DNA of 64,000 nucleotides, from assembly GCF_003003005.1 (NCBI RefSeq), contig NZ_PVTR01000003.1, forward strand, positions 232,890-296,889, read 5' to 3'. The notes beneath the pieces are model-generated. The model did not search any database and was not told where the DNA came from. It was given only the letters and a program-made list of their open reading frames with translations. Both the position numbers and the translations under genes were made by a program. How positions within the stretch are numbered: position 1 is the stretch's first letter; every line of letters starts with the position of its first letter. Shown here one piece after another: positions 1-64,000 of the stretch. Source of the stretch: Mongoliibacter ruber. GTDB lineage: Bacteria > Bacteroidota > Bacteroidia > Cytophagales > Cyclobacteriaceae.

Positions 1-449
1 TTGGGAGGCTCCTCCAATGTCTTCAAAAAGGCATTGAATGCTTGGTTGGAGAGCATGTGCACCTCATCAATGATATATACTTTGTATTGTCCCTGCTGCG
101 GTGCGTACCTTACTTGCTCCACCAAGTTGCGGATATCCTCCACAGAGTTGTTGGAAGCAGCATCAAGTTCGTGTACATTGAAAGACGCATTGTTATTGAA
201 TGCCTTACAGGAGTCACACTCGTTACAGGCCTCAAAATCAGCCGTAAGATGTTCACAGTTTATGGTTTTGGCCAATATTCTGGCACAAGTGGTCTTACCC
301 ACACCTCTAGGCCCGCAAAATAGAAATGCCTGAGCGAGGTGATTATTTTTGATGGCATTTTTCAAAGTCGTAGTGATATGCCCTTGGCCTACTACACTTT
401 TGAAATTGGAAGGTCTATACTTTCTAGCTGAAACAACAAAATTTTCCAT
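1..449 (-). CDS. dnaX: DNA polymerase III subunit gamma/tau, N-terminal part
   Basis: This is the clamp-loader ATPase that opens the sliding clamp during replication. The gene begins at the ATG complementary to 447-449 and runs off the left edge, so about 149 residues are visible. They include the DnaX-type N terminus (RKYRPSNFKSVVGQ), a Walker A motif (GPRGVGKTT) near residue 50, the zinc-module cysteines (CEHL, then CNECDSC) and a DEVHMLS Walker B/sensor stretch near residue 130. The remaining ATPase lid, collar and tau-specific domains lie outside the window. No regulatory signal is obvious upstream. The identification is secure; whether this lineage makes a separate gamma product cannot be judged from here. 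Confidence 0.95.
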   Translation of the reverse strand, partial: MENFVVSARKYRPSNFKSVVGQGHITTTLKNAIKNNHLAQAFLFCGPRGVGKTTCARILAKTINCEHLTADFEACNECDSCKAFNNNASFNVHELDAASNNSVEDIRNLVEQVRYAPQQGQYKVYIIDEVHMLSNQAFNAFLKTLEEPP

Positions 450-540
450 CACCGCAAGATATAAAATTATTATAATTTAGAACCCGCTCTTTGCGGCAAT
501 CTACTGATATTTTTCGCTAACAGCTTCATTTTGAACCGGA

Positions 541-1329
541 TTAAAAATCAAATGAAATCCCTGTGTTGAAGGAAAAAATAAATGGAGTAATCGGCACGAT
601 AGGTTTATCCTCATAGCTGAAATTAAAACTATTGTTGAAAGAAAAACGGTCCGTGATTTTTGTATTCAAATTGAAGTTTCCATTTACCCTGTTTCGGAAC
701 GCTTCGATCTCCCTGTCACGGCCTACTTGATAATAAATCACGGTGTTGAAATCCACAAATTGATTGATTGTCCACCGCAGTGAAAAATAATTGGAGTTCT
801 TCAAGAACTCCACATTGACAAAATTTTCTTCAACAGGGTGAAACCAAGTTTCATTTTCATACAATGCCCCAAGCCCTATTATAAAAGTGAGTCTTTTACT
901 GTCTATGAGTTTTTTACGCAAAGTACCTCCTGTTATCCATCTTGGAGCCAATCCCCTGAAATTATCAAACGAATACTGTACAAAAGCTTCCAGGTTATTT
1001 TTCTTATCATAATTGAATACTGTTCGGCCATGAATAAGCCCGAAATTGAGGAAATCATTGTCATTGATCCTGAGGTAATCAAAATTTGAAACGAAAATAT
1101 AAGCATGTTTGCCCGGATGATACATAGAGTTAATATCCCATTTGTACCCAAATAAATTCACGGGGGCATCTGCTGCTGCACTCCGGTTAAATACATTCAA
1201 CCCGGCTGTCGTCTTTATTGAAAGGTTTTTTGCGGTATCACTTTTGATCCGATACCTTTCAATGTTTAGAATTTGAGAAAAGGCACTAGAAGAAATAAAA
1301 AAGAGAATTACAAAGGGAATCAGTTTCAA
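541..1329 (-). CDS. DUF481-like outer-membrane beta-barrel protein
   Basis: A predicted secreted protein of 262 residues with a signal peptide (KLIPFVILFFISSSAFSQ) followed by alternating aromatic/polar beta-strand segments and a C-terminal phenylalanine (GISFDF), as in outer-membrane barrels. The sequence resembles the DUF481 family, whose function is unknown. I chose the TTG at 1327-1329 because it places the signal peptide at the N terminus. A GTG at 1440 would add 37 basic residues ahead of the signal sequence and is less likely. The gene lies just downstream of the hydroxyproline epimerase on the same strand and may be cotranscribed with it, but nothing in the protein suggests hydroxyproline metabolism. 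Confidence 0.75.
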   Translation of the reverse strand: MKLIPFVILFFISSSAFSQILNIERYRIKSDTAKNLSIKTTAGLNVFNRSAAADAPVNLFGYKWDINSMYHPGKHAYIFVSNFDYLRINDNDFLNFGLIHGRTVFNYDKKNNLEAFVQYSFDNFRGLAPRWITGGTLRKKLIDSKRLTFIIGLGALYENETWFHPVEENFVNVEFLKNSNYFSLRWTINQFVDFNTVIYYQVGRDREIEAFRNRVNGNFNLNTKITDRFSFNNSFNFSYEDKPIVPITPFIFSFNTGISFDF

Positions 1330-1404
1330 AACAATAGTTGATTTGGTTTCTGCAAAGGTTTTGATTTTTGGCTTGGTATCCAAAAATCCAAGAAGAAGAG
1401 AAAG

Positions 1405-1427
1405 GAATACTTGTATACTGTATTCCC
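1405..1427. repeat. Hairpin between epimerase and DUF481-like gene
   Basis: GGAATAC (1405-1411 region) and GTATTCC form perfect 7-bp arms around a 9-base loop that is itself partly palindromic. On the minus strand the hairpin falls about 20 bases after the epimerase stop and before the preferred start of the DUF481-like gene. A pyrimidine-rich tract follows, but not a clean T run, so it could be a weak terminator or an mRNA processing/attenuation site. Confidence 0.4.
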
Positions 1428-1447
1428 TCTCTTTTCTCACTAATCTT

Positions 1448-2446
1448 CTAAATCACCTGAAAACCATGAACATAAGGATCATCATCATCTAATATAATGG
1501 TGTTGTACCCATAAATCTTAGCCCAACCTTCAATGCTTGGAATAATGGCTGGCTTACCAGCAATCTCAACTACCTCTTCTATCCTTCCTATAAACTTAGA
1601 TCCAATAAAACTTTCGTGGATAAATTCATCTCCTGGTTTCAACAATCCTTTGGCAAACCACTGTGCCATACGGGCCGAAGTTCCCGTACCACAAGGAGAA
1701 CGGTCGATGGCTTTTTCGCCATAAAAAACAGCATTTCTAGCTGTACTGGATTCATCTAGCGTTTTTCCCGTCCAAAGCACATGCGAAAGTCCTTTGATCT
1801 GAGGATATTCGGGATGAACAAAGTCGTATTTTTCATTCATTTTTTGCCGGAGATTTCTAGCCATTGAGACCAATTGTTCTGCCTTGAAATTCTCCAAGCC
1901 AGAAAAGTTCTCTTGGGGATCAACTATACAATAAAAATTGCCCCCATAGGCAACATCAACAGTAAGTTTACCCAGTTCCTCACTTTCAATTTCCAAGCCT
2001 TCGGCTGCCAAAAAACTTTTCACATTGGTCAATTTGACAGAAGTGACTTTCTTTCCTTCTTGCTTGTATTCTACCAAAACCAGTCCCGCAGGGGCTTCCA
2101 TTCTTAGGAACCCGGGTGTTTTGGGTTCAATCAAACCTTCCTCTATGGCAATGGTAATCGTACCAATAGTCCCGTGACCACACATAGGCAGACAGCCTGA
2201 AGTTTCGATAAAGAGGACTGCAAAATCATTATCAGGGTCATGTGGTGGAAAAAGCATGGACCCAGACATCATATCATGTCCTCGGGGCTCAAACATCAAT
2301 CCTGTCCTGATCCAATCAAGGTTTTCTAAAAAATATTGCCTTTTTTCGAGCATGTTATTTCCTTTCAAAAAAGGAACTCCCCCTGCCACCACCCGCACAG
2401 GGTTGCCACAGGTATGTGCATCAATACATTGGAAGGTTTTTCTCAT
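1448..2446 (-). CDS. 4-hydroxyproline 2-epimerase (proline racemase family)
   Basis: Predicted to convert trans-4-hydroxy-L-proline to cis-4-hydroxy-D-proline in the cytoplasm, the first step of hydroxyproline breakdown. The 332-residue protein is the usual length for the family. Both catalytic cysteines are visible: Cys89 in MCGHGTIG and Cys252 in SPCGTGTSA. A threonine at the second position would instead mark a 3-hydroxyproline dehydratase, so the two-cysteine arrangement supports an epimerase. It is the last pathway gene of the minus-strand cluster, after the DapA-like deaminase and the dehydrogenase. Its ATG lies only 8 bases from the 11-bp tandem array at 2455-2542, so the array occupies its 5' leader. 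Proline itself as substrate cannot be excluded from sequence, but the neighbours favour hydroxyproline. Confidence 0.92.
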   Translation of the reverse strand: MRKTFQCIDAHTCGNPVRVVAGGVPFLKGNNMLEKRQYFLENLDWIRTGLMFEPRGHDMMSGSMLFPPHDPDNDFAVLFIETSGCLPMCGHGTIGTITIAIEEGLIEPKTPGFLRMEAPAGLVLVEYKQEGKKVTSVKLTNVKSFLAAEGLEIESEELGKLTVDVAYGGNFYCIVDPQENFSGLENFKAEQLVSMARNLRQKMNEKYDFVHPEYPQIKGLSHVLWTGKTLDESSTARNAVFYGEKAIDRSPCGTGTSARMAQWFAKGLLKPGDEFIHESFIGSKFIGRIEEVVEIAGKPAIIPSIEGWAKIYGYNTIILDDDDPYVHGFQVI

Positions 2447-2454
2447 ATTTTAAA

Positions 2455-2542
2455 TTGAAATACGGTAGAAATAAGATTGAAATAAAGTGGATATATGGTT
2501 GAAATACAGTTGAAATATGATGGAAATAGAGTGGATATATGA
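2455..2542. repeat. Tandem array of eight 11-bp units
   Basis: Eight consecutive 11-base units follow the consensus TKGAAATANRG, in exact register and without a gap: TTGAAATACGG, TAGAAATAAGA, TTGAAATAAAG, TGGATATATGG, TTGAAATACAG, TTGAAATATGA, TGGAAATAGAG, TGGATATATGA. A decayed ninth unit follows at 2543. The array lies in the leader of the epimerase gene. A second array of the same unit lies at 4204-4280 in front of the dehydrogenase. The 11-base period is close to one DNA turn. Confidence 0.85.
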
Positions 2543-2570
2543 TTGATCTAAATTGCTGGCCTATTTCAAT

Positions 2571-2611
2571 AATATTTCGCGAACCTGTCTGCTGACAGGT
2601 AGAACATATTT
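2571..2611. repeat. 41-bp direct repeat with hairpin, copy 1
   Basis: First copy of a 41-base direct repeat; the second copy starts exactly 70 bases later at 2641 and differs at only a few positions. Each contains a perfect 7-bp hairpin, here ACCTGTC-TGCT-GACAGGT at 2583-2600. Around the hairpins lie TATTTC-type 11-mers, the reverse complement of the unit in the neighbouring array, so the two halves of this intergenic gap are inverted with respect to each other. Confidence 0.8.
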
Positions 2612-2640
2612 CTATTGTATTTCGCAAAGCGTATCTCTAC

Positions 2641-2681
2641 AATATCTCGCGAACCTGTCTGCCGACAGGTAGAGTATATTT
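2641..2681. repeat. 41-bp direct repeat with hairpin, copy 2
   Basis: Second copy of the repeat at 2571-2611. The hairpin is ACCTGTC-TGCC-GACAGGT at 2653-2670; the loop change (T to C) leaves the stem intact, as expected if the stem is what is conserved. The copy lies just downstream of the dehydrogenase stop on the minus strand, so one or both hairpins may also act in 3'-end formation. Confidence 0.8.
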
Positions 2682-2713
2682 ATACAATATTTCAGCAATG
2701 CTATTTTTCTACA

Positions 2714-4159
2714 TTATTTTCTAAAATCCCCATCCATCATTCTCCAAATACCTAAAGGGTTCTCATCTTTCAAGGCATCAGGAAGCAAATCTTGCGGCAT
2801 ATCCTGAAAGGCGATGGGTCTTGCAAAACGTTTGATGGCACCAGAACCTACTGAAGTATACCGACTGTCTGTAGTAGAAGGGTATGGTCCTCCGTGCTGC
2901 ATTGCATGACCTACTTCAACTCCAGTTGGAACACCTTTAAACAGTAACCTGCCACATTTTTCTTCCAATAGGTTGATCAAGTCAATTTTATTGGACAATT
3001 CCGCATCCTCTCCCCAAAGAGTAATGGTCAATTGTCCATGAAGCCGCTGTGCAATAGCGTAGAGTTCATTGAAATTTTCATAGACAACCATGAGTGCAAA
3101 AGAGCCAAAAACCTCTTGTTGAAAATGGTCATCTTCCAGCCAATCTCCAGCTTTGATTTTGGCTAGTGCGGGATAGGCTTTGATCAAGTCTTTGGCCTTT
3201 GCCACCTGAACCCATTCCAATTCCTTCCGTTCTTTCATGCTCTCCAAGGACTTGTAGTAAGCTTCTGCAATACCTTCATTCAGCATAGGCGCCGCAGCGA
3301 TTTCTTCTAGCTCATTTTTGACAGCCTCAGCAAAAGTCTCAGCATGCACACTTGGAACCATAATCAATCCAGGATTGGTGCAAAATTGCCCTGCTCCCAG
3401 TGTCAGAGAGCCCACAAAAGCTTTTGCCATGGATGCTACATTTGCTCCAAGCTTCTCCTTCAGTGCAATGATCGGATTGACAGAGCCCATTTCAGCAAAA
3501 ACAGGAATGGGTTCCGGCCTTTGACTTGCAAGGTCAAACAATGCCTTCCCTCCCGTAAATGAACCTGTGAACGCCACTGCTTTGGCTATTGGGTGCTTCA
3601 CCAAAGCCTGCCCCTCTGCGATCCCCCCTTCCACATGGGTGAAAACCCCTATCGGTAAATTAGAATCAATTACGGCTTTGTGAATCACCTGAGCCACCAA
3701 TTTGGATGTCTCAGGGTGAGCCGGATGACCTTTGTAAATAACAGGGCAACCCGCTGCCAAGGCAGAAATGGTATCACCACCAGCCGTAGAAAAAGCCAAA
3801 GGAAAATTACTCGCTCCGAAAACAACAACAGGTCCTAGTGGCGTCAATATTCTACGAAGATCAGGTTTTGGCGCCGGCGTCCTTTCAGGATCTGCATGGT
3901 CAATCACTGCCTCTACCCAAGTCCCTTCTTCTACTAGCTTCGCAAATAGCCTAATCTGACCGGCAGTCCTGCCTAGTTCGCCAGTGATCCTACCTTCAGG
4001 AAGATTGGACTCCTCAGAAGCCAAGGGAATCAGACTTCCCTTTTCTGCTTCCAAACCATCAGCTATTCTTTTCAAAAAAGCAGCTTTTTCTTTTCCTGTT
4101 ATCTTTTTATAGTATAAAAATGCTTCCTGAGCAGATTGGAATATTTTGTCGAAATTCAT
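2714..4159 (-). CDS. Alpha-ketoglutarate semialdehyde dehydrogenase
   Basis: An aldehyde dehydrogenase of 481 residues predicted to oxidise alpha-ketoglutarate semialdehyde (2,5-dioxopentanoate) to alpha-ketoglutarate with NAD(P)+, the last step of hydroxyproline breakdown. The catalytic cysteine is Cys260 in GAGQFCTNPG and the general base is Glu223 in FAEMGSVNP; the Rossmann-side FTGS motif lies near residue 198. The length and the short C terminus match the bacterial KGSADH branch rather than betaine-type enzymes. Position between the deaminase and the epimerase supports this substrate. The same enzyme type also serves pentose and glucarate pathways, so the assignment to hydroxyproline rests on neighbours. 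Confidence 0.88.
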   Translation of the reverse strand: MNFDKIFQSAQEAFLYYKKITGKEKAAFLKRIADGLEAEKGSLIPLASEESNLPEGRITGELGRTAGQIRLFAKLVEEGTWVEAVIDHADPERTPAPKPDLRRILTPLGPVVVFGASNFPLAFSTAGGDTISALAAGCPVIYKGHPAHPETSKLVAQVIHKAVIDSNLPIGVFTHVEGGIAEGQALVKHPIAKAVAFTGSFTGGKALFDLASQRPEPIPVFAEMGSVNPIIALKEKLGANVASMAKAFVGSLTLGAGQFCTNPGLIMVPSVHAETFAEAVKNELEEIAAAPMLNEGIAEAYYKSLESMKERKELEWVQVAKAKDLIKAYPALAKIKAGDWLEDDHFQQEVFGSFALMVVYENFNELYAIAQRLHGQLTITLWGEDAELSNKIDLINLLEEKCGRLLFKGVPTGVEVGHAMQHGGPYPSTTDSRYTSVGSGAIKRFARPIAFQDMPQDLLPDALKDENPLGIWRMMDGDFRK

Positions 4160-4203
4160 GGTGATTTTAGTTTAAAATTGAAAGTAATTGGTATTTCAAG
4201 TGT

Positions 4204-4280
4204 TTGAAATATAATTGTAATAAAGTAGATATAGGGTGGAAATACAATTGAAATAAGGCAGAAATACAGTGGAAATATTT
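4204..4280. repeat. Tandem array of seven 11-bp units
   Basis: Seven 11-base units in exact register: TTGAAATATAA, TTGTAATAAAG, TAGATATAGGG, TGGAAATACAA, TTGAAATAAGG, CAGAAATACAG, TGGAAATATTT. They match the consensus of the array at 2455-2542. An inverted TATTTCAC-type segment follows to about 4312. The array lies 44 bases upstream of the dehydrogenase start, inside the 173-base gap of the hydroxyproline cluster. Confidence 0.82.
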
Positions 4281-4332
4281 CAATATATTTCACTGACGGC
4301 ACATTTCTACCAAATTCCCTTTCCTTCCCCGA

Positions 4333-5223
4333 TCAAATTTTCGGCCTATGCTCCAATCCTCTCTTGATTATATTCTCTACTTTCGCCCTTTCTTCTCCTA
4401 CCAAGGTCAAGCGTGGTGCTCTTACCCACTCTGTTCCTATGCCTGCCATTTGTTCAGCGAGTTTGATATATTGTACAAGTTTTGGATGGATATCAAGTTC
4501 CAATAAAGGTAAAAACCAACGGTATATTTTCAAGGCCTCTTCATTTTTACCTTCCTTTACCAAGTTATAGACAGCCACAGTTTCATTAGGGAAAGCACAG
4601 ACTAGACCAGCGACCCATCCATCTGCTCCCATCACAAGTTCTTCCATGGCAAGGGTATCTACGCCGCAGAGCAATTTGAAACGGTCTCCAAACCTGTTGC
4701 GCATACGGGTGACATTAGATATATCTCTCGTAGATTCCTTGATGGCTTGTATATTATCACATTCAGCCAATTCCTCAAACATAGAAATGGTCACCAAGGT
4801 CTTATAATCCACAGGATTGTTGTAGATCATAATTGGTAAATCAGTACTATTGGCTACAGCTTTGAAATAGGTCACCACTTCTCTATGGTCCGCAGCATAT
4901 CGCATGGGAGGTAAAATCATCAAACCTGAAGCCCCTAGCTCCTTGGCCTTTTCTGCCCAAAAAATAGCATCTCTGGTTGCGCCTTCAGCAATATTAAGGA
5001 TGACGGGAACCCTACCATTGATATACTTCACTGTTTCACTGGTGAGTTTGATTTTTTCTTCAAAAGAAAGTACAGAGGATTCCCCTAAAGTACCCCCGAG
5101 AATTATCCCGTTTACTCCTGCCTCTAATTGGGCATCAATGTTTTTGAAAAACATGTCCATATCCAAGCTACCGTCTTGATGGAATTTAGTCGTTACTGCC
5201 GGAAATACGCCTTTCCAATTCAT
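4333..5223 (-). CDS. DapA-family Pyr4H2C deaminase, hydroxyproline pathway
   Basis: A class I aldolase-fold protein of 296 residues in the dihydrodipicolinate synthase/N-acetylneuraminate lyase family. Lys162 (AIKEST) is the Schiff-base lysine, Tyr134 lies in YNNP, and GGTLGESS near residue 43 is the substrate-carboxylate loop. True DapA carries GTTGE at that loop, so lysine biosynthesis is unlikely. With the neighbouring epimerase and semialdehyde dehydrogenase, the best assignment is delta-1-pyrroline-4-hydroxy-2-carboxylate deaminase, which yields alpha-ketoglutarate semialdehyde. It is the first gene of the minus-strand cluster and is divergent from the AraC regulator. A TAnnTTTG element lies about 36 bases upstream of its ATG. 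Confidence 0.85.
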   Translation of the reverse strand: MNWKGVFPAVTTKFHQDGSLDMDMFFKNIDAQLEAGVNGIILGGTLGESSVLSFEEKIKLTSETVKYINGRVPVILNIAEGATRDAIFWAEKAKELGASGLMILPPMRYAADHREVVTYFKAVANSTDLPIMIYNNPVDYKTLVTISMFEELAECDNIQAIKESTRDISNVTRMRNRFGDRFKLLCGVDTLAMEELVMGADGWVAGLVCAFPNETVAVYNLVKEGKNEEALKIYRWFLPLLELDIHPKLVQYIKLAEQMAGIGTEWVRAPRLTLVGEERAKVENIIKRGLEHRPKI

Positions 5224-5258
5224 ATGTATACTGTTAAGGTTAAATTCAATATTTTACT

Positions 5259-5266
5259 CAAAGTTA
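5259..5266 (-). promoter_or_regulatory. -7 element for the hydroxyproline cluster
   Basis: The minus strand reads TAACTTTG, a match to the Bacteroidota -7 consensus TAnnTTTG, about 36 bases upstream of the deaminase ATG. No convincing -33 TTTG is seen at the usual distance, which would fit a promoter needing an activator such as the divergent AraC protein. Confidence 0.45.
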
Positions 5267-5323
5267 AACATAAACCAAGCCTGATCTCCACACAGAATTA
5301 ATCCAAATCAATACTATATTGAT

Positions 5324-5380
5324 TATAATGGTAATATATATCTTAATTTTCATTAATATTATACCACTATAACCATAATA
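5324..5380. promoter_or_regulatory. Candidate AraC-family binding sites
   Basis: The 193-base divergent region holds TATAATGGTA at 5324-5333 (plus), TATAGTGGTA at 5362-5371 (minus), and the related TATTATGGTT partly overlapping it at 5371-5380 (minus). The two minus-strand copies form a short direct repeat, the arrangement AraC-type regulators often bind. They lie upstream of the -7 element for the catabolic genes. Confidence 0.35.
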
Positions 5381-5416
5381 TTAAGAACATCAGCATAAGT
5401 CCACAGTTGAAAAAAT

Positions 5417-6313
5417 ATGACCCGCAAAATCATATCCTTCCAAATACCTAAATCCAATAAGGAGTTTGTTCGCTATCAGGTGGATTCGGGAAGGTATTTT
5501 TATGACAAATTACACCAACACCCACAGTGGCAACTGACAATGATCAAAGAAGGAAGTGGTCAGCTAATGGTTGGAGATTACTTGGGCAGGTTTGAACCTG
5601 GAGATATTTTTCTCTTTTCTTCTAATATGCCTCATGTATTTCGTTCAGACAGTGCATACTTTGACGAAAATGGCGAAAAGCATTCTTTGGGCTATACCAT
5701 ATTTTTTGATTTTGACGCATTGGGCTCAGAGGTTATGGAGGTAGACGAATTAGCTGGCCTAAACCAATGGCTTCAACAAACTAAGGGGAGTTTTGCTATT
5801 CATGGTCAAAACAAAAAAACATTAGGTAATAGTATCGCTGATTTTGCCACTAAAGAGGGTTTGGATAAATTATTGTCTGCTTTTCAGATTTTGCGAATGC
5901 TTCAACAACCGGATATCTTATCATCGCTCAATCAAATTATCCTTCAAAAAAACTATACCGAAACTGAAGGAAAACGAATGGGGCAGGTGATGTCTTTTAT
6001 ACTTTCAAATAGTCATGAGACCATAAGTCTACAGGAGGTATCCAACAAAGCAAATTTGAGTAAGGAAGCATTTTGCCGGTTTTTCAAAGAAAGGACAGGT
6101 AAGACCTTCACAGAATTTCTGACCCAGGTCAGAATCCACCAAGCTTGCCAATTATTGCAGGAAAAAGACCTGAGTATTTCACAAATTGCCTATCAATGTG
6201 GCTTTCAGAATCTTTCTTATTTCAATAGGGCTTTCAAAAAAATTCAGGAAGAGACGCCCAAGGAGTTTAGAGGACGAGTATCTAAGCTTGGTTCGACGGT
6301 GTACTCAATTTAA
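5417..6313 (+). CDS. AraC-family transcriptional regulator
   Basis: A 298-residue regulator with an N-terminal cupin-like sensing domain (residues about 15-120, including HQHPQWQLTMIKEGSGQL) and a C-terminal pair of helix-turn-helix motifs (about 195-290). The second HTH carries the signature ISQIAYQCGFQNLSYFNRAFKK followed by a P-x-EFR end. It is divergent from the hydroxyproline genes with 193 bases between the starts, so it is probably their activator, responding to hydroxyproline or a pathway intermediate (inferred from position). The ATG at 5417 is the only suitable start. A strong terminator begins at its stop codon. Confidence 0.88.
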   Translation: MTRKIISFQIPKSNKEFVRYQVDSGRYFYDKLHQHPQWQLTMIKEGSGQLMVGDYLGRFEPGDIFLFSSNMPHVFRSDSAYFDENGEKHSLGYTIFFDFDALGSEVMEVDELAGLNQWLQQTKGSFAIHGQNKKTLGNSIADFATKEGLDKLLSAFQILRMLQQPDILSSLNQIILQKNYTETEGKRMGQVMSFILSNSHETISLQEVSNKANLSKEAFCRFFKERTGKTFTEFLTQVRIHQACQLLQEKDLSISQIAYQCGFQNLSYFNRAFKKIQEETPKEFRGRVSKLGSTVYSI

Positions 6314-6375
6314 ATCATCCCTGCAAGTCTAAAAACATATTCTAGATTTGCAGGGATGATTAATGAGTTTTTATT
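6313..6375 (+). terminator. Terminator of the AraC gene
   Basis: Arms 6313-6331 and 6343-6361 pair over 19 positions (one G-U in RNA) around an 11-base loop, followed by a short T-rich tract (gagttttta). The stem begins at the last base of the stop codon. Confidence 0.75.
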
Positions 6376-6542
6376 TCAATAAAAGGTATCAGTTTTATCC
6401 AAAACCCTCCCCATGAATATCAGAATCTTAAAAAGACTTTCTCAATTAGTTAAATAGATGATTTACCAATCTTAAATTTCAACTTTTCATCTACTTTTAT
6501 TTCCGCTATATTTCATTTTACTAACCACCAAGTACCTCAAAC

Positions 6543-8225
6543 ATGAAAAACCTCTTTCTACTTTTATTTGGCTTTTTGATCATTCAATCATCTTTCGCTA
6601 CCGAATTGTATCCTGCCATCAGCAGCTATCAGGCTGACCGGGGAGCTTTGGCCAGAAAATACAACAATCCCTTATCAGATGAATATTTTCAGCGCTTTGA
6701 CAAACTCTATAAGGACTGGCTTGACGCATTGAACAGAATGCCTTATGATTCCTACTCTTTGGATGGCAAAATGGATTACCAACTTTTTAAAAATCACCTG
6801 GAAAAAGAACTTTTCTTTCATGGTTTGGCCTATGAAGATTTCAAAAAAATAAGCCATGTGACAGACTTTAAAAATGACCTTGAAAAATTCTATCAAACCA
6901 GACGTATGGCGGTCAAGCCTGACGCCAAAGCATTGGCAGCTACTTTTACCAAAGTGGAGAATGACATCAAGCTCAAGTGGGCTACGATGAAAAAATCAAA
7001 GCCCTTTGACTCTTGGCAAAAAGCTGAATTGGCTTCACAAACTGTCGAGGCTTTAAGAAAAAGTACGGAAGAGGCTTATAATTTTTATTATGACTACGAT
7101 CCTGAGTTTACCTGGTGGATGAAAAAGCCCATGGAAAGCTTGAATGAGGTTTTTAGAGCTTACGGTGCTTTTTTGAAAGAACACTTTGAAAATACACTTG
7201 TCAAAGACGACGGATCTGGAATCATCGGGAAACCTGTCGGTAAATTGGCGATCGAAAAAGAACTCACTTTCAATATGATCCCTTACTCAGCGGAAGAATT
7301 ATTGGAAGAAGGTGAAAAACAATATGCTTGGTGTGAAGCGGAAATGATCAAGGCTTCAGAAGAATTGGGCTTTGGCAAAGACTGGAAAGAGGCTTTGGAA
7401 CACGTGAAAAACACTTATGTTCCAGCTGGTGAATGGCCTCAGATGGTGGCTGAAATGTCAGAAGAAGCTATAAAATTTCTGGAAGACAGAGATTTGTTGA
7501 CCATTCCTGACATGGCCAAGGAAACCTGGAGAACTACGATGATGTCCGCTGAAAGACAAAAGGTAAACCCTTTCTTCTTAGGTGGTGAAAGCATTATAAT
7601 ATCATATCCCACCTCTACAATGACTCAGGAAGAAAAAATGATGAGTATGCGCGGCAATAATCCTCATTTTTCAAGAGCCACAGTCCAGCACGAACTGATA
7701 CCGGGCCATCACCTTCAGCAATTTATGAACCAAAGACACTTTCCTCACAGAAGGGTGTTCAATACTCCTTTTTGGGTGGAAGGTTGGACATTATACTGGG
7801 AATTCAACCTTTGGGACAAGGATTTCCCAAGAAATGCGGAAGACCGAATAGGCATGTTGTTTTGGAGGATGCACCGTGCCGCCAGAATTGTGTTTTCTTT
7901 GAACTACCACTTAGACAAATGGACGCCACAAGAGTGTATCGACTTCCTGGTGGATAGGGTTGGGCATGAGCGCGCCAATGCAGAAGCAGAAGTCAGAAGA
8001 TCATTTGAAGGCAGCTATGGCCCACTGTATCAACTGGCTTACATGATCGGAGGACTACAAGTCTATAGTTTGAGAGATGAAATGGTGGAAAGCGGCCAAA
8101 TGACCGAAAAGGAATTCCATGATTTTTTCATCACCCAAAATTACACCCCAATAGAGCTGTTAAGGGCAAGAATGAAAGAGGATTTGCCAAAAGATTTCAA
8201 AAGTACTTGGAGGTTCCTAGATTAA
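6543..8225 (+). CDS. DUF885-family zinc peptidase-like protein
   Basis: A 560-residue exported protein with a clear signal peptide (residues 1-19, LFLLLFGFLIIQSSFA). It belongs to the DUF885 family, which resembles thermolysin-fold metallopeptidases. The presumed metal-site motif HELIPGHH is at residues 383-390, and a later VEGWTLYWE supplies the likely third ligand. The N-terminal half is helical. The substrate is unknown; a periplasmic or outer-membrane peptidase role is the usual assumption for the family. It stands alone, with the AraC terminator upstream and a convergent lipoprotein gene downstream. Confidence 0.85.
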   Translation: MKNLFLLLFGFLIIQSSFATELYPAISSYQADRGALARKYNNPLSDEYFQRFDKLYKDWLDALNRMPYDSYSLDGKMDYQLFKNHLEKELFFHGLAYEDFKKISHVTDFKNDLEKFYQTRRMAVKPDAKALAATFTKVENDIKLKWATMKKSKPFDSWQKAELASQTVEALRKSTEEAYNFYYDYDPEFTWWMKKPMESLNEVFRAYGAFLKEHFENTLVKDDGSGIIGKPVGKLAIEKELTFNMIPYSAEELLEEGEKQYAWCEAEMIKASEELGFGKDWKEALEHVKNTYVPAGEWPQMVAEMSEEAIKFLEDRDLLTIPDMAKETWRTTMMSAERQKVNPFFLGGESIIISYPTSTMTQEEKMMSMRGNNPHFSRATVQHELIPGHHLQQFMNQRHFPHRRVFNTPFWVEGWTLYWEFNLWDKDFPRNAEDRIGMLFWRMHRAARIVFSLNYHLDKWTPQECIDFLVDRVGHERANAEAEVRRSFEGSYGPLYQLAYMIGGLQVYSLRDEMVESGQMTEKEFHDFFITQNYTPIELLRARMKEDLPKDFKSTWRFLD

Positions 8226-8381
8226 TAAAATTTCAAGTTGGATATTTTGAACTTTAACAGAAAAGAAACAAAAACCTGACTCTGGGTCAATTCCGATATT
8301 AATAGATATTTAAGATACTATTGGAAATTCTTTCCACCTTTGTCGGGATTGGCTCAGAATAAGCTATGATTTAGAAAGAGG

Positions 8382-9224
8382 TCATTTTTGCAAGATGACA
8401 GCCCTATGGTCTTTAGTATAATAAGTGAAGCCAAACAATGTCTCGTTTACTTCTTTTACAATCCTTTTAACAGTGACCACTGTAATGAAAAGTGAATCCT
8501 TTTCAGTTGGTATTGACTGAGCATTATGGAACAAATCTTCCCCTCTGATTTCAAAAGTATTTCCTTGTGGCATCACAGGATAGCTAGTGGAAATGGAATT
8601 TCTTAAATTGTCCGGATTGAGATTGCGCTTAGGAATGATATTTAACTGAAGAAAAACAGAATCACTTTCATTATTCTTTTGAAACCGGATTAAATTACTG
8701 CCTTCCAATCTCAAAATCGGATCATATTCGGTTATAAATGCCGGCTTTGGGAGTTCATCGAATTTCAACACAAATTTCTTGGTTTTTTTTAAATCTATAA
8801 ATTCCCACTCTAAATAACCTGGAATGCGTACTTCCCCAACAAAATTCCAAGCACCAGATAATCTATAATCCTCATAATCACACCCTTGATCATCGCTTCT
8901 GCACATGGCAACTCCGTTTACTTTAATGTTGGCAGCGGCATAATTTACAGTACTCCTAAACCTCTCTCTTCCTGAAAAAAAACGCGTCTCTCCATCCATA
9001 CCCAGCAGGGCACCTTCCGTATAGGAAAAGCGAGCCTCAGTATGCATGTCCCACGCAAACGCAGGAGGCACTGAAATGTCCGATTCTCTCACATAAACTA
9101 TCTCTTCACTAAGGTCTTCTAAATCAGGATAAAATGAATTTGGAGGTATCGTTACCTCCTCATCCGTATGATTACACGAGGCAAAAATGAATAAGCCTAA
9201 AAACAAAATCCAACAAATTCTCAT
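8382..9224 (-). CDS. Hypothetical lipoprotein
   Basis: A 280-residue predicted lipoprotein: a short hydrophobic signal ends in LFIFASC, with the lipobox cysteine near residue 17. I do not recognise a domain. The body is beta-rich with acidic patches and has a CRSDDQGC segment near residue 110 that could form a disulfide. It converges with the DUF885 gene across 157 bases and has no operon partner. The upstream region (9225-9407) is very AT-rich and serves both this gene and the divergent small membrane protein. Confidence 0.75.
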   Translation of the reverse strand: MRICWILFLGLFIFASCNHTDEEVTIPPNSFYPDLEDLSEEIVYVRESDISVPPAFAWDMHTEARFSYTEGALLGMDGETRFFSGRERFRSTVNYAAANIKVNGVAMCRSDDQGCDYEDYRLSGAWNFVGEVRIPGYLEWEFIDLKKTKKFVLKFDELPKPAFITEYDPILRLEGSNLIRFQKNNESDSVFLQLNIIPKRNLNPDNLRNSISTSYPVMPQGNTFEIRGEDLFHNAQSIPTEKDSLFITVVTVKRIVKEVNETLFGFTYYTKDHRAVILQK

Positions 9225-9407
9225 AATAGGTATTTTCTCTCAAAAGTAATTATTTAAATTTATTTTTATAATTTTCGGATTTAATAATTCATTAATAAAA
9301 TTATAAATGATTTAAATTAATAACCAATGGTTTTGATTCAGAGATTGATTTGTCTCTCTTGAAGCAATGAACTATATTAGTAAGGAAGTTAGATTTAAAA
9401 TACAATC

Positions 9408-9668
9408 ATGACAGGTGGAATAGGTTTTTCCAGACAGGGAAAAGATTCATTTAAGCAAAACCGTGATCTCCGGATTGCAAGACCCGGTCTGAAGGATAAT
9501 CCGTATACGTCACACAAAAAAATATCTATTCAAGAGGCTGGCAATAAGTTCGATGAACTGAAAGCATGGAAAAAAGAGGAGGAAAAGAATAAGAAACACA
9601 TGAGAAACATGGTTTATCTTGGCTTTTCCTTCCTATTTATTATTGTGCTGATTTTGGTTCTAATGTGA
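9408..9668 (+). CDS. Small single-pass membrane protein
   Basis: An 86-residue protein with a basic, glycine-containing N-terminal half, a charged segment (KAWKKEEEKNKKHMRN) and one C-terminal membrane helix (YLGFSFLFIIVLILVLM) that ends the protein. The topology is a tail anchor with the N terminus in the cytoplasm. No family is recognised. The coding assignment rests on the clear ATG, the amphipathic/hydrophobic design and the tight convergent packing with pdxJ (22 bases). Confidence 0.65.
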   Translation: MTGGIGFSRQGKDSFKQNRDLRIARPGLKDNPYTSHKKISIQEAGNKFDELKAWKKEEEKNKKHMRNMVYLGFSFLFIIVLILVLM

Positions 9669-9690
9669 AAATCAATCTTTTCCCTGCCAC

Positions 9691-10407
9691 TTACATTTCC
9701 AACTGCCTTCTATACATCTGAATGGTATTTTCCAATCCATAATACAATGCATCGCAGACCAATGCATGGCCAATAGATACCTCATCTAAAAAAGGGATCA
9801 TTTTTTTGAGGTATTGGAGGTTATGAAGATCTAAATCATGTCCTGCATTTATACCAAGCCCGAGCTCTCTGGCTAAATTGGCTACTTCCACGTAAGGAGC
9901 TACTGCTTTTTCCCGATCTTGATGGTACTGAGACGCATAAGGCTCGGTGTATAGTTCGACCCTATCTGTACCCGTTTGCTTGGCAGGTTCGAAATACTTG
10001 CTTTCCGGATTGATAAAAATCGACACTCTAGTGCCGTACCCATGAAGTTCTGCTACTATATCCTTGAGCATTTCCAAGTGCTTGATGGTGTCCCAACCTG
10101 AGTTGGAGGTAATGGCATCCGGTGGATCAGGCACTAAGGTGGCTTGGGCAGGTTTGATGGTTTTGATGATCTCCATAAACCTTTTGTCAGGATAACCTTC
10201 AATATTGAATTCAGTTGTGACTACCTTGGCCAGATCCATAACATCTTGTCTGGTTATATGCCTTTCATCAGGTCGGGGGTGTACAGTGATCCCCTGTGAT
10301 CCAAATCTTTCAGCATCCAAAGCTACCTTTACCACATCAGGATTATTTCCCCCTCTTGCATTTCTAAGGGTGGCTATTTTGTTAATATTTACACTTAGTT
10401 TGGTCAT
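9691..10407 (-). CDS. pdxJ: Pyridoxine 5'-phosphate synthase
   Basis: Condenses 1-deoxyxylulose 5-phosphate with 3-amino-2-oxopropyl phosphate to make pyridoxine 5'-phosphate, the ring-forming step of vitamin B6 synthesis. The 238-residue length is typical. Family motifs are visible: an N-terminal [25 protein letters not shown] near residue 42, INPES near 131, and [13 protein letters not shown] near 190. It is transcribed away from the yqeY-like gene; a TAnnTTTG element with a TTG 18 bases upstream lies at 10435-10442 on the minus strand. No other B6 genes are nearby. Confidence 0.95.
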
Positions 10408-10424
10408 TTTCCTAAATTAAAAGA

Positions 10425-10432
10425 TAATTTTG
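10425..10432 (+). promoter_or_regulatory. -7 element of yqeY-cvpA-pabA genes
   Basis: TAATTTTG matches TAnnTTTG; a TTTG lies 22 bases upstream and the yqeY-like ATG is 36 bases downstream. It lies two bases from the opposing pdxJ -7 element. Confidence 0.55.
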
Positions 10433-10434
10433 AG

Positions 10435-10442
10435 CAAATTTA
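10435..10442 (-). promoter_or_regulatory. -7 element of pdxJ
   Basis: The minus strand reads TAAATTTG with a TTG 18 bases upstream, and the pdxJ ATG lies 28 bases downstream. This is one of the best promoter matches in the window. Confidence 0.6.
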
Positions 10443-10467
10443 CACCTATAATACAAACAACAAGAGA

Positions 10468-10917
10468 ATGAGTTTAAAGGCAAGTGTAGAAAGTGAAATA
10501 AAAAAAGCCATGTTGGCAAAAGACAAAGACAGACTGCGTGCATTGCGTGCCATCAAGTCTTTGATTTTATTGGAAGAAACAAAAGGAGGTGCTGCAGAAC
10601 AACTTTCTGAGGAAGAAGAGTTGAAGCTATTGACCAAAGCTGCCAAGCAACGCAAAGACTCCGCTGATATTTATGAGCAGCAAAACAGAAAAGACCTGTA
10701 TGAGGTTGAAATGGCTGAATTGACCATTATCAATGAGTTTTTGCCACAGCAATTGAGCGAAGAAGAATTGGAAGCTGAGCTCAAAAAAATAATCGCCCAA
10801 GTAGGTGCGGAAGGTCCCAAAGACATGGGAAAAGTAATGGGTGCTGCATCAAAAGCCTTGGCCGGAAAAGCAGACGGAAAAGCAATATCTACAAAAGTAA
10901 AGTCATTACTTTCCTAA
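10468..10917 (+). CDS. GatB/YqeY domain protein
   Basis: A 149-residue stand-alone YqeY protein, related to the C-terminal tRNA-binding domain of GatB in the amidotransferase complex. It is mostly helical; the family pattern is seen in KDRLRALRAIKSLIL near the N terminus and in the C-terminal GKVMGAASKALAGKADGK. The cellular role of stand-alone YqeY is not settled. It is followed after 10 bases by cvpA and then pabA, so the three probably form an operon from the promoter at 10425-10432. Confidence 0.9.
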   Translation: MSLKASVESEIKKAMLAKDKDRLRALRAIKSLILLEETKGGAAEQLSEEEELKLLTKAAKQRKDSADIYEQQNRKDLYEVEMAELTIINEFLPQQLSEEELEAELKKIIAQVGAEGPKDMGKVMGAASKALAGKADGKAISTKVKSLLS

Positions 10918-10927
10918 TTTAAATCCT

Positions 10928-11473
10928 TTGGGAGCTCTTGATATTATCATATTGGTCTTTTGCATCTTGGGAGCTTACAGTGGCTACAGACAGGGGCTGT
11001 TTATCAGCATCCTGTCCATTGTAGCATTCATTTTAGCGGTACTCCTGGCTTTCCATTTCATGGATTGGGGAGCCCAGGTTCTGGCTTCAAGGGTCGATGA
11101 AATGACATTTGCACTTCCATTTATCGCCTTTATAATGATTTTTTTAGGGGTGATCCTGATTATCAGGGGTCTTGCTTTTTTGGTAAAAAAAACACTCGAT
11201 TTTACCATTTTCGGATCCGTTGACAGCATTGCTGGGGGGATTCTGGGAGTGGTGAAAACTGCATTTATCTTGAGCCTCTTTATTTGGATTGCAGATGCAT
11301 TTGAATTTAGTGTGACTGAGGAAATGAAACTCGAATCCAAATCATACGCTTACGTACAGCCATTGGCGCCGGCTATTATTTCAGCAATGGACCAATACAC
11401 CCCTATCATCAAAGATACTGTCGCCGGCATTCAGCAAATCGTAAAATCTTCTTCTGATGGTTTTATTGATTGA
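10928..11473 (+). CDS. CvpA family inner-membrane protein
   Basis: A 181-residue protein with four hydrophobic segments (about 3-20, 25-45, 62-83 and 105-125) and the family N terminus LDIIILVFCILGAYSGYRQG. CvpA was named from colicin V production in E. coli; its biochemical role remains uncertain. The start is TTG at 10928, since no ATG exists before the first membrane helix. The stop overlaps the start of pabA by 17 bases, indicating translational coupling. Confidence 0.85.
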   Translation: MGALDIIILVFCILGAYSGYRQGLFISILSIVAFILAVLLAFHFMDWGAQVLASRVDEMTFALPFIAFIMIFLGVILIIRGLAFLVKKTLDFTIFGSVDSIAGGILGVVKTAFILSLFIWIADAFEFSVTEEMKLESKSYAYVQPLAPAIISAMDQYTPIIKDTVAGIQQIVKSSSDGFID

Positions 11474-12077
11474 TAATTTTGACTCTTTTTCCCATATCCT
11501 AGCAGACTATTTTCGACAATTGGGGCTTGAATTGAAAATTGTCAGAAATGACACACCATTAGAAAGTCTCAAAGAACAAACATTTGAGGCCTTGATTCTC
11601 TCGCCTGGCCCTGGCACCCCAATTCAATCCGCCAATTTGATGGAAATTTTAGATTTTTTTGCTGATCAAATCCCTGTATTGGGAATATGCCTGGGACATC
11701 AGGCAATTGGAGAGTATTTTGGAGGACAACTGGAAAAAGGAGAAAAGCCCGTGCATGGAAAAGTGCATACAATAATTCAAACAAGTGACCACCCTGTGCT
11801 CAATGAAATCCCTGAATCTTTTAATGTCACTAGGTATCATTCCCTGCAAATAGTGGACATTCCTGCCTGTTTGGAAGTCATTTTGGAAACAGAAGAGCAT
11901 GAAGTAATGGCCTTTATACACAAGACCCTACCCATCATGGGAATCCAATACCATCCCGAAGCTCACCTCACAGAATTCGGCTTGAAAATTATCAATAACT
12001 GGCTTCACTTTTCAAATATAAATGTCAAAGGATCAAAAATTCAAGAGTATATTGATTCTGTAAATCACCAAAACTAA
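11457..12077 (+). CDS. Glutamine amidotransferase, PabA/TrpG type
   Basis: The class I glutaminase subunit that delivers ammonia for 4-amino-4-deoxychorismate (folate) or anthranilate (tryptophan) synthesis. The catalytic triad is visible: the nucleophile cysteine in GICLGHQAIGE near residue 80 and the His-Glu pair in IQYHPEAHLTE near residue 165. At 206 residues it is slightly longer than the usual 190. No PabB/TrpE partner or trp gene is nearby, so the choice between the two pathways is open. It overlaps cvpA by 17 bases. Confidence 0.88.
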   Translation: MVLLIDNFDSFSHILADYFRQLGLELKIVRNDTPLESLKEQTFEALILSPGPGTPIQSANLMEILDFFADQIPVLGICLGHQAIGEYFGGQLEKGEKPVHGKVHTIIQTSDHPVLNEIPESFNVTRYHSLQIVDIPACLEVILETEEHEVMAFIHKTLPIMGIQYHPEAHLTEFGLKIINNWLHFSNINVKGSKIQEYIDSVNHQN

Positions 12078-12133
12078 ACCCTAGTTAACTTTTTGGGGTT
12101 TTATATTAAGATTCAATTTAATATCTTTAGAAC

Positions 12134-12799
12134 ATGCAGGCATACGAATTTATAAATAACTTGATCCCTCCCTTGAAAGTCAACGACAAAGCAAAAATGG
12201 CTTTGTCCTGGATGGAGGAAATCAGGACTAACATACTGCCTGTTGTAAAAGACGGTAGTTTTTTGGGTTTTTTATCCGACGAACTCATTTACACCCTCAA
12301 CAATCCCGATATGCGTATCGGGGATTTCGAGTTTGATTCACCTACCTGTTTTGTCTATTTGGATAAACATATATATGATGTCATCAAGACTGCTTCTGAA
12401 AATGGAGTAAATATGGTGGCAGTAGTAGACAGAGAAAATCAATACTTAGGGGTGGTGACAATGGAAGATGCCATAGGAGCTTTTGCCGATACCCTATCTA
12501 TTCAATCACATGGCGCTGTTGTAATTTTGTCAATGTTTATGACAGATTACAGTTTGTTTGAGATTGCCCGAATTATAGAAACTGAAAACGCTAAAATTCT
12601 TAGCAGTTTTATATCCAATGACCCATTGGATGACAGCAAAATAAAGTTAACCCTCAAGCTGGATAAGTCTGAATTGAGACATATTAAAGCCACACTGGAA
12701 AGGTTTGGTTACAAAATCATAGACCATTATCAAGAAGAAGCAGGCGTAAGTGAAGAAAAAGACAGGATAGGCAACCTGCTTAGATTTTTGGATATCTAA
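12134..12799 (+). CDS. CBS domain protein
   Basis: A 221-residue cytoplasmic protein with two CBS modules in the first 125 residues (EEIRTNILPVVKDGSFLGFLSD and VNMVAVVDRENQYLGVVTMED) forming one Bateman domain that probably binds an adenine nucleotide. The C-terminal 90 residues have an ACT-like pattern. It precedes nadK by 10 bases, so the pair is probably cotranscribed. That placement suggests a sensory link to nucleotide or NAD metabolism, but this is inference. A TATCTTTA close to the -7 consensus lies just before the ATG. Confidence 0.82.
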   Translation: MQAYEFINNLIPPLKVNDKAKMALSWMEEIRTNILPVVKDGSFLGFLSDELIYTLNNPDMRIGDFEFDSPTCFVYLDKHIYDVIKTASENGVNMVAVVDRENQYLGVVTMEDAIGAFADTLSIQSHGAVVILSMFMTDYSLFEIARIIETENAKILSSFISNDPLDDSKIKLTLKLDKSELRHIKATLERFGYKIIDHYQEEAGVSEEKDRIGNLLRFLDI

Positions 12800-12809
12800 A
12801 ATACAGCAC

Positions 12810-13688
12810 ATGAAAATCTGTCTACATGGAATCAATCTCCAAAAGGAGTTTATTCCATTTATAGAATTATTGATAGAAACAATGACCAGCCGGGGTATCC
12901 GGATTTTTTATACAGAGAAATTTGGTAAATCTCTTCAAAAACTGGTATTGAATATACATGGAGAAATCACTGAAATCGAAAAAAAACAAATCCAGGAAAT
13001 GGATTTTTTGTTTTCTGTTGGCGGCGATGGAACCCTTCTGGACACTATTACTTTGATTGGCAAATCCGAAGTCCCTGTCTTGGGCATAAATACAGGTAGG
13101 CTGGGCTTTTTGGCTACAGTAGCCAAAGAAAATATAAAGGATGCTATAGATGACCTTCTGAAAAAAGAGTTCACAATCGAATCAAGGGCATTATTGGAAA
13201 TGGAAGCTTCCAGACCTGTCTTCAACGGAGCTGATTTTGCATTAAACGAGTTTACAATCCACAAGCGGGACACCTCTTCGATGATTACTGTGCATACCTA
13301 TATTGATGGTCAGTACCTCAATAGTTATTGGGCTGATGGTCTTATTGTAGCGACTCCAACAGGTTCGACCGGATACTCATTGAGTTGCGGTGGTCCGCTG
13401 ATAACACCTGGGGCCAGAAACTTTGTCATCACGCCTGTCAGCCCGCACAACCTGAACGTCCGTCCAATAGTCGTCTCTGATGAAAGTGAAATCAGTTTCA
13501 GAATAGAAGGACGCTCCGAAAAGTTTTTGATTTCTTTGGATTCCAGGTCCACCGCAATAGATGCAAGCGTGGAACTCAAGGTGAGAAAAGCTGCTTTTGC
13601 AGCCAAACTTGTGAAATTTTCCAAATACAACTATTTTGATACCCTGAGACAGAAATTAAATTGGGGTTTTGATATGAGGAATAGATAG
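12810..13688 (+). CDS. nadK: NAD kinase
   Basis: Phosphorylates NAD+ to NADP+ in the cytoplasm. The 292-residue protein shows the family hallmarks: GGDGTLL at residues 71-77, NTGRLGFLA near 94, and the long NAD-binding signature around DGLIVATPTGSTGYSLSCGG near 178. The length is normal. Its upstream neighbour is the CBS protein and its downstream neighbour a beta-barrel gene and uppS, an order I regard as typical of Cyclobacteriaceae. Confidence 0.96.
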   Translation: MKICLHGINLQKEFIPFIELLIETMTSRGIRIFYTEKFGKSLQKLVLNIHGEITEIEKKQIQEMDFLFSVGGDGTLLDTITLIGKSEVPVLGINTGRLGFLATVAKENIKDAIDDLLKKEFTIESRALLEMEASRPVFNGADFALNEFTIHKRDTSSMITVHTYIDGQYLNSYWADGLIVATPTGSTGYSLSCGGPLITPGARNFVITPVSPHNLNVRPIVVSDESEISFRIEGRSEKFLISLDSRSTAIDASVELKVRKAAFAAKLVKFSKYNYFDTLRQKLNWGFDMRNR

Positions 13689-13836
13689 AATTTTCTGTGA
13701 TAATTAACTATGTTTGAAGCGCTTTTATGTATTCTATTTGAGAAAGCATCAAAGCTTGTTAAACTTAACAAAAATTAACCCTACGAATACTAAAGACGGT
13801 TTTGATATCGTTTAGTACTTCATAAATTGCAACGTC

Positions 13837-14589
13837 TTGAAAAAAGTCAATTTCCTGTTTGGTCTAATTACTGCTCTCTTGATTCTTTCGGGATCAATCG
13901 CAGTTAACGAAGCAAAAGCGCAACAGTACGATTTCGGTGGAGGCCTAGGCGTCGCTGCCTATTCCGGTGAAATCGTCCGAAGGTTAGATCAGGGGAAATT
14001 GGGGCTTCAAGGAACGTTATTTGGCAGACGAAATTTTGACAATGTATGGTCTCTACGGGCCGGCCTTTCTTTTGGAAGGCTCACAGCAGCAGACAGTGTG
14101 ACCCGATTAGATCCCGCTGCCATCTACAGAGATGCCGGCTTTAGGGGCAATGTCTTGGAAGCCTCCGCAGTGATGGAGTACCATTTCTTAGACTTTACCC
14201 ATCCCCAAGCACAATTCAGGTTTTCACCTTATGGCTTCTTTGGTGTCGGAGTGAGCTATTTCAGTGCCGAAGGACAGGCCTATTTCGGGGATCCCGAGGC
14301 AGGAAGCTATTCCTTGACTACACCTATCATACCTTTTGGTGCAGGGGTAAAGTACCGATTAACCGACAGGTGGACACTTGCTGCAGAATTGGGATTCAGG
14401 GCGACGTTTACGGATCTTTTGGACAAAATAGACGGCACCCAGCCAAGTATACCAAGATTCCAGGACCCGGCAAATCCAAGCCGTCCCTTTGGAAATAACA
14501 CGGGAAATTACAGTGACAACGATTGGTATTATTTTTTAGGCGTTACAATCAGTTATTCCTTCAGTTCGGTCAAATGTTACGCTTATTAA
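13837..14589 (+). CDS. DUF6089-type outer-membrane protein
   Basis: A 250-residue secreted protein with a signal peptide (VNFLFGLITALLILSGSIAVNEAKA) and a small beta barrel: a GGGLGVAAYSGEI opening, alternating strands and an aromatic end (TISYSFSSVKCYAY). It resembles the DUF6089 proteins that precede uppS and bamA in related genomes. The start is TTG at 13837; no upstream ATG is in frame. It probably belongs to the envelope-assembly block, but no function is known. Confidence 0.75.
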   Translation: MKKVNFLFGLITALLILSGSIAVNEAKAQQYDFGGGLGVAAYSGEIVRRLDQGKLGLQGTLFGRRNFDNVWSLRAGLSFGRLTAADSVTRLDPAAIYRDAGFRGNVLEASAVMEYHFLDFTHPQAQFRFSPYGFFGVGVSYFSAEGQAYFGDPEAGSYSLTTPIIPFGAGVKYRLTDRWTLAAELGFRATFTDLLDKIDGTQPSIPRFQDPANPSRPFGNNTGNYSDNDWYYFLGVTISYSFSSVKCYAY

Positions 14590-14673
14590 TTAATTGAGCA
14601 ATAGGCTAGATTATTGAAAAAGAAATAGCATTTTTGTACCTCCAAAATAGGAAATAAATCCTTAAATGAAGGA

Positions 14674-15417
14674 ATGAAGGAATTATTAGACAGTAACAAT
14701 ATCCCTCAACATATAGCGATTATCATGGATGGAAATGGGCGTTGGGCCCAGAAAAAGGGAGCGATGAGAATCTTTGGGCATAGAAATGCACTTACCGCAG
14801 TCCGCGAATCCATTGAAATGGCAACAGAATTGGGAGTAAAACACCTTACACTTTACGCATTTTCCACTGAGAATTGGGCAAGACCAAAAGAAGAAATTAA
14901 TGCTTTGATGGAAATCCTGGTCAATTCTATCATAAAGGAAGTACCTTCCATGATGGAAAATAACATTACCCTTTCCTCCATAGGTGATATTTCCAGTCTC
15001 CCAAAAGGTGCTCAGGAAAAACTCCAAGAAGCATACGAAACAACAAAAAACAATACCGGTCTGACAGTCTACCTTGCTTTGAGTTATTCAGGCCGATGGG
15101 AGATCCAGCAAGCTGTAAAAGATATTGTCAAAAAAGTAGTCGATGGCCAGATGGGCATTGAAGATATTACACAAGCGCAGATCGCTGCGCATTTGAATAC
15201 AAAAAATATTCCTGACCCGGAACTCCTGATCAGGACTAGTGGAGAGTTGAGAATTAGCAATTTTCTACTCTGGCAACTGGCCTACTCAGAACTGTATTTT
15301 ACAGATGTGCTGTGGCCGGATTTTAGAAAAGAACACCTGGTGGAAGCTATTTTGGATTACCAAAAAAGAGAGAGACGATTTGGCAAAACAGGTGCTCAAA
15401 TTAAATCAAAAGGTTGA
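14674..15417 (+). CDS. uppS: Isoprenyl transferase (undecaprenyl diphosphate synthase)
   Basis: Makes the C55 lipid carrier for peptidoglycan and surface glycans by cis-prenyl addition of isopentenyl diphosphate to farnesyl diphosphate. The 247-residue protein has the catalytic Asp19 in IIMDGNGRWA, the FGHR motif near residue 34, the STENW motif near 69, and RTSGELRISNFLLWQ near 188. The start at 14674 is in frame; the ATG at 14666 is not. The stop TGA shares its last base with the bamA ATG, so the two genes are translationally coupled. Confidence 0.96.
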   Translation: MKELLDSNNIPQHIAIIMDGNGRWAQKKGAMRIFGHRNALTAVRESIEMATELGVKHLTLYAFSTENWARPKEEINALMEILVNSIIKEVPSMMENNITLSSIGDISSLPKGAQEKLQEAYETTKNNTGLTVYLALSYSGRWEIQQAVKDIVKKVVDGQMGIEDITQAQIAAHLNTKNIPDPELLIRTSGELRISNFLLWQLAYSELYFTDVLWPDFRKEHLVEAILDYQKRERRFGKTGAQIKSKG

Positions 15418-18113
15418 TGAAAAGAAGTACGATTATCCTTTTTCTGTTGATGATATCTGGCATCGCTGAAGCTCAAATTCGTTTGGGTCAAAGTAGATTT
15501 TCCAGTTCCAAACCCGTTGATATTTTGGAACTCAACTATTCCAAACCTCAGAAATTCAGGATTGCAGAGATCAAAGCGGTTGGATTAGCCACCCTCGATG
15601 AAGTTGCTGTGGTATCCTTGTCAGGACTTAGGGTAGACGACCAAATATCTGTACCGGGTGACGCCATTTCCGGTGCGCTTAAAAGACTTTGGGGTCAAGG
15701 TATCATCGGTGATGTCAAAATCTTAGTCACCAAGATAGAAGGTGATGACATCTATCTATTGCTCGAACTTACAGAAAGACCTCGCTTTAGTCGAGTAGAA
15801 TTCACTGGAGTCAACAAAACACAGGAAGGTGAACTAAAAGATAAAATCAAGATCCGTGGAAGGGTTGTCAGAGACGATGTATTGGCCACTTCTCAAAGGA
15901 ATATCAGACAGTATTTCGTGGATAAAGGCTTTTTGAACACTGAAGTAAAAGTGATTCAAGAAAGAGACACAACGCTCCCAAACAGTGTCAAAATCAAATT
16001 TGACGTGGATCGCAAGTCTAAGGTGAAAATCAATGAAGTGCTTGTTTTTGGCAACGAAGAAATTTCTGACAAAAAGGTCAAAGGAAAACTGAAAAACACC
16101 AAGGAGCATCCTAGGCTACATTTTTTCAGAGAAATGGCCTCTCGTATCACCAACACAACTCCACAGTCAGCAAAAGAAGCAATCGTATACAGAAATCCTG
16201 TGACTGACGAGGAGATCAAAAGGTATATGAATAAGAATTTTAAGCTTAATTTCTTCAATGCTTCGAAGTACGTAGCCAAAGATTTTAGAGAAGACAAAGA
16301 TAATCTCGTCAGCTTCTACAACTCCAGAGGTTACAGGGATGCTGAAATTTTAGCTGATTCCACATTTAGACATTCAGACAATACCATTAATGTGGTTGTC
16401 AGCTTGGAAGAAGGAAAAAAATATTATTACCGAAATATCACTTTTGTAGGCAATTACCTCCATGAGGATCAAATTTTGCAGAATAGATTAAACATCGAAA
16501 AAGGAGATGTTTATGATAAAGAAAAATTACAAAAAAGGCTGAATTACGATCCACAGAAAGGTGATGATGTCAGTTCACTTTATCAAGATGATGGCTATCT
16601 TTTCTTCAACATCGACCCTGTAGAAGTAATGGTACAAGGAGATTCCATCGATTTGGAAATGCGGATCTTTGAAGGCCCTCAGGTAACTGTAAACTCAGTC
16701 AGCATACAAGGAAATGAAAGAACTTCTGACCACGTAGTAATGCGTGAGATCAGGATTTTGCCAGGCCAGAAATTTAACAGAAGCCTTTTGGTAAGGACTA
16801 TCCGTGAACTTTCTCAACTGGGTTATTTTGATCCGGAAAAAATCGAGCCTGACATGAGGCCAAACTTTGAAGATGCTACAGTGGATATCACTTTCATCTT
16901 GGAAGAAAGACCAAATGACCAGATAGAACTTTCTGGTGGTTGGGGTGGATTCTTCGGATTTGTCGGGACTGTAGGACTTGTATTCAACAACTTCTCCCTC
17001 AAAAACATAGGGGACTTCTCCAAATGGAGACCACTTCCTGTTGGAGATGGACAGAAGCTATCATTAAGGGTTCAGGCCAACGGTAGAACCTTCCAGAATT
17101 ACAGCATATCCCTGACTGAACCATGGTTTGGAGGTAAGAAGCCAAATGCCCTGAGCTTTAGCTTTAATCACTCTGTCCAAAGATCTATTGACTTTAGAAA
17201 TCCAGGACAGGATTTAGGAGCTTTTAGGATCACAGGAGCTACCTTAGGCCTTTCCAAGAGGGTAACATGGCCTGATGACTACTTCATGGTCAGTCATTCC
17301 TTGCAGTATCAGGTTTATGACTTTGATAGATTTGGAACTACCTTTGGTCTAAGTTTTCCTACAGGAAGAGCAAACAGCTTCACGTTCAACAATACCATTG
17401 CAAGGAATAACATTGACAACCCTATTTATCCTAGATTAGGATCCAATATCTCGCTGGCAACTTCATTTACACCACCTTATGCTACATTGAATCAAAATGT
17501 GGATAGAGAATCTCCAGATGAAGAGAGGTTTAAATGGTTAGAATATCACAAGTGGATGTTTGACGCTACCTTCTACACACCAGTATTCGGATCTTCCAAA
17601 TGGGTAATCAGTGCAAGAACACATATGGGTTTCTTGGGCAGCTATGGTGACAGAATCGGTATGATTCCATTGGAAAGATTTGTTTTAGGGGGTGATGGTA
17701 TGAACTTCAACAACTTTGCCCTTGGACAGGAAATCATAGGACTAAGAGGTTATGAAAACCAGGTAATCACACCAGGTGGAGGTCCTTTAAGGGGACAAGG
17801 ACAACCTTTTGGAGGTGTTGTTTATAACAAACACGTAATGGAATTAAGATTCCTTGTTTCGCCTAATCCTTCCGCAACTATTTTCCTATTAGGATTTGCT
17901 GAAGCGGGTAATAACTGGGGAAGTTATGCAGATTATAACCCTTATAATTTGAAAAAGTCAGCAGGTGTCGGCGCGAGAATCTTTATGCCCGCCTTTGGTT
18001 TGCTAGGTCTTGATTGGGGTTATGGGTTTGATTCGATTTCGGAATTTGACAATCGTCAACAAGGTCCATCTGGCGCACAATTTCACTTTACAATTGGTCA
18101 GCAATTCAGATAA
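15417..18113 (+). CDS. bamA: Outer-membrane protein assembly factor BamA
   Basis: The central subunit of the BAM complex, which folds and inserts beta-barrel proteins into the outer membrane. From the ATG at 15417 the protein has 898 residues: a signal peptide (STIILFLLMISGIAEA), POTRA repeats over about residues 30-490, and a C-terminal 16-strand barrel containing the conserved VLGG(D)/GLRGYE region near residues 760-780. The C terminus ends in an aromatic-rich strand (FHFTIGQQFR). The ATG shares one base with the uppS stop; a TTG at 15414 would add one residue and is not needed. Two OmpH/Skp chaperone genes follow, the usual functional pairing. Confidence 0.95.
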   Translation: MKRSTIILFLLMISGIAEAQIRLGQSRFSSSKPVDILELNYSKPQKFRIAEIKAVGLATLDEVAVVSLSGLRVDDQISVPGDAISGALKRLWGQGIIGDVKILVTKIEGDDIYLLLELTERPRFSRVEFTGVNKTQEGELKDKIKIRGRVVRDDVLATSQRNIRQYFVDKGFLNTEVKVIQERDTTLPNSVKIKFDVDRKSKVKINEVLVFGNEEISDKKVKGKLKNTKEHPRLHFFREMASRITNTTPQSAKEAIVYRNPVTDEEIKRYMNKNFKLNFFNASKYVAKDFREDKDNLVSFYNSRGYRDAEILADSTFRHSDNTINVVVSLEEGKKYYYRNITFVGNYLHEDQILQNRLNIEKGDVYDKEKLQKRLNYDPQKGDDVSSLYQDDGYLFFNIDPVEVMVQGDSIDLEMRIFEGPQVTVNSVSIQGNERTSDHVVMREIRILPGQKFNRSLLVRTIRELSQLGYFDPEKIEPDMRPNFEDATVDITFILEERPNDQIELSGGWGGFFGFVGTVGLVFNNFSLKNIGDFSKWRPLPVGDGQKLSLRVQANGRTFQNYSISLTEPWFGGKKPNALSFSFNHSVQRSIDFRNPGQDLGAFRITGATLGLSKRVTWPDDYFMVSHSLQYQVYDFDRFGTTFGLSFPTGRANSFTFNNTIARNNIDNPIYPRLGSNISLATSFTPPYATLNQNVDRESPDEERFKWLEYHKWMFDATFYTPVFGSSKWVISARTHMGFLGSYGDRIGMIPLERFVLGGDGMNFNNFALGQEIIGLRGYENQVITPGGGPLRGQGQPFGGVVYNKHVMELRFLVSPNPSATIFLLGFAEAGNNWGSYADYNPYNLKKSAGVGARIFMPAFGLLGLDWGYGFDSISEFDNRQQGPSGAQFHFTIGQQFR

Positions 18114-18646
18114 TGATGCATAAATCATTTAAATTGTTAATTTTGTCCGTCCTGCTCGGAAGCCTGATGACATCGCATCATGCAGTGGCACAGACATTCG
18201 GCTATGTGGACTCAGAATTTCTTCTAAATAAACATCCTGACTATAAACTCGTACAGGATGAACTAGAGGCCTTAAAAGACGAATGGAAAAAAGAGGCACA
18301 AAATTTGGATCAAGCAATAAAAGAAATGAGATCCAGCCTCAAAGCTGAAGAAGTTCTTTTGACAGAAGAGATGTACCAAGAAAGATTGGAAGCCATCAAA
18401 GAAAAGGAAAAAGAGGCCGTGGCATTTAACAATAGGGTATTTGGACTGAATGGTCAATATTACCAAAAACAAATGGAGTTAATGCAACCACTTCAATCCA
18501 TCATCTTTGATGCCATTGATAAGGTCTGCAAAAGATTCAGACTGGCAGTGCTGTTTGATAAAGCAGCAGGACCTACAATGATCTATACTGATCCCAGACA
18601 TGATTATTCGGAGTTTGTCCTCCAAGAATTAGGTATTGAAAACTAA
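18113..18646 (+). CDS. OmpH/Skp family periplasmic chaperone, copy 1
   Basis: A 177-residue exported protein with a signal peptide (residues 1-26, ending HHAVAQ), a GYVDSEFLLNKHPDY strand, a long charged coiled coil (residues about 45-120) and a C-terminal strand, the trimeric Skp architecture. It should hold unfolded outer-membrane proteins in the periplasm before delivery to BamA. Its ATG overlaps the bamA stop by one base. A second copy follows after 21 bases. Confidence 0.9.
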   Translation: MMHKSFKLLILSVLLGSLMTSHHAVAQTFGYVDSEFLLNKHPDYKLVQDELEALKDEWKKEAQNLDQAIKEMRSSLKAEEVLLTEEMYQERLEAIKEKEKEAVAFNNRVFGLNGQYYQKQMELMQPLQSIIFDAIDKVCKRFRLAVLFDKAAGPTMIYTDPRHDYSEFVLQELGIEN

Positions 18647-18667
18647 ATATTAAAAATAGAACCAAAA

Positions 18668-19207
18668 ATGATGAAAGTAAAAGTTGTCCTCTCCGCAATT
18701 GCTTTGTTTTGCATAGGATTTGTAGCTCAGGCACAAGATTTGAAAATTGGGTATACCAATGTAGAATTGATCATGGACCTAATGCCAGAAATGGAGCAGA
18801 TAGGTGCTGATATCCAAGATTACCAATCTCAGCTTCAAACCAACATCCAAACAAAAGCTCAGGATTTCCAGAGAAAAGTACAGGCTTATGAGCAATCCGC
18901 TCAGACTATGACTGAAGAAGCCAGAAACCAAAAGGTAAATGAGCTTCAAAAATTACAACAAGAAGTTCAAAAGTATGAGCAAGACGCCCAAGTCTCTTAC
19001 CAGAGAAAACTTGGTGAATTGTTGGAGCCAGTACAGGAAAAAGTATTCAATGCCATCAATGCAGTAGCCGCTGAAAACGATTATACTCACGTATTTTCAG
19101 AAGCAGCTGGTAATTCTCCAATCTTGCTTTACACAAGAGATGATGACAAATTTACCGAGTTGGTATTAGCCAAATTGGGCATTGAAGTTCCTGCAAGACA
19201 GAACTAG
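18668..19207 (+). CDS. OmpH/Skp family periplasmic chaperone, copy 2
   Basis: A 179-residue paralog of the preceding gene with a signal peptide (ending GFVAQAQ), the strand KIGYTNVELIMDLMPEM and a glutamine-rich coiled coil (residues about 50-120). The coiled coil is far richer in Gln and less charged than in copy 1, so the two chaperones may differ in clients. It is the last gene of the nadK-bamA block; a terminator follows at 19233-19264. Confidence 0.9.
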   Translation: MMKVKVVLSAIALFCIGFVAQAQDLKIGYTNVELIMDLMPEMEQIGADIQDYQSQLQTNIQTKAQDFQRKVQAYEQSAQTMTEEARNQKVNELQKLQQEVQKYEQDAQVSYQRKLGELLEPVQEKVFNAINAVAAENDYTHVFSEAAGNSPILLYTRDDDKFTELVLAKLGIEVPARQN

Positions 19208-19232
19208 AAACCGAAATTCTAAAAAAGACTAT

Positions 19233-19264
19233 AAACCTGCTTCTTTATTGAGGCAGGTTTTTTT
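19233..19264 (+). terminator. Terminator of the bamA-ompH genes
   Basis: AAACCTGC (19233-19240) and GCAGGTTT (19253-19260) form an 8-bp stem followed by a run of seven T residues. Confidence 0.9.
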
Positions 19265-19343
19265 GTGCTTTTGAGGTCCGAGCTGGCCTTTATGAAAATT
19301 TTTCAAAGACTCAAAATGAGCTAAAAGCCCTACACTCAAAGAT

Positions 19344-19362
19344 CCGAAGGTACAACCTTCGG
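19344..19362. repeat. Hairpin CCGAAGGT-ACA-ACCTTCGG
   Basis: Perfect 8-bp arms around a 3-base loop, without a following T run, so not a typical terminator. One of several strong stems in this gap. Confidence 0.7.
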
Positions 19363-19423
19363 AAAACGCAGTCTTTCAGACCAGTATCTTCTATATCCTA
19401 GACCTCCAAGGTTCTAAAAACCA

Positions 19424-19443
19424 CCACTATCTAAAGATAGTGG
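19424..19443. repeat. Hairpin CCACTATC-TAAA-GATAGTGG
   Basis: Perfect 8-bp arms with a 4-base loop, 60 bases after the previous hairpin and again without a T run. Confidence 0.7.
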
Positions 19444-19601
19444 AAATTGTTTTGGGTTTGAGTTTGGTGATTACATTTAGGAGATGCCGCCGTTCGTGTC
19501 TTCACGAATGGCTAAAAATAGCTCTTTGGTGCTTGAGGTCAGGGGCTTCAGCTCACTTATTAAGATCTCTCCTGCGTACCAATGACGTATCAAACATTTC
19601 A

Positions 19602-19628
19602 CGCAGCGATCGCAGCGAAATCGCAGCG
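19602..19628. repeat. Triplicate CGCAGCG motif
   Basis: CGCAGCG occurs three times, spaced 10-11 bases apart, running into a GC-rich CGGCCGCCGCGAG. This is a marked GC island in an AT-rich gap. Confidence 0.65.
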
Positions 19629-19748
19629 GCCGCCGCGAGAAAAAAATTGTCATTCCCTTTCTGTAAATGCCAAATTTTAAATACTCGAAATGACAAGGTG
19701 AAGCCCACTTAATTTTAAACCTGAAAATGAGATTTGACGGGACTTTTT

Positions 19749-19776
19749 TCTTCTCGTCTCTCGTATCTCGCATCTC
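19749..19776. repeat. Four 7-bp tandem units (GYATCTC type)
   Basis: TCTTCTC, GTCTCTC, GTATCTC and GCATCTC stand in exact 7-base register. Related clusters occur at 20057-20077 and 20224-20251. Confidence 0.65.
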
Positions 19777-19911
19777 CTTATCACCCCTTTAACTCTTGGC
19801 TCTGCACTCACGTTCTTCATCCTTACTTCACATCTCTGTTTTTGGCGGAATGCATTCTTCTCTTTTGACCATTCTTCGGCCAAAAACATAAAAACATTAA
19901 TATTTCAAAAT

Positions 19912-19958
19912 CCTAGGGTTAAAACCCTAGGCTATTATATCAGTCGCCCCTATGGGGC
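19912..19958. repeat. Two-hairpin REP-like element
   Basis: CCTAGGGTT-AA-AACCCTAGG (19912-19931) is followed 14 bases later by GCCCC-TAT-GGGGC (19946-19958). Two adjacent stems with a fixed linker is the form of REP-type dispersed elements; I cannot test whether other copies exist. Confidence 0.6.
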
Positions 19959-20056
19959 TTGGCTAAAATTGCTTTTCTTCAAAAACAAGTATAGAAAAAA
20001 TATGATTTAAGAAGGGTGATTTACATGGCTCATTTGTTAGTAGACCTCTACTCTGT

Positions 20057-20077
20057 ATTTCTTGTATCTCGCTTCTT
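20057..20077. repeat. Three 7-bp tandem units
   Basis: ATTTCTT, GTATCTC and GCTTCTT in 7-base register, of the same type as 19749-19776. Confidence 0.5.
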
Positions 20078-20149
20078 CTCCCCCGAAATACTTGGGGACA
20101 AGCTTTCATCCTTTCTACTCGCTCTCGCATACTCTCTTTTCTCCATCCA

Positions 20150-20180
20150 GACCTTCGGGGTTTTGGAAACCCCAAAGGTC
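20150..20180. repeat. Strong 14-position hairpin
   Basis: Arms 20150-20163 and 20167-20180 pair at 13 of 14 positions around a 3-base loop (GACCTT-GGGGTTT against AAACCCC-AAGGTC, one mismatch). It lies 103 bases upstream of the thioredoxin start and could be a terminator, a regulatory leader or another REP-like stem. Confidence 0.65.
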
Positions 20181-20223
20181 AACATCACCCCATATTAATT
20201 CTTGTCTCTTACACACGATTTTC

Positions 20224-20251
20224 AATTCTTGTCTCTTGCATCTTGGCTCTT
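20224..20251. repeat. Four 7-bp tandem units before the thioredoxin gene
   Basis: AATTCTT, GTCTCTT, GCATCTT and GGCTCTT in 7-base register; the first two also occur as a pair at 20197-20210. Same family as 19749-19776. Confidence 0.65.
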
Positions 20252-20282
20252 TTAAGGTAAGTTTAAACTTTCATTTAAACCC

Positions 20283-20588
20283 ATGGCCAAAAAGAAATTC
20301 AAAGATGTCATCAAAGCCCCAGGCACAGCCATATTGGTTGATTTTTATGCTGATTGGTGTGCACCCTGCCAGACCATGACTCCGATCTTGGAAGAAGTGG
20401 TTGATCAATTGGAAGGAAAGGTGAGGTTGTATAAACTGAATGTGGATAAAAATCCCCAAGCCAGTCTTCAGTTTGGCGTAAGGTCAATTCCCCACTATAT
20501 ACTTTTCAAAAATGGCAAGATTCTTTGGAGAAAGGGTGGCTATATGACCAAAAGAGATTTGATTCAATCCCTCAAAGGATTTATTTGA
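20283..20588 (+). CDS. Thioredoxin family protein
   Basis: A 101-residue cytoplasmic thioredoxin-fold protein. The active site is WCAPC near residues 26-30 rather than the classical WCGPC, followed by QTMTPILEEV and the cis-proline in SIPHYILFKNG. The C-terminal helix is complete. It should act as a dithiol reductase; the Gly-to-Ala change inside the CxxC motif may shift its redox potential. No partner gene is adjacent. It converges with the M14 peptidase genes. Confidence 0.9.
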   Translation: MAKKKFKDVIKAPGTAILVDFYADWCAPCQTMTPILEEVVDQLEGKVRLYKLNVDKNPQASLQFGVRSIPHYILFKNGKILWRKGGYMTKRDLIQSLKGFI

Positions 20589-20596
20589 CATAAAAA

Positions 20597-20621
20597 AAGC
20601 CGTTGGCAATGCCAACGGCTT
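20597..20621 (-). terminator. Terminator between thioredoxin and M14 genes
   Basis: AAGCCGTTGGC and GCCAACGGCTT form an 11-bp stem with an AAT loop. A run of seven A residues (20592-20598) supplies the U tract for minus-strand transcripts; plus-strand transcripts may also end here. Confidence 0.88.
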
Positions 20622-20644
20622 AATTGATTGTATTTATTCCATTT

Positions 20645-22393
20645 TTACTTTTTCCAGGTAGCTTTTCCGCCTTTTTCAGAGTCTACATTGATGGTATAAT
20701 TACCACCACCGGAGACAATCCATCTTACTTTGACAACTCCCATTCCAGGGATATTGTCCACATGGATTTTTTCAGGCCCTACCTTTTGTTCCTTGTATTT
20801 TTTGAAGTCTGCATCTTCCACTACAAAACCAGCGACTACTTTCGCACCTGATATACTTACATAATCCGGTCTTGCGATTTTGTATTTAAGATCCTGACTG
20901 GAATGTGTTGGAATCAACCTTTCGTTGTAAATAGTGGCAACTACTTCTTTCAATCCACCACCCAAATCAGTTTCTTTCACATCAGATACAGAAAGTTTAG
21001 GGGTATGGTAACCATGAAGAATAGTAAAGGCAGAGTTTCTATGTGCATCTTGCTCCATCAAGAAGCCTGGATGCAACCTTCCAAAATTCTTTTTAAAACC
21101 ACCAATTTCGATTCTTCCATACTGCGGGTGGTCATATTCCTCCCAGTTGACAAAAGCATCTCCAAAAGTCAGGTACCTGTCTACTTTCATTTGCTCGTCT
21201 TGGTTGTTTCTGCCTGCATTTTCATGGAAATACAAGTAAGAAGTCATCAACTCATTGGAGTAGGTAAAAATACCTCTACCTCCATAAAACCAGTCTAGCT
21301 GACCTCCAAATACAGAATATAGATCTTTGTAAACCACCAAGTATTTGTAGCCCGGCATAAATTCCTCACCTTTTTTGGCAATGGCATCATAAATACGGAT
21401 ATCAGTGGCATTGTAAGTGCCTAGGTCCTCTTCTGCACCCGGCCCTCTCAATATCATACCACCATAGTTGTGGTAACTTTGTGCGCCTGCAATATTTGGA
21501 TGTTTCATGACAAACTCCATTACGGCCCTGTTTTCAGGTACTGCAAAAGGATACTTCCAAGCACCTCTCTGAACGTAATCCGGCTGCCAGTTCCAGCCCC
21601 AATCCCTATTTGGGTCATAGTAGCCTATACCATCTTCGTTGACTTGACCATCTCCATCTCTGTCAATGCCTTCATAACCCAGCATTTCATATTCTCCCTG
21701 CTCATCAGCAGCCACCATGATCAATTTTCTCGGATCCATCTGGTCCTTGACGAATCTTCCAGTAGGTGATTTCCTGATCATAAATGTGATATGCCCATCA
21801 CCATTGAGATCATCAAATGGATCTTCGCCCGCTAAGCCATCTCCATCATTATCCAATACGATCATTCCAGATCTTGGAGAGTTTTGCGTGTTTGCCTCCT
21901 TGATAAAATAGTCATGCGCATCAGGGTTGATGGTAGGTGCGATGTAGAATGTTTTATCCTTAAGCAATTCTGTAATGAACTCTAGGTCGCCATACATTTC
22001 TGCAAGGTACCATGCTGTATAAAGCGTGAACTCCGTACCCTGAATTTCATTGGAGTGAATGTTTCCATCAATCCACATGGCTGGTTTTTCATCAGCCTTA
22101 CCATGATTGAAATCGGTAACGGTAAGCACCCAAATGTCATTTCCTTGATAAGACTTGCCGATACTCTCCAACTTCACTAGGTTGGGATGTTTTTTGGCCA
22201 TGTCCCTCATGATCTCTTCCAGCGCTAGGTTGGTATGATACCTGTTCCAAGACACCTGTACTTTAGGATCGTGGGGCGTTCCCAACGCTCTGAAGTACCT
22301 ATCTTGTGATACTTGCGCTTCAGAAGTTTGTATAGAGGTGAAGCTCACTGCCGCACCAATAAATGCTGTATATATCCAGTTTTTAAATTTCAT
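20645..22393 (-). CDS. M14 family zinc carboxypeptidase, active type
   Basis: A 582-residue exported metallocarboxypeptidase-like enzyme with a signal peptide (residues 1-26). All M14 catalytic elements are present: His113 and Glu116 in NIHSNEIQG, His308 in QSYHNYGG as third zinc ligand, the substrate-binding arginine in NRDWGWNW (Arg263), and catalytic Glu381 in TYSNELM. Between them lie two Asp/Asn-rich loops (DNDGDG and DRDGDG, residues about 181-199 and 244-254) that look like calcium sites. The C-terminal 150 residues form beta domains. The degraded paralog lies 13 bases upstream on the same strand, so the two are almost certainly cotranscribed. Confidence 0.9.
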   Translation of the reverse strand: MKFKNWIYTAFIGAAVSFTSIQTSEAQVSQDRYFRALGTPHDPKVQVSWNRYHTNLALEEIMRDMAKKHPNLVKLESIGKSYQGNDIWVLTVTDFNHGKADEKPAMWIDGNIHSNEIQGTEFTLYTAWYLAEMYGDLEFITELLKDKTFYIAPTINPDAHDYFIKEANTQNSPRSGMIVLDNDGDGLAGEDPFDDLNGDGHITFMIRKSPTGRFVKDQMDPRKLIMVAADEQGEYEMLGYEGIDRDGDGQVNEDGIGYYDPNRDWGWNWQPDYVQRGAWKYPFAVPENRAVMEFVMKHPNIAGAQSYHNYGGMILRGPGAEEDLGTYNATDIRIYDAIAKKGEEFMPGYKYLVVYKDLYSVFGGQLDWFYGGRGIFTYSNELMTSYLYFHENAGRNNQDEQMKVDRYLTFGDAFVNWEEYDHPQYGRIEIGGFKKNFGRLHPGFLMEQDAHRNSAFTILHGYHTPKLSVSDVKETDLGGGLKEVVATIYNERLIPTHSSQDLKYKIARPDYVSISGAKVVAGFVVEDADFKKYKEQKVGPEKIHVDNIPGMGVVKVRWIVSGGGNYTINVDSEKGGKATWKK

Positions 22394-22406
22394 GATTTTG
22401 TCGGTT

Positions 22407-24017
22407 TTAAAGTTTCACATTCAAAGTTGCGATACCGGTATGTGCTGCACCTGCCTTGATTTCTACATTTCCTGAACCTTTGACGATCCAGCTCAAAGTA
22501 GTTTTTTCATATGCACCCAACTTGTCAATCAATTTTATCTTGTCACCTGACATGATGTCTTTGGTCTCTCTGTTGATATCCACTCGGACTTTTCTCAACC
22601 ACCTTGATTTTTCACCCATTTCTGAATGCGTAGGAAGCTGAGAATTGTTAAAAAGGTCGGCTGTGATTCTAGTAAGGCCATTTCCTAATTTCTCAGTCTG
22701 GAGGTTGTGAAACTCTAACTTTGGACTTACTTCAGCCAATTTTAGAATAAAATCAGTATGTTCTTGCGCGATAGCGGCAACCTCAGAAAAAGGTGGATTG
22801 TACATCACAAAAGGCTTGATCCCCCCAACTTCCACAGTTTGGTTTGGCAAGTCAGGATGATTTACTTGTGTCCATGGAACAAAAGCATCTACGCTATTTT
22901 CAGATGCCCAAGCGAGAAAATTAACTTCAGGACTGGAGGATGATTTACCATCTTCACCTTTGACTTCAGGTACCCACCATCCTGGTGTGCTAAAGCTCAG
23001 TCTTCCAAAATGGAAATACGCCCATTGAAAGAAGTCCCCGTCTGTACCTTGATTATTTTGGTTAAATGCTTTTTGCGAAACCGTACTGTTGTACATCTCT
23101 GACACCATGCTATTGATGGCTACATCTTTTTCCAACATAGAAGTGATAATCCTTTTTTTAGCATCTCCGGCATTATACTTCAATGGAGCGGATAGGTTGT
23201 TTGCCGGACTGAATGTCACAAAAGCAAAAATATTCCATTGCTCAAACAAATAATCTAAAAGCGCCCTGCTTTCTGCCTGAGAAACTGCAAAATCACCTGC
23301 CAATGGCGTGAAAATCGGGAATTTGTATGTTTGGTTTCTATTGAAAGCAATGCCTTCCTCAAGGTCCTCTCCAAATTTACCGTCTTTGTCCATATCACGG
23401 CTTTCTGGATATACCATATAGCTTCCTTTTTGCCCTTTAGACGCGTTGGCTTTTACCATTACCCTTTCATCGTCTTCTGCTGGCATATAATCACCCATTG
23501 GGCTCTCTACCCTCATCATGGTAATAAGTCCATCATTATTCAGGTCCACATATCCATCTTCGGACAATCTGCCATCTCTATCATGATCTACTTTTGCAGC
23601 ATTACCTCTTCTTTCATATTTCAAAGAAGCGTGGTATTGCTCATAAGCATCCGGAGACATATTTGGGAAGATATAGAACGTATTTCTGTCCAAAGCTGCA
23701 TCATTTTCATTGACAAGTTTTTCGGCAAATTGTAATGCCAACTCGACACTCAATACATGAAAGCCTTCTGAACCGCCTACTACGGCAATACCCGGCTTGT
23801 TATCCATGTCACCTTTACCGATTTTCAATACCCATACATCCTTACCGCCTTCAGTTTTGGTGAGGGACTTTAAGGTAGCTGTGCCGTTACCGGCAACACC
23901 CTGAAGTCTCTGGGTCATCTGGTTGAGTGTGGGATAATCACTCTGAGCCAGACCGACCGATTGGAAAGAGAAAAGCATCCCTACTCCCACCACCAGTGAT
24001 AAATACATTTTCTTCAT
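22407..24017 (-). CDS. M14-fold protein lacking catalytic residues (pseudopeptidase)
   Basis: A 536-residue exported paralog of the downstream M14 enzyme with a signal peptide (residues 1-24). A gap-free alignment from the shared KP dipeptide places Glu84 and His87 where the active enzyme has His113 and Glu116, so the HxxE zinc motif reads ExxH. The third zinc histidine is Ser270 (VTFSPANN) and the catalytic glutamate is Pro345 (SFSTPGWW). The Asp-rich loops (DHDRDG, DKDGKFGED) and the NRN arginine region remain. The protein is complete, in frame and well conserved outside the active site, which argues for a retained non-catalytic role, perhaps substrate binding or partnership with the active enzyme. 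Gene order suggests it is translated first. Confidence 0.85.
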   Translation of the reverse strand: MKKMYLSLVVGVGMLFSFQSVGLAQSDYPTLNQMTQRLQGVAGNGTATLKSLTKTEGGKDVWVLKIGKGDMDNKPGIAVVGGSEGFHVLSVELALQFAEKLVNENDAALDRNTFYIFPNMSPDAYEQYHASLKYERRGNAAKVDHDRDGRLSEDGYVDLNNDGLITMMRVESPMGDYMPAEDDERVMVKANASKGQKGSYMVYPESRDMDKDGKFGEDLEEGIAFNRNQTYKFPIFTPLAGDFAVSQAESRALLDYLFEQWNIFAFVTFSPANNLSAPLKYNAGDAKKRIITSMLEKDVAINSMVSEMYNSTVSQKAFNQNNQGTDGDFFQWAYFHFGRLSFSTPGWWVPEVKGEDGKSSSSPEVNFLAWASENSVDAFVPWTQVNHPDLPNQTVEVGGIKPFVMYNPPFSEVAAIAQEHTDFILKLAEVSPKLEFHNLQTEKLGNGLTRITADLFNNSQLPTHSEMGEKSRWLRKVRVDINRETKDIMSGDKIKLIDKLGAYEKTTLSWIVKGSGNVEIKAGAAHTGIATLNVKL

Positions 24018-24257
24018 AAAGTATATTTGATTTAGTTCTGATTGATTTAAAACCTTTAAATAAGTTAAATCTAAAGGCTAATGATACAAAAAATCGCTGG
24101 TTAATTAAAAGCGCTTGGTAGTTAGAGATGCAGCCGATTTTGAATGGTAATCACTTTGGATAAATGGAGGAGAAAAAAAACCATTTGTAAAGCAATTGTA
24201 AAGAGGCTATAATTAAAGCGTAATATTCCTTATTTTGCCTAAATCTAAATCTGTGAT

Positions 24258-25088
24258 ATGTTTTCAAAAATAGCACTCGCCATAGCCTTTTCTCCTAGAT
24301 TGGAGGCACTACTTGCAGAAGCCAAAAGAATCAAAACGATATTTGGCGCTGAGCTTTTATTAATTCATGTAGGTGAAAAAACTACTGAATTTGAAGACAA
24401 ACTTCATGATTTGCTTGAAGCACAAGGACTTTCCGGTACGGATATCCAAACAGTATGGGAAGAGGGTAATCCTGCTAAAAAAATCATCAAAGTATGTGAA
24501 CAAAACGATGTAGACCTCTTGATTGCAGGAGCTCTTAAAACAGAAGGTTTTTTTAAATACTACATTGGATCAATTGCACGAAAAATAATTCGAAAATCAA
24601 AATGCTCAGTTTTAGTGTTGATTGAACCTATGCTAAAACCAGAACCTTTTGACCGGGTTGTCATCAATGGCACACAGCAAGAACAAACGCCATTTGTCAT
24701 CGATCAAGGCCTGAAATGGTGTAAAGCCGATAAAGCCAAACAAGTCTACATTGCCAATGAAATAAAAATGTACGGGCTTCAAATGGCCACTGCAAGTGAG
24801 GGTGGAGAAGATGAAATAGCATCCACAAGACGAAAGCTTGTGTCAGAAGAAATCATCTATGTAGAAAATATACTTAAAGATCTCGACAAAGGAGACCTTA
24901 AAATCAGCATCAAAATAACTTGTGGCAAATGGGCCATAGAACTGGCCAGGTTTGCTTCAGATGTGAAGGCCGATTTGTTGATCGTAGGTGATGAAGGTAA
25001 CCTTGGGTTTTTCCACCGACTTTTCCCACATGATTTAGAAGAAATCCTCAGTGATCTTCCATGCAACCTTTTAATTGTCAAAAAATAA
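24258..25088 (+). CDS. Universal stress protein, tandem UspA
   Basis: A 276-residue cytoplasmic protein with two UspA-like halves. The second half ends in KADLLIVGDEGNLGFFHRLFPHD, near the nucleotide-binding G-2x-G-9x-G pattern; the first has DVDLLIAGALKTEGFFKYYIGS. It starts at the ATG 24258 and is followed after 9 bases by a cation:proton antiporter, with an AAAGGA-like sequence before the second ATG. The pairing suggests nucleotide-dependent control of the antiporter, which is an inference from position. Confidence 0.85.
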   Translation: MFSKIALAIAFSPRLEALLAEAKRIKTIFGAELLLIHVGEKTTEFEDKLHDLLEAQGLSGTDIQTVWEEGNPAKKIIKVCEQNDVDLLIAGALKTEGFFKYYIGSIARKIIRKSKCSVLVLIEPMLKPEPFDRVVINGTQQEQTPFVIDQGLKWCKADKAKQVYIANEIKMYGLQMATASEGGEDEIASTRRKLVSEEIIYVENILKDLDKGDLKISIKITCGKWAIELARFASDVKADLLIVGDEGNLGFFHRLFPHDLEEILSDLPCNLLIVKK

Positions 25089-25097
25089 AAAGGAACT

Positions 25098-26339
25098 ATG
25101 GAAAACTTATCACATCAGGATGTAGTAAACCTGTTTCTTCAGCTTGCGGCAATGTTGCTGCTCGCTAGGGTATTTGCTGAAATAGCCCAGCGGTTCAAAC
25201 AACCTGCAGTAGTTGGAGAGTTACTTGCTGGAATATTACTGGGACCTACCATACTGGGAACATTAGTTCCTGATTTGCATGAATACTTGTTTATGAGCAA
25301 TCCTAGTGCAAACCTGGCTTTGGACGGGTTTGTACAGATAGCGGTAGTTTTGCTTCTATTTATAGCAGGCCTCGAAGTGGAATTGCATTTGGTTTGGTCA
25401 CAAGGCAAATCAGCTTTGAACATAAGCCTCTTAGGGTTAATCGTTCCTTTCGCTTTAGGATTTGTATTTCCATACTATTTCTCTGATTTTTTCGGATTGG
25501 CAGACGGAGACAAAATGCTGTTTTCTCTATTTATGGGGACCGCCATGTCCATTACAGCATTGCCTGTAGTAGTTAGGATTTTGATGGATTTGGATTTGTT
25601 CAAAACTAAAATGGGAATGCTGATCGTGGCGTCCGCAATGGTAAATGACATCATAGGCTGGTTGATATTTTCAGTGATTTTATCATTTATGGGCAAAGGA
25701 AGTAGTCTGTCTCTGTTCCAGACCATAGGGATAACACTTGCTTTCACTTTCTTTATGTTGACTCTAGGAAAGATCATCATCAACAAAGTTTTGCCTTGGA
25801 TAAATAAAAAGCTGGCTTGGCCTGGAGGTGTATTGTCTCTTTCTATGGCCTTTTGTTTCTTGGCTGCAGCATTTACAGAATGGCTGGGTATCCATGCGAT
25901 TTTTGGAGCATTCCTTCTAGGCGTGGCCTTGGGCGACTCTGAACATATGTCGGAGAGAGCAAAAGAAATTGTCCATCAGTTTATCAACAATATCTTCGCT
26001 CCGCTATTCTTTGTATCTATTGGATTGAAGATTAATTTCTTTACCAATTTTGAGCTAATGTTGACACTAGCTGTCCTGGTAATATCATTTGCAGGAAAGA
26101 TCATTGGGAGTGGATATGGCGCATCGAGAGGTGGATTCAGCTTCAAAGAGTCCTTGGCTGTAGGTTTTGGCATGAATGCAAGAGGAGCCATGGAGATCAT
26201 TTTGGGGCTCATTGCCCTCGAAAATGGGTTAATTGATGAAAAATTATTCGTCGCTCTTGTCATAATGGCCATCATTACAAGCATGAGTAGCGGACCATTG
26301 ATGAAATGGGCTTTAAAAACAGATATTAAAAAGACTTAG
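25098..26339 (+). CDS. CPA2-family cation:proton antiporter
   Basis: A 413-residue integral membrane protein with about 12 helices, of the monovalent cation:proton antiporter-2 (Kef/NapA-like) family. Conserved segments include PAVVGELLAGILLGPT near residue 33, LLLFIAGLEVEL near 85, and the ion-binding region MVNDIIGWLIF near 180. There is no C-terminal TrkA-N/RCK domain, so regulation must come from elsewhere; the cotranscribed universal stress protein is a candidate. Whether it exchanges Na+ or K+ cannot be read from the sequence. Confidence 0.88.
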   Translation: MENLSHQDVVNLFLQLAAMLLLARVFAEIAQRFKQPAVVGELLAGILLGPTILGTLVPDLHEYLFMSNPSANLALDGFVQIAVVLLLFIAGLEVELHLVWSQGKSALNISLLGLIVPFALGFVFPYYFSDFFGLADGDKMLFSLFMGTAMSITALPVVVRILMDLDLFKTKMGMLIVASAMVNDIIGWLIFSVILSFMGKGSSLSLFQTIGITLAFTFFMLTLGKIIINKVLPWINKKLAWPGGVLSLSMAFCFLAAAFTEWLGIHAIFGAFLLGVALGDSEHMSERAKEIVHQFINNIFAPLFFVSIGLKINFFTNFELMLTLAVLVISFAGKIIGSGYGASRGGFSFKESLAVGFGMNARGAMEIILGLIALENGLIDEKLFVALVIMAIITSMSSGPLMKWALKTDIKKT

Positions 26340-26536
26340 ATAAATCACATCAATCCTTCCAATCAAACAAACAAGCAACTCAATTATCAGAATCCTGCAA
26401 ATGAAACTTTGTATCCCAAGATCAAAAATATAATTTAACCATTTACCAATTCTGTGAAAACCTGTTAAAAAAACAGCTTATTATCCGTTTTGGAGAGATT
26501 TTTGTATTTTTACCACTGAATCAAAATTTAAAAGAT

Positions 26537-27034
26537 ATGAAATCAGTAAGTTCAATAACCAAATTATTTGCTCCAATTTTTGTTTTAACATTGTTTTTTG
26601 GGTTCAATGCCACAGCACAAGAAGTGATGCCACAGCAAATGGAAGTACAGGAAGATTTTCCAGATGAAGACATTAAGAAGTTTGTGGCGGTCAATCTTGA
26701 AGTAATGCCAATTCAAGAGAAGTACCAGGAAAAAATGATGGAATCTATCGAAGGAAGTGGTTTGACAGTTCAGAGATTTGAAGAACTCAGCACGGCGCAA
26801 CAATCAGGTGATATCAGAGAAGCATCTGAAGATCCAGAAGAATTGGCTTCATATAATAAAGCGGGGCAAGAAATCATGCAGATACAATCCGAAATGCAAA
26901 ATGAGGTAGTTGGACATATTTCTGAAAGTGACTTAGGACCTGAAAAATTTCAACAAATATATATGGCTTACACACAAAGTGAAAAAGTAAGAGCAAAAAT
27001 CGATAAAATGATGGCTGACGCCATTGAGGATTAA
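26537..27034 (+). CDS. DUF4168 domain protein, exported
   Basis: A 165-residue protein with a signal peptide (residues 1-27, ending NATAQ) and a helical, acidic DUF4168 domain: DEDIKKFVAVNLEVMPIQEKYQ, then a C-terminal SEKVRAKIDKMMADAIED. The family is widespread in Bacteroidota and Proteobacteria and its function is unknown. It stands alone, with a 197-base upstream gap and its own strong terminator. Confidence 0.85.
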   Translation: MKSVSSITKLFAPIFVLTLFFGFNATAQEVMPQQMEVQEDFPDEDIKKFVAVNLEVMPIQEKYQEKMMESIEGSGLTVQRFEELSTAQQSGDIREASEDPEELASYNKAGQEIMQIQSEMQNEVVGHISESDLGPEKFQQIYMAYTQSEKVRAKIDKMMADAIED

Positions 27035-27058
27035 GAAAACAACTCCACTATTACTGAG

Positions 27059-27084
27059 GTCCCGAAATTTTCGGGACTTTTTTT
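27059..27084 (+). terminator. Terminator of the DUF4168 gene
   Basis: GTCCCGAAA and TTTCGGGAC form a perfect stem, followed by seven T residues. Confidence 0.9.
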
Positions 27085-27152
27085 ATGCTTAATAATAGCC
27101 AATACCTATCCCTGATAGGTGCAAACCATTAGATATTTTTAACCAAAGGGTT

Positions 27153-27160
27153 TACTTTTG
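27153..27160 (+). promoter_or_regulatory. -7 element of hemH
   Basis: TACTTTTG matches TAnnTTTG 36 bases before the hemH ATG at 27197. Transcription would start after about 27165, which rules out the in-frame TTG at 27158 as translation start. Confidence 0.5.
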
Positions 27161-27196
27161 GGTTCTAGAATAGTTTACATCACTCAAAATATACTC

Positions 27197-28231
27197 ATGA
27201 GCAAAAATAAAGCGAAAGTAGGGGTCTTACTTGTCAATCTTGGAACACCTGACAGTACCGCTACGGCTGACGTCAGGAAATACCTAAGGGAGTTTTTAAT
27301 GGATGGCAGGGTGATTGACTTTCCATTTATTCCTAGATGGATGTTGGTCAACTTAATTATTGCTCCATTTAGATCTCCAAAATCAGCCAAAGAATACAGG
27401 AAAGTCTGGACGGAAAGGGGTTCCCCCCTACTCTTTCATACTGAGGATCTCAGGGATAAACTTACCGAAAAACTTGACCCAAGCACCTATGTGGTAGAAA
27501 TGGCTATGCGCTATCAAACACCAAGCATAGAACAAGGATTGGAAAACCTCAACAAAGCCAATGTCAAGAAAATAATTGTATTACCTCTTTTCCCACAGTA
27601 TGCTTCTGCTACAAATGGTTCCGTTGTAGATAAAGTTATGGAAATAGCCCGAGGATGGCAGATTATTCCAAACATTACCTTCATTTCCAACTTTGTGGAC
27701 CACCCACTTTTCCTACAAGCTTGGGCAGAAATCGGCAAAGAGATGATTGAAGCACAGGAATACGATAGGTATTTATTTTCTTATCATGGACTTCCGGAAA
27801 GGCAGATCCGAAAAGGTTCTGTAGATGGTTATTGTCAATTGTCCGACAAATGTTGTGGAAATTATACCAAAAAGAATCAATTCTGCTACCGAGGGCAGTG
27901 TTTTCACACTACAAGACTCTTGACTGAAAAGCTTGGACTCCCAGAAGAAAAGGTCATCACTTGCTTTCAATCAAGATTAGGCAAAGACCCTTGGATTAAA
28001 CCCTACACAGAAGACATCATCAAAGAATTGGCCTCTCAGGGAATAAAAAAGGTGTTGGTCTTTTCTCCCGCCTTTGTTGCAGACTGCCTTGAAACTACTG
28101 TGGAAGTAGGTGGTGAGTACAAAGAAGAATTCGAGGAACTCGGTGGTGAGCAATGGGATTTGGTACCAAGCTTAAATTCCAGTGATACTTGGGTGGAATG
28201 TGTCAAAGACTTGGTCTTGACCAATACCTAA
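27197..28231 (+). CDS. hemH: Ferrochelatase
   Basis: Inserts Fe2+ into protoporphyrin IX (or coproporphyrin) in the final steps of heme synthesis. From the ATG at 27197 it has 344 residues. It shows the N-terminal VGVLLVNLGTPDS motif, the catalytic histidine in SYHGLPERQ and the metal-side glutamate in PAFVADCLETTVE. A cysteine-rich insert (CQLSDKCCG ... CYRGQC) is typical of Bacteroidota enzymes and could be a structural cluster. The earlier in-frame TTG at 27158 lies inside the likely promoter and was rejected. The MFS transporter gene follows after 34 bases. Confidence 0.93.
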   Translation: MSKNKAKVGVLLVNLGTPDSTATADVRKYLREFLMDGRVIDFPFIPRWMLVNLIIAPFRSPKSAKEYRKVWTERGSPLLFHTEDLRDKLTEKLDPSTYVVEMAMRYQTPSIEQGLENLNKANVKKIIVLPLFPQYASATNGSVVDKVMEIARGWQIIPNITFISNFVDHPLFLQAWAEIGKEMIEAQEYDRYLFSYHGLPERQIRKGSVDGYCQLSDKCCGNYTKKNQFCYRGQCFHTTRLLTEKLGLPEEKVITCFQSRLGKDPWIKPYTEDIIKELASQGIKKVLVFSPAFVADCLETTVEVGGEYKEEFEELGGEQWDLVPSLNSSDTWVECVKDLVLTNT

Positions 28232-28265
28232 GTTAATTTTAGGCTTTGATTCTTCAACACTCATC

Positions 28266-29444
28266 ATGTCTTCCAAAAAACCTTTGTACCAGACCAGCTG
28301 GTTTCTTTTTCTGGGAATTCTTTTTGTTTCTTTCAACTTACGCCCCTCTATTACAGCTGTAGGTCCTTTGATACCTTTTATCAGAGAGGACCTACAGCTA
28401 AGTAATGGTTGGGCAGGTTTTCTGACAACCTTCCCATTAATTACTTTTGCCACCTTTTCTCTGTTTTCTGCCAGAATAGGAAAAGCATTGGGAAATTCAC
28501 AAGCAATCATGCTTGGCATGGTTTTGATCCTGGCAGGCACCATAATCCGCGTTTTGGGGGGATCTCTGGTGTTGTTTTTAGGAACTGGCTTGACAGGAAT
28601 AGGAATCGTTATTTGTAATGTATTACTCATTCCCTTGATCAAAAACCGTATTCCTTCCAAAATCGGCATTGTTACAGCTTCATACACCACTGGAATGACC
28701 TTTTTGGCAGCTGTTGCTTCAGGTATTTCTGCACCTTTGGCTATTGACCTTGATCTTGGCTGGAGAGGATCCTTGCTTTCATGGTCGATACTCTTGGTTC
28801 TAGGAATTTTGGTTTGGTTGCCACAGATGCGCTTCCAAACAGCTGTCAATCATGCTGAACAGAATGAGTTAAAAGTAAACGTCTGGAAATCAAGACTGGC
28901 GTGGAATGTAAGTATGTTTATGGGAGTTCAATCCCTCTTGTTTTTCACTTTGATTGCTTGGCTACCTGACATGCTCATTTCAAGGGGTTTTTCTGCGGTA
29001 GAGGCTGGAGTCATCGTTTCTTTGATGCAGATTATCGGTTTGATCGGTTCGTTTTTGGCTCCTATTGTAGCTGTCAAATTCAAAGATCAGGTATTACTGA
29101 TCAAAGTATTAGGGACAATGTATCTACTCGGTTTTTCAAGCTTATTCATTCATGCAGCATGGGTAAATTACATAGGTTTGGCTATTGTGGGACTGGGATT
29201 GGGCTCAAGTGTATCCCTTGCGTATACTTTAATAGGCTTGCGAACTAGGCTTGAAAAAACAACGGCGTCACTTTCAGGAATGGTGCAATCTACGGGCTAT
29301 TACTTGGCAGCCTTGGGACCTCTCCTGTTTGGAGTGGCATTCGATGTATTTCAAAATTGGAATTTTCTGATATACCTGACGCTGATTTGTTCAGCTATGT
29401 TTATTTATTTTGGAGTGAGAGCGGGTAAAGCTGTTCAGATATAA
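28266..29444 (+). CDS. MFS transporter, CynX/NimT family
   Basis: A 392-residue integral membrane protein with 12 predicted helices. The first helix carries the family pattern SFNLRPSITAVGPLIPFI, characteristic of the cyanate/2-nitroimidazole (CynX/NimT) group of major facilitator transporters. The substrate is unknown; the group includes exporters of small organic compounds. It lies 34 bases after hemH on the same strand and may be cotranscribed, but no heme-related function is implied. Confidence 0.85.
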   Translation: MSSKKPLYQTSWFLFLGILFVSFNLRPSITAVGPLIPFIREDLQLSNGWAGFLTTFPLITFATFSLFSARIGKALGNSQAIMLGMVLILAGTIIRVLGGSLVLFLGTGLTGIGIVICNVLLIPLIKNRIPSKIGIVTASYTTGMTFLAAVASGISAPLAIDLDLGWRGSLLSWSILLVLGILVWLPQMRFQTAVNHAEQNELKVNVWKSRLAWNVSMFMGVQSLLFFTLIAWLPDMLISRGFSAVEAGVIVSLMQIIGLIGSFLAPIVAVKFKDQVLLIKVLGTMYLLGFSSLFIHAAWVNYIGLAIVGLGLGSSVSLAYTLIGLRTRLEKTTASLSGMVQSTGYYLAALGPLLFGVAFDVFQNWNFLIYLTLICSAMFIYFGVRAGKAVQI

Positions 29445-29599
29445 ATTATATTGATTTAAGGAATTGTTTAATTATTGAACTGAATTCCGCATTGAAGGCC
29501 AAGTCGATATTAATTGATACTAGATATTAACTTGATATTGATTAAATGCAGGCCTTGAATTTGAAAAAACAATTACTGGTAAAATGGGGGGTAAAAAGT

Positions 29600-29621
29600 A
29601 AGGCCTCATTGCTGAGGCCTT
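29600..29621 (-). terminator. Terminator between MFS and hpf genes
   Basis: AAGGCCTCA-TTGC-TGAGGCCTT, a 9-bp stem with a 4-base loop. It lies just after the hpf stop on the minus strand, with a T-rich tract on both sides, so it may work in both directions. Confidence 0.8.
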
Positions 29622-29627
29622 TTGTAA

Positions 29628-29933
29628 TTATTGATTGGCTAGTACTACTTTTTCTTTGAACTTTTTGATTTGTCTTCTCAGTGCTTCCACCGCTTCGTCG
29701 GCAGCTGCTTCGAATGAGTCACTCTGTTGCTTTGCAAACAAGGTCTTTCCAGGTACGTTCAATTTGATTTCGACTATTTTGTTGGCATTTTTTTCATTTT
29801 TATCTAATCTCATAAAAACTTCACCGTCGACGATACGATCGTAAAATGTATCCAATTTATCAGCTTTCTTTTGAATGAAGTCGATAAGCTTGTAATCGGC
29901 ATCGAAATGGATGGAATGCATTTGAAGTTTCAT
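29628..29933 (-). CDS. hpf: Ribosome hibernation-promoting factor, short form
   Basis: A 101-residue HPF/YfiA protein that binds the 30S decoding region of idle ribosomes. The N-terminal MKLQMHSIHFDADYKLIDFIQKK and the C-terminal basic helix (RRQIKKFKEKV) follow the family; the C-terminal dimerisation domain of long HPF is absent. It lies 28 bases downstream of the tyrosine recombinase and near rpsU, a conserved order in Bacteroidota. Confidence 0.92.
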   Translation of the reverse strand: MKLQMHSIHFDADYKLIDFIQKKADKLDTFYDRIVDGEVFMRLDKNEKNANKIVEIKLNVPGKTLFAKQQSDSFEAAADEAVEALRRQIKKFKEKVVLANQ

Positions 29934-29961
29934 AATTTTCTAATTTAAAATTGAACATTTA

Positions 29962-30846
29962 TTACGCTTTAGGATGTGCTTGTTCAAACACAGCCTTAAG
30001 TTTTTCCATTGAATTGTGTGTATATACTTGTGTGGCCGCCAAACTGGCGTGTCCAAGTAAATCCTTAACGGCATTGAGATCTGCACCCTTATTGAGCAGA
30101 TGGGTGGCGAAAGTATGCCTGAGCAAGTGTGGACTTCTCTTGGAAGTCTGGGCAAAAAGATCAAGATAATGTTTTACTATACGGTATATCTTCATAGGGT
30201 ATGCCTGCTCTTTTTTTTTATTAACGATAAAGTAATCACTCTCGCATATATTTGAAAAAGTTTCTTCAAATACTTTTTCATACGAAATAATATTCTTTTT
30301 TAGGGCATTTGTGAGCGGAATAATTCTTTCCTTTTTTCTTTTCCCAAGTACTTTTACACTACTCTCATGAAGGTTGATATCTTTCCATTGCAGCGCTATC
30401 AATTCAGAAAGCCTTACACCAGTAAGGTAGAGAAACTCCATGACCATCCTGTCTCTTTGACCATCAAAATCTTGTTCGTATACCATCTCGTCGAGAATCT
30501 TATCAATGGCAGATTCCTGAATAAATTCAGGGAGTCTCTTTGGTGTTTTGAGAGCTCTGATTTTATATGTAGGGTCCTTGCTGATAATACCAAACCTCAT
30601 CAAAAACTTGTAATATGATCTCAATGTGGCAATCTTTCTATTAACACTGGTCGGGTTAAGATCCGCTTCAACCAAATCTATGACCCATGCCCTCAATTCT
30701 GAATGGTTTGCATTTGTAATATCCTCAATCCCGAAAGCGGTCAAAGCAAACTCGGAGAACTGCTCCAAATCCTTTTTATAGGCCAGGACTGTGTGAACAC
30801 TTGCCCGTTTTTCGAATTCCAGATAATTGATAAAGGATTCCAGCAT
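29962..30846 (-). CDS. Tyrosine recombinase, XerC/XerD type
   Basis: A 294-residue site-specific recombinase with an N-terminal SAM-like core-binding domain (residues 1-90) and a C-terminal catalytic domain. The catalytic residues are visible: Arg in TGVRLSEL, Lys in LGKRKKER, His-x-x-Arg in HLLRHTFATHL, His in GHASLAATQ and the tyrosine nucleophile in TQVYTH. Length and sequence fit a chromosomal dimer-resolution enzyme rather than an integrase, and the neighbours rpsU and hpf are housekeeping. XerC and XerD cannot be separated reliably here. Confidence 0.9.
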   Translation of the reverse strand: MLESFINYLEFEKRASVHTVLAYKKDLEQFSEFALTAFGIEDITNANHSELRAWVIDLVEADLNPTSVNRKIATLRSYYKFLMRFGIISKDPTYKIRALKTPKRLPEFIQESAIDKILDEMVYEQDFDGQRDRMVMEFLYLTGVRLSELIALQWKDINLHESSVKVLGKRKKERIIPLTNALKKNIISYEKVFEETFSNICESDYFIVNKKKEQAYPMKIYRIVKHYLDLFAQTSKRSPHLLRHTFATHLLNKGADLNAVKDLLGHASLAATQVYTHNSMEKLKAVFEQAHPKA

Positions 30847-30935
30847 GCTTTTGGATTTGTTACTTTCAATATAGGAAATTACTCAGGAATCTCCGATTGA
30901 AAAGTGATGAATATCATTCAGCATCAAAATAAGAA

Positions 30936-31046
30936 TCAATCCTTTTTGGGTAGAGGCTCTTCCGGATTATAAACGGCATCCATAGAGGCCGCGGTTTCTT
31001 CTACTGTATCAGTAAAGACAAGTAAGAAAATGATGGGTTTTTTCAT
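30936..31046 (-). CDS. Possible 36-residue peptide
   Basis: An ATG-started frame with a short hydrophobic N terminus (KKPIIFLLVF) followed by an acidic tail (NPEEPLPKKD). It lies between rpsU and the recombinase on their strand. No family is recognised and there is no Shine-Dalgarno sequence. The N terminus could be a minimal membrane anchor. It may be chance; I list it because the frame uses ordinary codons and fills an otherwise empty gap. Confidence 0.25.
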   Translation of the reverse strand: MKKPIIFLLVFTDTVEETAASMDAVYNPEEPLPKKD

Positions 31047-31138
31047 GGTATCACTTTAAGATTATTAAAGCTACCCCAAACTCAGTAATTAAAAGACCAA
31101 CCTGACTTAAGAAATGTTAAGTCTAAAAAATAAAAAAA

Positions 31139-31163
31139 GCGTACCCACTTTCGGTAGGTACGC
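31139..31163 (-). terminator. Terminator of rpsU
   Basis: GCGTACC and GGTACGC pair around an 11-base loop; the adjoining A-rich tract at 31124-31138 gives a long U run in the minus-strand transcript. A second hairpin, GACTTAA/TTAAGTC, follows at 31104-31123. Confidence 0.88.
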
Positions 31164-31195
31164 CGTTTGAATTATCTCAAAAAGATAACAAACAA

Positions 31196-31390
31196 TTACT
31201 GATTAGCTTCTGTCTGTAGTCTTTGTTTATAAGCTGCTTTGATGACTTGTTCTCTTCTTTTGATAGAAGGTTTTACAAAGTGCTGTCTTGCTCTCAATTC
31301 ACGAACAGCTCCAGTCTTATCAAACTTCTTTTTGAAACGCTTAAGCGCTTTCTCGATAGATTCGTTTTCTTTTACGTTGACTATGATCAT
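31196..31390 (-). CDS. rpsU: 30S ribosomal protein bS21
   Basis: A 64-residue basic ribosomal protein located at the small-subunit platform beside the 3' end of 16S rRNA. The sequence fits bS21: MIIVNVKENESIEKALKRFK, then an Arg/Lys-rich C-terminal helix. Unlike nearly all other genes in the window it has a full Shine-Dalgarno sequence, seven bases before the ATG. In Bacteroidota bS21 helps hide the anti-Shine-Dalgarno sequence, so this is consistent with autoregulation. It has its own promoter-like element and terminator and is probably a single-gene transcript. Confidence 0.95.
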   Translation of the reverse strand: MIIVNVKENESIEKALKRFKKKFDKTGAVRELRARQHFVKPSIKRREQVIKAAYKQRLQTEANQ

Positions 31391-31397
31391 ATGTATA

Positions 31398-31407
31398 CAC
31401 CTCCTTT
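31398..31407 (-). promoter_or_regulatory. Strong Shine-Dalgarno sequence of rpsU
   Basis: The minus strand reads AAAGGAGGTG, seven bases before the ATG. This is the only extended match to the 16S 3' end that I noticed in front of a gene in this window. Confidence 0.9.
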
Positions 31408-31415
31408 CAGGGTTG

Positions 31416-31423
31416 CAAATGTA
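31416..31423 (-). promoter_or_regulatory. -7 element of rpsU
   Basis: The minus strand reads TACATTTG, a full TAnnTTTG match, 25 bases before the rpsU start and 8 bases before the Shine-Dalgarno sequence, giving a short leader. Confidence 0.55.
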
Positions 31424-31471
31424 GGGATAAATTATTGATTATTAAATTTTGACCCTATTATTTCAAAATAA

Positions 31472-31499
31472 AAAGCCTCTTTCGGATGAAAGAGGCTTT
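31472..31499 (-). terminator. Terminator of atpD-atpC
   Basis: A 12-bp perfect stem (AAAGCCTCTTTC / GAAAGAGGCTTT) with a GGAT loop, followed on the minus strand by a U-rich tract. Confidence 0.92.
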
Positions 31500-31518
31500 C
31501 AAACACTTTATTTAAGAT

Positions 31519-31767
31519 TTATCCTATGACTTTTTCAGCCAGAAGGACAACTTTATTGTCATTCACTTCTACTACACCACCATCAATCACATGTACTTTT
31601 TTCCCTTCCTTAGTAGTATAGGAAACAGCGCCTTTTGTCAAGGCTGACACTAAAGCTGCGTGATTTTTCAACACTTGAAATGAGCCGTTGGCACCTGGAA
31701 AAGTAGCCTCTTCGACTTCACCTTCAAATATTTTTTGGTCAGGTGTGATAATCGTCAATTGAATCAT
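31519..31767 (-). CDS. atpC: ATP synthase F1 epsilon subunit
   Basis: An 82-residue epsilon subunit of the F1 central stalk. It contains the N-terminal beta-sandwich (IQLTIITPDQKIFEGEVEEATFPG, then GSFQVLKNHAALVSAL) but lacks the C-terminal helical hairpin that inhibits ATPase activity in E. coli, as is common in Bacteroidota. It follows atpD after 40 bases; the remaining atp genes are elsewhere. Confidence 0.95.
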   Translation of the reverse strand: MIQLTIITPDQKIFEGEVEEATFPGANGSFQVLKNHAALVSALTKGAVSYTTKEGKKVHVIDGGVVEVNDNKVVLLAEKVIG

Positions 31768-31807
31768 AACTAATTATTTTGCTTAAACTGTTTATACAGC
31801 TTTTAAA

Positions 31808-33427
<1,620 letters not shown>

Positions 33428-33511
33428 TCATATTTTCAAATACCCCCAGAACAGTATTTAAAATGGAAATACATCAAAATCAAAAGTTTAGAATTTTAGC
33501 ATCATGAATAT

Positions 33512-34006
33512 CTAAAGTATCCTTTTCCCAAAAAGAAAGACCTTACTCCAATAGGGATTGGCAAGATTATCTTCTGTAACGCCCAAGGAAGTGGATGAAT
33601 GAATAAAAATAACCCTTCCCCTCTGAACTTCTGTGACAATACCTGCATGACTCACTCTTCTTTTCCTCTTTCCTGTTGCAAAAAACACCAAATCCCCTTT
33701 TTCCAAATTCCTACCTGACACATTCTTGCCCAATTTGCTTTGCGCCTCAGATGTACGCGGCATGTTGATCCCTACACTTGCATAGGCATGGAAAATCAGG
33801 GCAGAACAATCAATCCCCGAACGTGTAGTTCCTCCATACCTATATGGTGTCCCTCTATATGACCTGGCAGTGGAGATTACTGTTTCGGCCTCCCTATTTT
33901 TGGCTTTCTTACTGGAAGCACAGGAGCTCGAAACAATCAGGATAGATAAAAACAATACTAAATAATTGAAAAATTTTATTGCAGTTTCCTTTTTGGAATA
34001 ATTCAT
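33512..34006 (-). CDS. NlpC/P60 (C40) cell-wall peptidase lipoprotein
   Basis: A 164-residue lipoprotein whose signal ends LIVSSSCASS (Cys near residue 29). The rest is a C40 papain-like domain that cleaves D-Glu to diamino-acid bonds in peptidoglycan. The catalytic cysteine is in SGIDCSALIFHAY, the histidine in RVSHAGIVTE, and a third polar residue in IHSSTSLGV. There is no SH3 or LysM domain. It is divergent from the TPR lipoprotein with an 81-base gap. Confidence 0.9.
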   Translation of the reverse strand: MNYSKKETAIKFFNYLVLFLSILIVSSSCASSKKAKNREAETVISTARSYRGTPYRYGGTTRSGIDCSALIFHAYASVGINMPRTSEAQSKLGKNVSGRNLEKGDLVFFATGKRKRRVSHAGIVTEVQRGRVIFIHSSTSLGVTEDNLANPYWSKVFLFGKRIL

Positions 34007-34087
34007 ATTTGAATGAAATATAGTTATATTCAGTTGTAAGTAAATCGATCAGAAATACAAAAGTAATTGATCCCTTAAATTAACGCT

Positions 34088-35059
34088 ATGAACCTCAAAA
34101 AATCTATCTATTTCAGTTTTGTTGTTGGAGTTTTTTCCTGTAGCTCTCCATCAAATAATATTTCATCCTATACAACGAGCTATAATTCTGAAAGTGCAAC
34201 CGTAATACAAGGTGTCAGCTTATTGGGAGACACGCTTACGTCCAGGATAGATTCATCGTCCCAAAGCGATCAGATACGTAATCTTCAAGCAGCCGAGAAA
34301 CAATATTCTGAAGACCCTTCAATGGAAAACCTTATCTGGATTGGCCGAAGAGAGGCATACCTAGGCAGGCATGACCTTGCCATAAGGACGTTTACCAAAG
34401 CCATAAAAGAATATCCTCTAGCATTTGAACCATTGAGACACAGGGGGCACAGATTTGTCACAGTGAGAAAATTTGACCAAGCAATAGAGGATTTTGAAAA
34501 GGCAGTTCTATTAATGGAGGGGAAAGAATTGATCATAGAAGAGGATGGAATGCCAAATAAATTAAACATCCCACTTTCGAATATTCAATTCAATGTATGG
34601 TATCACCTGGGCCTGGCACATTACCTCATAGGAGACTGGGAACAAGCACTTGAGGCCTACACAGAATGTCTGAAAGTATCTGATAATGACGACCTGATGG
34701 TGGCCACTCTGGACTGGTACTACATGACATTGATGAAAATGGGGAAAAGCGAAGAAGCAAAAAATGCAATCGCTGTAGTATCTGATAAAATGAACATTAT
34801 CGAAAATGATGCATACCATAAAAGAATCTTGATGTACAAAGGACAATTGGATCCCAAAAATCTTTTAGATGTCAATGCGGACGAGCAAGATCAAAAGTTA
34901 CAATATGTCACACAAGGTTATGGACTGGGCAACTATTACCTAACAAAAGGAGATACAATTCAGGCAGAAAGCATATTTCAGAACGTTATTGAAACTGGAT
35001 ATTGGGCTGCATTTGGTTATATTGCATCAGAAATGGAATTGGCAAAATTGAAAGAATGA
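34088..35059 (+). CDS. TPR-repeat lipoprotein
   Basis: A 323-residue protein with a lipoprotein signal ending VFSCSS (Cys near residue 17), a low-complexity Ser/Thr linker, and at least three tetratricopeptide repeats between residues about 75 and 230 (for example HDLAIRTFTKAIKEYPLAFEPLRHRGHR and WYHLGLAHYLIGDWEQALEAYTECLK). It probably acts as a periplasmic protein-binding scaffold. The stop codon overlaps the start of the next gene (ATGA), so both are coupled. Confidence 0.85.
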   Translation: MNLKKSIYFSFVVGVFSCSSPSNNISSYTTSYNSESATVIQGVSLLGDTLTSRIDSSSQSDQIRNLQAAEKQYSEDPSMENLIWIGRREAYLGRHDLAIRTFTKAIKEYPLAFEPLRHRGHRFVTVRKFDQAIEDFEKAVLLMEGKELIIEEDGMPNKLNIPLSNIQFNVWYHLGLAHYLIGDWEQALEAYTECLKVSDNDDLMVATLDWYYMTLMKMGKSEEAKNAIAVVSDKMNIIENDAYHKRILMYKGQLDPKNLLDVNADEQDQKLQYVTQGYGLGNYYLTKGDTIQAESIFQNVIETGYWAAFGYIASEMELAKLKE

Positions 35060-35298
35060 GTAGGGAAGATTTCAGACGTTTAACTTTACACAAAAAAATT
35101 CAGATCCTGTATACGGATGCTACTTTTGTAGTCGCCATCAGGTATTATTCCCACAAGGTCAATCTTTACCTTTGGGAGAATGAATACGTCGAGGTTTTCT
35201 ATAACCACAAATTAGATAAAATTGACAAAATCGATTTTTTGAACAGACGACATTCTCGCATGAAATTCTACCTTGATCAAATTCAAATATCAATTTGA
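35056..35298 (+). CDS. Small conserved-looking hypothetical protein
   Basis: An 80-residue protein beginning MSREDFRRLTLHKKIQILY. It has a TLHKKIQILYTDATFV motif, then YYSHKVNLYLWENEYVEVFYN with alternating hydrophobics suggesting a small beta sheet, and a basic C terminus. The ATG at 35056 overlaps the TPR gene stop as ATGA, much better than the upstream in-frame TTG at 35002. The end overlaps the convergent coaE by 16 bases. I recognise no family; the coupling suggests a partner of the TPR lipoprotein or simply shared expression. Confidence 0.65.
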   Translation: MSREDFRRLTLHKKIQILYTDATFVVAIRYYSHKVNLYLWENEYVEVFYNHKLDKIDKIDFLNRRHSRMKFYLDQIQISI

Positions 35299-35909
35299 CC
35301 TGAATCAGCTTTTGTCTTCAAAGCCTGATGAATTTTAAGCACTTGAGGGATCAATAGCTTATTTTCCGTGTTTTTGATGACAAAATCAGCTTTTTCATTT
35401 TTTTCTTCGTCCGGTAGCTGTTTGTCAATAATGTCGTTGATTTGTTTTTCGGTGCGTTGGGGATCCCGCATCAAAACTCTGGAAACTCTTAATTTCAAAG
35501 GAGCGCTGACGTTGATAACCTGATCTAGTTGCTTGTAAGACCCTGTTTCAAAAAGAAGGGCAGCTTCTTTTAAGACATAAGGAGCATTTTGAAGGGCTAC
35601 CCATACTTCAAAATCCTTACCTACTGCAGGGTGTACCAAAGCATTGATCTGTTTGGTTTTTTCAGTATCTGCGAATACCTTTTCCGCAAGATATTTTCGA
35701 TTTAGTTCGCCTGATTCAGAAAAGCTCTCTTCTCCAAAACTCTCTTTGATCTTACTGATGAGTATAGGGTCATTTCCCATCAACCATTTAGCCCTATCGT
35801 CGGCAAAATAAATAGGAACACCCAATATTGAAAAAATCTTGGCAACAGTAGTTTTCCCTGAACCAATACCTCCTGTAATGCCAACGGTCAATGGTTTCTT
35901 ATTCGTCAT
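35283..35909 (-). CDS. coaE: Dephospho-CoA kinase
   Basis: Catalyses the last step of coenzyme A synthesis, phosphorylating the 3'-hydroxyl of dephospho-CoA. The 208-residue protein has the P-loop GGIGSGKTTVA at residues 12-22, the DDRAKWL segment near 37, and RVLMRDPQRTEKQ near 142. The start overlaps the end of the YbbR-like gene by 11 bases. The C terminus overlaps the convergent 80-residue gene by 16 bases. Confidence 0.95.
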   Translation of the reverse strand: MTNKKPLTVGITGGIGSGKTTVAKIFSILGVPIYFADDRAKWLMGNDPILISKIKESFGEESFSESGELNRKYLAEKVFADTEKTKQINALVHPAVGKDFEVWVALQNAPYVLKEAALLFETGSYKQLDQVINVSAPLKLRVSRVLMRDPQRTEKQINDIIDKQLPDEEKNEKADFVIKNTENKLLIPQVLKIHQALKTKADSGQIDI

Positions 35910-36864
35910 ATTTCAGCTTGAGCACAGAAGGATCGATTTCAATGTTTTCTAAAAAAGGGGGCTTTGGGTTTACTTGTACCGTAACAGTACTGTCATTTCT
36001 GTTTCGGTTGTAATAATTTAGCACAGCTTCAAACTCAAAATTATTCAAATCCTGCACCCTTCTTTCATCTATCCTGTACCTCATCACAATAGATGGTTCT
36101 TCTGCAAGAGACACACTGTTAGGGAAGTTCAATTTTTTGATTTTAAGGCGCTTGTTTCCTTCAAGCATTTGATATACATCAAATTTAACATGGACGCTTT
36201 CTTCATCCAAAGTCAAGAACTCTCTCAAATCATCAGATAATTCAAGCGGAAGGATTTTATTATAATTCTTATTGATCCTAGTTTCTCCTAAAGATACTGT
36301 GATCATTCCATCGAGCTTCTGTAAAACCGAAGTGGGTCCTTTAATATTGACAATACTAGGGTCTAACTCAATATCTCCTGCGATATTGTAGTTTCTGGCA
36401 AGCAAGTTGGACGTTGTATCCAGCTGCACCTTAATTTTTCTAGTCACTACCTTATCAATATTGAATGTAATGGTATCCGTAACCATCGAGACCAAATTGG
36501 TAGGATTGATTGACTCAGCAAGACCTCTTCTTATTTCAGAGGTGAGAATATAGTTTTTGGTAGAAGGATTATTGATTTCAATCAAAAACGGTGCTTCATT
36601 TACTTTAAAGTACTTCCGCAAGAGGTCCCATCCATTGCCATTCACCTCCACTTTGATTCGGCTGGGCAATTTCTCTACAGGCATGAATTCCTCAGTATCA
36701 AATACGATCTCAATAGGATAGTCTACCAATGTGGTGTAATTATCCTTATTGAGCGCATTTAAAACCCAAAAAGTGGCGGCTGCGAGAAAACACAGTGCCG
36801 CCACTTTGAGGTTTGCAATCTTCTGCGGAGAAAGATTGGAAAATCGTTTTTTGATTGTAGCCAA
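35899..36864 (-). CDS. YbbR-like domain protein
   Basis: A 321-residue protein with one N-terminal membrane helix (VAALCFLAAATFWVLNAL) and YbbR-like repeats in the periplasmic part. In Firmicutes YbbR (CdaR) modulates diadenylate cyclase; no dac gene is in this window, and in Bacteroidota the role is untested. It stands between yajC and coaE with an 8-base gap and an 11-base overlap, in an apparent operon. Confidence 0.85.
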   Translation of the reverse strand: MATIKKRFSNLSPQKIANLKVAALCFLAAATFWVLNALNKDNYTTLVDYPIEIVFDTEEFMPVEKLPSRIKVEVNGNGWDLLRKYFKVNEAPFLIEINNPSTKNYILTSEIRRGLAESINPTNLVSMVTDTITFNIDKVVTRKIKVQLDTTSNLLARNYNIAGDIELDPSIVNIKGPTSVLQKLDGMITVSLGETRINKNYNKILPLELSDDLREFLTLDEESVHVKFDVYQMLEGNKRLKIKKLNFPNSVSLAEEPSIVMRYRIDERRVQDLNNFEFEAVLNYYNRNRNDSTVTVQVNPKPPFLENIEIDPSVLKLKYDE

Positions 36865-36872
36865 GGTGGATC

Positions 36873-37184
36873 TTATTTAGTTCCGATAGCTTTTTTGGTG
36901 TATTCAGCCGAAATAGCTGATTTTTCTACCTTAATCTTCATTCCTTTATCCAAGTCCACTGTGATGGTGTCACCATCCATGGAGCTCACTTTGCCATGAA
37001 TGCCACCTATGGTTACCACAGTGTCGCCTTTTTTCATAGCTTCAAGGAAATTTTTTGTTTCTTTTTGTTTCTTTTGCTGTGGCCTGATCATGAAGAAATA
37101 CATGATCAAAATGATGGAACCAAACAGGAACACTTGTCCCATAATACCGCTGCCTTCAGCTTGCAATAAAATCCAAAGTTTCAT
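36873..37184 (-). CDS. yajC: Preprotein translocase subunit YajC
   Basis: A 103-residue Sec accessory protein that associates with SecDF. It has a single membrane helix (MGQVFLFGSIILIMYFFMI) followed by the family motif RPQQKKQKE and a small beta domain (GDTVVTIGGIHGKV). It follows the DUF1573 gene after 3 bases, so coupling is likely. Confidence 0.95.
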   Translation of the reverse strand: MKLWILLQAEGSGIMGQVFLFGSIILIMYFFMIRPQQKKQKETKNFLEAMKKGDTVVTIGGIHGKVSSMDGDTITVDLDKGMKIKVEKSAISAEYTKKAIGTK

Positions 37185-37187
37185 ATA

Positions 37188-37730
37188 CTATCTCTTAACT
37201 GGACCTGCTTGTCCAACGGCTCCCGCCTGTGATCTAGGTGTAACATTTCCTTTCATTCTCAATCTTGTCACGCTAGGATTGGTATTAGCCTGAATCGTAA
37301 CTGTCGGGGCTTGAGTTCCCGGTTTTGCTGTAGAGTTAAACACTACTTTTACAAATCCTTCATCACCTGGCTTGATTGGAGTTTTGGTCCAGTCAGGACT
37401 TGTACATCCACAAGATGCAGTTATGTTGGATATCACCAAAGGAGCTTGTCCATCATTGGTGAATTTGAAAATGTGCTCTACAACTTTCCCTTCGTCAATG
37501 GTCCCGAAGTCAAACTCCATTTCACTGAAGCCAAACTGACCCAGTGTAGATGGATCGGCAGGTTGACTGGAAGTTACGTTAGCTGGTGTAGCTGGTTGAG
37601 CAGCTTCAAGTCTTGATAATTTTTGCTCTAATTCTGCAATTTTGTCAGATTGGTCTGCACTTTTTGTTTCACATCCTACTGAGAACAGCGCTACTGCAAG
37701 CGCCATTACAGATAATTTAATGTATTTCAT
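37188..37730 (-). CDS. DUF1573 lipoprotein
   Basis: A 180-residue lipoprotein (signal ending ALFSVGC, Cys near 20) with a short coiled coil (DKIAELEQKLSRLEA) and a DUF1573 immunoglobulin-like domain: FDFGTIDEGKVVEHIFKFTN, SCGCTSPDW and VKVVFNSTAKPG. The family is abundant in Bacteroidota and of unknown function. It heads the apparent DUF1573-yajC-ybbR-coaE operon. Confidence 0.88.
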   Translation of the reverse strand: MKYIKLSVMALAVALFSVGCETKSADQSDKIAELEQKLSRLEAAQPATPANVTSSQPADPSTLGQFGFSEMEFDFGTIDEGKVVEHIFKFTNDGQAPLVISNITASCGCTSPDWTKTPIKPGDEGFVKVVFNSTAKPGTQAPTVTIQANTNPSVTRLRMKGNVTPRSQAGAVGQAGPVKR

Positions 37731-37903
37731 ATGTTTATAATTTGTTTTTCAATGGTCACCCCGATTAGTAGGGGCAGGTTATGTAATCTTCGCATTTTAT
37801 CCCTCATAGCCCCGATAACTATCCCTGGGGAGGGCATCATACTTTATGTCTTTCATGTAATACCAGCCTGCCACAGACAGGATCGATTTCATGATAATAA
37901 GGG

Positions 37904-38206
37904 TTAATTAGCTTCTCTATTGATTTGTTCAATTAATTTATTCACATCGCTTAGTAAGTTTTCCGCTTTGTTTTTAGCATCAGAGATAACTTTATTGCCC
38001 TCTGATCTCGCTTCATTTTGAGGAAGATTTTTACCTTCTCTTAAGTCATTGATCAGTACTTCCAACTCTTCACTATACCTTGAGAGCTTATAGGTGAGTT
38101 TGTCTCTGGTATTTTTACCTGTATCAGGTGCAAACAATACACCAAGGGCAGCACCTATGCCAGCTCCTGCGATGAATGCGATCCATGTGTTTGAATTTTT
38201 GCTCAT
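37904..38206 (-). CDS. YtxH domain protein
   Basis: A 100-residue protein with a glycine-rich hydrophobic N terminus (WIAFIAGAGIGAALGVLFAP) followed by DTGKNTRDKL and a charged helical tail, the YtxH family pattern. The family is linked to stress in Bacillus but has no defined biochemical role. It follows nusB after 10 bases on the same strand. Confidence 0.88.
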   Translation of the reverse strand: MSKNSNTWIAFIAGAGIGAALGVLFAPDTGKNTRDKLTYKLSRYSEELEVLINDLREGKNLPQNEARSEGNKVISDAKNKAENLLSDVNKLIEQINREAN

Positions 38207-38216
38207 TTCTGTATTT

Positions 38217-39401
38217 TTATTTGTTATCTAAAAGACCTCTTCCACTCTTACGGATATGACCACTTTCAGTTAACTCTTTGGACAAAACATCCAGCAAACC
38301 ATTTACAAATTGCTTGCTTTTGGGTGTGCTGTAAGTCTTTGAAATATCTATGTATTCGTTGATACTTACTTTTACCGGTATGCTGGGGAAATTTTTCATT
38401 TCCGTGATTGCCATAGATAAAATTATTTTATCTGTCTGGGCAATCCTTTCAATATCCCAATTTTGAGTTCTTTTTGCGATCAAATCTTTATTTTGGTCGT
38501 CATTTTGAATTGTCAAGTTAAAGATATTTTGGAAGAATTCCTTATCATCTTCCCAGTTGAGTGCTATTTCTGGAAGTGGTTCATCTTCAGAATCAAAGTT
38601 TTCCTTTACATTTTTAAGCACTTTTGAAGCCAAACTTCTAATTACTGACTTATTTTCAGTCCAATTCAGGTCTTTTTCTGAAAAGAAATTAAGAATGGCG
38701 TCAGTTTTAAAGATGACTTGTTTGAGAATATCATCAACAATCAAGAAGTCATCTTCCAAACTTGGTGAGGAGTTCTTCATATATGTTTGATACCCTTCCA
38801 ATGGTTTCACGTAATCTCTGTACCATTCTCTGATCTCAAGTTCTAAATCATCGATATACGCCCCATGTCTGGTCACAGCGCTATTGAAAATTTCAGATTC
38901 CTTGATTTTCATCAAGATCTTATTTTGACCCAAATTGAGCCCGTTTTTTTCAACATGAATGACATCTTTGGACATTTTCATTTTCCTGCCAGCTTCGGCT
39001 GATACGTGTTCTGCAAATGCAAGCAAAATCTGGATAGAAAAAAGGTATAGTTGTGGTAATCTCTCCGCCGAAGAGACCATATTATTGGCTAAAAAATCAA
39101 AATCTTTGTTATTGGCTTGCTTGAAAGCATTAATCGCTTTTTTGGCTTCTACCACAATTTTCGGATTGCTGTATGTATCTGACTCAAAAATATCATTGTT
39201 GAGATTTTTGATAAACAGGTCTGTAGCCAAGGCAGCCTCCTTTTTCAGTAAAGGTTTATCTTGGACTTCCATACTATTCAGGTCAGGCTGAAATGCATCT
39301 TTGATCTGATCTTTGGCCAAGTTGAGATTTGAGGCCTTACACTGTTCGTAAGCGTAAAGATTTTGGAAAGCCTTGACTCTGAGAATTCTTCTGTTTAACA
39401 T
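38217..39401 (-). CDS. nusB: Transcription antitermination factor NusB, long form
   Basis: NusB binds boxA RNA with ribosomal protein S10 to prevent termination in rRNA operons. The last 140 residues carry the family core (for example ERIAQTDKIILSMAITEMKNF and PVKVSINEYIDISKTYSTPKSKQFVNGLLD). The N-terminal 240 residues start LNRRILRVKAFQNLYAYEQCK and are helical; E. coli NusB has only 139 residues, and the extension is usual in Bacteroidota. The ATG at 39399-39401 matches the conserved N terminus, whereas the frame remains open for another 37 codons upstream. Confidence 0.9.
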   Translation of the reverse strand: MLNRRILRVKAFQNLYAYEQCKASNLNLAKDQIKDAFQPDLNSMEVQDKPLLKKEAALATDLFIKNLNNDIFESDTYSNPKIVVEAKKAINAFKQANNKDFDFLANNMVSSAERLPQLYLFSIQILLAFAEHVSAEAGRKMKMSKDVIHVEKNGLNLGQNKILMKIKESEIFNSAVTRHGAYIDDLELEIREWYRDYVKPLEGYQTYMKNSSPSLEDDFLIVDDILKQVIFKTDAILNFFSEKDLNWTENKSVIRSLASKVLKNVKENFDSEDEPLPEIALNWEDDKEFFQNIFNLTIQNDDQNKDLIAKRTQNWDIERIAQTDKIILSMAITEMKNFPSIPVKVSINEYIDISKTYSTPKSKQFVNGLLDVLSKELTESGHIRKSGRGLLDNK

Positions 39402-39536
39402 ACCCGAAATTAAAGAACGTAAATATAATACTAATTGAGTTGGATGGGGAATGAAAGTCCCCTTTTCCCGATTACGAGATAAACCACCTGCAAATGTACA
39501 AAGTTCATTCACAAGTGGTTTTGATTGTTTGGTTTA

Positions 39537-40637
39537 TCAATATGGCAATTTGACTTTGCCCATAGATTCAATTCTATTCCAAGCCATTTCTATTGCTGCT
39601 TGTTGTGCTGGGATATTTTCTGTTTCTGATTTTGACAAGATAGCTGTACAGATATCATATATTTTATCAGCATGTAGGTAAGTCAACTCCCTGTTATAAC
39701 CACCTACATACTCAGCATACACATTGATCAAACCACCGGCATTGATCAAGAAGTCAGGAGCGTAGACAATGCCTTTTTCCAAAAGAATTTTCCCATGCTT
39801 TTCTTCATCCTGCAGCTGATTGTTGGCAGCACCGGCTATTACTTGGCACTTCAACCGATCGATCGTTTGGTCATTGATAGTTGCTCCTAATGCGCAAGGT
39901 GCATAAATATCCATGTCCAAATCATAAATCACAGCTGGATCAACGACCGTAGCACCTGTTTCTTTGGCTACTACTTTCAATCTGTCTTCAAAAATATCAG
40001 TGATATAAACATCAGCCCTTTCTTTCACTAGGTGTTCGACCAAGTATTTACCTACCTGACCAATCCCTTGTACAGCGATCTTTTTGCCAGTAAGACTATC
40101 CGAACCATAAGCTTTTTTGGCAGCTGACTTCATTCCAAGATATGTGCCATATGCTGTGACAGGAGAAGGATCTCCACCACCGCCTCTTACTTCAGGAAGT
40201 CCTGTCACATATTTGGTTTCCATGGCGATATATTCCATATCGCTGGTTTTCATATTTACGTCTTCTGCAGTGATATACCTACCTCCTAGGCTGTTGATAA
40301 ACCTGCCAAACCTGCGCAAATAAGCCTCATTCTTGAGCTTTGGATCACCGATAATCACAGCTTTCCCACCTCCCAAGTTCAAACCTGAAATGGCCGCTTT
40401 GAAGGTCATCCCTCTTGATAGCCTAAGGACATCTGTGATAGCTTCCGCTTCTGAGGCGTAGTTCCACATCCTGGTTCCACCCAAGGCTGGACCTAATACA
40501 GTATTATGAATTCCTATAATGGCTTTGAGCCCCGTGGGTTCGTCATAACATATGACCAATTGCTCATGCCCCAAGGAAGTGATCTGTCCATAGATTGATC
40601 CTTCCCTCACTTTTTCCTCAGTATTTACTTCTACCAT
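39537..40637 (-). CDS. Leu/Glu/Phe/Val dehydrogenase
   Basis: A 366-residue amino-acid dehydrogenase, most like leucine dehydrogenase, that deaminates branched-chain amino acids with NAD+. The glycine-rich substrate motif GGGKAVI (catalytic Lys) follows SGLNL near residue 90, the second catalytic region is ITAEDVNMKTSDMEYI, and the Rossmann motif is VQGIGQVGKYL near residue 190. It stands alone, with a 146-base AT-rich upstream region. Substrate preference among Leu, Val and Phe cannot be told from sequence alone. Confidence 0.9.
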   Translation of the reverse strand: MVEVNTEEKVREGSIYGQITSLGHEQLVICYDEPTGLKAIIGIHNTVLGPALGGTRMWNYASEAEAITDVLRLSRGMTFKAAISGLNLGGGKAVIIGDPKLKNEAYLRRFGRFINSLGGRYITAEDVNMKTSDMEYIAMETKYVTGLPEVRGGGGDPSPVTAYGTYLGMKSAAKKAYGSDSLTGKKIAVQGIGQVGKYLVEHLVKERADVYITDIFEDRLKVVAKETGATVVDPAVIYDLDMDIYAPCALGATINDQTIDRLKCQVIAGAANNQLQDEEKHGKILLEKGIVYAPDFLINAGGLINVYAEYVGGYNRELTYLHADKIYDICTAILSKSETENIPAQQAAIEMAWNRIESMGKVKLPY

Positions 40638-40783
40638 GTGAACTTGGAATTTTTAATTGTGTTATATTTGGGATTGCTGTCTTGTATTACACAGGCACAA
40701 AATTATATATTTTGTTTGGCCTTTACTAATGCAATTAATAGAGTAATAAAAAACTTATCAAGTGATTTAAAAATTTTTCTTCT

Positions 40784-42574
40784 GTGAAGCCTCTCTTACG
40801 TCTAAATAAATATCTACTCAAGTACAAGGGATACATCCTATTGGGAATCATTTTCACTGTGATTTCCAATTTCTTTGTAATAATCCCTGCCCAGTTAGTA
40901 AGAATAGCAATAGATTATGTGGTTGAGAGTTTTTCATATTTTCAAGTAATCGAAGGCGAGACCTTGGGAGGTTTTGCCAGGTCCCAATTCCTAAAATACA
41001 TACTTATTTTCGGTGTACTGATCTTGGTAATGGCTCTGTTGAGAGGCTTTTTCCTTTTCTTGATCCGGCAGACCATCATTATTATGTCCAGGCTCATAGA
41101 GTTTGACATGAAAAATGAAATTTTTGAACATTACCAAAACCTGCCACTTAGCTTTTATAGAAAAAACAGTACCGGCGACCTGATGGCAAGAATCACTGAA
41201 GATGTCAGTAGGGTTAGGATGTACCTGGGCCCTGCCATTATGTATGGCCTAAATTTACTGATCCTCTTTCCTATGGTCATAGGCTATATGCTCAGTGTCA
41301 ATGTAGAACTCACACTTTATTCATTGATTCCACTTCCAATCTTATCGATCAGCATTTATTTTGTCAATAATCTGATCAATGAAAGGTCCGAAAAAATACA
41401 GCGAAGCCTTTCTAACCTGAGCACTTTTGTTCAGGAAGCTTTTTCAGGAATACGGGTTTTAAAAGCCTTTGTAAGAGAAGAGGACAGTTCTGAGCAATTC
41501 AAAGAGGCCAGTATCGATTATAAGGACAAATCCATCAGACTGACTTTGGTACAGTCATTATTTTTCCCTCTTATATTGGCTTTGATCGGTTTCAGCACTA
41601 TACTGACAGTATACATAGGAGGGATTCAAGTGATAGAAGGCACTATTGGATATGGAGTAATCGCGGAATTTATCCTTTACGTCAATATGCTGACTTGGCC
41701 TGTGACCTCTTTGGGTTGGGTGACCAGTATTATTCAAAGGGCAGCTGCCTCGCAAGCTAGAATCAATGAATTTTTAGATGAAAAAAATCACATTGTCAGC
41801 ACTGAAAATCTCAAAGAAAACATCAAAGGTGATATCAGGGTACATGATTTGAGTTTTGTCTACCCAGACTCAGGAATAAAAGCCTTGGATAAGGTAAGTT
41901 TTTCGATCAACTCAGGAGAGTCATTGGCCATCATCGGTACTACAGGATCAGGCAAATCTACCATTGCCAATCTTCTTATGCGAATGTATGACCCTACCGA
42001 AGGTCACATATTGATTGATGACAGGGATATAAAGGCTTATGACATTGCTTCTCTCAGGAAACAAATAGGATTTGTACCTCAGGATGTATTTTTATTCAGT
42101 GACACCATCAGCAATAATATTGGATTTGGCCTTGACAACATTCCCGAAGGTGTCGTAGAAAAAGCTGCTAAGGATGCTGATGTGTATGAAAACATCAAAG
42201 ATTTCCCTAAAGGATTTGAAACCAAATTGGGAGAACGCGGGATCACACTCTCAGGAGGACAAAAACAAAGGGTGTCTATTGCCCGGGCGATTGCCAAAGA
42301 GCCAAGCATACTACTTTTGGACGACTGCTTGTCTGCTGTAGATACCAAAACAGAAAATTCAATCCTCAACGCATTGAAAAAAATCATGGTCAATAGGACC
42401 TCGATCATTATTTCACATAGGGTCTCCTCGGCCAAGCTTGCAAATAAAATCATCGTCCTCGATGATGGGAAACTTGTAGAACAGGGCACACATGCTTTTC
42501 TCTTAGAGAAAAAGGGCGTGTATGCCGAACTCTACGAAAAGCAAACCCAAAGTCCAGAAACAGTAGAGGACTGA
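40784..42574 (+). CDS. ABC exporter (fused membrane and ATPase domains)
   Basis: A 596-residue half-transporter with six membrane helices (residues about 15-325) and a C-terminal ATPase. The ATPase has Walker A TTGSGKST, Q-loop FVPQDVF, signature LSGGQKQRVSIARAI and Walker B LLLDDCLSAVD. This is the MsbA/MdlB type of exporter, probably acting as a homodimer; the substrate is unknown. The start is GTG at 40784. It ends one base before the convergent hypothetical gene. Confidence 0.9.
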   Translation: MKPLLRLNKYLLKYKGYILLGIIFTVISNFFVIIPAQLVRIAIDYVVESFSYFQVIEGETLGGFARSQFLKYILIFGVLILVMALLRGFFLFLIRQTIIIMSRLIEFDMKNEIFEHYQNLPLSFYRKNSTGDLMARITEDVSRVRMYLGPAIMYGLNLLILFPMVIGYMLSVNVELTLYSLIPLPILSISIYFVNNLINERSEKIQRSLSNLSTFVQEAFSGIRVLKAFVREEDSSEQFKEASIDYKDKSIRLTLVQSLFFPLILALIGFSTILTVYIGGIQVIEGTIGYGVIAEFILYVNMLTWPVTSLGWVTSIIQRAAASQARINEFLDEKNHIVSTENLKENIKGDIRVHDLSFVYPDSGIKALDKVSFSINSGESLAIIGTTGSGKSTIANLLMRMYDPTEGHILIDDRDIKAYDIASLRKQIGFVPQDVFLFSDTISNNIGFGLDNIPEGVVEKAAKDADVYENIKDFPKGFETKLGERGITLSGGQKQRVSIARAIAKEPSILLLDDCLSAVDTKTENSILNALKKIMVNRTSIIISHRVSSAKLANKIIVLDDGKLVEQGTHAFLLEKKGVYAELYEKQTQSPETVED

Positions 42575-43237
42575 TTACTCCCTATTCTTGGCAAAAAAGT
42601 CGAAACCTATTTTTTGGGGATTACCCATACTTGAGGTATGCTCGAGCTTTTGATGGTAATTGATCACCATAATGTCATGAAACGCCGGCGCCAATAAATC
42701 ATTGCTGAGTGCTGACAAAATGAGATCTTCTATCAGGCTGCGCATTTTTTCTTTGGTCACAGGATTGTCTTTCAACTCAGGAAAGTTGAAAACAATTTTT
42801 CTATCTCCTTCCAGGAAAAACTTGTTTTCCTTATTGATCAAAATCCTGCCTATCAAATACCCAGGGTCATCCAACCTCCCAAAGGTCAGCGTGTCACTCA
42901 AAAAGTTGTAAATCAAAATCTGTCCGAAATAATTGAGATCGGGGTCGCTTTTCAGGTATTTTGATTTTGCCAGATAAGTATCATCTGGAAGCTTGACAAT
43001 ATTACTCTGCAAAATAAAAACCAAGACATCACCGCCAACCCTGAATATAAATTCATAATCGTTGATCTTTTCAACTTTGATGGGAATGGGCTTTTCTCCC
43101 TTATCAGCCTCTTGTAATTCAAGCGTGACATCCTTGCAAATCTCCTCTAACTGAGCAAAAAGAGAAACAGCACTGTCGAACAAATTATATTTGAGTTTAC
43201 TGGTGGTTTGAAGCTTACTTAGTATATTGGTTATCAT
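42575..43237 (-). CDS. Hypothetical cytoplasmic protein, 220 residues
   Basis: A soluble protein beginning MITNILSKLQTTSKLKYNLFDSAVSL. It contains a beta-rich middle (DYEFIFRVGGDVLVFILQSNIVKLPDDTYLAKSKYLKSD) and a C-terminal helical part. No domain is recognised. The ATG at 43235-43237 is better than the frame's upstream TTG because it leaves room for the divergent gene's promoter. The spacer to the divergent coiled-coil gene is only 32 bases, so the two share control. Confidence 0.7.
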   Translation of the reverse strand: MITNILSKLQTTSKLKYNLFDSAVSLFAQLEEICKDVTLELQEADKGEKPIPIKVEKINDYEFIFRVGGDVLVFILQSNIVKLPDDTYLAKSKYLKSDPDLNYFGQILIYNFLSDTLTFGRLDDPGYLIGRILINKENKFFLEGDRKIVFNFPELKDNPVTKEKMRSLIEDLILSALSNDLLAPAFHDIMVINYHQKLEHTSSMGNPQKIGFDFFAKNRE

Positions 43238-43269
43238 TGCTTTTGAGTTATAATTTAACGGTTGAATAT

Positions 43270-43587
43270 ATGTCAGACAAAAAATCAGGATTTGATGAAG
43301 TGGAATCACTCCTTCAGGAAATCGGTGCTAAAATAGAAGAATTAATCGAAAAAGGTAAAGAAGCCGGAGGAGAGGTAAAAGAAGATATAGAAAATAAAAT
43401 CAATGACCTGAGGGACGAAAAAACCACTTTGGAAAAGGAGTTTAAAAAAGGAAAAGCCAAAGTAGAAAAATTGTATAAAGAGAAAAAAGAGGAGTATGAA
43501 CCTCAGCTCAGTGAGTCTGCCGTCCATTTCAAAGAAGGATTCAAACAGATATTGGAAGGAATCAGAACGTTGTTGGGTTCGAAATAG
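43270..43587 (+). CDS. Small coiled-coil protein
   Basis: A 105-residue highly charged protein: MSDKKSGFDEVESLLQEIGAKI, then a Lys/Glu-rich helical region, the first half typical of a coiled coil, and a C-terminal HFKEGFKQILEGIRTLLG amphipathic helix. The composition resembles YtxH- or histone-like stress proteins without a membrane segment. The function is unknown. The ATG at 43270 is preferred over the TTG at 43237, which would lie over the start of the divergent gene. Confidence 0.7.
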   Translation: MSDKKSGFDEVESLLQEIGAKIEELIEKGKEAGGEVKEDIENKINDLRDEKTTLEKEFKKGKAKVEKLYKEKKEEYEPQLSESAVHFKEGFKQILEGIRTLLGSK

Positions 43588-43681
43588 AAGTTGATTTTCT
43601 CAGATTTATGAGCTCCCCCTACGATTAAGCGGTTTTTTATGTATTTCCTGAATCCGTAAGGCCAAAGGCTAAATAAAGCTT

Positions 43682-43689
43682 TATCTTTG
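43682..43689 (+). promoter_or_regulatory. -7 element abutting the ABC-F start
   Basis: TATCTTTG matches TAnnTTTG only four bases before the ATG at 43694, so transcription would begin at or beside the start codon, giving a leaderless mRNA. Confidence 0.45.
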
Positions 43690-43693
43690 CGGC

Positions 43694-45583
43694 ATGAATT
43701 ACCTTTCAGTAGACAATGTGAGTAAGTCTTTCGGAGATAAAAGACTATTTCAAAATATATCCTTTGGGATCAATCAAGGCGAAAAAGTAGCATTAGTGGG
43801 CATCAATGGAGCCGGCAAATCTACCCTGATGAAAATCATCATGGGAATAGAAGTGGCCGATGGAGGAGATATCGCCATCAATCAAAAGGTCAAAGTTTCC
43901 TACGTACATCAGAACCCAGTTTTCACACCTTCTCTCAGCATTTACCAAACCATTTTTGACAGTAGCGGAAGTGAAGTACTCAAAGTCATAGAGGCTTATC
44001 AAAAGGCATTACTGGATTCGGAAAAAGGCATAGATAATTCAAATGAAATGCAGGCGATTTTTGAAAAAATGGACCGCCTGGAAGCTTGGGATTATGAGTA
44101 TCAGATCAATGAGGTACTTGGCAAACTAGGCCTGCATGATACCACAGTGGATGTTGGCAATTTGAGCGGTGGTCAACGAAAAAGAGTCGCTTTGGCAAAA
44201 GCCATTTTGGAAAAGCCCGACTTATTGCTTTTGGATGAGCCTACCAACCACCTTGACTTGGAAACGATCGAGTGGCTTGAGGACTACCTTTCGAAAGCCA
44301 ACCTATCCCTTTTCATGGTCACTCACGACAGGTATTTCCTAGAGAAAGTCACCAACCAAATCCTTGAATTGGATCAGGGAAAAGTCCATAAATACATGGG
44401 AAATTATGGTTACTTTTTGGAGAAAAAAGCAGAAAGAAGGGAAATAGAAGCGACCGAACAAGAGAAAGTCAAAAGCCTGTACAAAAAAGAATTGGACTGG
44501 ATCAGAAGACAACCCAAAGCCCGTAGCACTAAGGCAAAATACAGGGTGGACGCTTTTGAAGAAACCAAAGAAAGGGCTTTCCAAAAAAGGGAAGAAAGGG
44601 ATATTGAATTGACGGTGACCAGTCAGAGGCTAGGCAATAAGATCATAGAAATTGAAAAAATGAACAAATCCTATGATGAGAAGACCCTCATCAAGGATTT
44701 CAGTTATACTTTTAAGAAGGGAGATAAAATAGGAATCGTTGGGCCAAATGGTGCCGGCAAGACTACTTTTCTCAATCTGATCACAGGGCAACTGCAACCT
44801 GACTCGGGAAAAATCAGCACAGGTCAGACCACTGCCTTTGGATATTACAGACAGGAAGAGGATTCTTTTGATGAGGAAAAGGCATTGATTGATATTGTCA
44901 AGGATATCGCTGAAGTAGTATCCACGGGAAGAGGTTCTTCGATTACAGTATCTCAATTTCTTACCCAATTTGGTTTCCCTCCAAAGCAACAGTACACACC
45001 TGTAGCCAAGCTAAGTGGCGGAGAGCGAAGAAGGCTCCAATTGCTGATGGTTTTGATCAAAAGTCCTAACTTTTTGATCTTGGATGAACCTACCAATGAC
45101 CTCGATATTGTCACTTTAAATACCTTGGAAGACTTCCTGGATGAATTTCCAGGATGCCTCATCATCGTGTCCCATGACAGGTACTTCATGGACAGACTGG
45201 TGGATCACTTGTTTGTGTTTGAAGGTGAAGGAAAAATCAAAGACTTCCCAGGAAATTATACTGACTACAGGGAGTGGGATAAAGAACAAAAGACTTCAGA
45301 AAAAACAGTAAAAGCTCCTGTTGTGCAAGCTGCTCCAAGCAAACAAGTAAAAAGTGAAACTACAAAAGCGAGTTTTAAGGAGAAAAAGGAGTTTGAAGAA
45401 ATCAATGACAAAATGGAGGCCTTGGGAAAAGAAAAGGCTATCCTGATTGGGAAAATTTCTGAGGGTTCTGAGGACCATGAAGAGATCACCTCATGGTCAG
45501 TGCGGATAAAGGAAATTGAGGAAAATCTAGAAGCACTTGAAATGCGCTGGCTTGAATTGAGTGAATTAGAGGGGATCAATTGA
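43694..45583 (+). CDS. ABC-F family ATPase, Uup/EttA-like
   Basis: A 629-residue cytoplasmic protein with two ATPase domains and no membrane segment. Walker A motifs are GINGAGKST (near residue 35) and GPNGAGKTT (near 350); signatures are LSGGQRKRVALAKA and LSGGERRRLQLLM; both Walker B motifs end LDEPTN. An inter-domain linker and a C-terminal coiled coil (residues about 560-625) point to the Uup branch, which acts on ribosomes or branched DNA. ABC-F proteins may also protect ribosomes from antibiotics, but the linker gives no clear sign of that. It converges with the AlkD-like gene. Confidence 0.92.
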   Translation: MNYLSVDNVSKSFGDKRLFQNISFGINQGEKVALVGINGAGKSTLMKIIMGIEVADGGDIAINQKVKVSYVHQNPVFTPSLSIYQTIFDSSGSEVLKVIEAYQKALLDSEKGIDNSNEMQAIFEKMDRLEAWDYEYQINEVLGKLGLHDTTVDVGNLSGGQRKRVALAKAILEKPDLLLLDEPTNHLDLETIEWLEDYLSKANLSLFMVTHDRYFLEKVTNQILELDQGKVHKYMGNYGYFLEKKAERREIEATEQEKVKSLYKKELDWIRRQPKARSTKAKYRVDAFEETKERAFQKREERDIELTVTSQRLGNKIIEIEKMNKSYDEKTLIKDFSYTFKKGDKIGIVGPNGAGKTTFLNLITGQLQPDSGKISTGQTTAFGYYRQEEDSFDEEKALIDIVKDIAEVVSTGRGSSITVSQFLTQFGFPPKQQYTPVAKLSGGERRRLQLLMVLIKSPNFLILDEPTNDLDIVTLNTLEDFLDEFPGCLIIVSHDRYFMDRLVDHLFVFEGEGKIKDFPGNYTDYREWDKEQKTSEKTVKAPVVQAAPSKQVKSETTKASFKEKKEFEEINDKMEALGKEKAILIGKISEGSEDHEEITSWSVRIKEIEENLEALEMRWLELSELEGIN

Positions 45584-45588
45584 TCCCC
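45571..45588. terminator. Palindrome shared by convergent gene ends
   Basis: GGGGATC-AATT-GATCCCC is a perfect 18-bp palindrome. It includes the ABC-F stop codon and nearly reaches the stop of the AlkD-like gene. A short T-rich tract follows on the plus strand only, so termination is plausible but not certain. Confidence 0.5.
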
Positions 45589-45591
45589 TTA

Positions 45592-46305
45592 TTACTTTCT
45601 TTTCAAAAATTCTTGTCTCAACTCCTCATCAAACTTTTCTATAGCATAGCGAAGCATAGTCCTTGGCATTTTTTTCCAATGAAGTTCAAGAAAATCTACA
45701 CCAGTCTTCAAGTCCCTATTGGCAACTTCCCTGATCATCCACCCTACAGCCTTTTGAATCAGGTCTTCCGAATGCTGAATAAGGATTTCAGCTATGGCCA
45801 AAGCGTCTTCAAAGTGGTGATTGCGGATAAAGTAAAATGTGCTGAGCATGGCTATTCTCTGATCCCAAAGTTTGCCTGATCTGGCCAAGTCATACAATAA
45901 GTCTTTTGGTTTATCGTGCAACCATGCACCTAAAATGCGAGGAGCCGAACTGTCTACCAAATCCCAATTGTTCACAGCAGATTTATTGTCCAAATAGAAA
46001 TCAACCCAAGCCTCTTTTTCCTTTTCATTTTTCGATTTCTCATATTTCTGAACAAGAATGAATATTCCTGCCAACCTGACTTCATGGTAGGGCGAATCCA
46101 ACAGCTTTTTTATTTCGAATGCGGTAATATCCTTCCAATACTTTTTAGTGATTTGCCTAAGTTCCGGGACTTTTACACCTAAAAACTGATCCCCCTCTCC
46201 GTATTCACCTATTCCTGTTTTAAAGAATTTTTGATGGAAAACTACTTTGGAAGGATCCGAAAATCCCTGAATTTCTAGAATAATTATATCAGATAGCAAA
46301 GTCAT
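45592..46305 (-). CDS. DNA alkylation repair protein, AlkD-like
   Basis: A 237-residue all-helical HEAT-like repeat protein of the AlkD family, which excises 3- and 7-alkylpurines. Conserved parts include GVKVPELRQITKKYW near residue 40 and NWDLVDSSAPRILGAWL near residue 110, where Trp and Asp correspond to AlkD's DNA-contact and catalytic positions. I chose the ATG at 46303-46305; the frame extends five codons further to a TTG. It is separated from the convergent ABC-F gene by eight bases. Confidence 0.88.
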   Translation of the reverse strand: MTLLSDIIILEIQGFSDPSKVVFHQKFFKTGIGEYGEGDQFLGVKVPELRQITKKYWKDITAFEIKKLLDSPYHEVRLAGIFILVQKYEKSKNEKEKEAWVDFYLDNKSAVNNWDLVDSSAPRILGAWLHDKPKDLLYDLARSGKLWDQRIAMLSTFYFIRNHHFEDALAIAEILIQHSEDLIQKAVGWMIREVANRDLKTGVDFLELHWKKMPRTMLRYAIEKFDEELRQEFLKRK

Positions 46306-46342
46306 ATCGAGTAGCTTCAAAGACGAAATTTGTTCAAAAAAA

Positions 46343-46368
46343 ACAGCCCATCCAAACGGAAGGGCTGT
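46343..46368 (-). terminator. Terminator of the TonB-type receptor gene
   Basis: ACAGCCC-A-TCC and GGA-A-GGGCTGT form a stem with one mismatch; the adjacent run of seven or more A residues gives a U tract for the minus strand. It lies 36 bases after the receptor stop. Confidence 0.85.
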
Positions 46369-46404
46369 ATGTAATTTTTAAAATCTGTATTTGCAGAAGC
46401 TGGA

Positions 46405-48840
46405 TCAAAAGTCCATATCTTCTCCAGAATCCTCTCTACCTCGTTCTTCTCTTCCGTTTCTGTCTTTGAAACCACCAAACCTGTAAGTAAAGGCAATTGT
46501 GCCAATTCTAGTTTCTCTATTCCACAATCGCGTTTGATCAAATCTTGGGTCTTCAGTCCTGATACGGAAAACCTGTGTATTGAAAATATCACTTACATTG
46601 AGACTAATTGTACCTCTATCATTCAGTACATTCCTCTTCACCCCAGCATTGACACTGTATAAAGGTTCGATTTCACCCTGTGGCAATACTATTGGCCCAC
46701 GATAATTCGCCTGCATCTGAAAATTAGCGATTTTAGGAATTACAATATTGGTCAAAAGATTCACAGTCCAGCTAAAGTTGGAGTTTACAAAAGGCCTTTC
46801 CAAGTTATCCGCTATAATTTCTGAGTAAAAAAAGTTACCCGTCAATGTTGCATCCCACCAATCTGCAAGCTGAATTTGATTGATCACTTCTAATCCCGTA
46901 TTGTTTCTCCTAGCTGCATTTTCCCGAGTGGTAATAGACACGTTGTTGTCAAATAGCTCGATGATTCTACTTTGAACATCAGTAGAAAACCTTTGGTACA
47001 CTGTGGCCGACAAAAGATAATTTGTCCACCCCTTTTGATACCCAAATTCAAAGCTATTGGTATATTCGGGCATAAGCATAGGGTTTCCAATTTGCAAATT
47101 GAGGGGATCATTAACCCTGTAAAATGGTGTCAATCCCCATAACCTTGGCCTTGAAATCCTTCTACTGTAATTGATTATAAACTCTTCTTCATCTTTGATA
47201 TTATAAGTAGCATAAAGACTTGGAAACCAGTCAAAATAGTTATTCACAAATGGCTGAGGCTGATTTCCCGAAATGGAAGTTGTCTCAGTATATTCTGCAC
47301 GAAGGCCTGCCTGGTATCCAAATTTCCCCACTCTACTATTATAATTCACATAAGCTGCATATACATTCTCTACAAAATTGAATGTGTTTGAAATTGAATC
47401 AATCTCCTGAGGCAAAAAAGAAGTGTTCGCATCAGCTTGAAAAAATCTCTGACTTCTATCCCATTCACTTAATGTACCTTTAAGTCCAGTTTCAAAAGTC
47501 CCTCCATCTAAAAAAGGTTTGATGTAGTCGAATTGTAAAACGATCAAATTAGAAGTTTGATCTCTTGGTAAATCTTGTTGAACAAATCCTTCCTCCACAA
47601 GATTGCCCTGAGAATTAAAAAACTCCTGATTCCATGTATCAAAGTCTTCTCTTCTGTCAGTAGCAAACGAAATTGATGTATAGATTCTTTGACCCAGTGT
47701 GTCTAAATTCAATCCATAGGTAATTCCAGTTTCAAAGTTTGTGCTACTATTTGTATCGAAATTCTCTCTTACAAAAAGACTGTCCAAACTTTGCACACTG
47801 TTCAAAAACCGTTGATTTAAAATATTATCACCATTTCTTTCTCTGATATTGGCTTGGGCATAAAATCCTAAAGTAGAATTTTCTGTCATATTATAATCTA
47901 AACCTACTCTAGCCAGGTGGGAAATATTATAATTTTCTCCATAAGAATCCTGATTCAATATTGGAGATAGATTTGGAATATTAGAAATCCTGTTTGCATC
48001 TGATTCCCTGAAAAGCCTTCTGTTTTGGTAACTATAATTTGCAAAATAATTTACTTTTTCCCCTCCGTAATTAAGGTTGATGTTGGCATTATATTTATCT
48101 CGTGTACCTACCGAAACCTGACTTTGTCCATTAAATCCTAGTTTCTCATCTTTTTTGAGAATTATATTAATTATACCACCTACACCTGTAGCATCATACC
48201 TTGAGGAAGGGTTGGTGATTAACTCCACGCTTTCTATACTATTGGCTGGAAATTGAGAAAGGACTGCTTCAATACCATCACCGGAAATATTGGAAGGCCT
48301 TCCATTGATGTATATTAAGATATCCCCTGAGCCCCTCATTGAAATTTCTCCTTCATCATCAACTTGAATAGAAGGTAATGTCGCCAGTAATTCTGAAGCG
48401 GATGCACCTTGCGCCAGAATACTGTTTTCAACATTGTACCTCCTTTTATCAATGTCACTTTCAAACATGGATTGTACACCTTCTACTGTAACTTCTTCGA
48501 GATTTTGAGCATCAGGCCTAATACGTAAGTTCCCGACGTTTAAAACACTTCTATTTCCAATAGATATGTTTTTATACAAATTTTCGTAACCAATAAACCC
48601 AACTCTAAGAATATAATCTCCGCTTTCAGCCGGAAAATCAAATGACCCATCCAATTCTGTCATTCCTCCAGTTACCAATGAAGAATCAGAGGGATCTAAA
48701 AGCGCAACATTGGCAAATTCCATTGGGTTTTCAGAACCTCTTTCGAGAACCTTCCCTTTAATGTTGTAATTTTGACCTTGAGTGCTAAAGCTGACGAGAA
48801 AAAGCAATCCTAAAAATAATACAGTTAATACAGGTTTCAT
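46405..48840 (-). CDS. Outer-membrane beta-barrel receptor, TonB-like
   Basis: An 811-residue outer-membrane protein with a signal peptide (residues 1-22), an N-terminal carboxypeptidase-regulatory-like domain (NIKGKVLERGSENPMEFANVALLD) and a plug-like domain (near 130-220: SASELLATLPSIQVDDEGEISMRGSGDILIYINGRPS). A long barrel of the outer-membrane family often found in Bacteroidota follows. It lacks the SusC plug motif and a SusD partner, so it is not a SusC protein. The substrate is unknown. It is divergent from the TPR histidine kinase, which may regulate it. Confidence 0.88.
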   Translation of the reverse strand: MKPVLTVLFLGLLFLVSFSTQGQNYNIKGKVLERGSENPMEFANVALLDPSDSSLVTGGMTELDGSFDFPAESGDYILRVGFIGYENLYKNISIGNRSVLNVGNLRIRPDAQNLEEVTVEGVQSMFESDIDKRRYNVENSILAQGASASELLATLPSIQVDDEGEISMRGSGDILIYINGRPSNISGDGIEAVLSQFPANSIESVELITNPSSRYDATGVGGIINIILKKDEKLGFNGQSQVSVGTRDKYNANINLNYGGEKVNYFANYSYQNRRLFRESDANRISNIPNLSPILNQDSYGENYNISHLARVGLDYNMTENSTLGFYAQANIRERNGDNILNQRFLNSVQSLDSLFVRENFDTNSSTNFETGITYGLNLDTLGQRIYTSISFATDRREDFDTWNQEFFNSQGNLVEEGFVQQDLPRDQTSNLIVLQFDYIKPFLDGGTFETGLKGTLSEWDRSQRFFQADANTSFLPQEIDSISNTFNFVENVYAAYVNYNSRVGKFGYQAGLRAEYTETTSISGNQPQPFVNNYFDWFPSLYATYNIKDEEEFIINYSRRISRPRLWGLTPFYRVNDPLNLQIGNPMLMPEYTNSFEFGYQKGWTNYLLSATVYQRFSTDVQSRIIELFDNNVSITTRENAARRNNTGLEVINQIQLADWWDATLTGNFFYSEIIADNLERPFVNSNFSWTVNLLTNIVIPKIANFQMQANYRGPIVLPQGEIEPLYSVNAGVKRNVLNDRGTISLNVSDIFNTQVFRIRTEDPRFDQTRLWNRETRIGTIAFTYRFGGFKDRNGREERGREDSGEDMDF

Positions 48841-49190
48841 AATGTTTTATTGTGTGGTAAGCTAAATTCAAATTTACGAAATTTAATTCTGAATATTAAA
48901 CTAATTTTTATCAATTATAGCCATAAAATGATTTAAAAAGACCATTTATACGTAAATTATTTTGTTTTTGAAAAGTTTTAAAAAACTATCTGTCTAAGTT
49001 TTTCCTAAACTTTTATTCAGCCTAAAAGAAACAAGACTCATATTAAAAAACGATGTAGAGAACACATTGTTCCCTAATTCAATGTATATACATTGGTCGG
49101 GGATATCTGTAGATAAAAAGTCAATTCTTTACATAGACGGGGGTCTAAAGCCCTAATATTTATTTAAAAAAGAATAATTTAGGGTTCGAA
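48841..49190. promoter_or_regulatory. Divergent control region with 16-bp palindrome
   Basis: This 350-base gap separates the receptor and the sensor kinase. It holds the perfect palindrome CAATGTATATACATTG at 49080-49095, a smaller GAACA/TGTTC repeat about 15 bases before it, and CCCTAA (49151-49156) with TTAGGG (49179-49184), which could form a hairpin just before the kinase ATG. The palindrome is the size of a dimeric regulator site. Confidence 0.5.
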
Positions 49191-51257
49191 ATGCTTAATA
49201 TTGAATCAAGTATGCTTCACTACACCACTAACTATAATTTACATTACATTTTATTGTTTCTTTTTTCACTATTGATTTTAATATCAAAGCCCAGTCTGGC
49301 CCAAGAAACAAAAGTTGATTCATTACTCAAATTACTAGATACCCAGCCTAAGGAGAGATTAGCTATTTACATTGACCTATTGCCCTTACTCTATGATCAA
49401 GGTAATGATGACCAAATATTAGAACATTACCCCATAGCCATTGATTTGGCAATTTCTTCTGCGGAATTTGATAAAGCTGGAAGATGGTCTATCGAGTTGT
49501 TTCAGTTACACCAGGTCAGGCCAGCTGAAAGGCAACAGGCACTTGAGGTAATGCAAAAAGCAGCAAGTTTTTCTGACAAGGTTGAATCTTCGCGGACAAA
49601 AGGCAACATTTACCTAAAATTGGCGGCAGCCTACTATGACTTGGGGAATTTTGAAGAGGCTATTGCTGAATACACAAATGCAAAGAACAATTTCTCAAAC
49701 CAGGATTCCTTATACATAGCGGATGCCCTGTTTTTTAGAGGACAGGCAAGAGATTACAAAGGTGAGTTTATCAATGCATTGAATGATTACCAACAGGCAG
49801 CTTTGCTTTATGAATTATCAGGTGATGAGGATTTTGAAGCGCATGTACAGAACAGCATGAGTATTATATTCGGGCGCTATGGCATGTTGGAAGAAGCCGA
49901 GAAAATAAGGCTGGAACTACTGGAAAAATACCGCGCAGACAATAACATGAATGATTGGGCTATCGTGATGTACAATCGTGCTGGAACATATCGTAAAGCT
50001 GGTTTTCATGAGGAAAACATCAATATCCTATCAGAGGTTTATGAGCAATTGGGGGATAACATGGAAGACCCACACCTACAGATAGGCCTTAACCTATCAA
50101 TGGCTAATCACTATGCCAAGAAGAAGGAAAGAGACAAATACCGGTTTCATTTTGATAGAGCGGACAGCATCAAAAATGCAAAAATGGGTGAAGGATCATA
50201 CTTGGATTTATCTTTTCTTAAGACAAATTTTTTGGGAGAAATGAATTTTGGAAACCCACAGACAGCTTCGGCCATACTTCGGCAGTATACCATACTGGCA
50301 AACAATTCTGACCAAATCAATGACAAATTAGACGCTTTGGAATTTGAGGCTGAATTAAATCAGGCAATGGGCAACTATGCCAAGGCGTTTGAATCGTTGC
50401 AGAAATGGACCTATAAAAAAGACTCTATATTCGCAGTAAACAAAGCCACTTCTTTTGCCTATTACCAAACACTCTACGAGACAGAGAAAAAGGAACGAGA
50501 GCTACTGAACAAAACAATGGAGATTGAAAACATCACCACTGCAAATCAAAAAAAGTTGTTTTGGATCATAGGCATATCGATTTGCTTGGTCACAATACTT
50601 ATACTTCTTTATTTATACAGGAATTTGCAAGCAGAAAAATCAGCCAAAAAAATGCAGGAGCAGTTTTCAAGAGACCTTTTGGTCTATCAGGAGGAAGAAA
50701 GGAAAAGAATTTCAAAAGACCTGCATGATGGATTGGGGCAAAGTCTCCTCTTAATTAAGAATAAAGTAGCAATGAGTGCCGATCCATCAGCTACCGGATT
50801 GCTAAATTCAGCCATTGAGGAATTGAGAGGGATATCAAGGTCGCTACATCCTTTTAAGCTCGAAGAACTCGGACTTACCCAAGCCATCCAAAATACGCTG
50901 GACAATATTGACGAAGAAACAGAAATTTTTATCAGTGCAGAATTGGATACTGTCGATTCGCTATTTGACAAGAACGAACAGCTCCAAATTTACCGAATGG
51001 TGCAAGAGGTTTTCAACAATATTCTCAAACATGCTCAAGCCTCTGCCGTTAGGGTAATGCTGGTGTTGGACAATCGCATGGTCAATCTTTCCATAGAGGA
51101 TAACGGAATAGGATTCGACTTTTCAGAAAAGTACCAGGATTTTGGAAGCTTAGGACTCAAAACGATAAAAGAAAGAACAGCAAGCCTGAAAGGAACTATG
51201 AAAGTGGATTCAGAAAAAGGGAAAGGAACAAAATTTTCATTTTACTTCTATAAATAA
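49191..51257 (+). CDS. TPR-containing sensor histidine kinase
   Basis: A 688-residue membrane sensor: signal/first helix (about 18-38), a large periplasmic region of tetratricopeptide repeats (about 50-430), one membrane helix (457-476), a coiled coil, then the HisKA_3-type dimerisation domain with phospho-acceptor His512 in ISKDLHDGLGQ, and a HATPase domain with EVFNNILKHAQA and EDNGIGF motifs. This is the NarX/DesK-like kinase class. The response-regulator gene starts two bases after its stop, so the pair is one unit. The ligand is unknown; TPRs suggest a protein or peptide partner. Confidence 0.92.
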   Translation: MLNIESSMLHYTTNYNLHYILLFLFSLLILISKPSLAQETKVDSLLKLLDTQPKERLAIYIDLLPLLYDQGNDDQILEHYPIAIDLAISSAEFDKAGRWSIELFQLHQVRPAERQQALEVMQKAASFSDKVESSRTKGNIYLKLAAAYYDLGNFEEAIAEYTNAKNNFSNQDSLYIADALFFRGQARDYKGEFINALNDYQQAALLYELSGDEDFEAHVQNSMSIIFGRYGMLEEAEKIRLELLEKYRADNNMNDWAIVMYNRAGTYRKAGFHEENINILSEVYEQLGDNMEDPHLQIGLNLSMANHYAKKKERDKYRFHFDRADSIKNAKMGEGSYLDLSFLKTNFLGEMNFGNPQTASAILRQYTILANNSDQINDKLDALEFEAELNQAMGNYAKAFESLQKWTYKKDSIFAVNKATSFAYYQTLYETEKKERELLNKTMEIENITTANQKKLFWIIGISICLVTILILLYLYRNLQAEKSAKKMQEQFSRDLLVYQEEERKRISKDLHDGLGQSLLLIKNKVAMSADPSATGLLNSAIEELRGISRSLHPFKLEELGLTQAIQNTLDNIDEETEIFISAELDTVDSLFDKNEQLQIYRMVQEVFNNILKHAQASAVRVMLVLDNRMVNLSIEDNGIGFDFSEKYQDFGSLGLKTIKERTASLKGTMKVDSEKGKGTKFSFYFYK

Positions 51258-51259
51258 CC

Positions 51260-51886
51260 ATGAGTCTCAAACTTGTAATTGCTGACGACCATCCATTATT
51301 ATTGAAAGGCTTAAAGGACTTTTTGGAGGAAAAAGGATACCATATTGCAGCTTTGGCCACTGATGGGGAAGAGGCATTTGAAGCTATACAACATCATACC
51401 CCACCAATAGCAATTTTGGATTTGGAAATGCCTTATATGACAGGGCTTCAAGTAGCTAAAGCTTGCATGGAAAAAGGCCTGAAAACCAAAATCATACTTT
51501 TCACACTTCATCGGGAAATTTTCATCTACCAACAAGCCAAAGAGCTCAATATCTCCGGCTATCTTCTCAAAGAATTTGCAACAGAAGAATTGTTGACTTG
51601 CTTAGAAAGAATCGTTGAAGGTAAAGAATACTTCAGTGAAAAGTTATTCAAAAATAGCGAGGACCAAGAAAACTTAAAAGAAGGTATATCACTAACCCCT
51701 TCCGAAAAGAAAATCCTAAGACTTATTGCCGATGGTCTTACTACCAAAGAAATTGCAGACAAACTTTTTGTAGCCGAACGTACCGTAGAAAAGCATAGGA
51801 GCAACATTATCAATAAATTGAACATTGATAAAAAACACAATGCGCTTTTGGTATGGGCTCAAAAAAACCGAGGTATTATCTTCTAA
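51260..51886 (+). CDS. NarL/LuxR-family response regulator
   Basis: A 208-residue regulator with a receiver domain (phospho-acceptor Asp54 in ILDLEMPYM, acidic pair Asp9/Asp10, conserved Lys in GYLLKEFA) and a C-terminal LuxR-type HTH (LTPSEKKILRLIADGLTTKEIADKLFVAERTVEKHRSNIINKL). It follows the TPR kinase by two bases. Targets are unknown; the palindromes at 49080-49095 and 51909-51926 are candidates. Confidence 0.94.
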   Translation: MSLKLVIADDHPLLLKGLKDFLEEKGYHIAALATDGEEAFEAIQHHTPPIAILDLEMPYMTGLQVAKACMEKGLKTKIILFTLHREIFIYQQAKELNISGYLLKEFATEELLTCLERIVEGKEYFSEKLFKNSEDQENLKEGISLTPSEKKILRLIADGLTTKEIADKLFVAERTVEKHRSNIINKLNIDKKHNALLVWAQKNRGIIF

Positions 51887-51908
51887 TACAGCCCCTTTAC
51901 AGTGAAAT

Positions 51909-51926
51909 ATACGTGTTACCACGTAT
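51909..51926. promoter_or_regulatory. Inverted repeat ATACGTG-TTAC-CACGTAT
   Basis: Perfect 7-bp arms with a 4-base spacer, in the 94-base gap between the response regulator and the 93-residue gene. There is no T run, so an operator is more likely than a terminator. Confidence 0.45.
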
Positions 51927-51980
51927 TGATTGAGCATTTTGTTAAAGCTAAATTTGATTATCAAACATCAAGCTTTAACC

Positions 51981-52262
51981 ATGAAAATCAATTCTACTTT
52001 TGGAGATTTTAAAATAATACAATCAATAAGCAAGGCCGACGAGCTATTGATGATGTCTGACTGGGAAAGTCTGGTCAGGATTTTTGACAGCAATAGGGTA
52101 TTTATGGTCAGCTCCAAAGACAGGATTTTTGGAGTTTACCTAAGTAGACAAGAATGTTCCGATGTATTGGGTAAGTTCTTAAAAAACATTGAACTCTTAG
52201 ATCTGGAATCTTTGAGTATAGAAAATACTACACTTTTTGAAAGAGTAGTTTATAATGGGTGA
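51981..52262 (+). CDS. Hypothetical protein, 93 residues
   Basis: A soluble protein with no recognised domain: MKINSTFGDFKIIQSISKADELLMMSDWESLVRIFDSN, a central VFMVSSKDRIFGVYLSRQE strand-turn-strand, and a C-terminal acidic helix. The ATG at 51981 is better than the in-frame TTG at 51930, which lies close to the inverted repeat. It follows the two-component pair on the same strand and ends at a terminator, so it may be a target or accessory gene of that system; this is inferred from position. Confidence 0.65.
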   Translation: MKINSTFGDFKIIQSISKADELLMMSDWESLVRIFDSNRVFMVSSKDRIFGVYLSRQECSDVLGKFLKNIELLDLESLSIENTTLFERVVYNG

Positions 52263-52275
52263 TTAGACTGAAAAG

Positions 52276-52303
52276 TGGCGGGTATTAACCCGCCAATTTT
52301 TTT
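52276..52303 (+). terminator. Terminator inside the end of the phosphorylase gene
   Basis: TGGCGGGT and ACCCGCCA form an 8-bp stem with a 4-base loop followed by seven T residues. On the opposite strand the same bases encode the last residues (KKLAG) and stop of the nucleoside phosphorylase. Confidence 0.85.
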
Positions 52304-53151
52304 AAGGTATGTTGGATAAGATTATCCACGATCTCATAGGCATTGTCCGCAAATTCATGCGTGATCCTATTGGCAACAATCGCATTTAGACTCATGACCT
52401 CATGACCTAGCAACCTTCCCATGGCATAGTAGCCCGCAGTTTCCATTTCAAAATTGGTCAAATTAAATCCATCAACATTTACATTACTGAGCTTTTCGAT
52501 GATGTCAGGAATAGCTGGAGTCAGCCTTACCTGTCTCCCCTGTGGCCCAAAAAACCCTGGACAAGTCACTGTATTTCCTACTATCAAGCCATCACTCAAT
52601 AACTTCAACAGTTTCTCGGACCCCTGAATACAATAGGGTAGAAAAGAAATACCTAATTCTTCTTTGATCTTTTCCCCAACTTTTATTTCCATATCAGAAT
52701 ATTGGGTATTGTAAAAAGTCATCAAAGTATCCAATCCAATTCCAAAGGAAGAGGCCAACATAGATCCAGCTGGAATAGAAGCTTGCATACTACCTGAAGT
52801 ACCGACACGAATGATTTCCAAACTGGTGTGCTTTTCTTTCGGCAAACGTGTTTCCAAGTCCACATTGACCAATGCATCCAATTCTGTCATAAAAATCTCG
52901 ATATTGTCAGTTCCCATCCCCGTACTCATGACAGTGATACGCTTGCCTTTATAAGTACCTGTATGGGTTACAAACTCCCTTTTTGACATCTTGAACTCAA
53001 TCTCGTCAAAATACTGAGAGACTTTTTGAACCCTGTCAGGATCTCCCACGGTAATAACAGTTGAAGCCAGATGTTCTGGCTTCAAGTTGAGATGGTATAT
53101 ACTTCCGTCTGGATTAATGATCAGTTCCGATTCTGGAATTCTCTTGCTCAT
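52285..53151 (-). CDS. Nucleoside phosphorylase (PNP/UDP family)
   Basis: A 288-residue enzyme that cleaves nucleosides with phosphate to release base and ribose 1-phosphate. It has the phosphate-binding TVGDPDRVQKVSQYF near residue 33, TGTYKGKRITVMSTGMG near 67, and the ribose/base region FNLTNFEMETAGYYAMG near 220. The substrate could be uridine or a purine nucleoside. I chose the ATG at 53149-53151 because the N terminus matches the family; the start lies 38 bases inside the end of trhO, so the two are coupled. Confidence 0.88.
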   Translation of the reverse strand: MSKRIPESELIINPDGSIYHLNLKPEHLASTVITVGDPDRVQKVSQYFDEIEFKMSKREFVTHTGTYKGKRITVMSTGMGTDNIEIFMTELDALVNVDLETRLPKEKHTSLEIIRVGTSGSMQASIPAGSMLASSFGIGLDTLMTFYNTQYSDMEIKVGEKIKEELGISFLPYCIQGSEKLLKLLSDGLIVGNTVTCPGFFGPQGRQVRLTPAIPDIIEKLSNVNVDGFNLTNFEMETAGYYAMGRLLGHEVMSLNAIVANRITHEFADNAYEIVDNLIQHTLKKLAG

Positions 53152-54127
53152 GAATGATGCTTTTAATTTTTTCTTTATCCTCTCTTCGGAAAATACCTTT
53201 GTAAGGGTTGTATCCGTTTGACTGTTTCTGGTAATATCCAGTCCCATCGTATGGCCTTTTTTCAGGGTGCTCTTTACAAGCTACAGAACATGCCCCATCT
53301 AGCTCCCAGCCGCATTTTTCACAAATAGGAAGATGCTCATTACAAATTGGGTTGGCACAATTGACCATCCTATCACATTCCGTTCCACAGACATGGCAGG
53401 TAGAAATTACCTTAGGATTCACTTTATTGACATCTACAGCTATCCTATTGTCAAATACATAACATTTACCTTCGAAGTCTTCTCCTCCAGCTTCCATGCC
53501 ATACTTGATGATTCCACCATGCAATTGATACACATCCTGAAAACCCTGTTCCAATAGAAATGCAGAAGCTTTTTCACACTTGATACCTCCAGTGCAATAA
53601 GTCAGGACTTTTTTACCCTTAAGGTGTTCAAGCTCTTTCACTTTTTCAGGAAAATCCCTGAAGTTGTCAATATCCAGGGTAATGGCATTTTTAAACCTTC
53701 CCAACTCGTGTTCATAGTTAGACCTTACATCAAGAATAACTACATCTTCTTGGTCTTTGAGAGCCTTAAATTCCTCAGGCTCTAGGTGTTTACCCGTTTT
53801 TTCATTGGGATCAAGATGCCTCAGACTGCTATGGACAATTTCTGGCTTTGCCCTTACATGGATTTTGGCAAAAGCATGCTGATCATGGCTGTCAATTTTA
53901 AATTCTGTTTTCGCAAACCTAGGATCTCCAAGAACATATTGCATGTACTTTTGACAATCTTCGTGCAAGCCCGACACAGTTCCATTAAGCCCTTCTGGAG
54001 AAATGATGATTCTTCCCCTGATGTTGTTTTCCACGCAAAATAGGTGGTGTTCTTCTCTGTATGCCTCAGGATCCTCGATCGTAGCATAACAGTAATAAAG
54101 CAATACGCTATACGGTTTGTTTTCCAT
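53114..54127 (-). CDS. trhO: tRNA uridine(34) hydroxylase, rhodanese family
   Basis: Predicted to hydroxylate uridine 34 of certain tRNAs (ho5U) using oxygen, formerly called YceA. The 337-residue protein has an N-terminal acylphosphatase-like domain (residues 1-95), a rhodanese domain with the cysteine in TYCTGGIKCEKASAF near residue 190, and a C-terminal cysteine-rich segment (CHVCGTECDRMVNC ... CEKCGWELDGACS) that may bind zinc. The end overlaps the phosphorylase gene by 38 bases. Confidence 0.9.
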   Translation of the reverse strand: MENKPYSVLLYYCYATIEDPEAYREEHHLFCVENNIRGRIIISPEGLNGTVSGLHEDCQKYMQYVLGDPRFAKTEFKIDSHDQHAFAKIHVRAKPEIVHSSLRHLDPNEKTGKHLEPEEFKALKDQEDVVILDVRSNYEHELGRFKNAITLDIDNFRDFPEKVKELEHLKGKKVLTYCTGGIKCEKASAFLLEQGFQDVYQLHGGIIKYGMEAGGEDFEGKCYVFDNRIAVDVNKVNPKVISTCHVCGTECDRMVNCANPICNEHLPICEKCGWELDGACSVACKEHPEKRPYDGTGYYQKQSNGYNPYKGIFRREDKEKIKSIIHEQENSRIGTDH

Positions 54128-54181
54128 AACTTAAGCCCTGTTTCAGCAGGGTGTTTTGGTTTTTTGTATATGAGAATTTAA

Positions 54182-54820
54182 TTATTTCTTAATTGGCGCT
54201 GCAGGGTTACCGAATACAGTTTCTCCATCCTGAACATCAGAGATGACGACTGAACCTGCCCCAACCCTCGCATTTTTGCCGATTGTCACTCCTGATACAA
54301 TCGTCACTCCTGAACCGATAAAGGCTCCCTTTCCTATCTTAACATTAGAATTGATAAAAGACCCTGCACCTACCTGCACGAAGTCCGCTAACTCTGCCTG
54401 ATGCTCAATGATCGCTCCTGAATGCAAAATACAATGACTGCCAACCTGTGCTGCTGTACCAATAGTGACCCTGGCATTGATGAAGTTACCATGACCTATT
54501 GCTGCATTTGTAGAAATGTAGGCAGACTGATGTATGGCATTGACCGGTTGTACTTTTCGGTTATCATTGAGCATTTTGACTAAAAATTGTCGGTATTTAT
54601 TGTCATCCACCGCTACAAATGCTTCACACTTTTTACCTATCAATTTCAAGAAGCCTTCGTCCTCAGGATTCCCCAATACGGAAACTTCATTGATTTCAGT
54701 GCCATGCATTGTTGCATCTTCTTCCAAAAATCCATAAGTGATGACCTCATTGCTGTTGAAAATTTCCAATGCAGCTTGTGCAATTCCTTTTGCGCCTAAT
54801 ATGATTACAGGTTTATCCAT
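54182..54820 (-). CDS. NeuD/PglB-type sugar O-acyltransferase
   Basis: A 212-residue protein with an N-terminal Rossmann-like domain (DKPVIILGAKGIAQAALEIF) and a C-terminal left-handed beta helix of hexapeptide repeats (GHGNFINARVTIGTAAQVGSH ... IGKGAFIGSGVTIVSGVTIGKN), the layout of the NeuD and PglD acetyltransferases. It probably acylates a nucleotide sugar, but there is no glycan cluster here. The ATG at 54818-54820 matches the family start; an eight-codon upstream extension is not supported. Confidence 0.85.
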   Translation of the reverse strand: MDKPVIILGAKGIAQAALEIFNSNEVITYGFLEEDATMHGTEINEVSVLGNPEDEGFLKLIGKKCEAFVAVDDNKYRQFLVKMLNDNRKVQPVNAIHQSAYISTNAAIGHGNFINARVTIGTAAQVGSHCILHSGAIIEHQAELADFVQVGAGSFINSNVKIGKGAFIGSGVTIVSGVTIGKNARVGAGSVVISDVQDGETVFGNPAAPIKK

Positions 54821-54875
54821 TTCATTTCTTTGATCGGAGTGCAAAAGTACAGTAAATCAACCTGCCAACCAAAAA

Positions 54876-56171
54876 TCAAGCAGATACTGATTTAAGTAAG
54901 GATTGACCGATTTTGCAATCCATGCATTTTTTATGGATACAATAGTTATTGTAAAGGCCAATCATTCCCTGACTGTCAAAAGCGTTTTCACAAGACCAAT
55001 GGTGTGATGCAAATTTTTTGATGATATGATTGGACTCCGAAGGGATTTCCTGCAAAAGGTCAAAGCACTTTTCTTTCCAAATGCTGTCTTCCACAAATCT
55101 GCCATAACTATACCAAAGCGGCACTACAAAATTGATCACCAAGTGCCTTAGGGTATTGTCAGTCAATTTTTTCGGGAAAGGTTTTTTAGAAAGTACTCCA
55201 GGCCGATAATGACTTACCCAATATGTTGAGAGTTCTGCACTAAACAGCTCTTTAAAAGCTGCAAAACTTGAAAAATCATATATTGCTTCACTGAATATAT
55301 TTTTGTTTTGAGATAAAAAAGACACCAGCTGAGCTATGCGGAGTACAGGACTATTTTGAGGTCTTACCCCCATAAATTTCCAATCTCCCCGAAATACCTG
55401 CTGTTTTAAAGAGTACTTTTTTTGATAAAATGTATACTCTTTTAGAAGCTCTTCGGTATAATCGTCCTCCGGTATATCAGGGAGCAAATCAGCCTGACCA
55501 AATAAAATCGCTTCAATACCTTTTGGGTGATGGCTGGTTTTTTGGAGAAGTTTGTAGGGGATACTTTCTGCTAACATGTACATTGATGGGGCATTTGTCT
55601 TGAAGCCAAAACTCTGAAAAAGCCATTGGTAGCTTGTTTCCTCCCAGTTTCCCTTATTCTTTTCCAATATTTCAAAAACCTGCGATGATTTGGCTTCAAG
55701 CCTTTCCACCAGTGCCCTTTCGACCATAGAAAATTTCATGATAGACTGCATTTTCTCCAGCTCATTACCGCACAATATCCCATTTCCAGCACTTAGAAGC
55801 TTTTCATAACTTCTGATAACGTTTAGAAGGATTTTACCTTTAAGCTCTAAGGTGGGAATCACCGTTCCGTCATTTCTCAAAATTGGTTTATCATTTTCAT
55901 AAACTACATGAAGGATGACCGAATTGTACCTAGGATCAACATCGTGTTCATGGCTTTTCCAATCTGAAGCTTTGCGATGGACCTCCACATGTCCAAAAAG
56001 ATCCAGCCCTCCTATCCTGACACATGCCTCCAAGAAATCAGGGCCATGATAAAAATTGTGAAAACCGATTTTTTTGATTTCCAGCATCTGTCCTTCTGTA
56101 GTATTGAGGCTGTTTTTGTCGAAGTACTGGTATTTCCACACTGCCTGCAGAAAATCTTCTTTGAATTCCAT
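54876..56171 (-). CDS. DUF2851 family protein
   Basis: A 431-residue cytoplasmic protein of the Bacteroidota-specific DUF2851 family, unknown in function. Family-like features are KEDFLQAVWKYQYFDKNSL at the N terminus, FHGPDFLEACVRIGGLDLFGHVEVHRKASDWKSHEHDVDPRYNSVILHVV-type beta structure in the first 120 residues, and a C-terminal cysteine cluster (CIHKKCMDCKIGQ). Acidic/His residues in the N-terminal part could form a nuclease-like site, which is speculation. It is transcribed as a single gene. Confidence 0.85.
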   Translation of the reverse strand: MEFKEDFLQAVWKYQYFDKNSLNTTEGQMLEIKKIGFHNFYHGPDFLEACVRIGGLDLFGHVEVHRKASDWKSHEHDVDPRYNSVILHVVYENDKPILRNDGTVIPTLELKGKILLNVIRSYEKLLSAGNGILCGNELEKMQSIMKFSMVERALVERLEAKSSQVFEILEKNKGNWEETSYQWLFQSFGFKTNAPSMYMLAESIPYKLLQKTSHHPKGIEAILFGQADLLPDIPEDDYTEELLKEYTFYQKKYSLKQQVFRGDWKFMGVRPQNSPVLRIAQLVSFLSQNKNIFSEAIYDFSSFAAFKELFSAELSTYWVSHYRPGVLSKKPFPKKLTDNTLRHLVINFVVPLWYSYGRFVEDSIWKEKCFDLLQEIPSESNHIIKKFASHHWSCENAFDSQGMIGLYNNYCIHKKCMDCKIGQSLLKSVSA

Positions 56172-56635
56172 AAAAGTTCAGATTTAAAAGTTGACAATAA
56201 TGAACTAACAATATGATTATCAATTTAATTGTATTTCACAAAATAAAAAATGGTTATGGAAGAATAATTTATGTAGAAAAATATCGCAGACAACTCCAGA
56301 TACTAAAAAGGAATAGACTATTCTTTTCACCAATCCCCAAAGTATAACTGATAAAAAGCACCCTAAAATCAAAAAGAAAGCACGCCTCTCCATTGAATGC
56401 AAAACACTGTATACCAATTACTTAATTATAATTTTTTCCCGGATCAAATATAATTCTTGAAACGCAATCGATTTCGTAACTATCATTCATACATGGCAAA
56501 AAAAACTCCATAATGATTGTAAATTTCATTGATAACCAAACAAAGTATGCGAATGGACAAACACTCTTCAAAAAGGAATGAGTCCACAAACCATGCTCTA
56601 CAAAACCCTATCTATACAATAAAACCAAAGTAATT
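56172..56635. promoter_or_regulatory. Long upstream region of susC
   Basis: A 464-base AT-rich gap with no credible gene. The tight palindrome GAATAG-A-CTATTC at 56311-56323 sits inside AAAAG/CTTTT flanks and is the most distinctive feature. Short frames occur on the minus strand (such as 56220-56417) but do not look coding. The gap presumably holds the susC promoter and leader. Confidence 0.4.
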
Positions 56636-59600
56636 ATGAAACATTATCTACAAAAAGGAATTCTCCTTTTTTCACTACTCCTGGCTATAGTCATGCAAAG
56701 CTATGGTCAAGGAAGAATTGTGCAAGGCACTGTCACCGATGAAGGTGGGGAGCCAATCCCTGGGACTTCAGTGACGGTTAAAGGAACCACTACCGGTACC
56801 GTGGCAGATATTGATGGGAATTTTTCTCTCAATGTACCTGAATCTGGGGTATTGGTATTTTCATTCATCGGTTTCAGCACTAAGGAAGTACAGATCACGA
56901 ATGAATCGGTTGTCAACGTTCAGCTATCTGAACAGCTCTCTGATCTAGGTGAAGTAGTCATCGTAGGCTATGGTGTCCAAAGAAAATCCGATCTGACAGG
57001 TTCGGTATCTTCTGTAGGAGAGCGTGAAATCAAACAAGTGGCTGTGGCATCCCTAGACCAAGCACTTCAAGGAAGGGCATCTGGTGTACAAGTTACTCAA
57101 GCTTCCGCGGCTCCAGGCGGTGGTGTATCTATTAGAGTTCGTGGTGGTAACTCCATTAATGCTTCCAATGAGCCTTTATATGTCATTGATGGAATTCCAT
57201 TTTTTCCCAATAATGCTACAGTATCTCCTGGAGCCTCAGGAGGTGCACAACCACAAAACGCTCTTGCCAATATCAACCCAGGTGATATTGAATCTATGGA
57301 AATATTAAAAGATGCTTCAGCTACTGCTATTTATGGTTCAAGGGGTGCAAATGGTGTAGTCATCATTACCACAAAACGCGGGAAAGCGGGTGCTATTAAT
57401 GTAGACGTCGAAAGCTATTATGGAATCCAACAAGTATCAAGAAAAATCCCTTTGTTGAATGCAGAAGAGTTTGCCATCATAGCCAACGAAGCCCGTGTCA
57501 ATAGAGCGCAGGAACCGATTTTCTCTCAGGCTGATATCAGTAATTTCAGAAACAACAGTACGGATTGGCAAGATGAAGTTTTTCGAGAAGCTCCAATTCA
57601 AAACCATCAAGTGACAGTGTCTGGTGGTGATGCAAAAACAAGGTATGCCATATCCGGTAATTATTTCAATCAGGATGGTGTGATCCTCAACTCCGGGTTT
57701 TCAAGAGGATCTATCAGGGTAAATGTTGACAAAACTATCAATAGCAAAGTGACAATCGGCAACTCTTTGACCATTTCAAGATCTTCAAACAATCAGCAGG
57801 TTACGGATATAACCAGAGGAGGAGTTGTAAATGGTGCTTTGGTGTTCTCTCCTACACTTCCTGTCTTTGATGCAGATAACAATTATACTTTCGACAATAG
57901 TGCCATTCCAGGATCACAACAAGTAGGTAATCCTGTTCAGGATGCCATGGAAACCTTGAATAAAACCATCACCAACAGGGTTTTGGGCAATGTCTTCTTA
58001 GAGTGGAAAATCATGGATAATTTGAACTTCAGAGCATCAGGGGGAGCAGATTTCCAAACTGGCCGTAGGGATTTTTATGCACCAAGCACCAACAACAGAG
58101 GGAGAAATGCTTTTGGTTCTGCCTTAGTTGAGAAGAGAGATGTTTTCAGTCCAGTAGGTACAATTACATTGAATTACGATAAGAAATTTGAAGACAGTTA
58201 TTTGACCCTGTTGGCTGGGTATGAAAGCCAATCACAAATGGTCGATTTTATAGGCGCATCAGCGACAAATTTTCCTACAGATGCCCTGGGCACTGATAAT
58301 TTAGGTTTAGGTCAAATCGTAGGAACACCATTTTCTGGAAGAAGTTTATGGAGACTTGACTCATGGTTTGGAAGAGTGAATTATACTCTATTTGAAAAAT
58401 TCCTTTTCACAGGAACCTTTAGGGCAGATGGCTCTTCAAGATTCGGTGCAGGGAATAAATGGGGGTACTTCCCTTCAGCAGCAATAGGCTACAACATGAG
58501 CAATGAGCCTTTTATCAATAACCTGAGCTGGATGAGTACTCTAAAACTTACAAGTAGCTGGGGTTTGACCGGTAACCAAGAAATCGGTTTGTACCAATCT
58601 CTTTCACAACTGAACACACAACGTTATCCATTTGGAACTGGAATTGCCATTGGACTGGCGCCAGGCCGAATCCCTAACCCTGATCTAAGGTGGGAAAAAA
58701 CCAACCAAGTAAATATCAGCCTTGAAATGGGCTTTTTTGAAGACCGGGTGTTTTTTGAAGCAGCTGCATATTATAAGACAACACAAGACCTACTATTGCC
58801 ACTCGACTTGCCAAGGTCTACTGGGTATTCCACTATTCTTCAAAATATCGGAAGTGTAGAGAACAAAGGATTGGAATTGGCGATCACCAGCAACAACCTT
58901 TCCGGCAGACTTAAGTGGGTGACTAATGCCAACATCACCTTCAACCGAAATACAGTAGTGGCATTAGGCCCTGGAGAAACTTTTAGATTGGCTCCAGATA
59001 CAGGAGACGGCCACTTGCAAATAGCAAATTCCAGTATCCTACAGGTGGGATCTCCGGTTGGAAGCTTTTTTGGAATGGTGACTGATGGTATCTATCAAGT
59101 TGGGGACGAAATACTTCCGGGAAGCAGCTCTTTTGGAACTGTGGGACCAGGAGACATTAGATATGTAGATGTCAATGGAGATGGGGTAGTGAATAATAAT
59201 GACAGAGCAATAATCGGGAACCCACAGCCTAAGTTCTTCTTTGGTATCAACAATAATTTCAACTACAAAAACTTTGATTTGTCTATCCTAATGAACGGAA
59301 CATACGGCAATGATGTATGGAATGTAAACAGCCATGAACTTTACCGAAATGATGGTGCTACCAACAATGTCAGGGAAGTTCTCAACAGATGGACTCCGGA
59401 AAATCCCAGCAACGAATGGCCTAGCTCAAGAACCAGACCTTTTGTATTATCAGATAGACATATTGAAGATGCATCATTTCTGAGAATCAGAAACGTGACT
59501 TTTGGCTATACTTTCCCTGCAACCAACATTAATTGGCTTAGGTCCTTTAGGTTTTACATGCAGGGACAAAATCTATTCACTTTCACCAATTATTCTGGAT

Positions 59601-59710
59601 TTGACCCAGAAGTCAACTCCCTCGGACAAAACCCTATTGGGATCGGAATTGATAGAGGTACCTTCCCTATGGCAAGAACATTCATAATGGGAGTTAACAT
59701 TGGTTTATAA
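56636..59710 (+). CDS. SusC/RagA-type TonB-dependent transporter
   Basis: A 1024-residue outer-membrane transporter for glycans, peptides or other large nutrients, powered by TonB. It has a signal peptide (1-24), a carboxypeptidase-regulatory-like domain (residues 27-105: VQGTVTDEGGEPIPGTSVTVKG), the plug with VGYGVQRKSDLTGSVSSV and the ARG-type NGVVIITTKRGK region, and a long barrel ending VNIGL. There is no upstream STN extension or anti-sigma partner. SusD follows after 39 bases. The absence of glycoside hydrolase or peptidase genes leaves the substrate open. Confidence 0.94.
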   Translation: MKHYLQKGILLFSLLLAIVMQSYGQGRIVQGTVTDEGGEPIPGTSVTVKGTTTGTVADIDGNFSLNVPESGVLVFSFIGFSTKEVQITNESVVNVQLSEQLSDLGEVVIVGYGVQRKSDLTGSVSSVGEREIKQVAVASLDQALQGRASGVQVTQASAAPGGGVSIRVRGGNSINASNEPLYVIDGIPFFPNNATVSPGASGGAQPQNALANINPGDIESMEILKDASATAIYGSRGANGVVIITTKRGKAGAINVDVESYYGIQQVSRKIPLLNAEEFAIIANEARVNRAQEPIFSQADISNFRNNSTDWQDEVFREAPIQNHQVTVSGGDAKTRYAISGNYFNQDGVILNSGFSRGSIRVNVDKTINSKVTIGNSLTISRSSNNQQVTDITRGGVVNGALVFSPTLPVFDADNNYTFDNSAIPGSQQVGNPVQDAMETLNKTITNRVLGNVFLEWKIMDNLNFRASGGADFQTGRRDFYAPSTNNRGRNAFGSALVEKRDVFSPVGTITLNYDKKFEDSYLTLLAGYESQSQMVDFIGASATNFPTDALGTDNLGLGQIVGTPFSGRSLWRLDSWFGRVNYTLFEKFLFTGTFRADGSSRFGAGNKWGYFPSAAIGYNMSNEPFINNLSWMSTLKLTSSWGLTGNQEIGLYQSLSQLNTQRYPFGTGIAIGLAPGRIPNPDLRWEKTNQVNISLEMGFFEDRVFFEAAAYYKTTQDLLLPLDLPRSTGYSTILQNIGSVENKGLELAITSNNLSGRLKWVTNANITFNRNTVVALGPGETFRLAPDTGDGHLQIANSSILQVGSPVGSFFGMVTDGIYQVGDEILPGSSSFGTVGPGDIRYVDVNGDGVVNNNDRAIIGNPQPKFFFGINNNFNYKNFDLSILMNGTYGNDVWNVNSHELYRNDGATNNVREVLNRWTPENPSNEWPSSRTRPFVLSDRHIEDASFLRIRNVTFGYTFPATNINWLRSFRFYMQGQNLFTFTNYSGFDPEVNSLGQNPIGIGIDRGTFPMARTFIMGVNIGL

Positions 59711-59749
59711 TTTTTTTATTTGAGAATTTCATTAAAACAGATGCACATT

Positions 59750-61255
59750 ATGAAAATTAGAAACATATATAAAATAGGATTGGTGTTGGTAGCGATGCTA
59801 TTCAACAGTTGTGAAGAAGCCCTTCAGGAAGAAGTATTCAGCTTTATTGCTCCTGAAAACTTCTATAATACAGCCACAGATGCAGAAGCTGCTCTTGTAG
59901 GAGTATATGCTGGTTTTAGGCTGATCCACATGTACGATAGACACTACATGATAGGGGATATGGGGTCTGATGACACTTTCACAGGCGAATTTAGAGGAAA
60001 CCAAGACAGGATACAGATAGATGAGTTTACGGTGGATCCGAACAATGGCATTTTCCGAGAGAGATTTGAGAACTCTTATATTACTATCAACAGGGCCAAC
60101 GCAGTAATTACCAGAGTACCTGCCATTGAAATGAATACCGAGCTTAGGGATAATATTGTCAACCAAGCGAGATTCCTGCGCGCGCTCTTATACTTTGATT
60201 TGGTTCAGTTATTCGGAGATGTTCCCTTAAAAATAGAGGAAACTTTGAACGTGAGCGATGTAGCCAGTCCTAGAGTAGACTTTAACAGGATCTATGATGA
60301 AGTAATCATTCCAGATTTACAAGCTGCCGAGAATTTACCAGCTACTCCTAGACTGGAAGGACAGGCCAACAGGACTGCTGCGAAATCATTATTGGCAAGG
60401 GTGTATTTAGCCAGGGCTGGAAACAATCCCAGTTCTCCATTTTGGGCATTGGGAAGAGACAAAGCAAATGAGGTAATCAGCTCAGGCCAACACCGTCTTT
60501 TGAATGATTTCAGGGATGTGTTCCAAATAGAAAACCAAAACAGTGATGAACATGTATTTTCTATTCAGTTCAGTGCTTTTCAGGGCCTGAATAATACATT
60601 CCAAGAGTTTTTCATGCCAAGGGGAATCAACTCAACCACTGGTAACGGTAACGGTGTAAACGAACCAACTCCAGACATTGTACAAGCATTTGAACCTGGG
60701 GATGACAGATTCAACACCGCTTTCCTATTGGAGCTGCCTCTGGCAGGTGGAGGAAGCAACTTCTATGATCCACGTGGCAGTTGTGAGGGTTTTCCTACCC
60801 CATGCATCGCTCGACCTTACATCGGAAAATATCTTGAAACTTCCCCTCCAAGAGGTAGTCTTAACTATCCGATTCTTCGCTACTCCGATGTATTGCTGAT
60901 GTATGCAGAAGCAGCAAATGAGGCTGAAGGCGGTCCTTCTTCAACAGCTTACGCAGCGATCAATCAGGTAAGAAGCCGAGCCGGATTGCCTGATTTGGCT
61001 CCAGGACTTGGTCAAGCACAATTCAGAGATGCTGTAAGACAGGAAAGAAGAGTTGAATTAGCCTTTGAAGGCATCAGAAGATACGACTTGGTAAGGTGGG
61101 GTATTCTCCTTGATGTGACCAGGGAGCATTTCTCGAGATTTTACCCCAATCTATTGGGCAATGTAAGAGAGCACCACGTGTTGTTCCCAATTCCACAAAG
61201 AGAAATTGACCTAAACCCAGGAATAAGTTTATCCGACCAAAACCCTGGCTATTGA
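59750..61255 (+). CDS. SusD/RagB-type surface lipoprotein
   Basis: The substrate-binding lid for SusC. From the ATG at 59750 it has 501 residues with a lipoprotein signal ending AMLFNSC (Cys near 18). The sequence shows the family TPR-like helical core: NRANAVITRVP, RFLRALLYFDLVQLFGDVPL, AKSLLARVYLARAG, and the C-terminal RYSDVLLMYAEAANEA and RVELAFEGIRRYDLVRWG motifs. An earlier in-frame TTG at 59720 is less likely. A terminator follows directly. Confidence 0.94.
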   Translation: MKIRNIYKIGLVLVAMLFNSCEEALQEEVFSFIAPENFYNTATDAEAALVGVYAGFRLIHMYDRHYMIGDMGSDDTFTGEFRGNQDRIQIDEFTVDPNNGIFRERFENSYITINRANAVITRVPAIEMNTELRDNIVNQARFLRALLYFDLVQLFGDVPLKIEETLNVSDVASPRVDFNRIYDEVIIPDLQAAENLPATPRLEGQANRTAAKSLLARVYLARAGNNPSSPFWALGRDKANEVISSGQHRLLNDFRDVFQIENQNSDEHVFSIQFSAFQGLNNTFQEFFMPRGINSTTGNGNGVNEPTPDIVQAFEPGDDRFNTAFLLELPLAGGGSNFYDPRGSCEGFPTPCIARPYIGKYLETSPPRGSLNYPILRYSDVLLMYAEAANEAEGGPSSTAYAAINQVRSRAGLPDLAPGLGQAQFRDAVRQERRVELAFEGIRRYDLVRWGILLDVTREHFSRFYPNLLGNVREHHVLFPIPQREIDLNPGISLSDQNPGY

Positions 61256-61259
61256 TCAT

Positions 61260-61312
61260 AAAAGGCTCCCGAAATCTTCCAAAGGCTGTAAACGGGAGCC
61301 TTTTATTTTTTC
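61260..61312 (+). terminator. Terminator of the susCD genes
   Basis: AAAGGCTCCCG (61261-61271) and CGGGAGCCTTT (61293-61303) form an 11-bp stem; a T-rich tract (ttttattttttc) follows. Confidence 0.92.
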
Positions 61313-61511
61313 AAGCTGTATTTTTCCGGACAGGAAACTTTTATCAAAATGTAAAAATCACATCACCCTGAATGCACCCTAAATTCTGAGCATCTGAATA
61401 AAATTCAGATTCAATTCAACCTACACTTGAGTATGGAACTAGGCTTTAGACCTCTGAATAAGATAAAAAGAATATGATACGGCCGCTGACCTTTCAGATG
61501 AGATGCTGACT

Positions 61512-62597
61512 TCAGTACCTAAAAGTAATTGTAAACTTTGTACCCACATTCACTTTACTTTGGACTTCTATAGTACCATTGAGTTTGGTGATTTGGTGGT
61601 GTATTAGGTACAGCCCAACACCCTTGCTGTCTTCATGAGAATGGAATGTTTGATTGAGCCCAAAAATCTTGTCTTTTACTTTTTCAATATCAAAACCCAA
61701 TCCATTGTCTTCCAATGTCAATTGAACATTGTCACCTATTTTTGAAGTTTTGATACTGATCATAGGCGCAATACCTGGCTGTGCATAACGTATCGAATTG
61801 GTAATTAGATTGAGAAAAACACTTTCCAAATAGTCTCGGTTGAAAACTACTTCCTCAGCATCGGAAAAGTCACATGTAATACTTGTATTTGATGATTTAA
61901 TCAGGGTTTGAATGGATTCTCTTACCATATTAAAAGTATAATCAAAACGAATGATTTCGATTTTATTTTCACTCAAGGTTCTTTTACTCAGCAAATCCAC
62001 ATAGTTATCAAGTGTTTGTTTAAGATTTGTGCTCGAAGACCTTAAGATTTCAAGGAGTTCCAGGTTTTCTTTATCTTCAATTTTGGTAAGATCTATTAGG
62101 TTGAAAATCGAAAGAAAGTTATTGACAGGAGACCTCAGGTCATGAGTTGTCCTGTAAGTCAGATTTTCTAATTCTTTATTGATTGAAGTAAGGTTTGCAA
62201 GCAAAAGATTGCGCTCATTTTCAAGCTTTTTCTTGTAGGTAATGTCTTTTGCAATAGCGAAGATCAGTTCCTCTTGTTCAAGAAACATTGAGGTCCAAGC
62301 TAACCATACAACCTTGCCGGATTTTGTCAGGTACCTATTTTCAAAATTGAGTAATGGCTTTTTCTTGGTGAGTTCCTTTCGGGCTTTTGCTGTCAGTTCT
62401 TGGTCCTCAGGATGCACAAAATCATTTATGGGTGTTTTGAAAAGTTCTTCTTCATCATATCCTAACAATTTACTGACAGCAGGATTGATTCGTTTGAAAT
62501 AGCCATCATATCCAGCAATACAAAAAAGATCAGGGCTTATGTCAAAAAAAATATCGAGTTTTTGCAGTATCTCTGAATTAAGATTGTCTTTCTTCAT
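61512..62597 (-). CDS. PAS-domain sensor histidine kinase
   Basis: A 361-residue soluble kinase with one PAS domain (residues 14-120: FFDISPDLFCIAGYDGYFKRINPAVSKLLGY, then AIAKDITYKKKLE), a short coiled coil, a HisKA domain with phospho-acceptor His152 in RTTHDLRSPVNN, and HATPase motifs NLITNSIRYAQPG, DNGLGFD and GVGLYLI. It has no membrane segment and no adjacent response regulator, so it is an orphan. I prefer the ATG at 62595-62597; in-frame starts exist up to a TTG at 62660. Confidence 0.9.
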   Translation of the reverse strand: MKKDNLNSEILQKLDIFFDISPDLFCIAGYDGYFKRINPAVSKLLGYDEEELFKTPINDFVHPEDQELTAKARKELTKKKPLLNFENRYLTKSGKVVWLAWTSMFLEQEELIFAIAKDITYKKKLENERNLLLANLTSINKELENLTYRTTHDLRSPVNNFLSIFNLIDLTKIEDKENLELLEILRSSSTNLKQTLDNYVDLLSKRTLSENKIEIIRFDYTFNMVRESIQTLIKSSNTSITCDFSDAEEVVFNRDYLESVFLNLITNSIRYAQPGIAPMISIKTSKIGDNVQLTLEDNGLGFDIEKVKDKIFGLNQTFHSHEDSKGVGLYLIHHQITKLNGTIEVQSKVNVGTKFTITFRY

Positions 62598-62771
62598 ATG
62601 GTATAATGGGGTTTCTGATAGCTTTGGGGTGCTATCACAAACATACATTTTTAATTCCAAGTAAGAGATTAAGTTTATGTGATTGGAAGCGCCAGAAATA
62701 ATTCTTCATCACTTTCCCAATTTTTATTACCAGAACGTTCTCATTTTAAAATTATGTAGAGTTACACACCA

Positions 62772-62779
62772 TATTTTTG
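62772..62779 (+). promoter_or_regulatory. -7 element of the HTH-MNT/HEPN operon
   Basis: TATTTTTG matches TAnnTTTG 24 bases before the ATG at 62804; its last three bases are the first three of the inverted repeat at 62777-62793. Confidence 0.55.
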
Positions 62780-62793
62780 ACTAAATTAGTCAA
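62777..62793. promoter_or_regulatory. Probable operator TTGACTA-AAT-TAGTCAA
   Basis: A perfect 7-bp inverted repeat with a 3-base spacer. It overlaps the -7 element and ends 10 bases before the first ATG, so a bound dimer would block polymerase. The adjacent protein has an HTH domain, making self-repression the simplest reading. Confidence 0.65.
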
Positions 62794-62803
62794 ATTATTT
62801 CTG

Positions 62804-63406
62804 ATGGAAATTATGAATAAACTCGGGGAAAAATTGAGAAGTATAAGGAAATTAAAAAAACTGCCATTGCGAACTGTAGCTGCAGCCTTGGACATCGATC
62901 AGGCCATCATCAGTAAGGTGGAGCGGGGAATTAGAAAACTCTCCAAAAATCAGGTCATCAAATTGTCAGAACTTTATCAAGTCCCTTTATCAGAACTTTT
63001 GGTGCTTTGGATGGCAGATAAAGTGATATATGACCTGGGTGATGACGACGAACTGGCCAAAGAAGCCTTGAAAGTAGCCGAGGAAGAAGTTGCTTATAGG
63101 GTTTTTGAAAAGCTGGATAGATCTAAAATTACCAAACACCTTGTGGATGAAATAAAAAAAATCCCTCAAATCAAAAAAGCTTGGCTTTATGGCTCTTTTG
63201 CCCGTAAAGATGATGGGCCTGATAGCGATATTGATGTTGCAATAGAAACTGAAGAGAGTTTTAGCTATTTTGACTTGGCTAATGTGCAATATAAACTTGA
63301 GCAAAAAGTTGACAGAAAAGTTGATATTGGTTGGTTGGAGAGCTTTAAAGATTATGTTTGGGAGAATGTTAAACCTGACCTGATTTTAATTTATGAAAAA
63401 GGATGA
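62804..63406 (+). CDS. HTH-nucleotidyltransferase fusion antitoxin (XRE-MNT)
   Basis: From the ATG at 62804 this 200-residue protein has an N-terminal XRE-type HTH domain (residues 7-68: LRTVAAALDIDQAIISKVERG), a short linker and a C-terminal MNT nucleotidyltransferase domain (about 105-195) with the signature GSFARKDDGPDSDID (GS at 130-131, metal-binding Asp142 and Asp144, third acid near Asp174). MNT antitoxins of the MntA type inactivate HEPN toxins by adding AMP to them. The HTH fusion would let it also repress its own promoter. The HEPN gene overlaps its end by 14 bases. Starts at 62777 (TTG) would lie inside the operator and are unlikely; 62813 is the alternative. Confidence 0.85.
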   Translation: MEIMNKLGEKLRSIRKLKKLPLRTVAAALDIDQAIISKVERGIRKLSKNQVIKLSELYQVPLSELLVLWMADKVIYDLGDDDELAKEALKVAEEEVAYRVFEKLDRSKITKHLVDEIKKIPQIKKAWLYGSFARKDDGPDSDIDVAIETEESFSYFDLANVQYKLEQKVDRKVDIGWLESFKDYVWENVKPDLILIYEKG

Positions 63407-63752
63407 GCACATTGAAAGTATGGTTAGGTTGACTCATATTAAAGACGCAATCAAGCAAATCCATGAGTTTATGGGTGATTCTGATTGGAAAGCATTTGAA
63501 AGCCATAGAATGCTACAAGATGCTGTCCACTTCCAATTTGCCGTAATTGGAGAAGCCATCAAATATGTGGAAGAAGAAAAACTGAATAAATATGATTATC
63601 CATGGCATCAGGTGCGGTCTTTTCGAAATCTTATTGTCCATGAGTATTTCAATATTAGAATAATTGCAGTCTGGAATATTATCAAAAACGATTTGGATGA
63701 GCTTGAAAAAATCATAAACCTTATGTTGAAAAATGAATTTGGAATTTCCTGA
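63393..63752 (+). CDS. HEPN-domain toxin, HepT-like
   Basis: A 119-residue all-helical HEPN protein of the HepT family, a ribonuclease toxin. The catalytic RX4HXY motif is complete: Arg78, His83 and Tyr85 in RNLIVHEY; the tyrosine is the residue modified with AMP in studied HepT/MntA pairs. Other family features are LQDAVHFQFAVIGEAIKY near residue 41 and a C-terminal amphipathic helix. It overlaps the antitoxin gene by 14 bases, which favours coupled translation with the antitoxin made first. Confidence 0.88.
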   Translation: MKKDEHIESMVRLTHIKDAIKQIHEFMGDSDWKAFESHRMLQDAVHFQFAVIGEAIKYVEEEKLNKYDYPWHQVRSFRNLIVHEYFNIRIIAVWNIIKNDLDELEKIINLMLKNEFGIS

Positions 63753-63769
63753 CACAAATTAAAATTATA

Positions 63770-64000
63770 ATGAAAACCTTCTCCCTATTCCTCTCTTTCC
63801 TGCTGATCTCTTTCAGCACATTTTCCCAAATCCAAAAAAACTGGGCTTGGGGTGGCCCATTAGATCCTTTACAGGAGAAATATCAAGTCCTCCACTATCA
63901 CTTGGAACTGGAGCTTTTCCCGGAAACCCAAGAAATCAAAGGTAAAAACAAGGTGACTTTTGACTCCAAGGAAAAACTTGACACCCTCAGACTTAACCTG
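63770..64000 (+). CDS. M1-family aminopeptidase, N-terminal part
   Basis: The first 77 codons of an exported protein: a signal peptide (residues 1-20, FSLFLSFLLISFSTFSQ) followed by YQVLHYHLELELFPETQEIKGKNKVTF, the typical opening beta domain of M1 zinc aminopeptidases. The catalytic HExxH region is beyond the right edge. It begins 18 bases after the HEPN toxin stop on the same strand; read-through from that operon is possible but unproven. Confidence 0.82.
   Translation, partial: MKTFSLFLSFLLISFSTFSQIQKNWAWGGPLDPLQEKYQVLHYHLELELFPETQEIKGKNKVTFDSKEKLDTLRLNL

Follow-up and report, generated by a model that had tools for sequence, protein, structure and literature searches.

M14 carboxypeptidases are usually regarded as self-sufficient enzymes. 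Pseudopeptidases with the M14 fold and substituted zinc-binding, substrate-binding or catalytic residues have been described in eukaryotes, namely the four vertebrate examples AEBP1, CPXM1, CPXM2 and CPD domain III, and yeast Ecm14 (PMC11266112). The parts of that survey available to us describe no bacterial M14 pseudopeptidase, and our search of open-licence papers found neither a bacterial case nor a study of the gene pair considered here. In the M16B peptidases, active/inactive heterodimers are known, including MPP alpha/beta and the bacterial pairs TTHA1264/TTHA1265, SPH2681/SPH2682 and AlbF/AlbE; the metal site generally lies in one of the two subunits alone, the genes of at least one bacterial pair are neighbours, and MPP alpha is inactive yet needed for function (PMC12731061).

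The window analysed here, a 64,000-nucleotide stretch of Mongoliibacter ruber DNA, carries two adjacent M14 genes, an upstream pseudo-M14 paralogue (pse) and a downstream active-type gene (act). Like the M16B pairs, pse and act are neighbours in which, judged by residues, one member alone has the metal site, but M16B is a peptidase family with a fold unrelated to M14, and the complex that is proven there is proposed for pse/act (PMC12731061). The pse product shares with the eukaryotic pseudopeptidases an M14 fold with a substituted site, but all of those keep H69 and most keep E72, whereas pse has lost the whole triad, and the available parts of the survey describe no pairing of a eukaryotic pseudopeptidase with an active M14 gene (PMC11266112). 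Among pseudopeptidases, pse is notable for its age, its complete site loss and its near-obligate pairing.

Locus layout and site residues of pse and act

Both open reading frames run uninterrupted on the minus strand. The pse gene (22407..24017, 536 aa) encodes a Sec-type signal sequence, two Asp-rich loops, an M14 domain and a C-terminal beta-rich domain, and is followed after 13 bases (22394..22406, from the pse stop to the act ATG) by act (20645..22393, 582 aa), which also starts with a Sec-type signal sequence; both signal sequences were read by eye. Beyond act, a perfect GC-rich inverted repeat followed by a minus-strand T run, read directly from the sequence, forms a likely intrinsic terminator of the unit (20593..20625, minus strand). 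Because of this terminator-like repeat and the oppositely oriented genes on either side, the pair looks like a self-contained two-gene operon. Elsewhere in the window, 18113-19207 holds an adjacent tandem of two genes that by sequence appearance encode OmpH/Skp-like periplasmic chaperones.

The Pfam profile Peptidase_M14 (PF00246) matches pse significantly (E 3.9e-15, 56.7 bits against a cut-off of 21.6), placing it in the M14 fold family, and matches act at E 2.8e-41; the two proteins are 25% identical, and no NCBIfam model matches either. Their best PDB matches by sequence are M14 carboxypeptidases, and they share the PF00246 profile with such enzymes as carboxypeptidase T and carboxypeptidase A. 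Compared with those enzymes, pse lacks H69, E72, H196, Y248 and E270. A C-terminal beta domain and Asp-rich calcium-type loops are present in both pse and act, and neither has a close relative of solved structure. Single-chain AlphaFold models from shallow alignments had mean pLDDT of 59.7 and 47.8 and stayed under 50 over much of the core, and we drew from them the M14 fold match alone; the top Foldseek matches listed for the low-confidence pse model were all M14.

In carboxypeptidase A (CPA) numbering, His113, Glu116, His308 and Glu381 of act correspond to positions 69, 72, 196 and 270. All of H69, E72, R127, N144, R145, H196, Y248 and E270 are present in act, and this set is conserved in 37 diverse members apart from one copy with His196 changed to Leu; by residue set, act is predicted to be an active-type M14 metallocarboxypeptidase. 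At the zinc-ligand positions pse instead has Glu84 (codon 23766..23768), His87 (23757..23759) and Ser270 (23208..23210), all on the minus strand, which pairwise local alignment (BLOSUM62) and a MAFFT alignment of more than 200 sequences agree in placing opposite His113, Glu116 and His308. The multiple alignment also puts Pro345 (22983..22985, minus strand) on the catalytic Glu381, a region where the pairwise alignment is gapped. These four substitutions are as the initial annotation had given them, as are the signal peptide, Asp-rich loops, length and frame that it described as kept; its list omitted Tyr248 (act Tyr359), which is also gone. A shifted alignment as the source of the Glu/His finding was dismissed because the motif is ungapped, and the alignment methods are concordant. 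The pse of the window retains Arg127, Asn144 and Arg145.

Conservation of pse and drift at its former zinc site

Relatives were drawn from a named genome collection and from genomes of the window's family, class and phylum, a sample of one phylum, with the first genome scan taking the best 80 loci. With sequences classed as act, pse or other by profile scores before tree building, the pse clade was monophyletic with branch support of 100/99 and the act clade with 100/100. As read from this tree, pse had a single origin from an M14 ancestor, earlier than the split of the sampled lineages, and was then kept together with act. The frames are full length in nearly all of more than 100 pse relatives, both DxDxDG loops are about 90% or more conserved in diverse pse, and structural glycines, prolines and tryptophans are retained. 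A simple counting method over 12 close pairs gave a median dN/dS of about 0.045 (pse) and 0.021 (act), a rough pairwise estimate that is saturated for the window's more distant comparisons.

Nevertheless, the site residues are missing throughout. Among 99 distinct pse sequences, a set dominated by close relatives, position 69 is Glu in 94, Asp in four and Arg in one, and never His; position 72 is His in 84, Glu in seven, Asp in two, Gln in two, and Thr, Leu, Arg or Tyr in one each; position 196 is Ser in 83 and Gly in 16; and position 270 is Pro in 98 and Asn in one, with Glu in none. The act partners of the same pse keep H, E, H and E at these positions. Across 33 diverse pse, position 270 is Pro in 26 and again never Glu, and position 196 is Ser or Gly in nearly all pse. 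No member of the clade has a complete zinc triad. With all three zinc ligands and the general-base Glu gone clade-wide, these columns show a protein that is unable to act as a zinc carboxypeptidase. HxxE and the catalytic Glu persist in M14 enzymes outside the pse and act clades, so that one loss of the site at the base of pse is the simplest reading. Taken together, pse is an M14 homologue that lacks its catalytic residues and is conserved under selection, which bears out its initial description as a pseudoenzyme maintained by selection.

That description had centred on an exact positional exchange of the zinc-ligand His and Glu. The exchanged residues are indeed present in the window's pse, but a functional meaning for the exchange did not survive the wider comparison, as position 72 drifts through H, E, D, Q, T, L, R, Y, I, S and N. 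The 33 diverse pse show E, D, K, R or A at position 69 and H, Q, Y, R, D, I, L, N or S at position 72, in fifteen combinations, one of which is the window's Glu/His (11 of 33); distant relatives have K..H, D..Y, E..Q, E..S or A..D. HxxE, which in close homologues would have made this a local decay, occurred in none of the 99 near or 33 diverse relatives. Tree parsimony places Glu69 at the base of the clade and assigns no single ancestral residue to position 72. Neither parsimony nor the column counts in the 99 and 33 pse gave a sign of a single exchange event, so positions 69 and 72 of the dead site appear to have changed separately, and the Glu/His pair is probably drift in a pocket that no longer holds zinc.

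Two other accounts of pse can be weighed on these data. It is quite improbable that the Glu/His exchange gave pse another kind of metal site or a novel catalytic function: an acid at 69 with His at 72 is common in the closest relatives, yet the close-dominated set already shows H, E, D, Q, T, L, R or Y at position 72, which varies more further out, the distant family f90 combines Lys69 with His72, Ser or Gly stands in place of the third ligand, and the catalytic Glu has become Pro. A swapped functional zinc site is thus unlikely in pse, given the drift at position 72, the occurrence of His72 with Lys69 and the replacement of the third ligand by Ser or Gly in almost every member, and we rejected it on the column counts. 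That pse is a local duplicate in decay, destined to become a pseudogene, has next to no probability. It does evolve about 1.8 times faster than act, and in one genome (L183, G622:C74, 216-1864) it is split into two overlapping frames ahead of two intact act copies, through a frameshift or an assembly error, but the full-length frames of its relatives, the low dN/dS (about 0.05) and a clade that spans the phylum are those of a gene under strong purifying selection, and on this selection and spread local decay was rejected.

Co-occurrence and gene order of pse and act

Among 148 genomes of the window's family, 40 have both genes and none has either alone; four family genomes in each list (G011, G080, G087 and G114) have only a more distant M14. 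Among 395 phylum-wide genomes, act occurs in 37 and pse in 36 of those, the exception being G636, in which act starts at base 26 of its contig with the place of pse unassembled, and a search elsewhere in that genome did not find pse. At nearly all loci the gene immediately upstream of act is pse, in the same orientation, with a gap of 1 to 214 bases (median 4 among 76 loci), a spacing consistent with translational coupling. The pair therefore shows the co-occurrence and co-encoding that mark active/inactive peptidase heterodimers, and the tie between pse and the act gene drawn in the initial annotation holds across the family and the phylum. The genes flanking the pair vary between lineages; thus pse and act travel as a unit, and for the same reason the neighbours examined across lineages gave no functional clue.

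In three distant genomes (G322, G426 and G684), pse has no adjoining act, yet act is present on another contig. Because linkage does not explain their co-retention, we regard these genomes as the best individual clue that the two genes are functionally dependent. Distances in the pse and act trees are correlated (Mantel r 0.79, with 0 of 2000 permutations as high), as is expected for co-inherited or linked partners, and this correlation is not decisive by itself.

Several loci depart from the common arrangement. At L188 (G809:C50, 499-2229), two act copies follow pse, and the copy adjoining pse has His196 replaced by Leu (SQLYLNTG), possibly a second, younger pseudoenzyme. In family f90, the pairs at L164-L176 nest within the clade of the window's class in the pse and act parts of the tree alike, as if both genes had been transferred together, and L186 and L187 (G758:C3 and G604:C3) carry a highly diverged adjacent pse/act pair, which in G604 stands beside an ordinary one; the diverged pse there has Asp in place of Pro at position 270 (FSMDFW).

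Possible roles of pse alongside act

Monophyly, purifying selection, near-perfect co-occurrence and coupled gene order together point to a near-obligate partnership. We think it probable that pse serves an M14 carboxypeptidase as a secreted, non-catalytic subunit or chaperone, and that its near-obligate partnership with act predates the divergence of the sampled lineages. A physical partnership, whether for binding or for regulation, is what we infer from this pattern, and a heteromer would be the likeliest form of action, although co-occurrence and adjacency also fit two proteins of the same pathway that never touch. Modelled on the inactive subunits of the M16 alpha/beta peptidases, pse and act would be co-translated and exported jointly, and would come together either in the periplasm or extracellularly, where the calcium-loop scaffold of the dead subunit might stabilise the active one or help present a C-terminal substrate to it. 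We put forward more tentatively, as a possibility that falls somewhat short of even, an obligately two-subunit M14 carboxypeptidase in which act has needed pse, whether to fold, to be secreted or to capture substrate, from a time that predates the divergence of the phylum's sampled lineages. If true, this would amount to an M16-like alpha/beta arrangement within M14, a family that the literature searched does not describe as working in this manner.

The main competing account has pse as a stand-alone binding protein in the pathway of act that forms no stable complex with it, with peptide C-termini, peptidoglycan peptides or calcium-dependent surface ligands as its candidate ligands. The whole fold and the calcium-type loops are retained, and of 33 diverse pse 27 keep Asn144 and 28 have a basic residue at position 145, all of which would suit such a protein. 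Arg127 and Tyr248, however, are lost in most diverse pse, leaving the C-terminal carboxylate site incomplete; substrate binding in the protein's own pocket is not strongly indicated, as Arg127 is unconserved in the family, and a complex better accounts for the near-absolute co-occurrence with one specific enzyme. We therefore consider a free-standing binder unlikely, and prefer the non-catalytic partner of act. The pair offers a tractable, phylum-wide bacterial case for asking whether a dead paralogue is a required subunit, and pse cautions against annotating such common genes as zinc carboxypeptidases.

A third M14 paralogue lies elsewhere in the genome (G000:C5:185887-187302, in loci L003 and L004; also L231, L232 and L233). 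It keeps HxxE and the catalytic Glu, and has Asp at the position of the third zinc ligand His196 (VVNSxDTRVPMHL), a substitution seen in all four members examined, including one from a genome of a distant family in the phylum.
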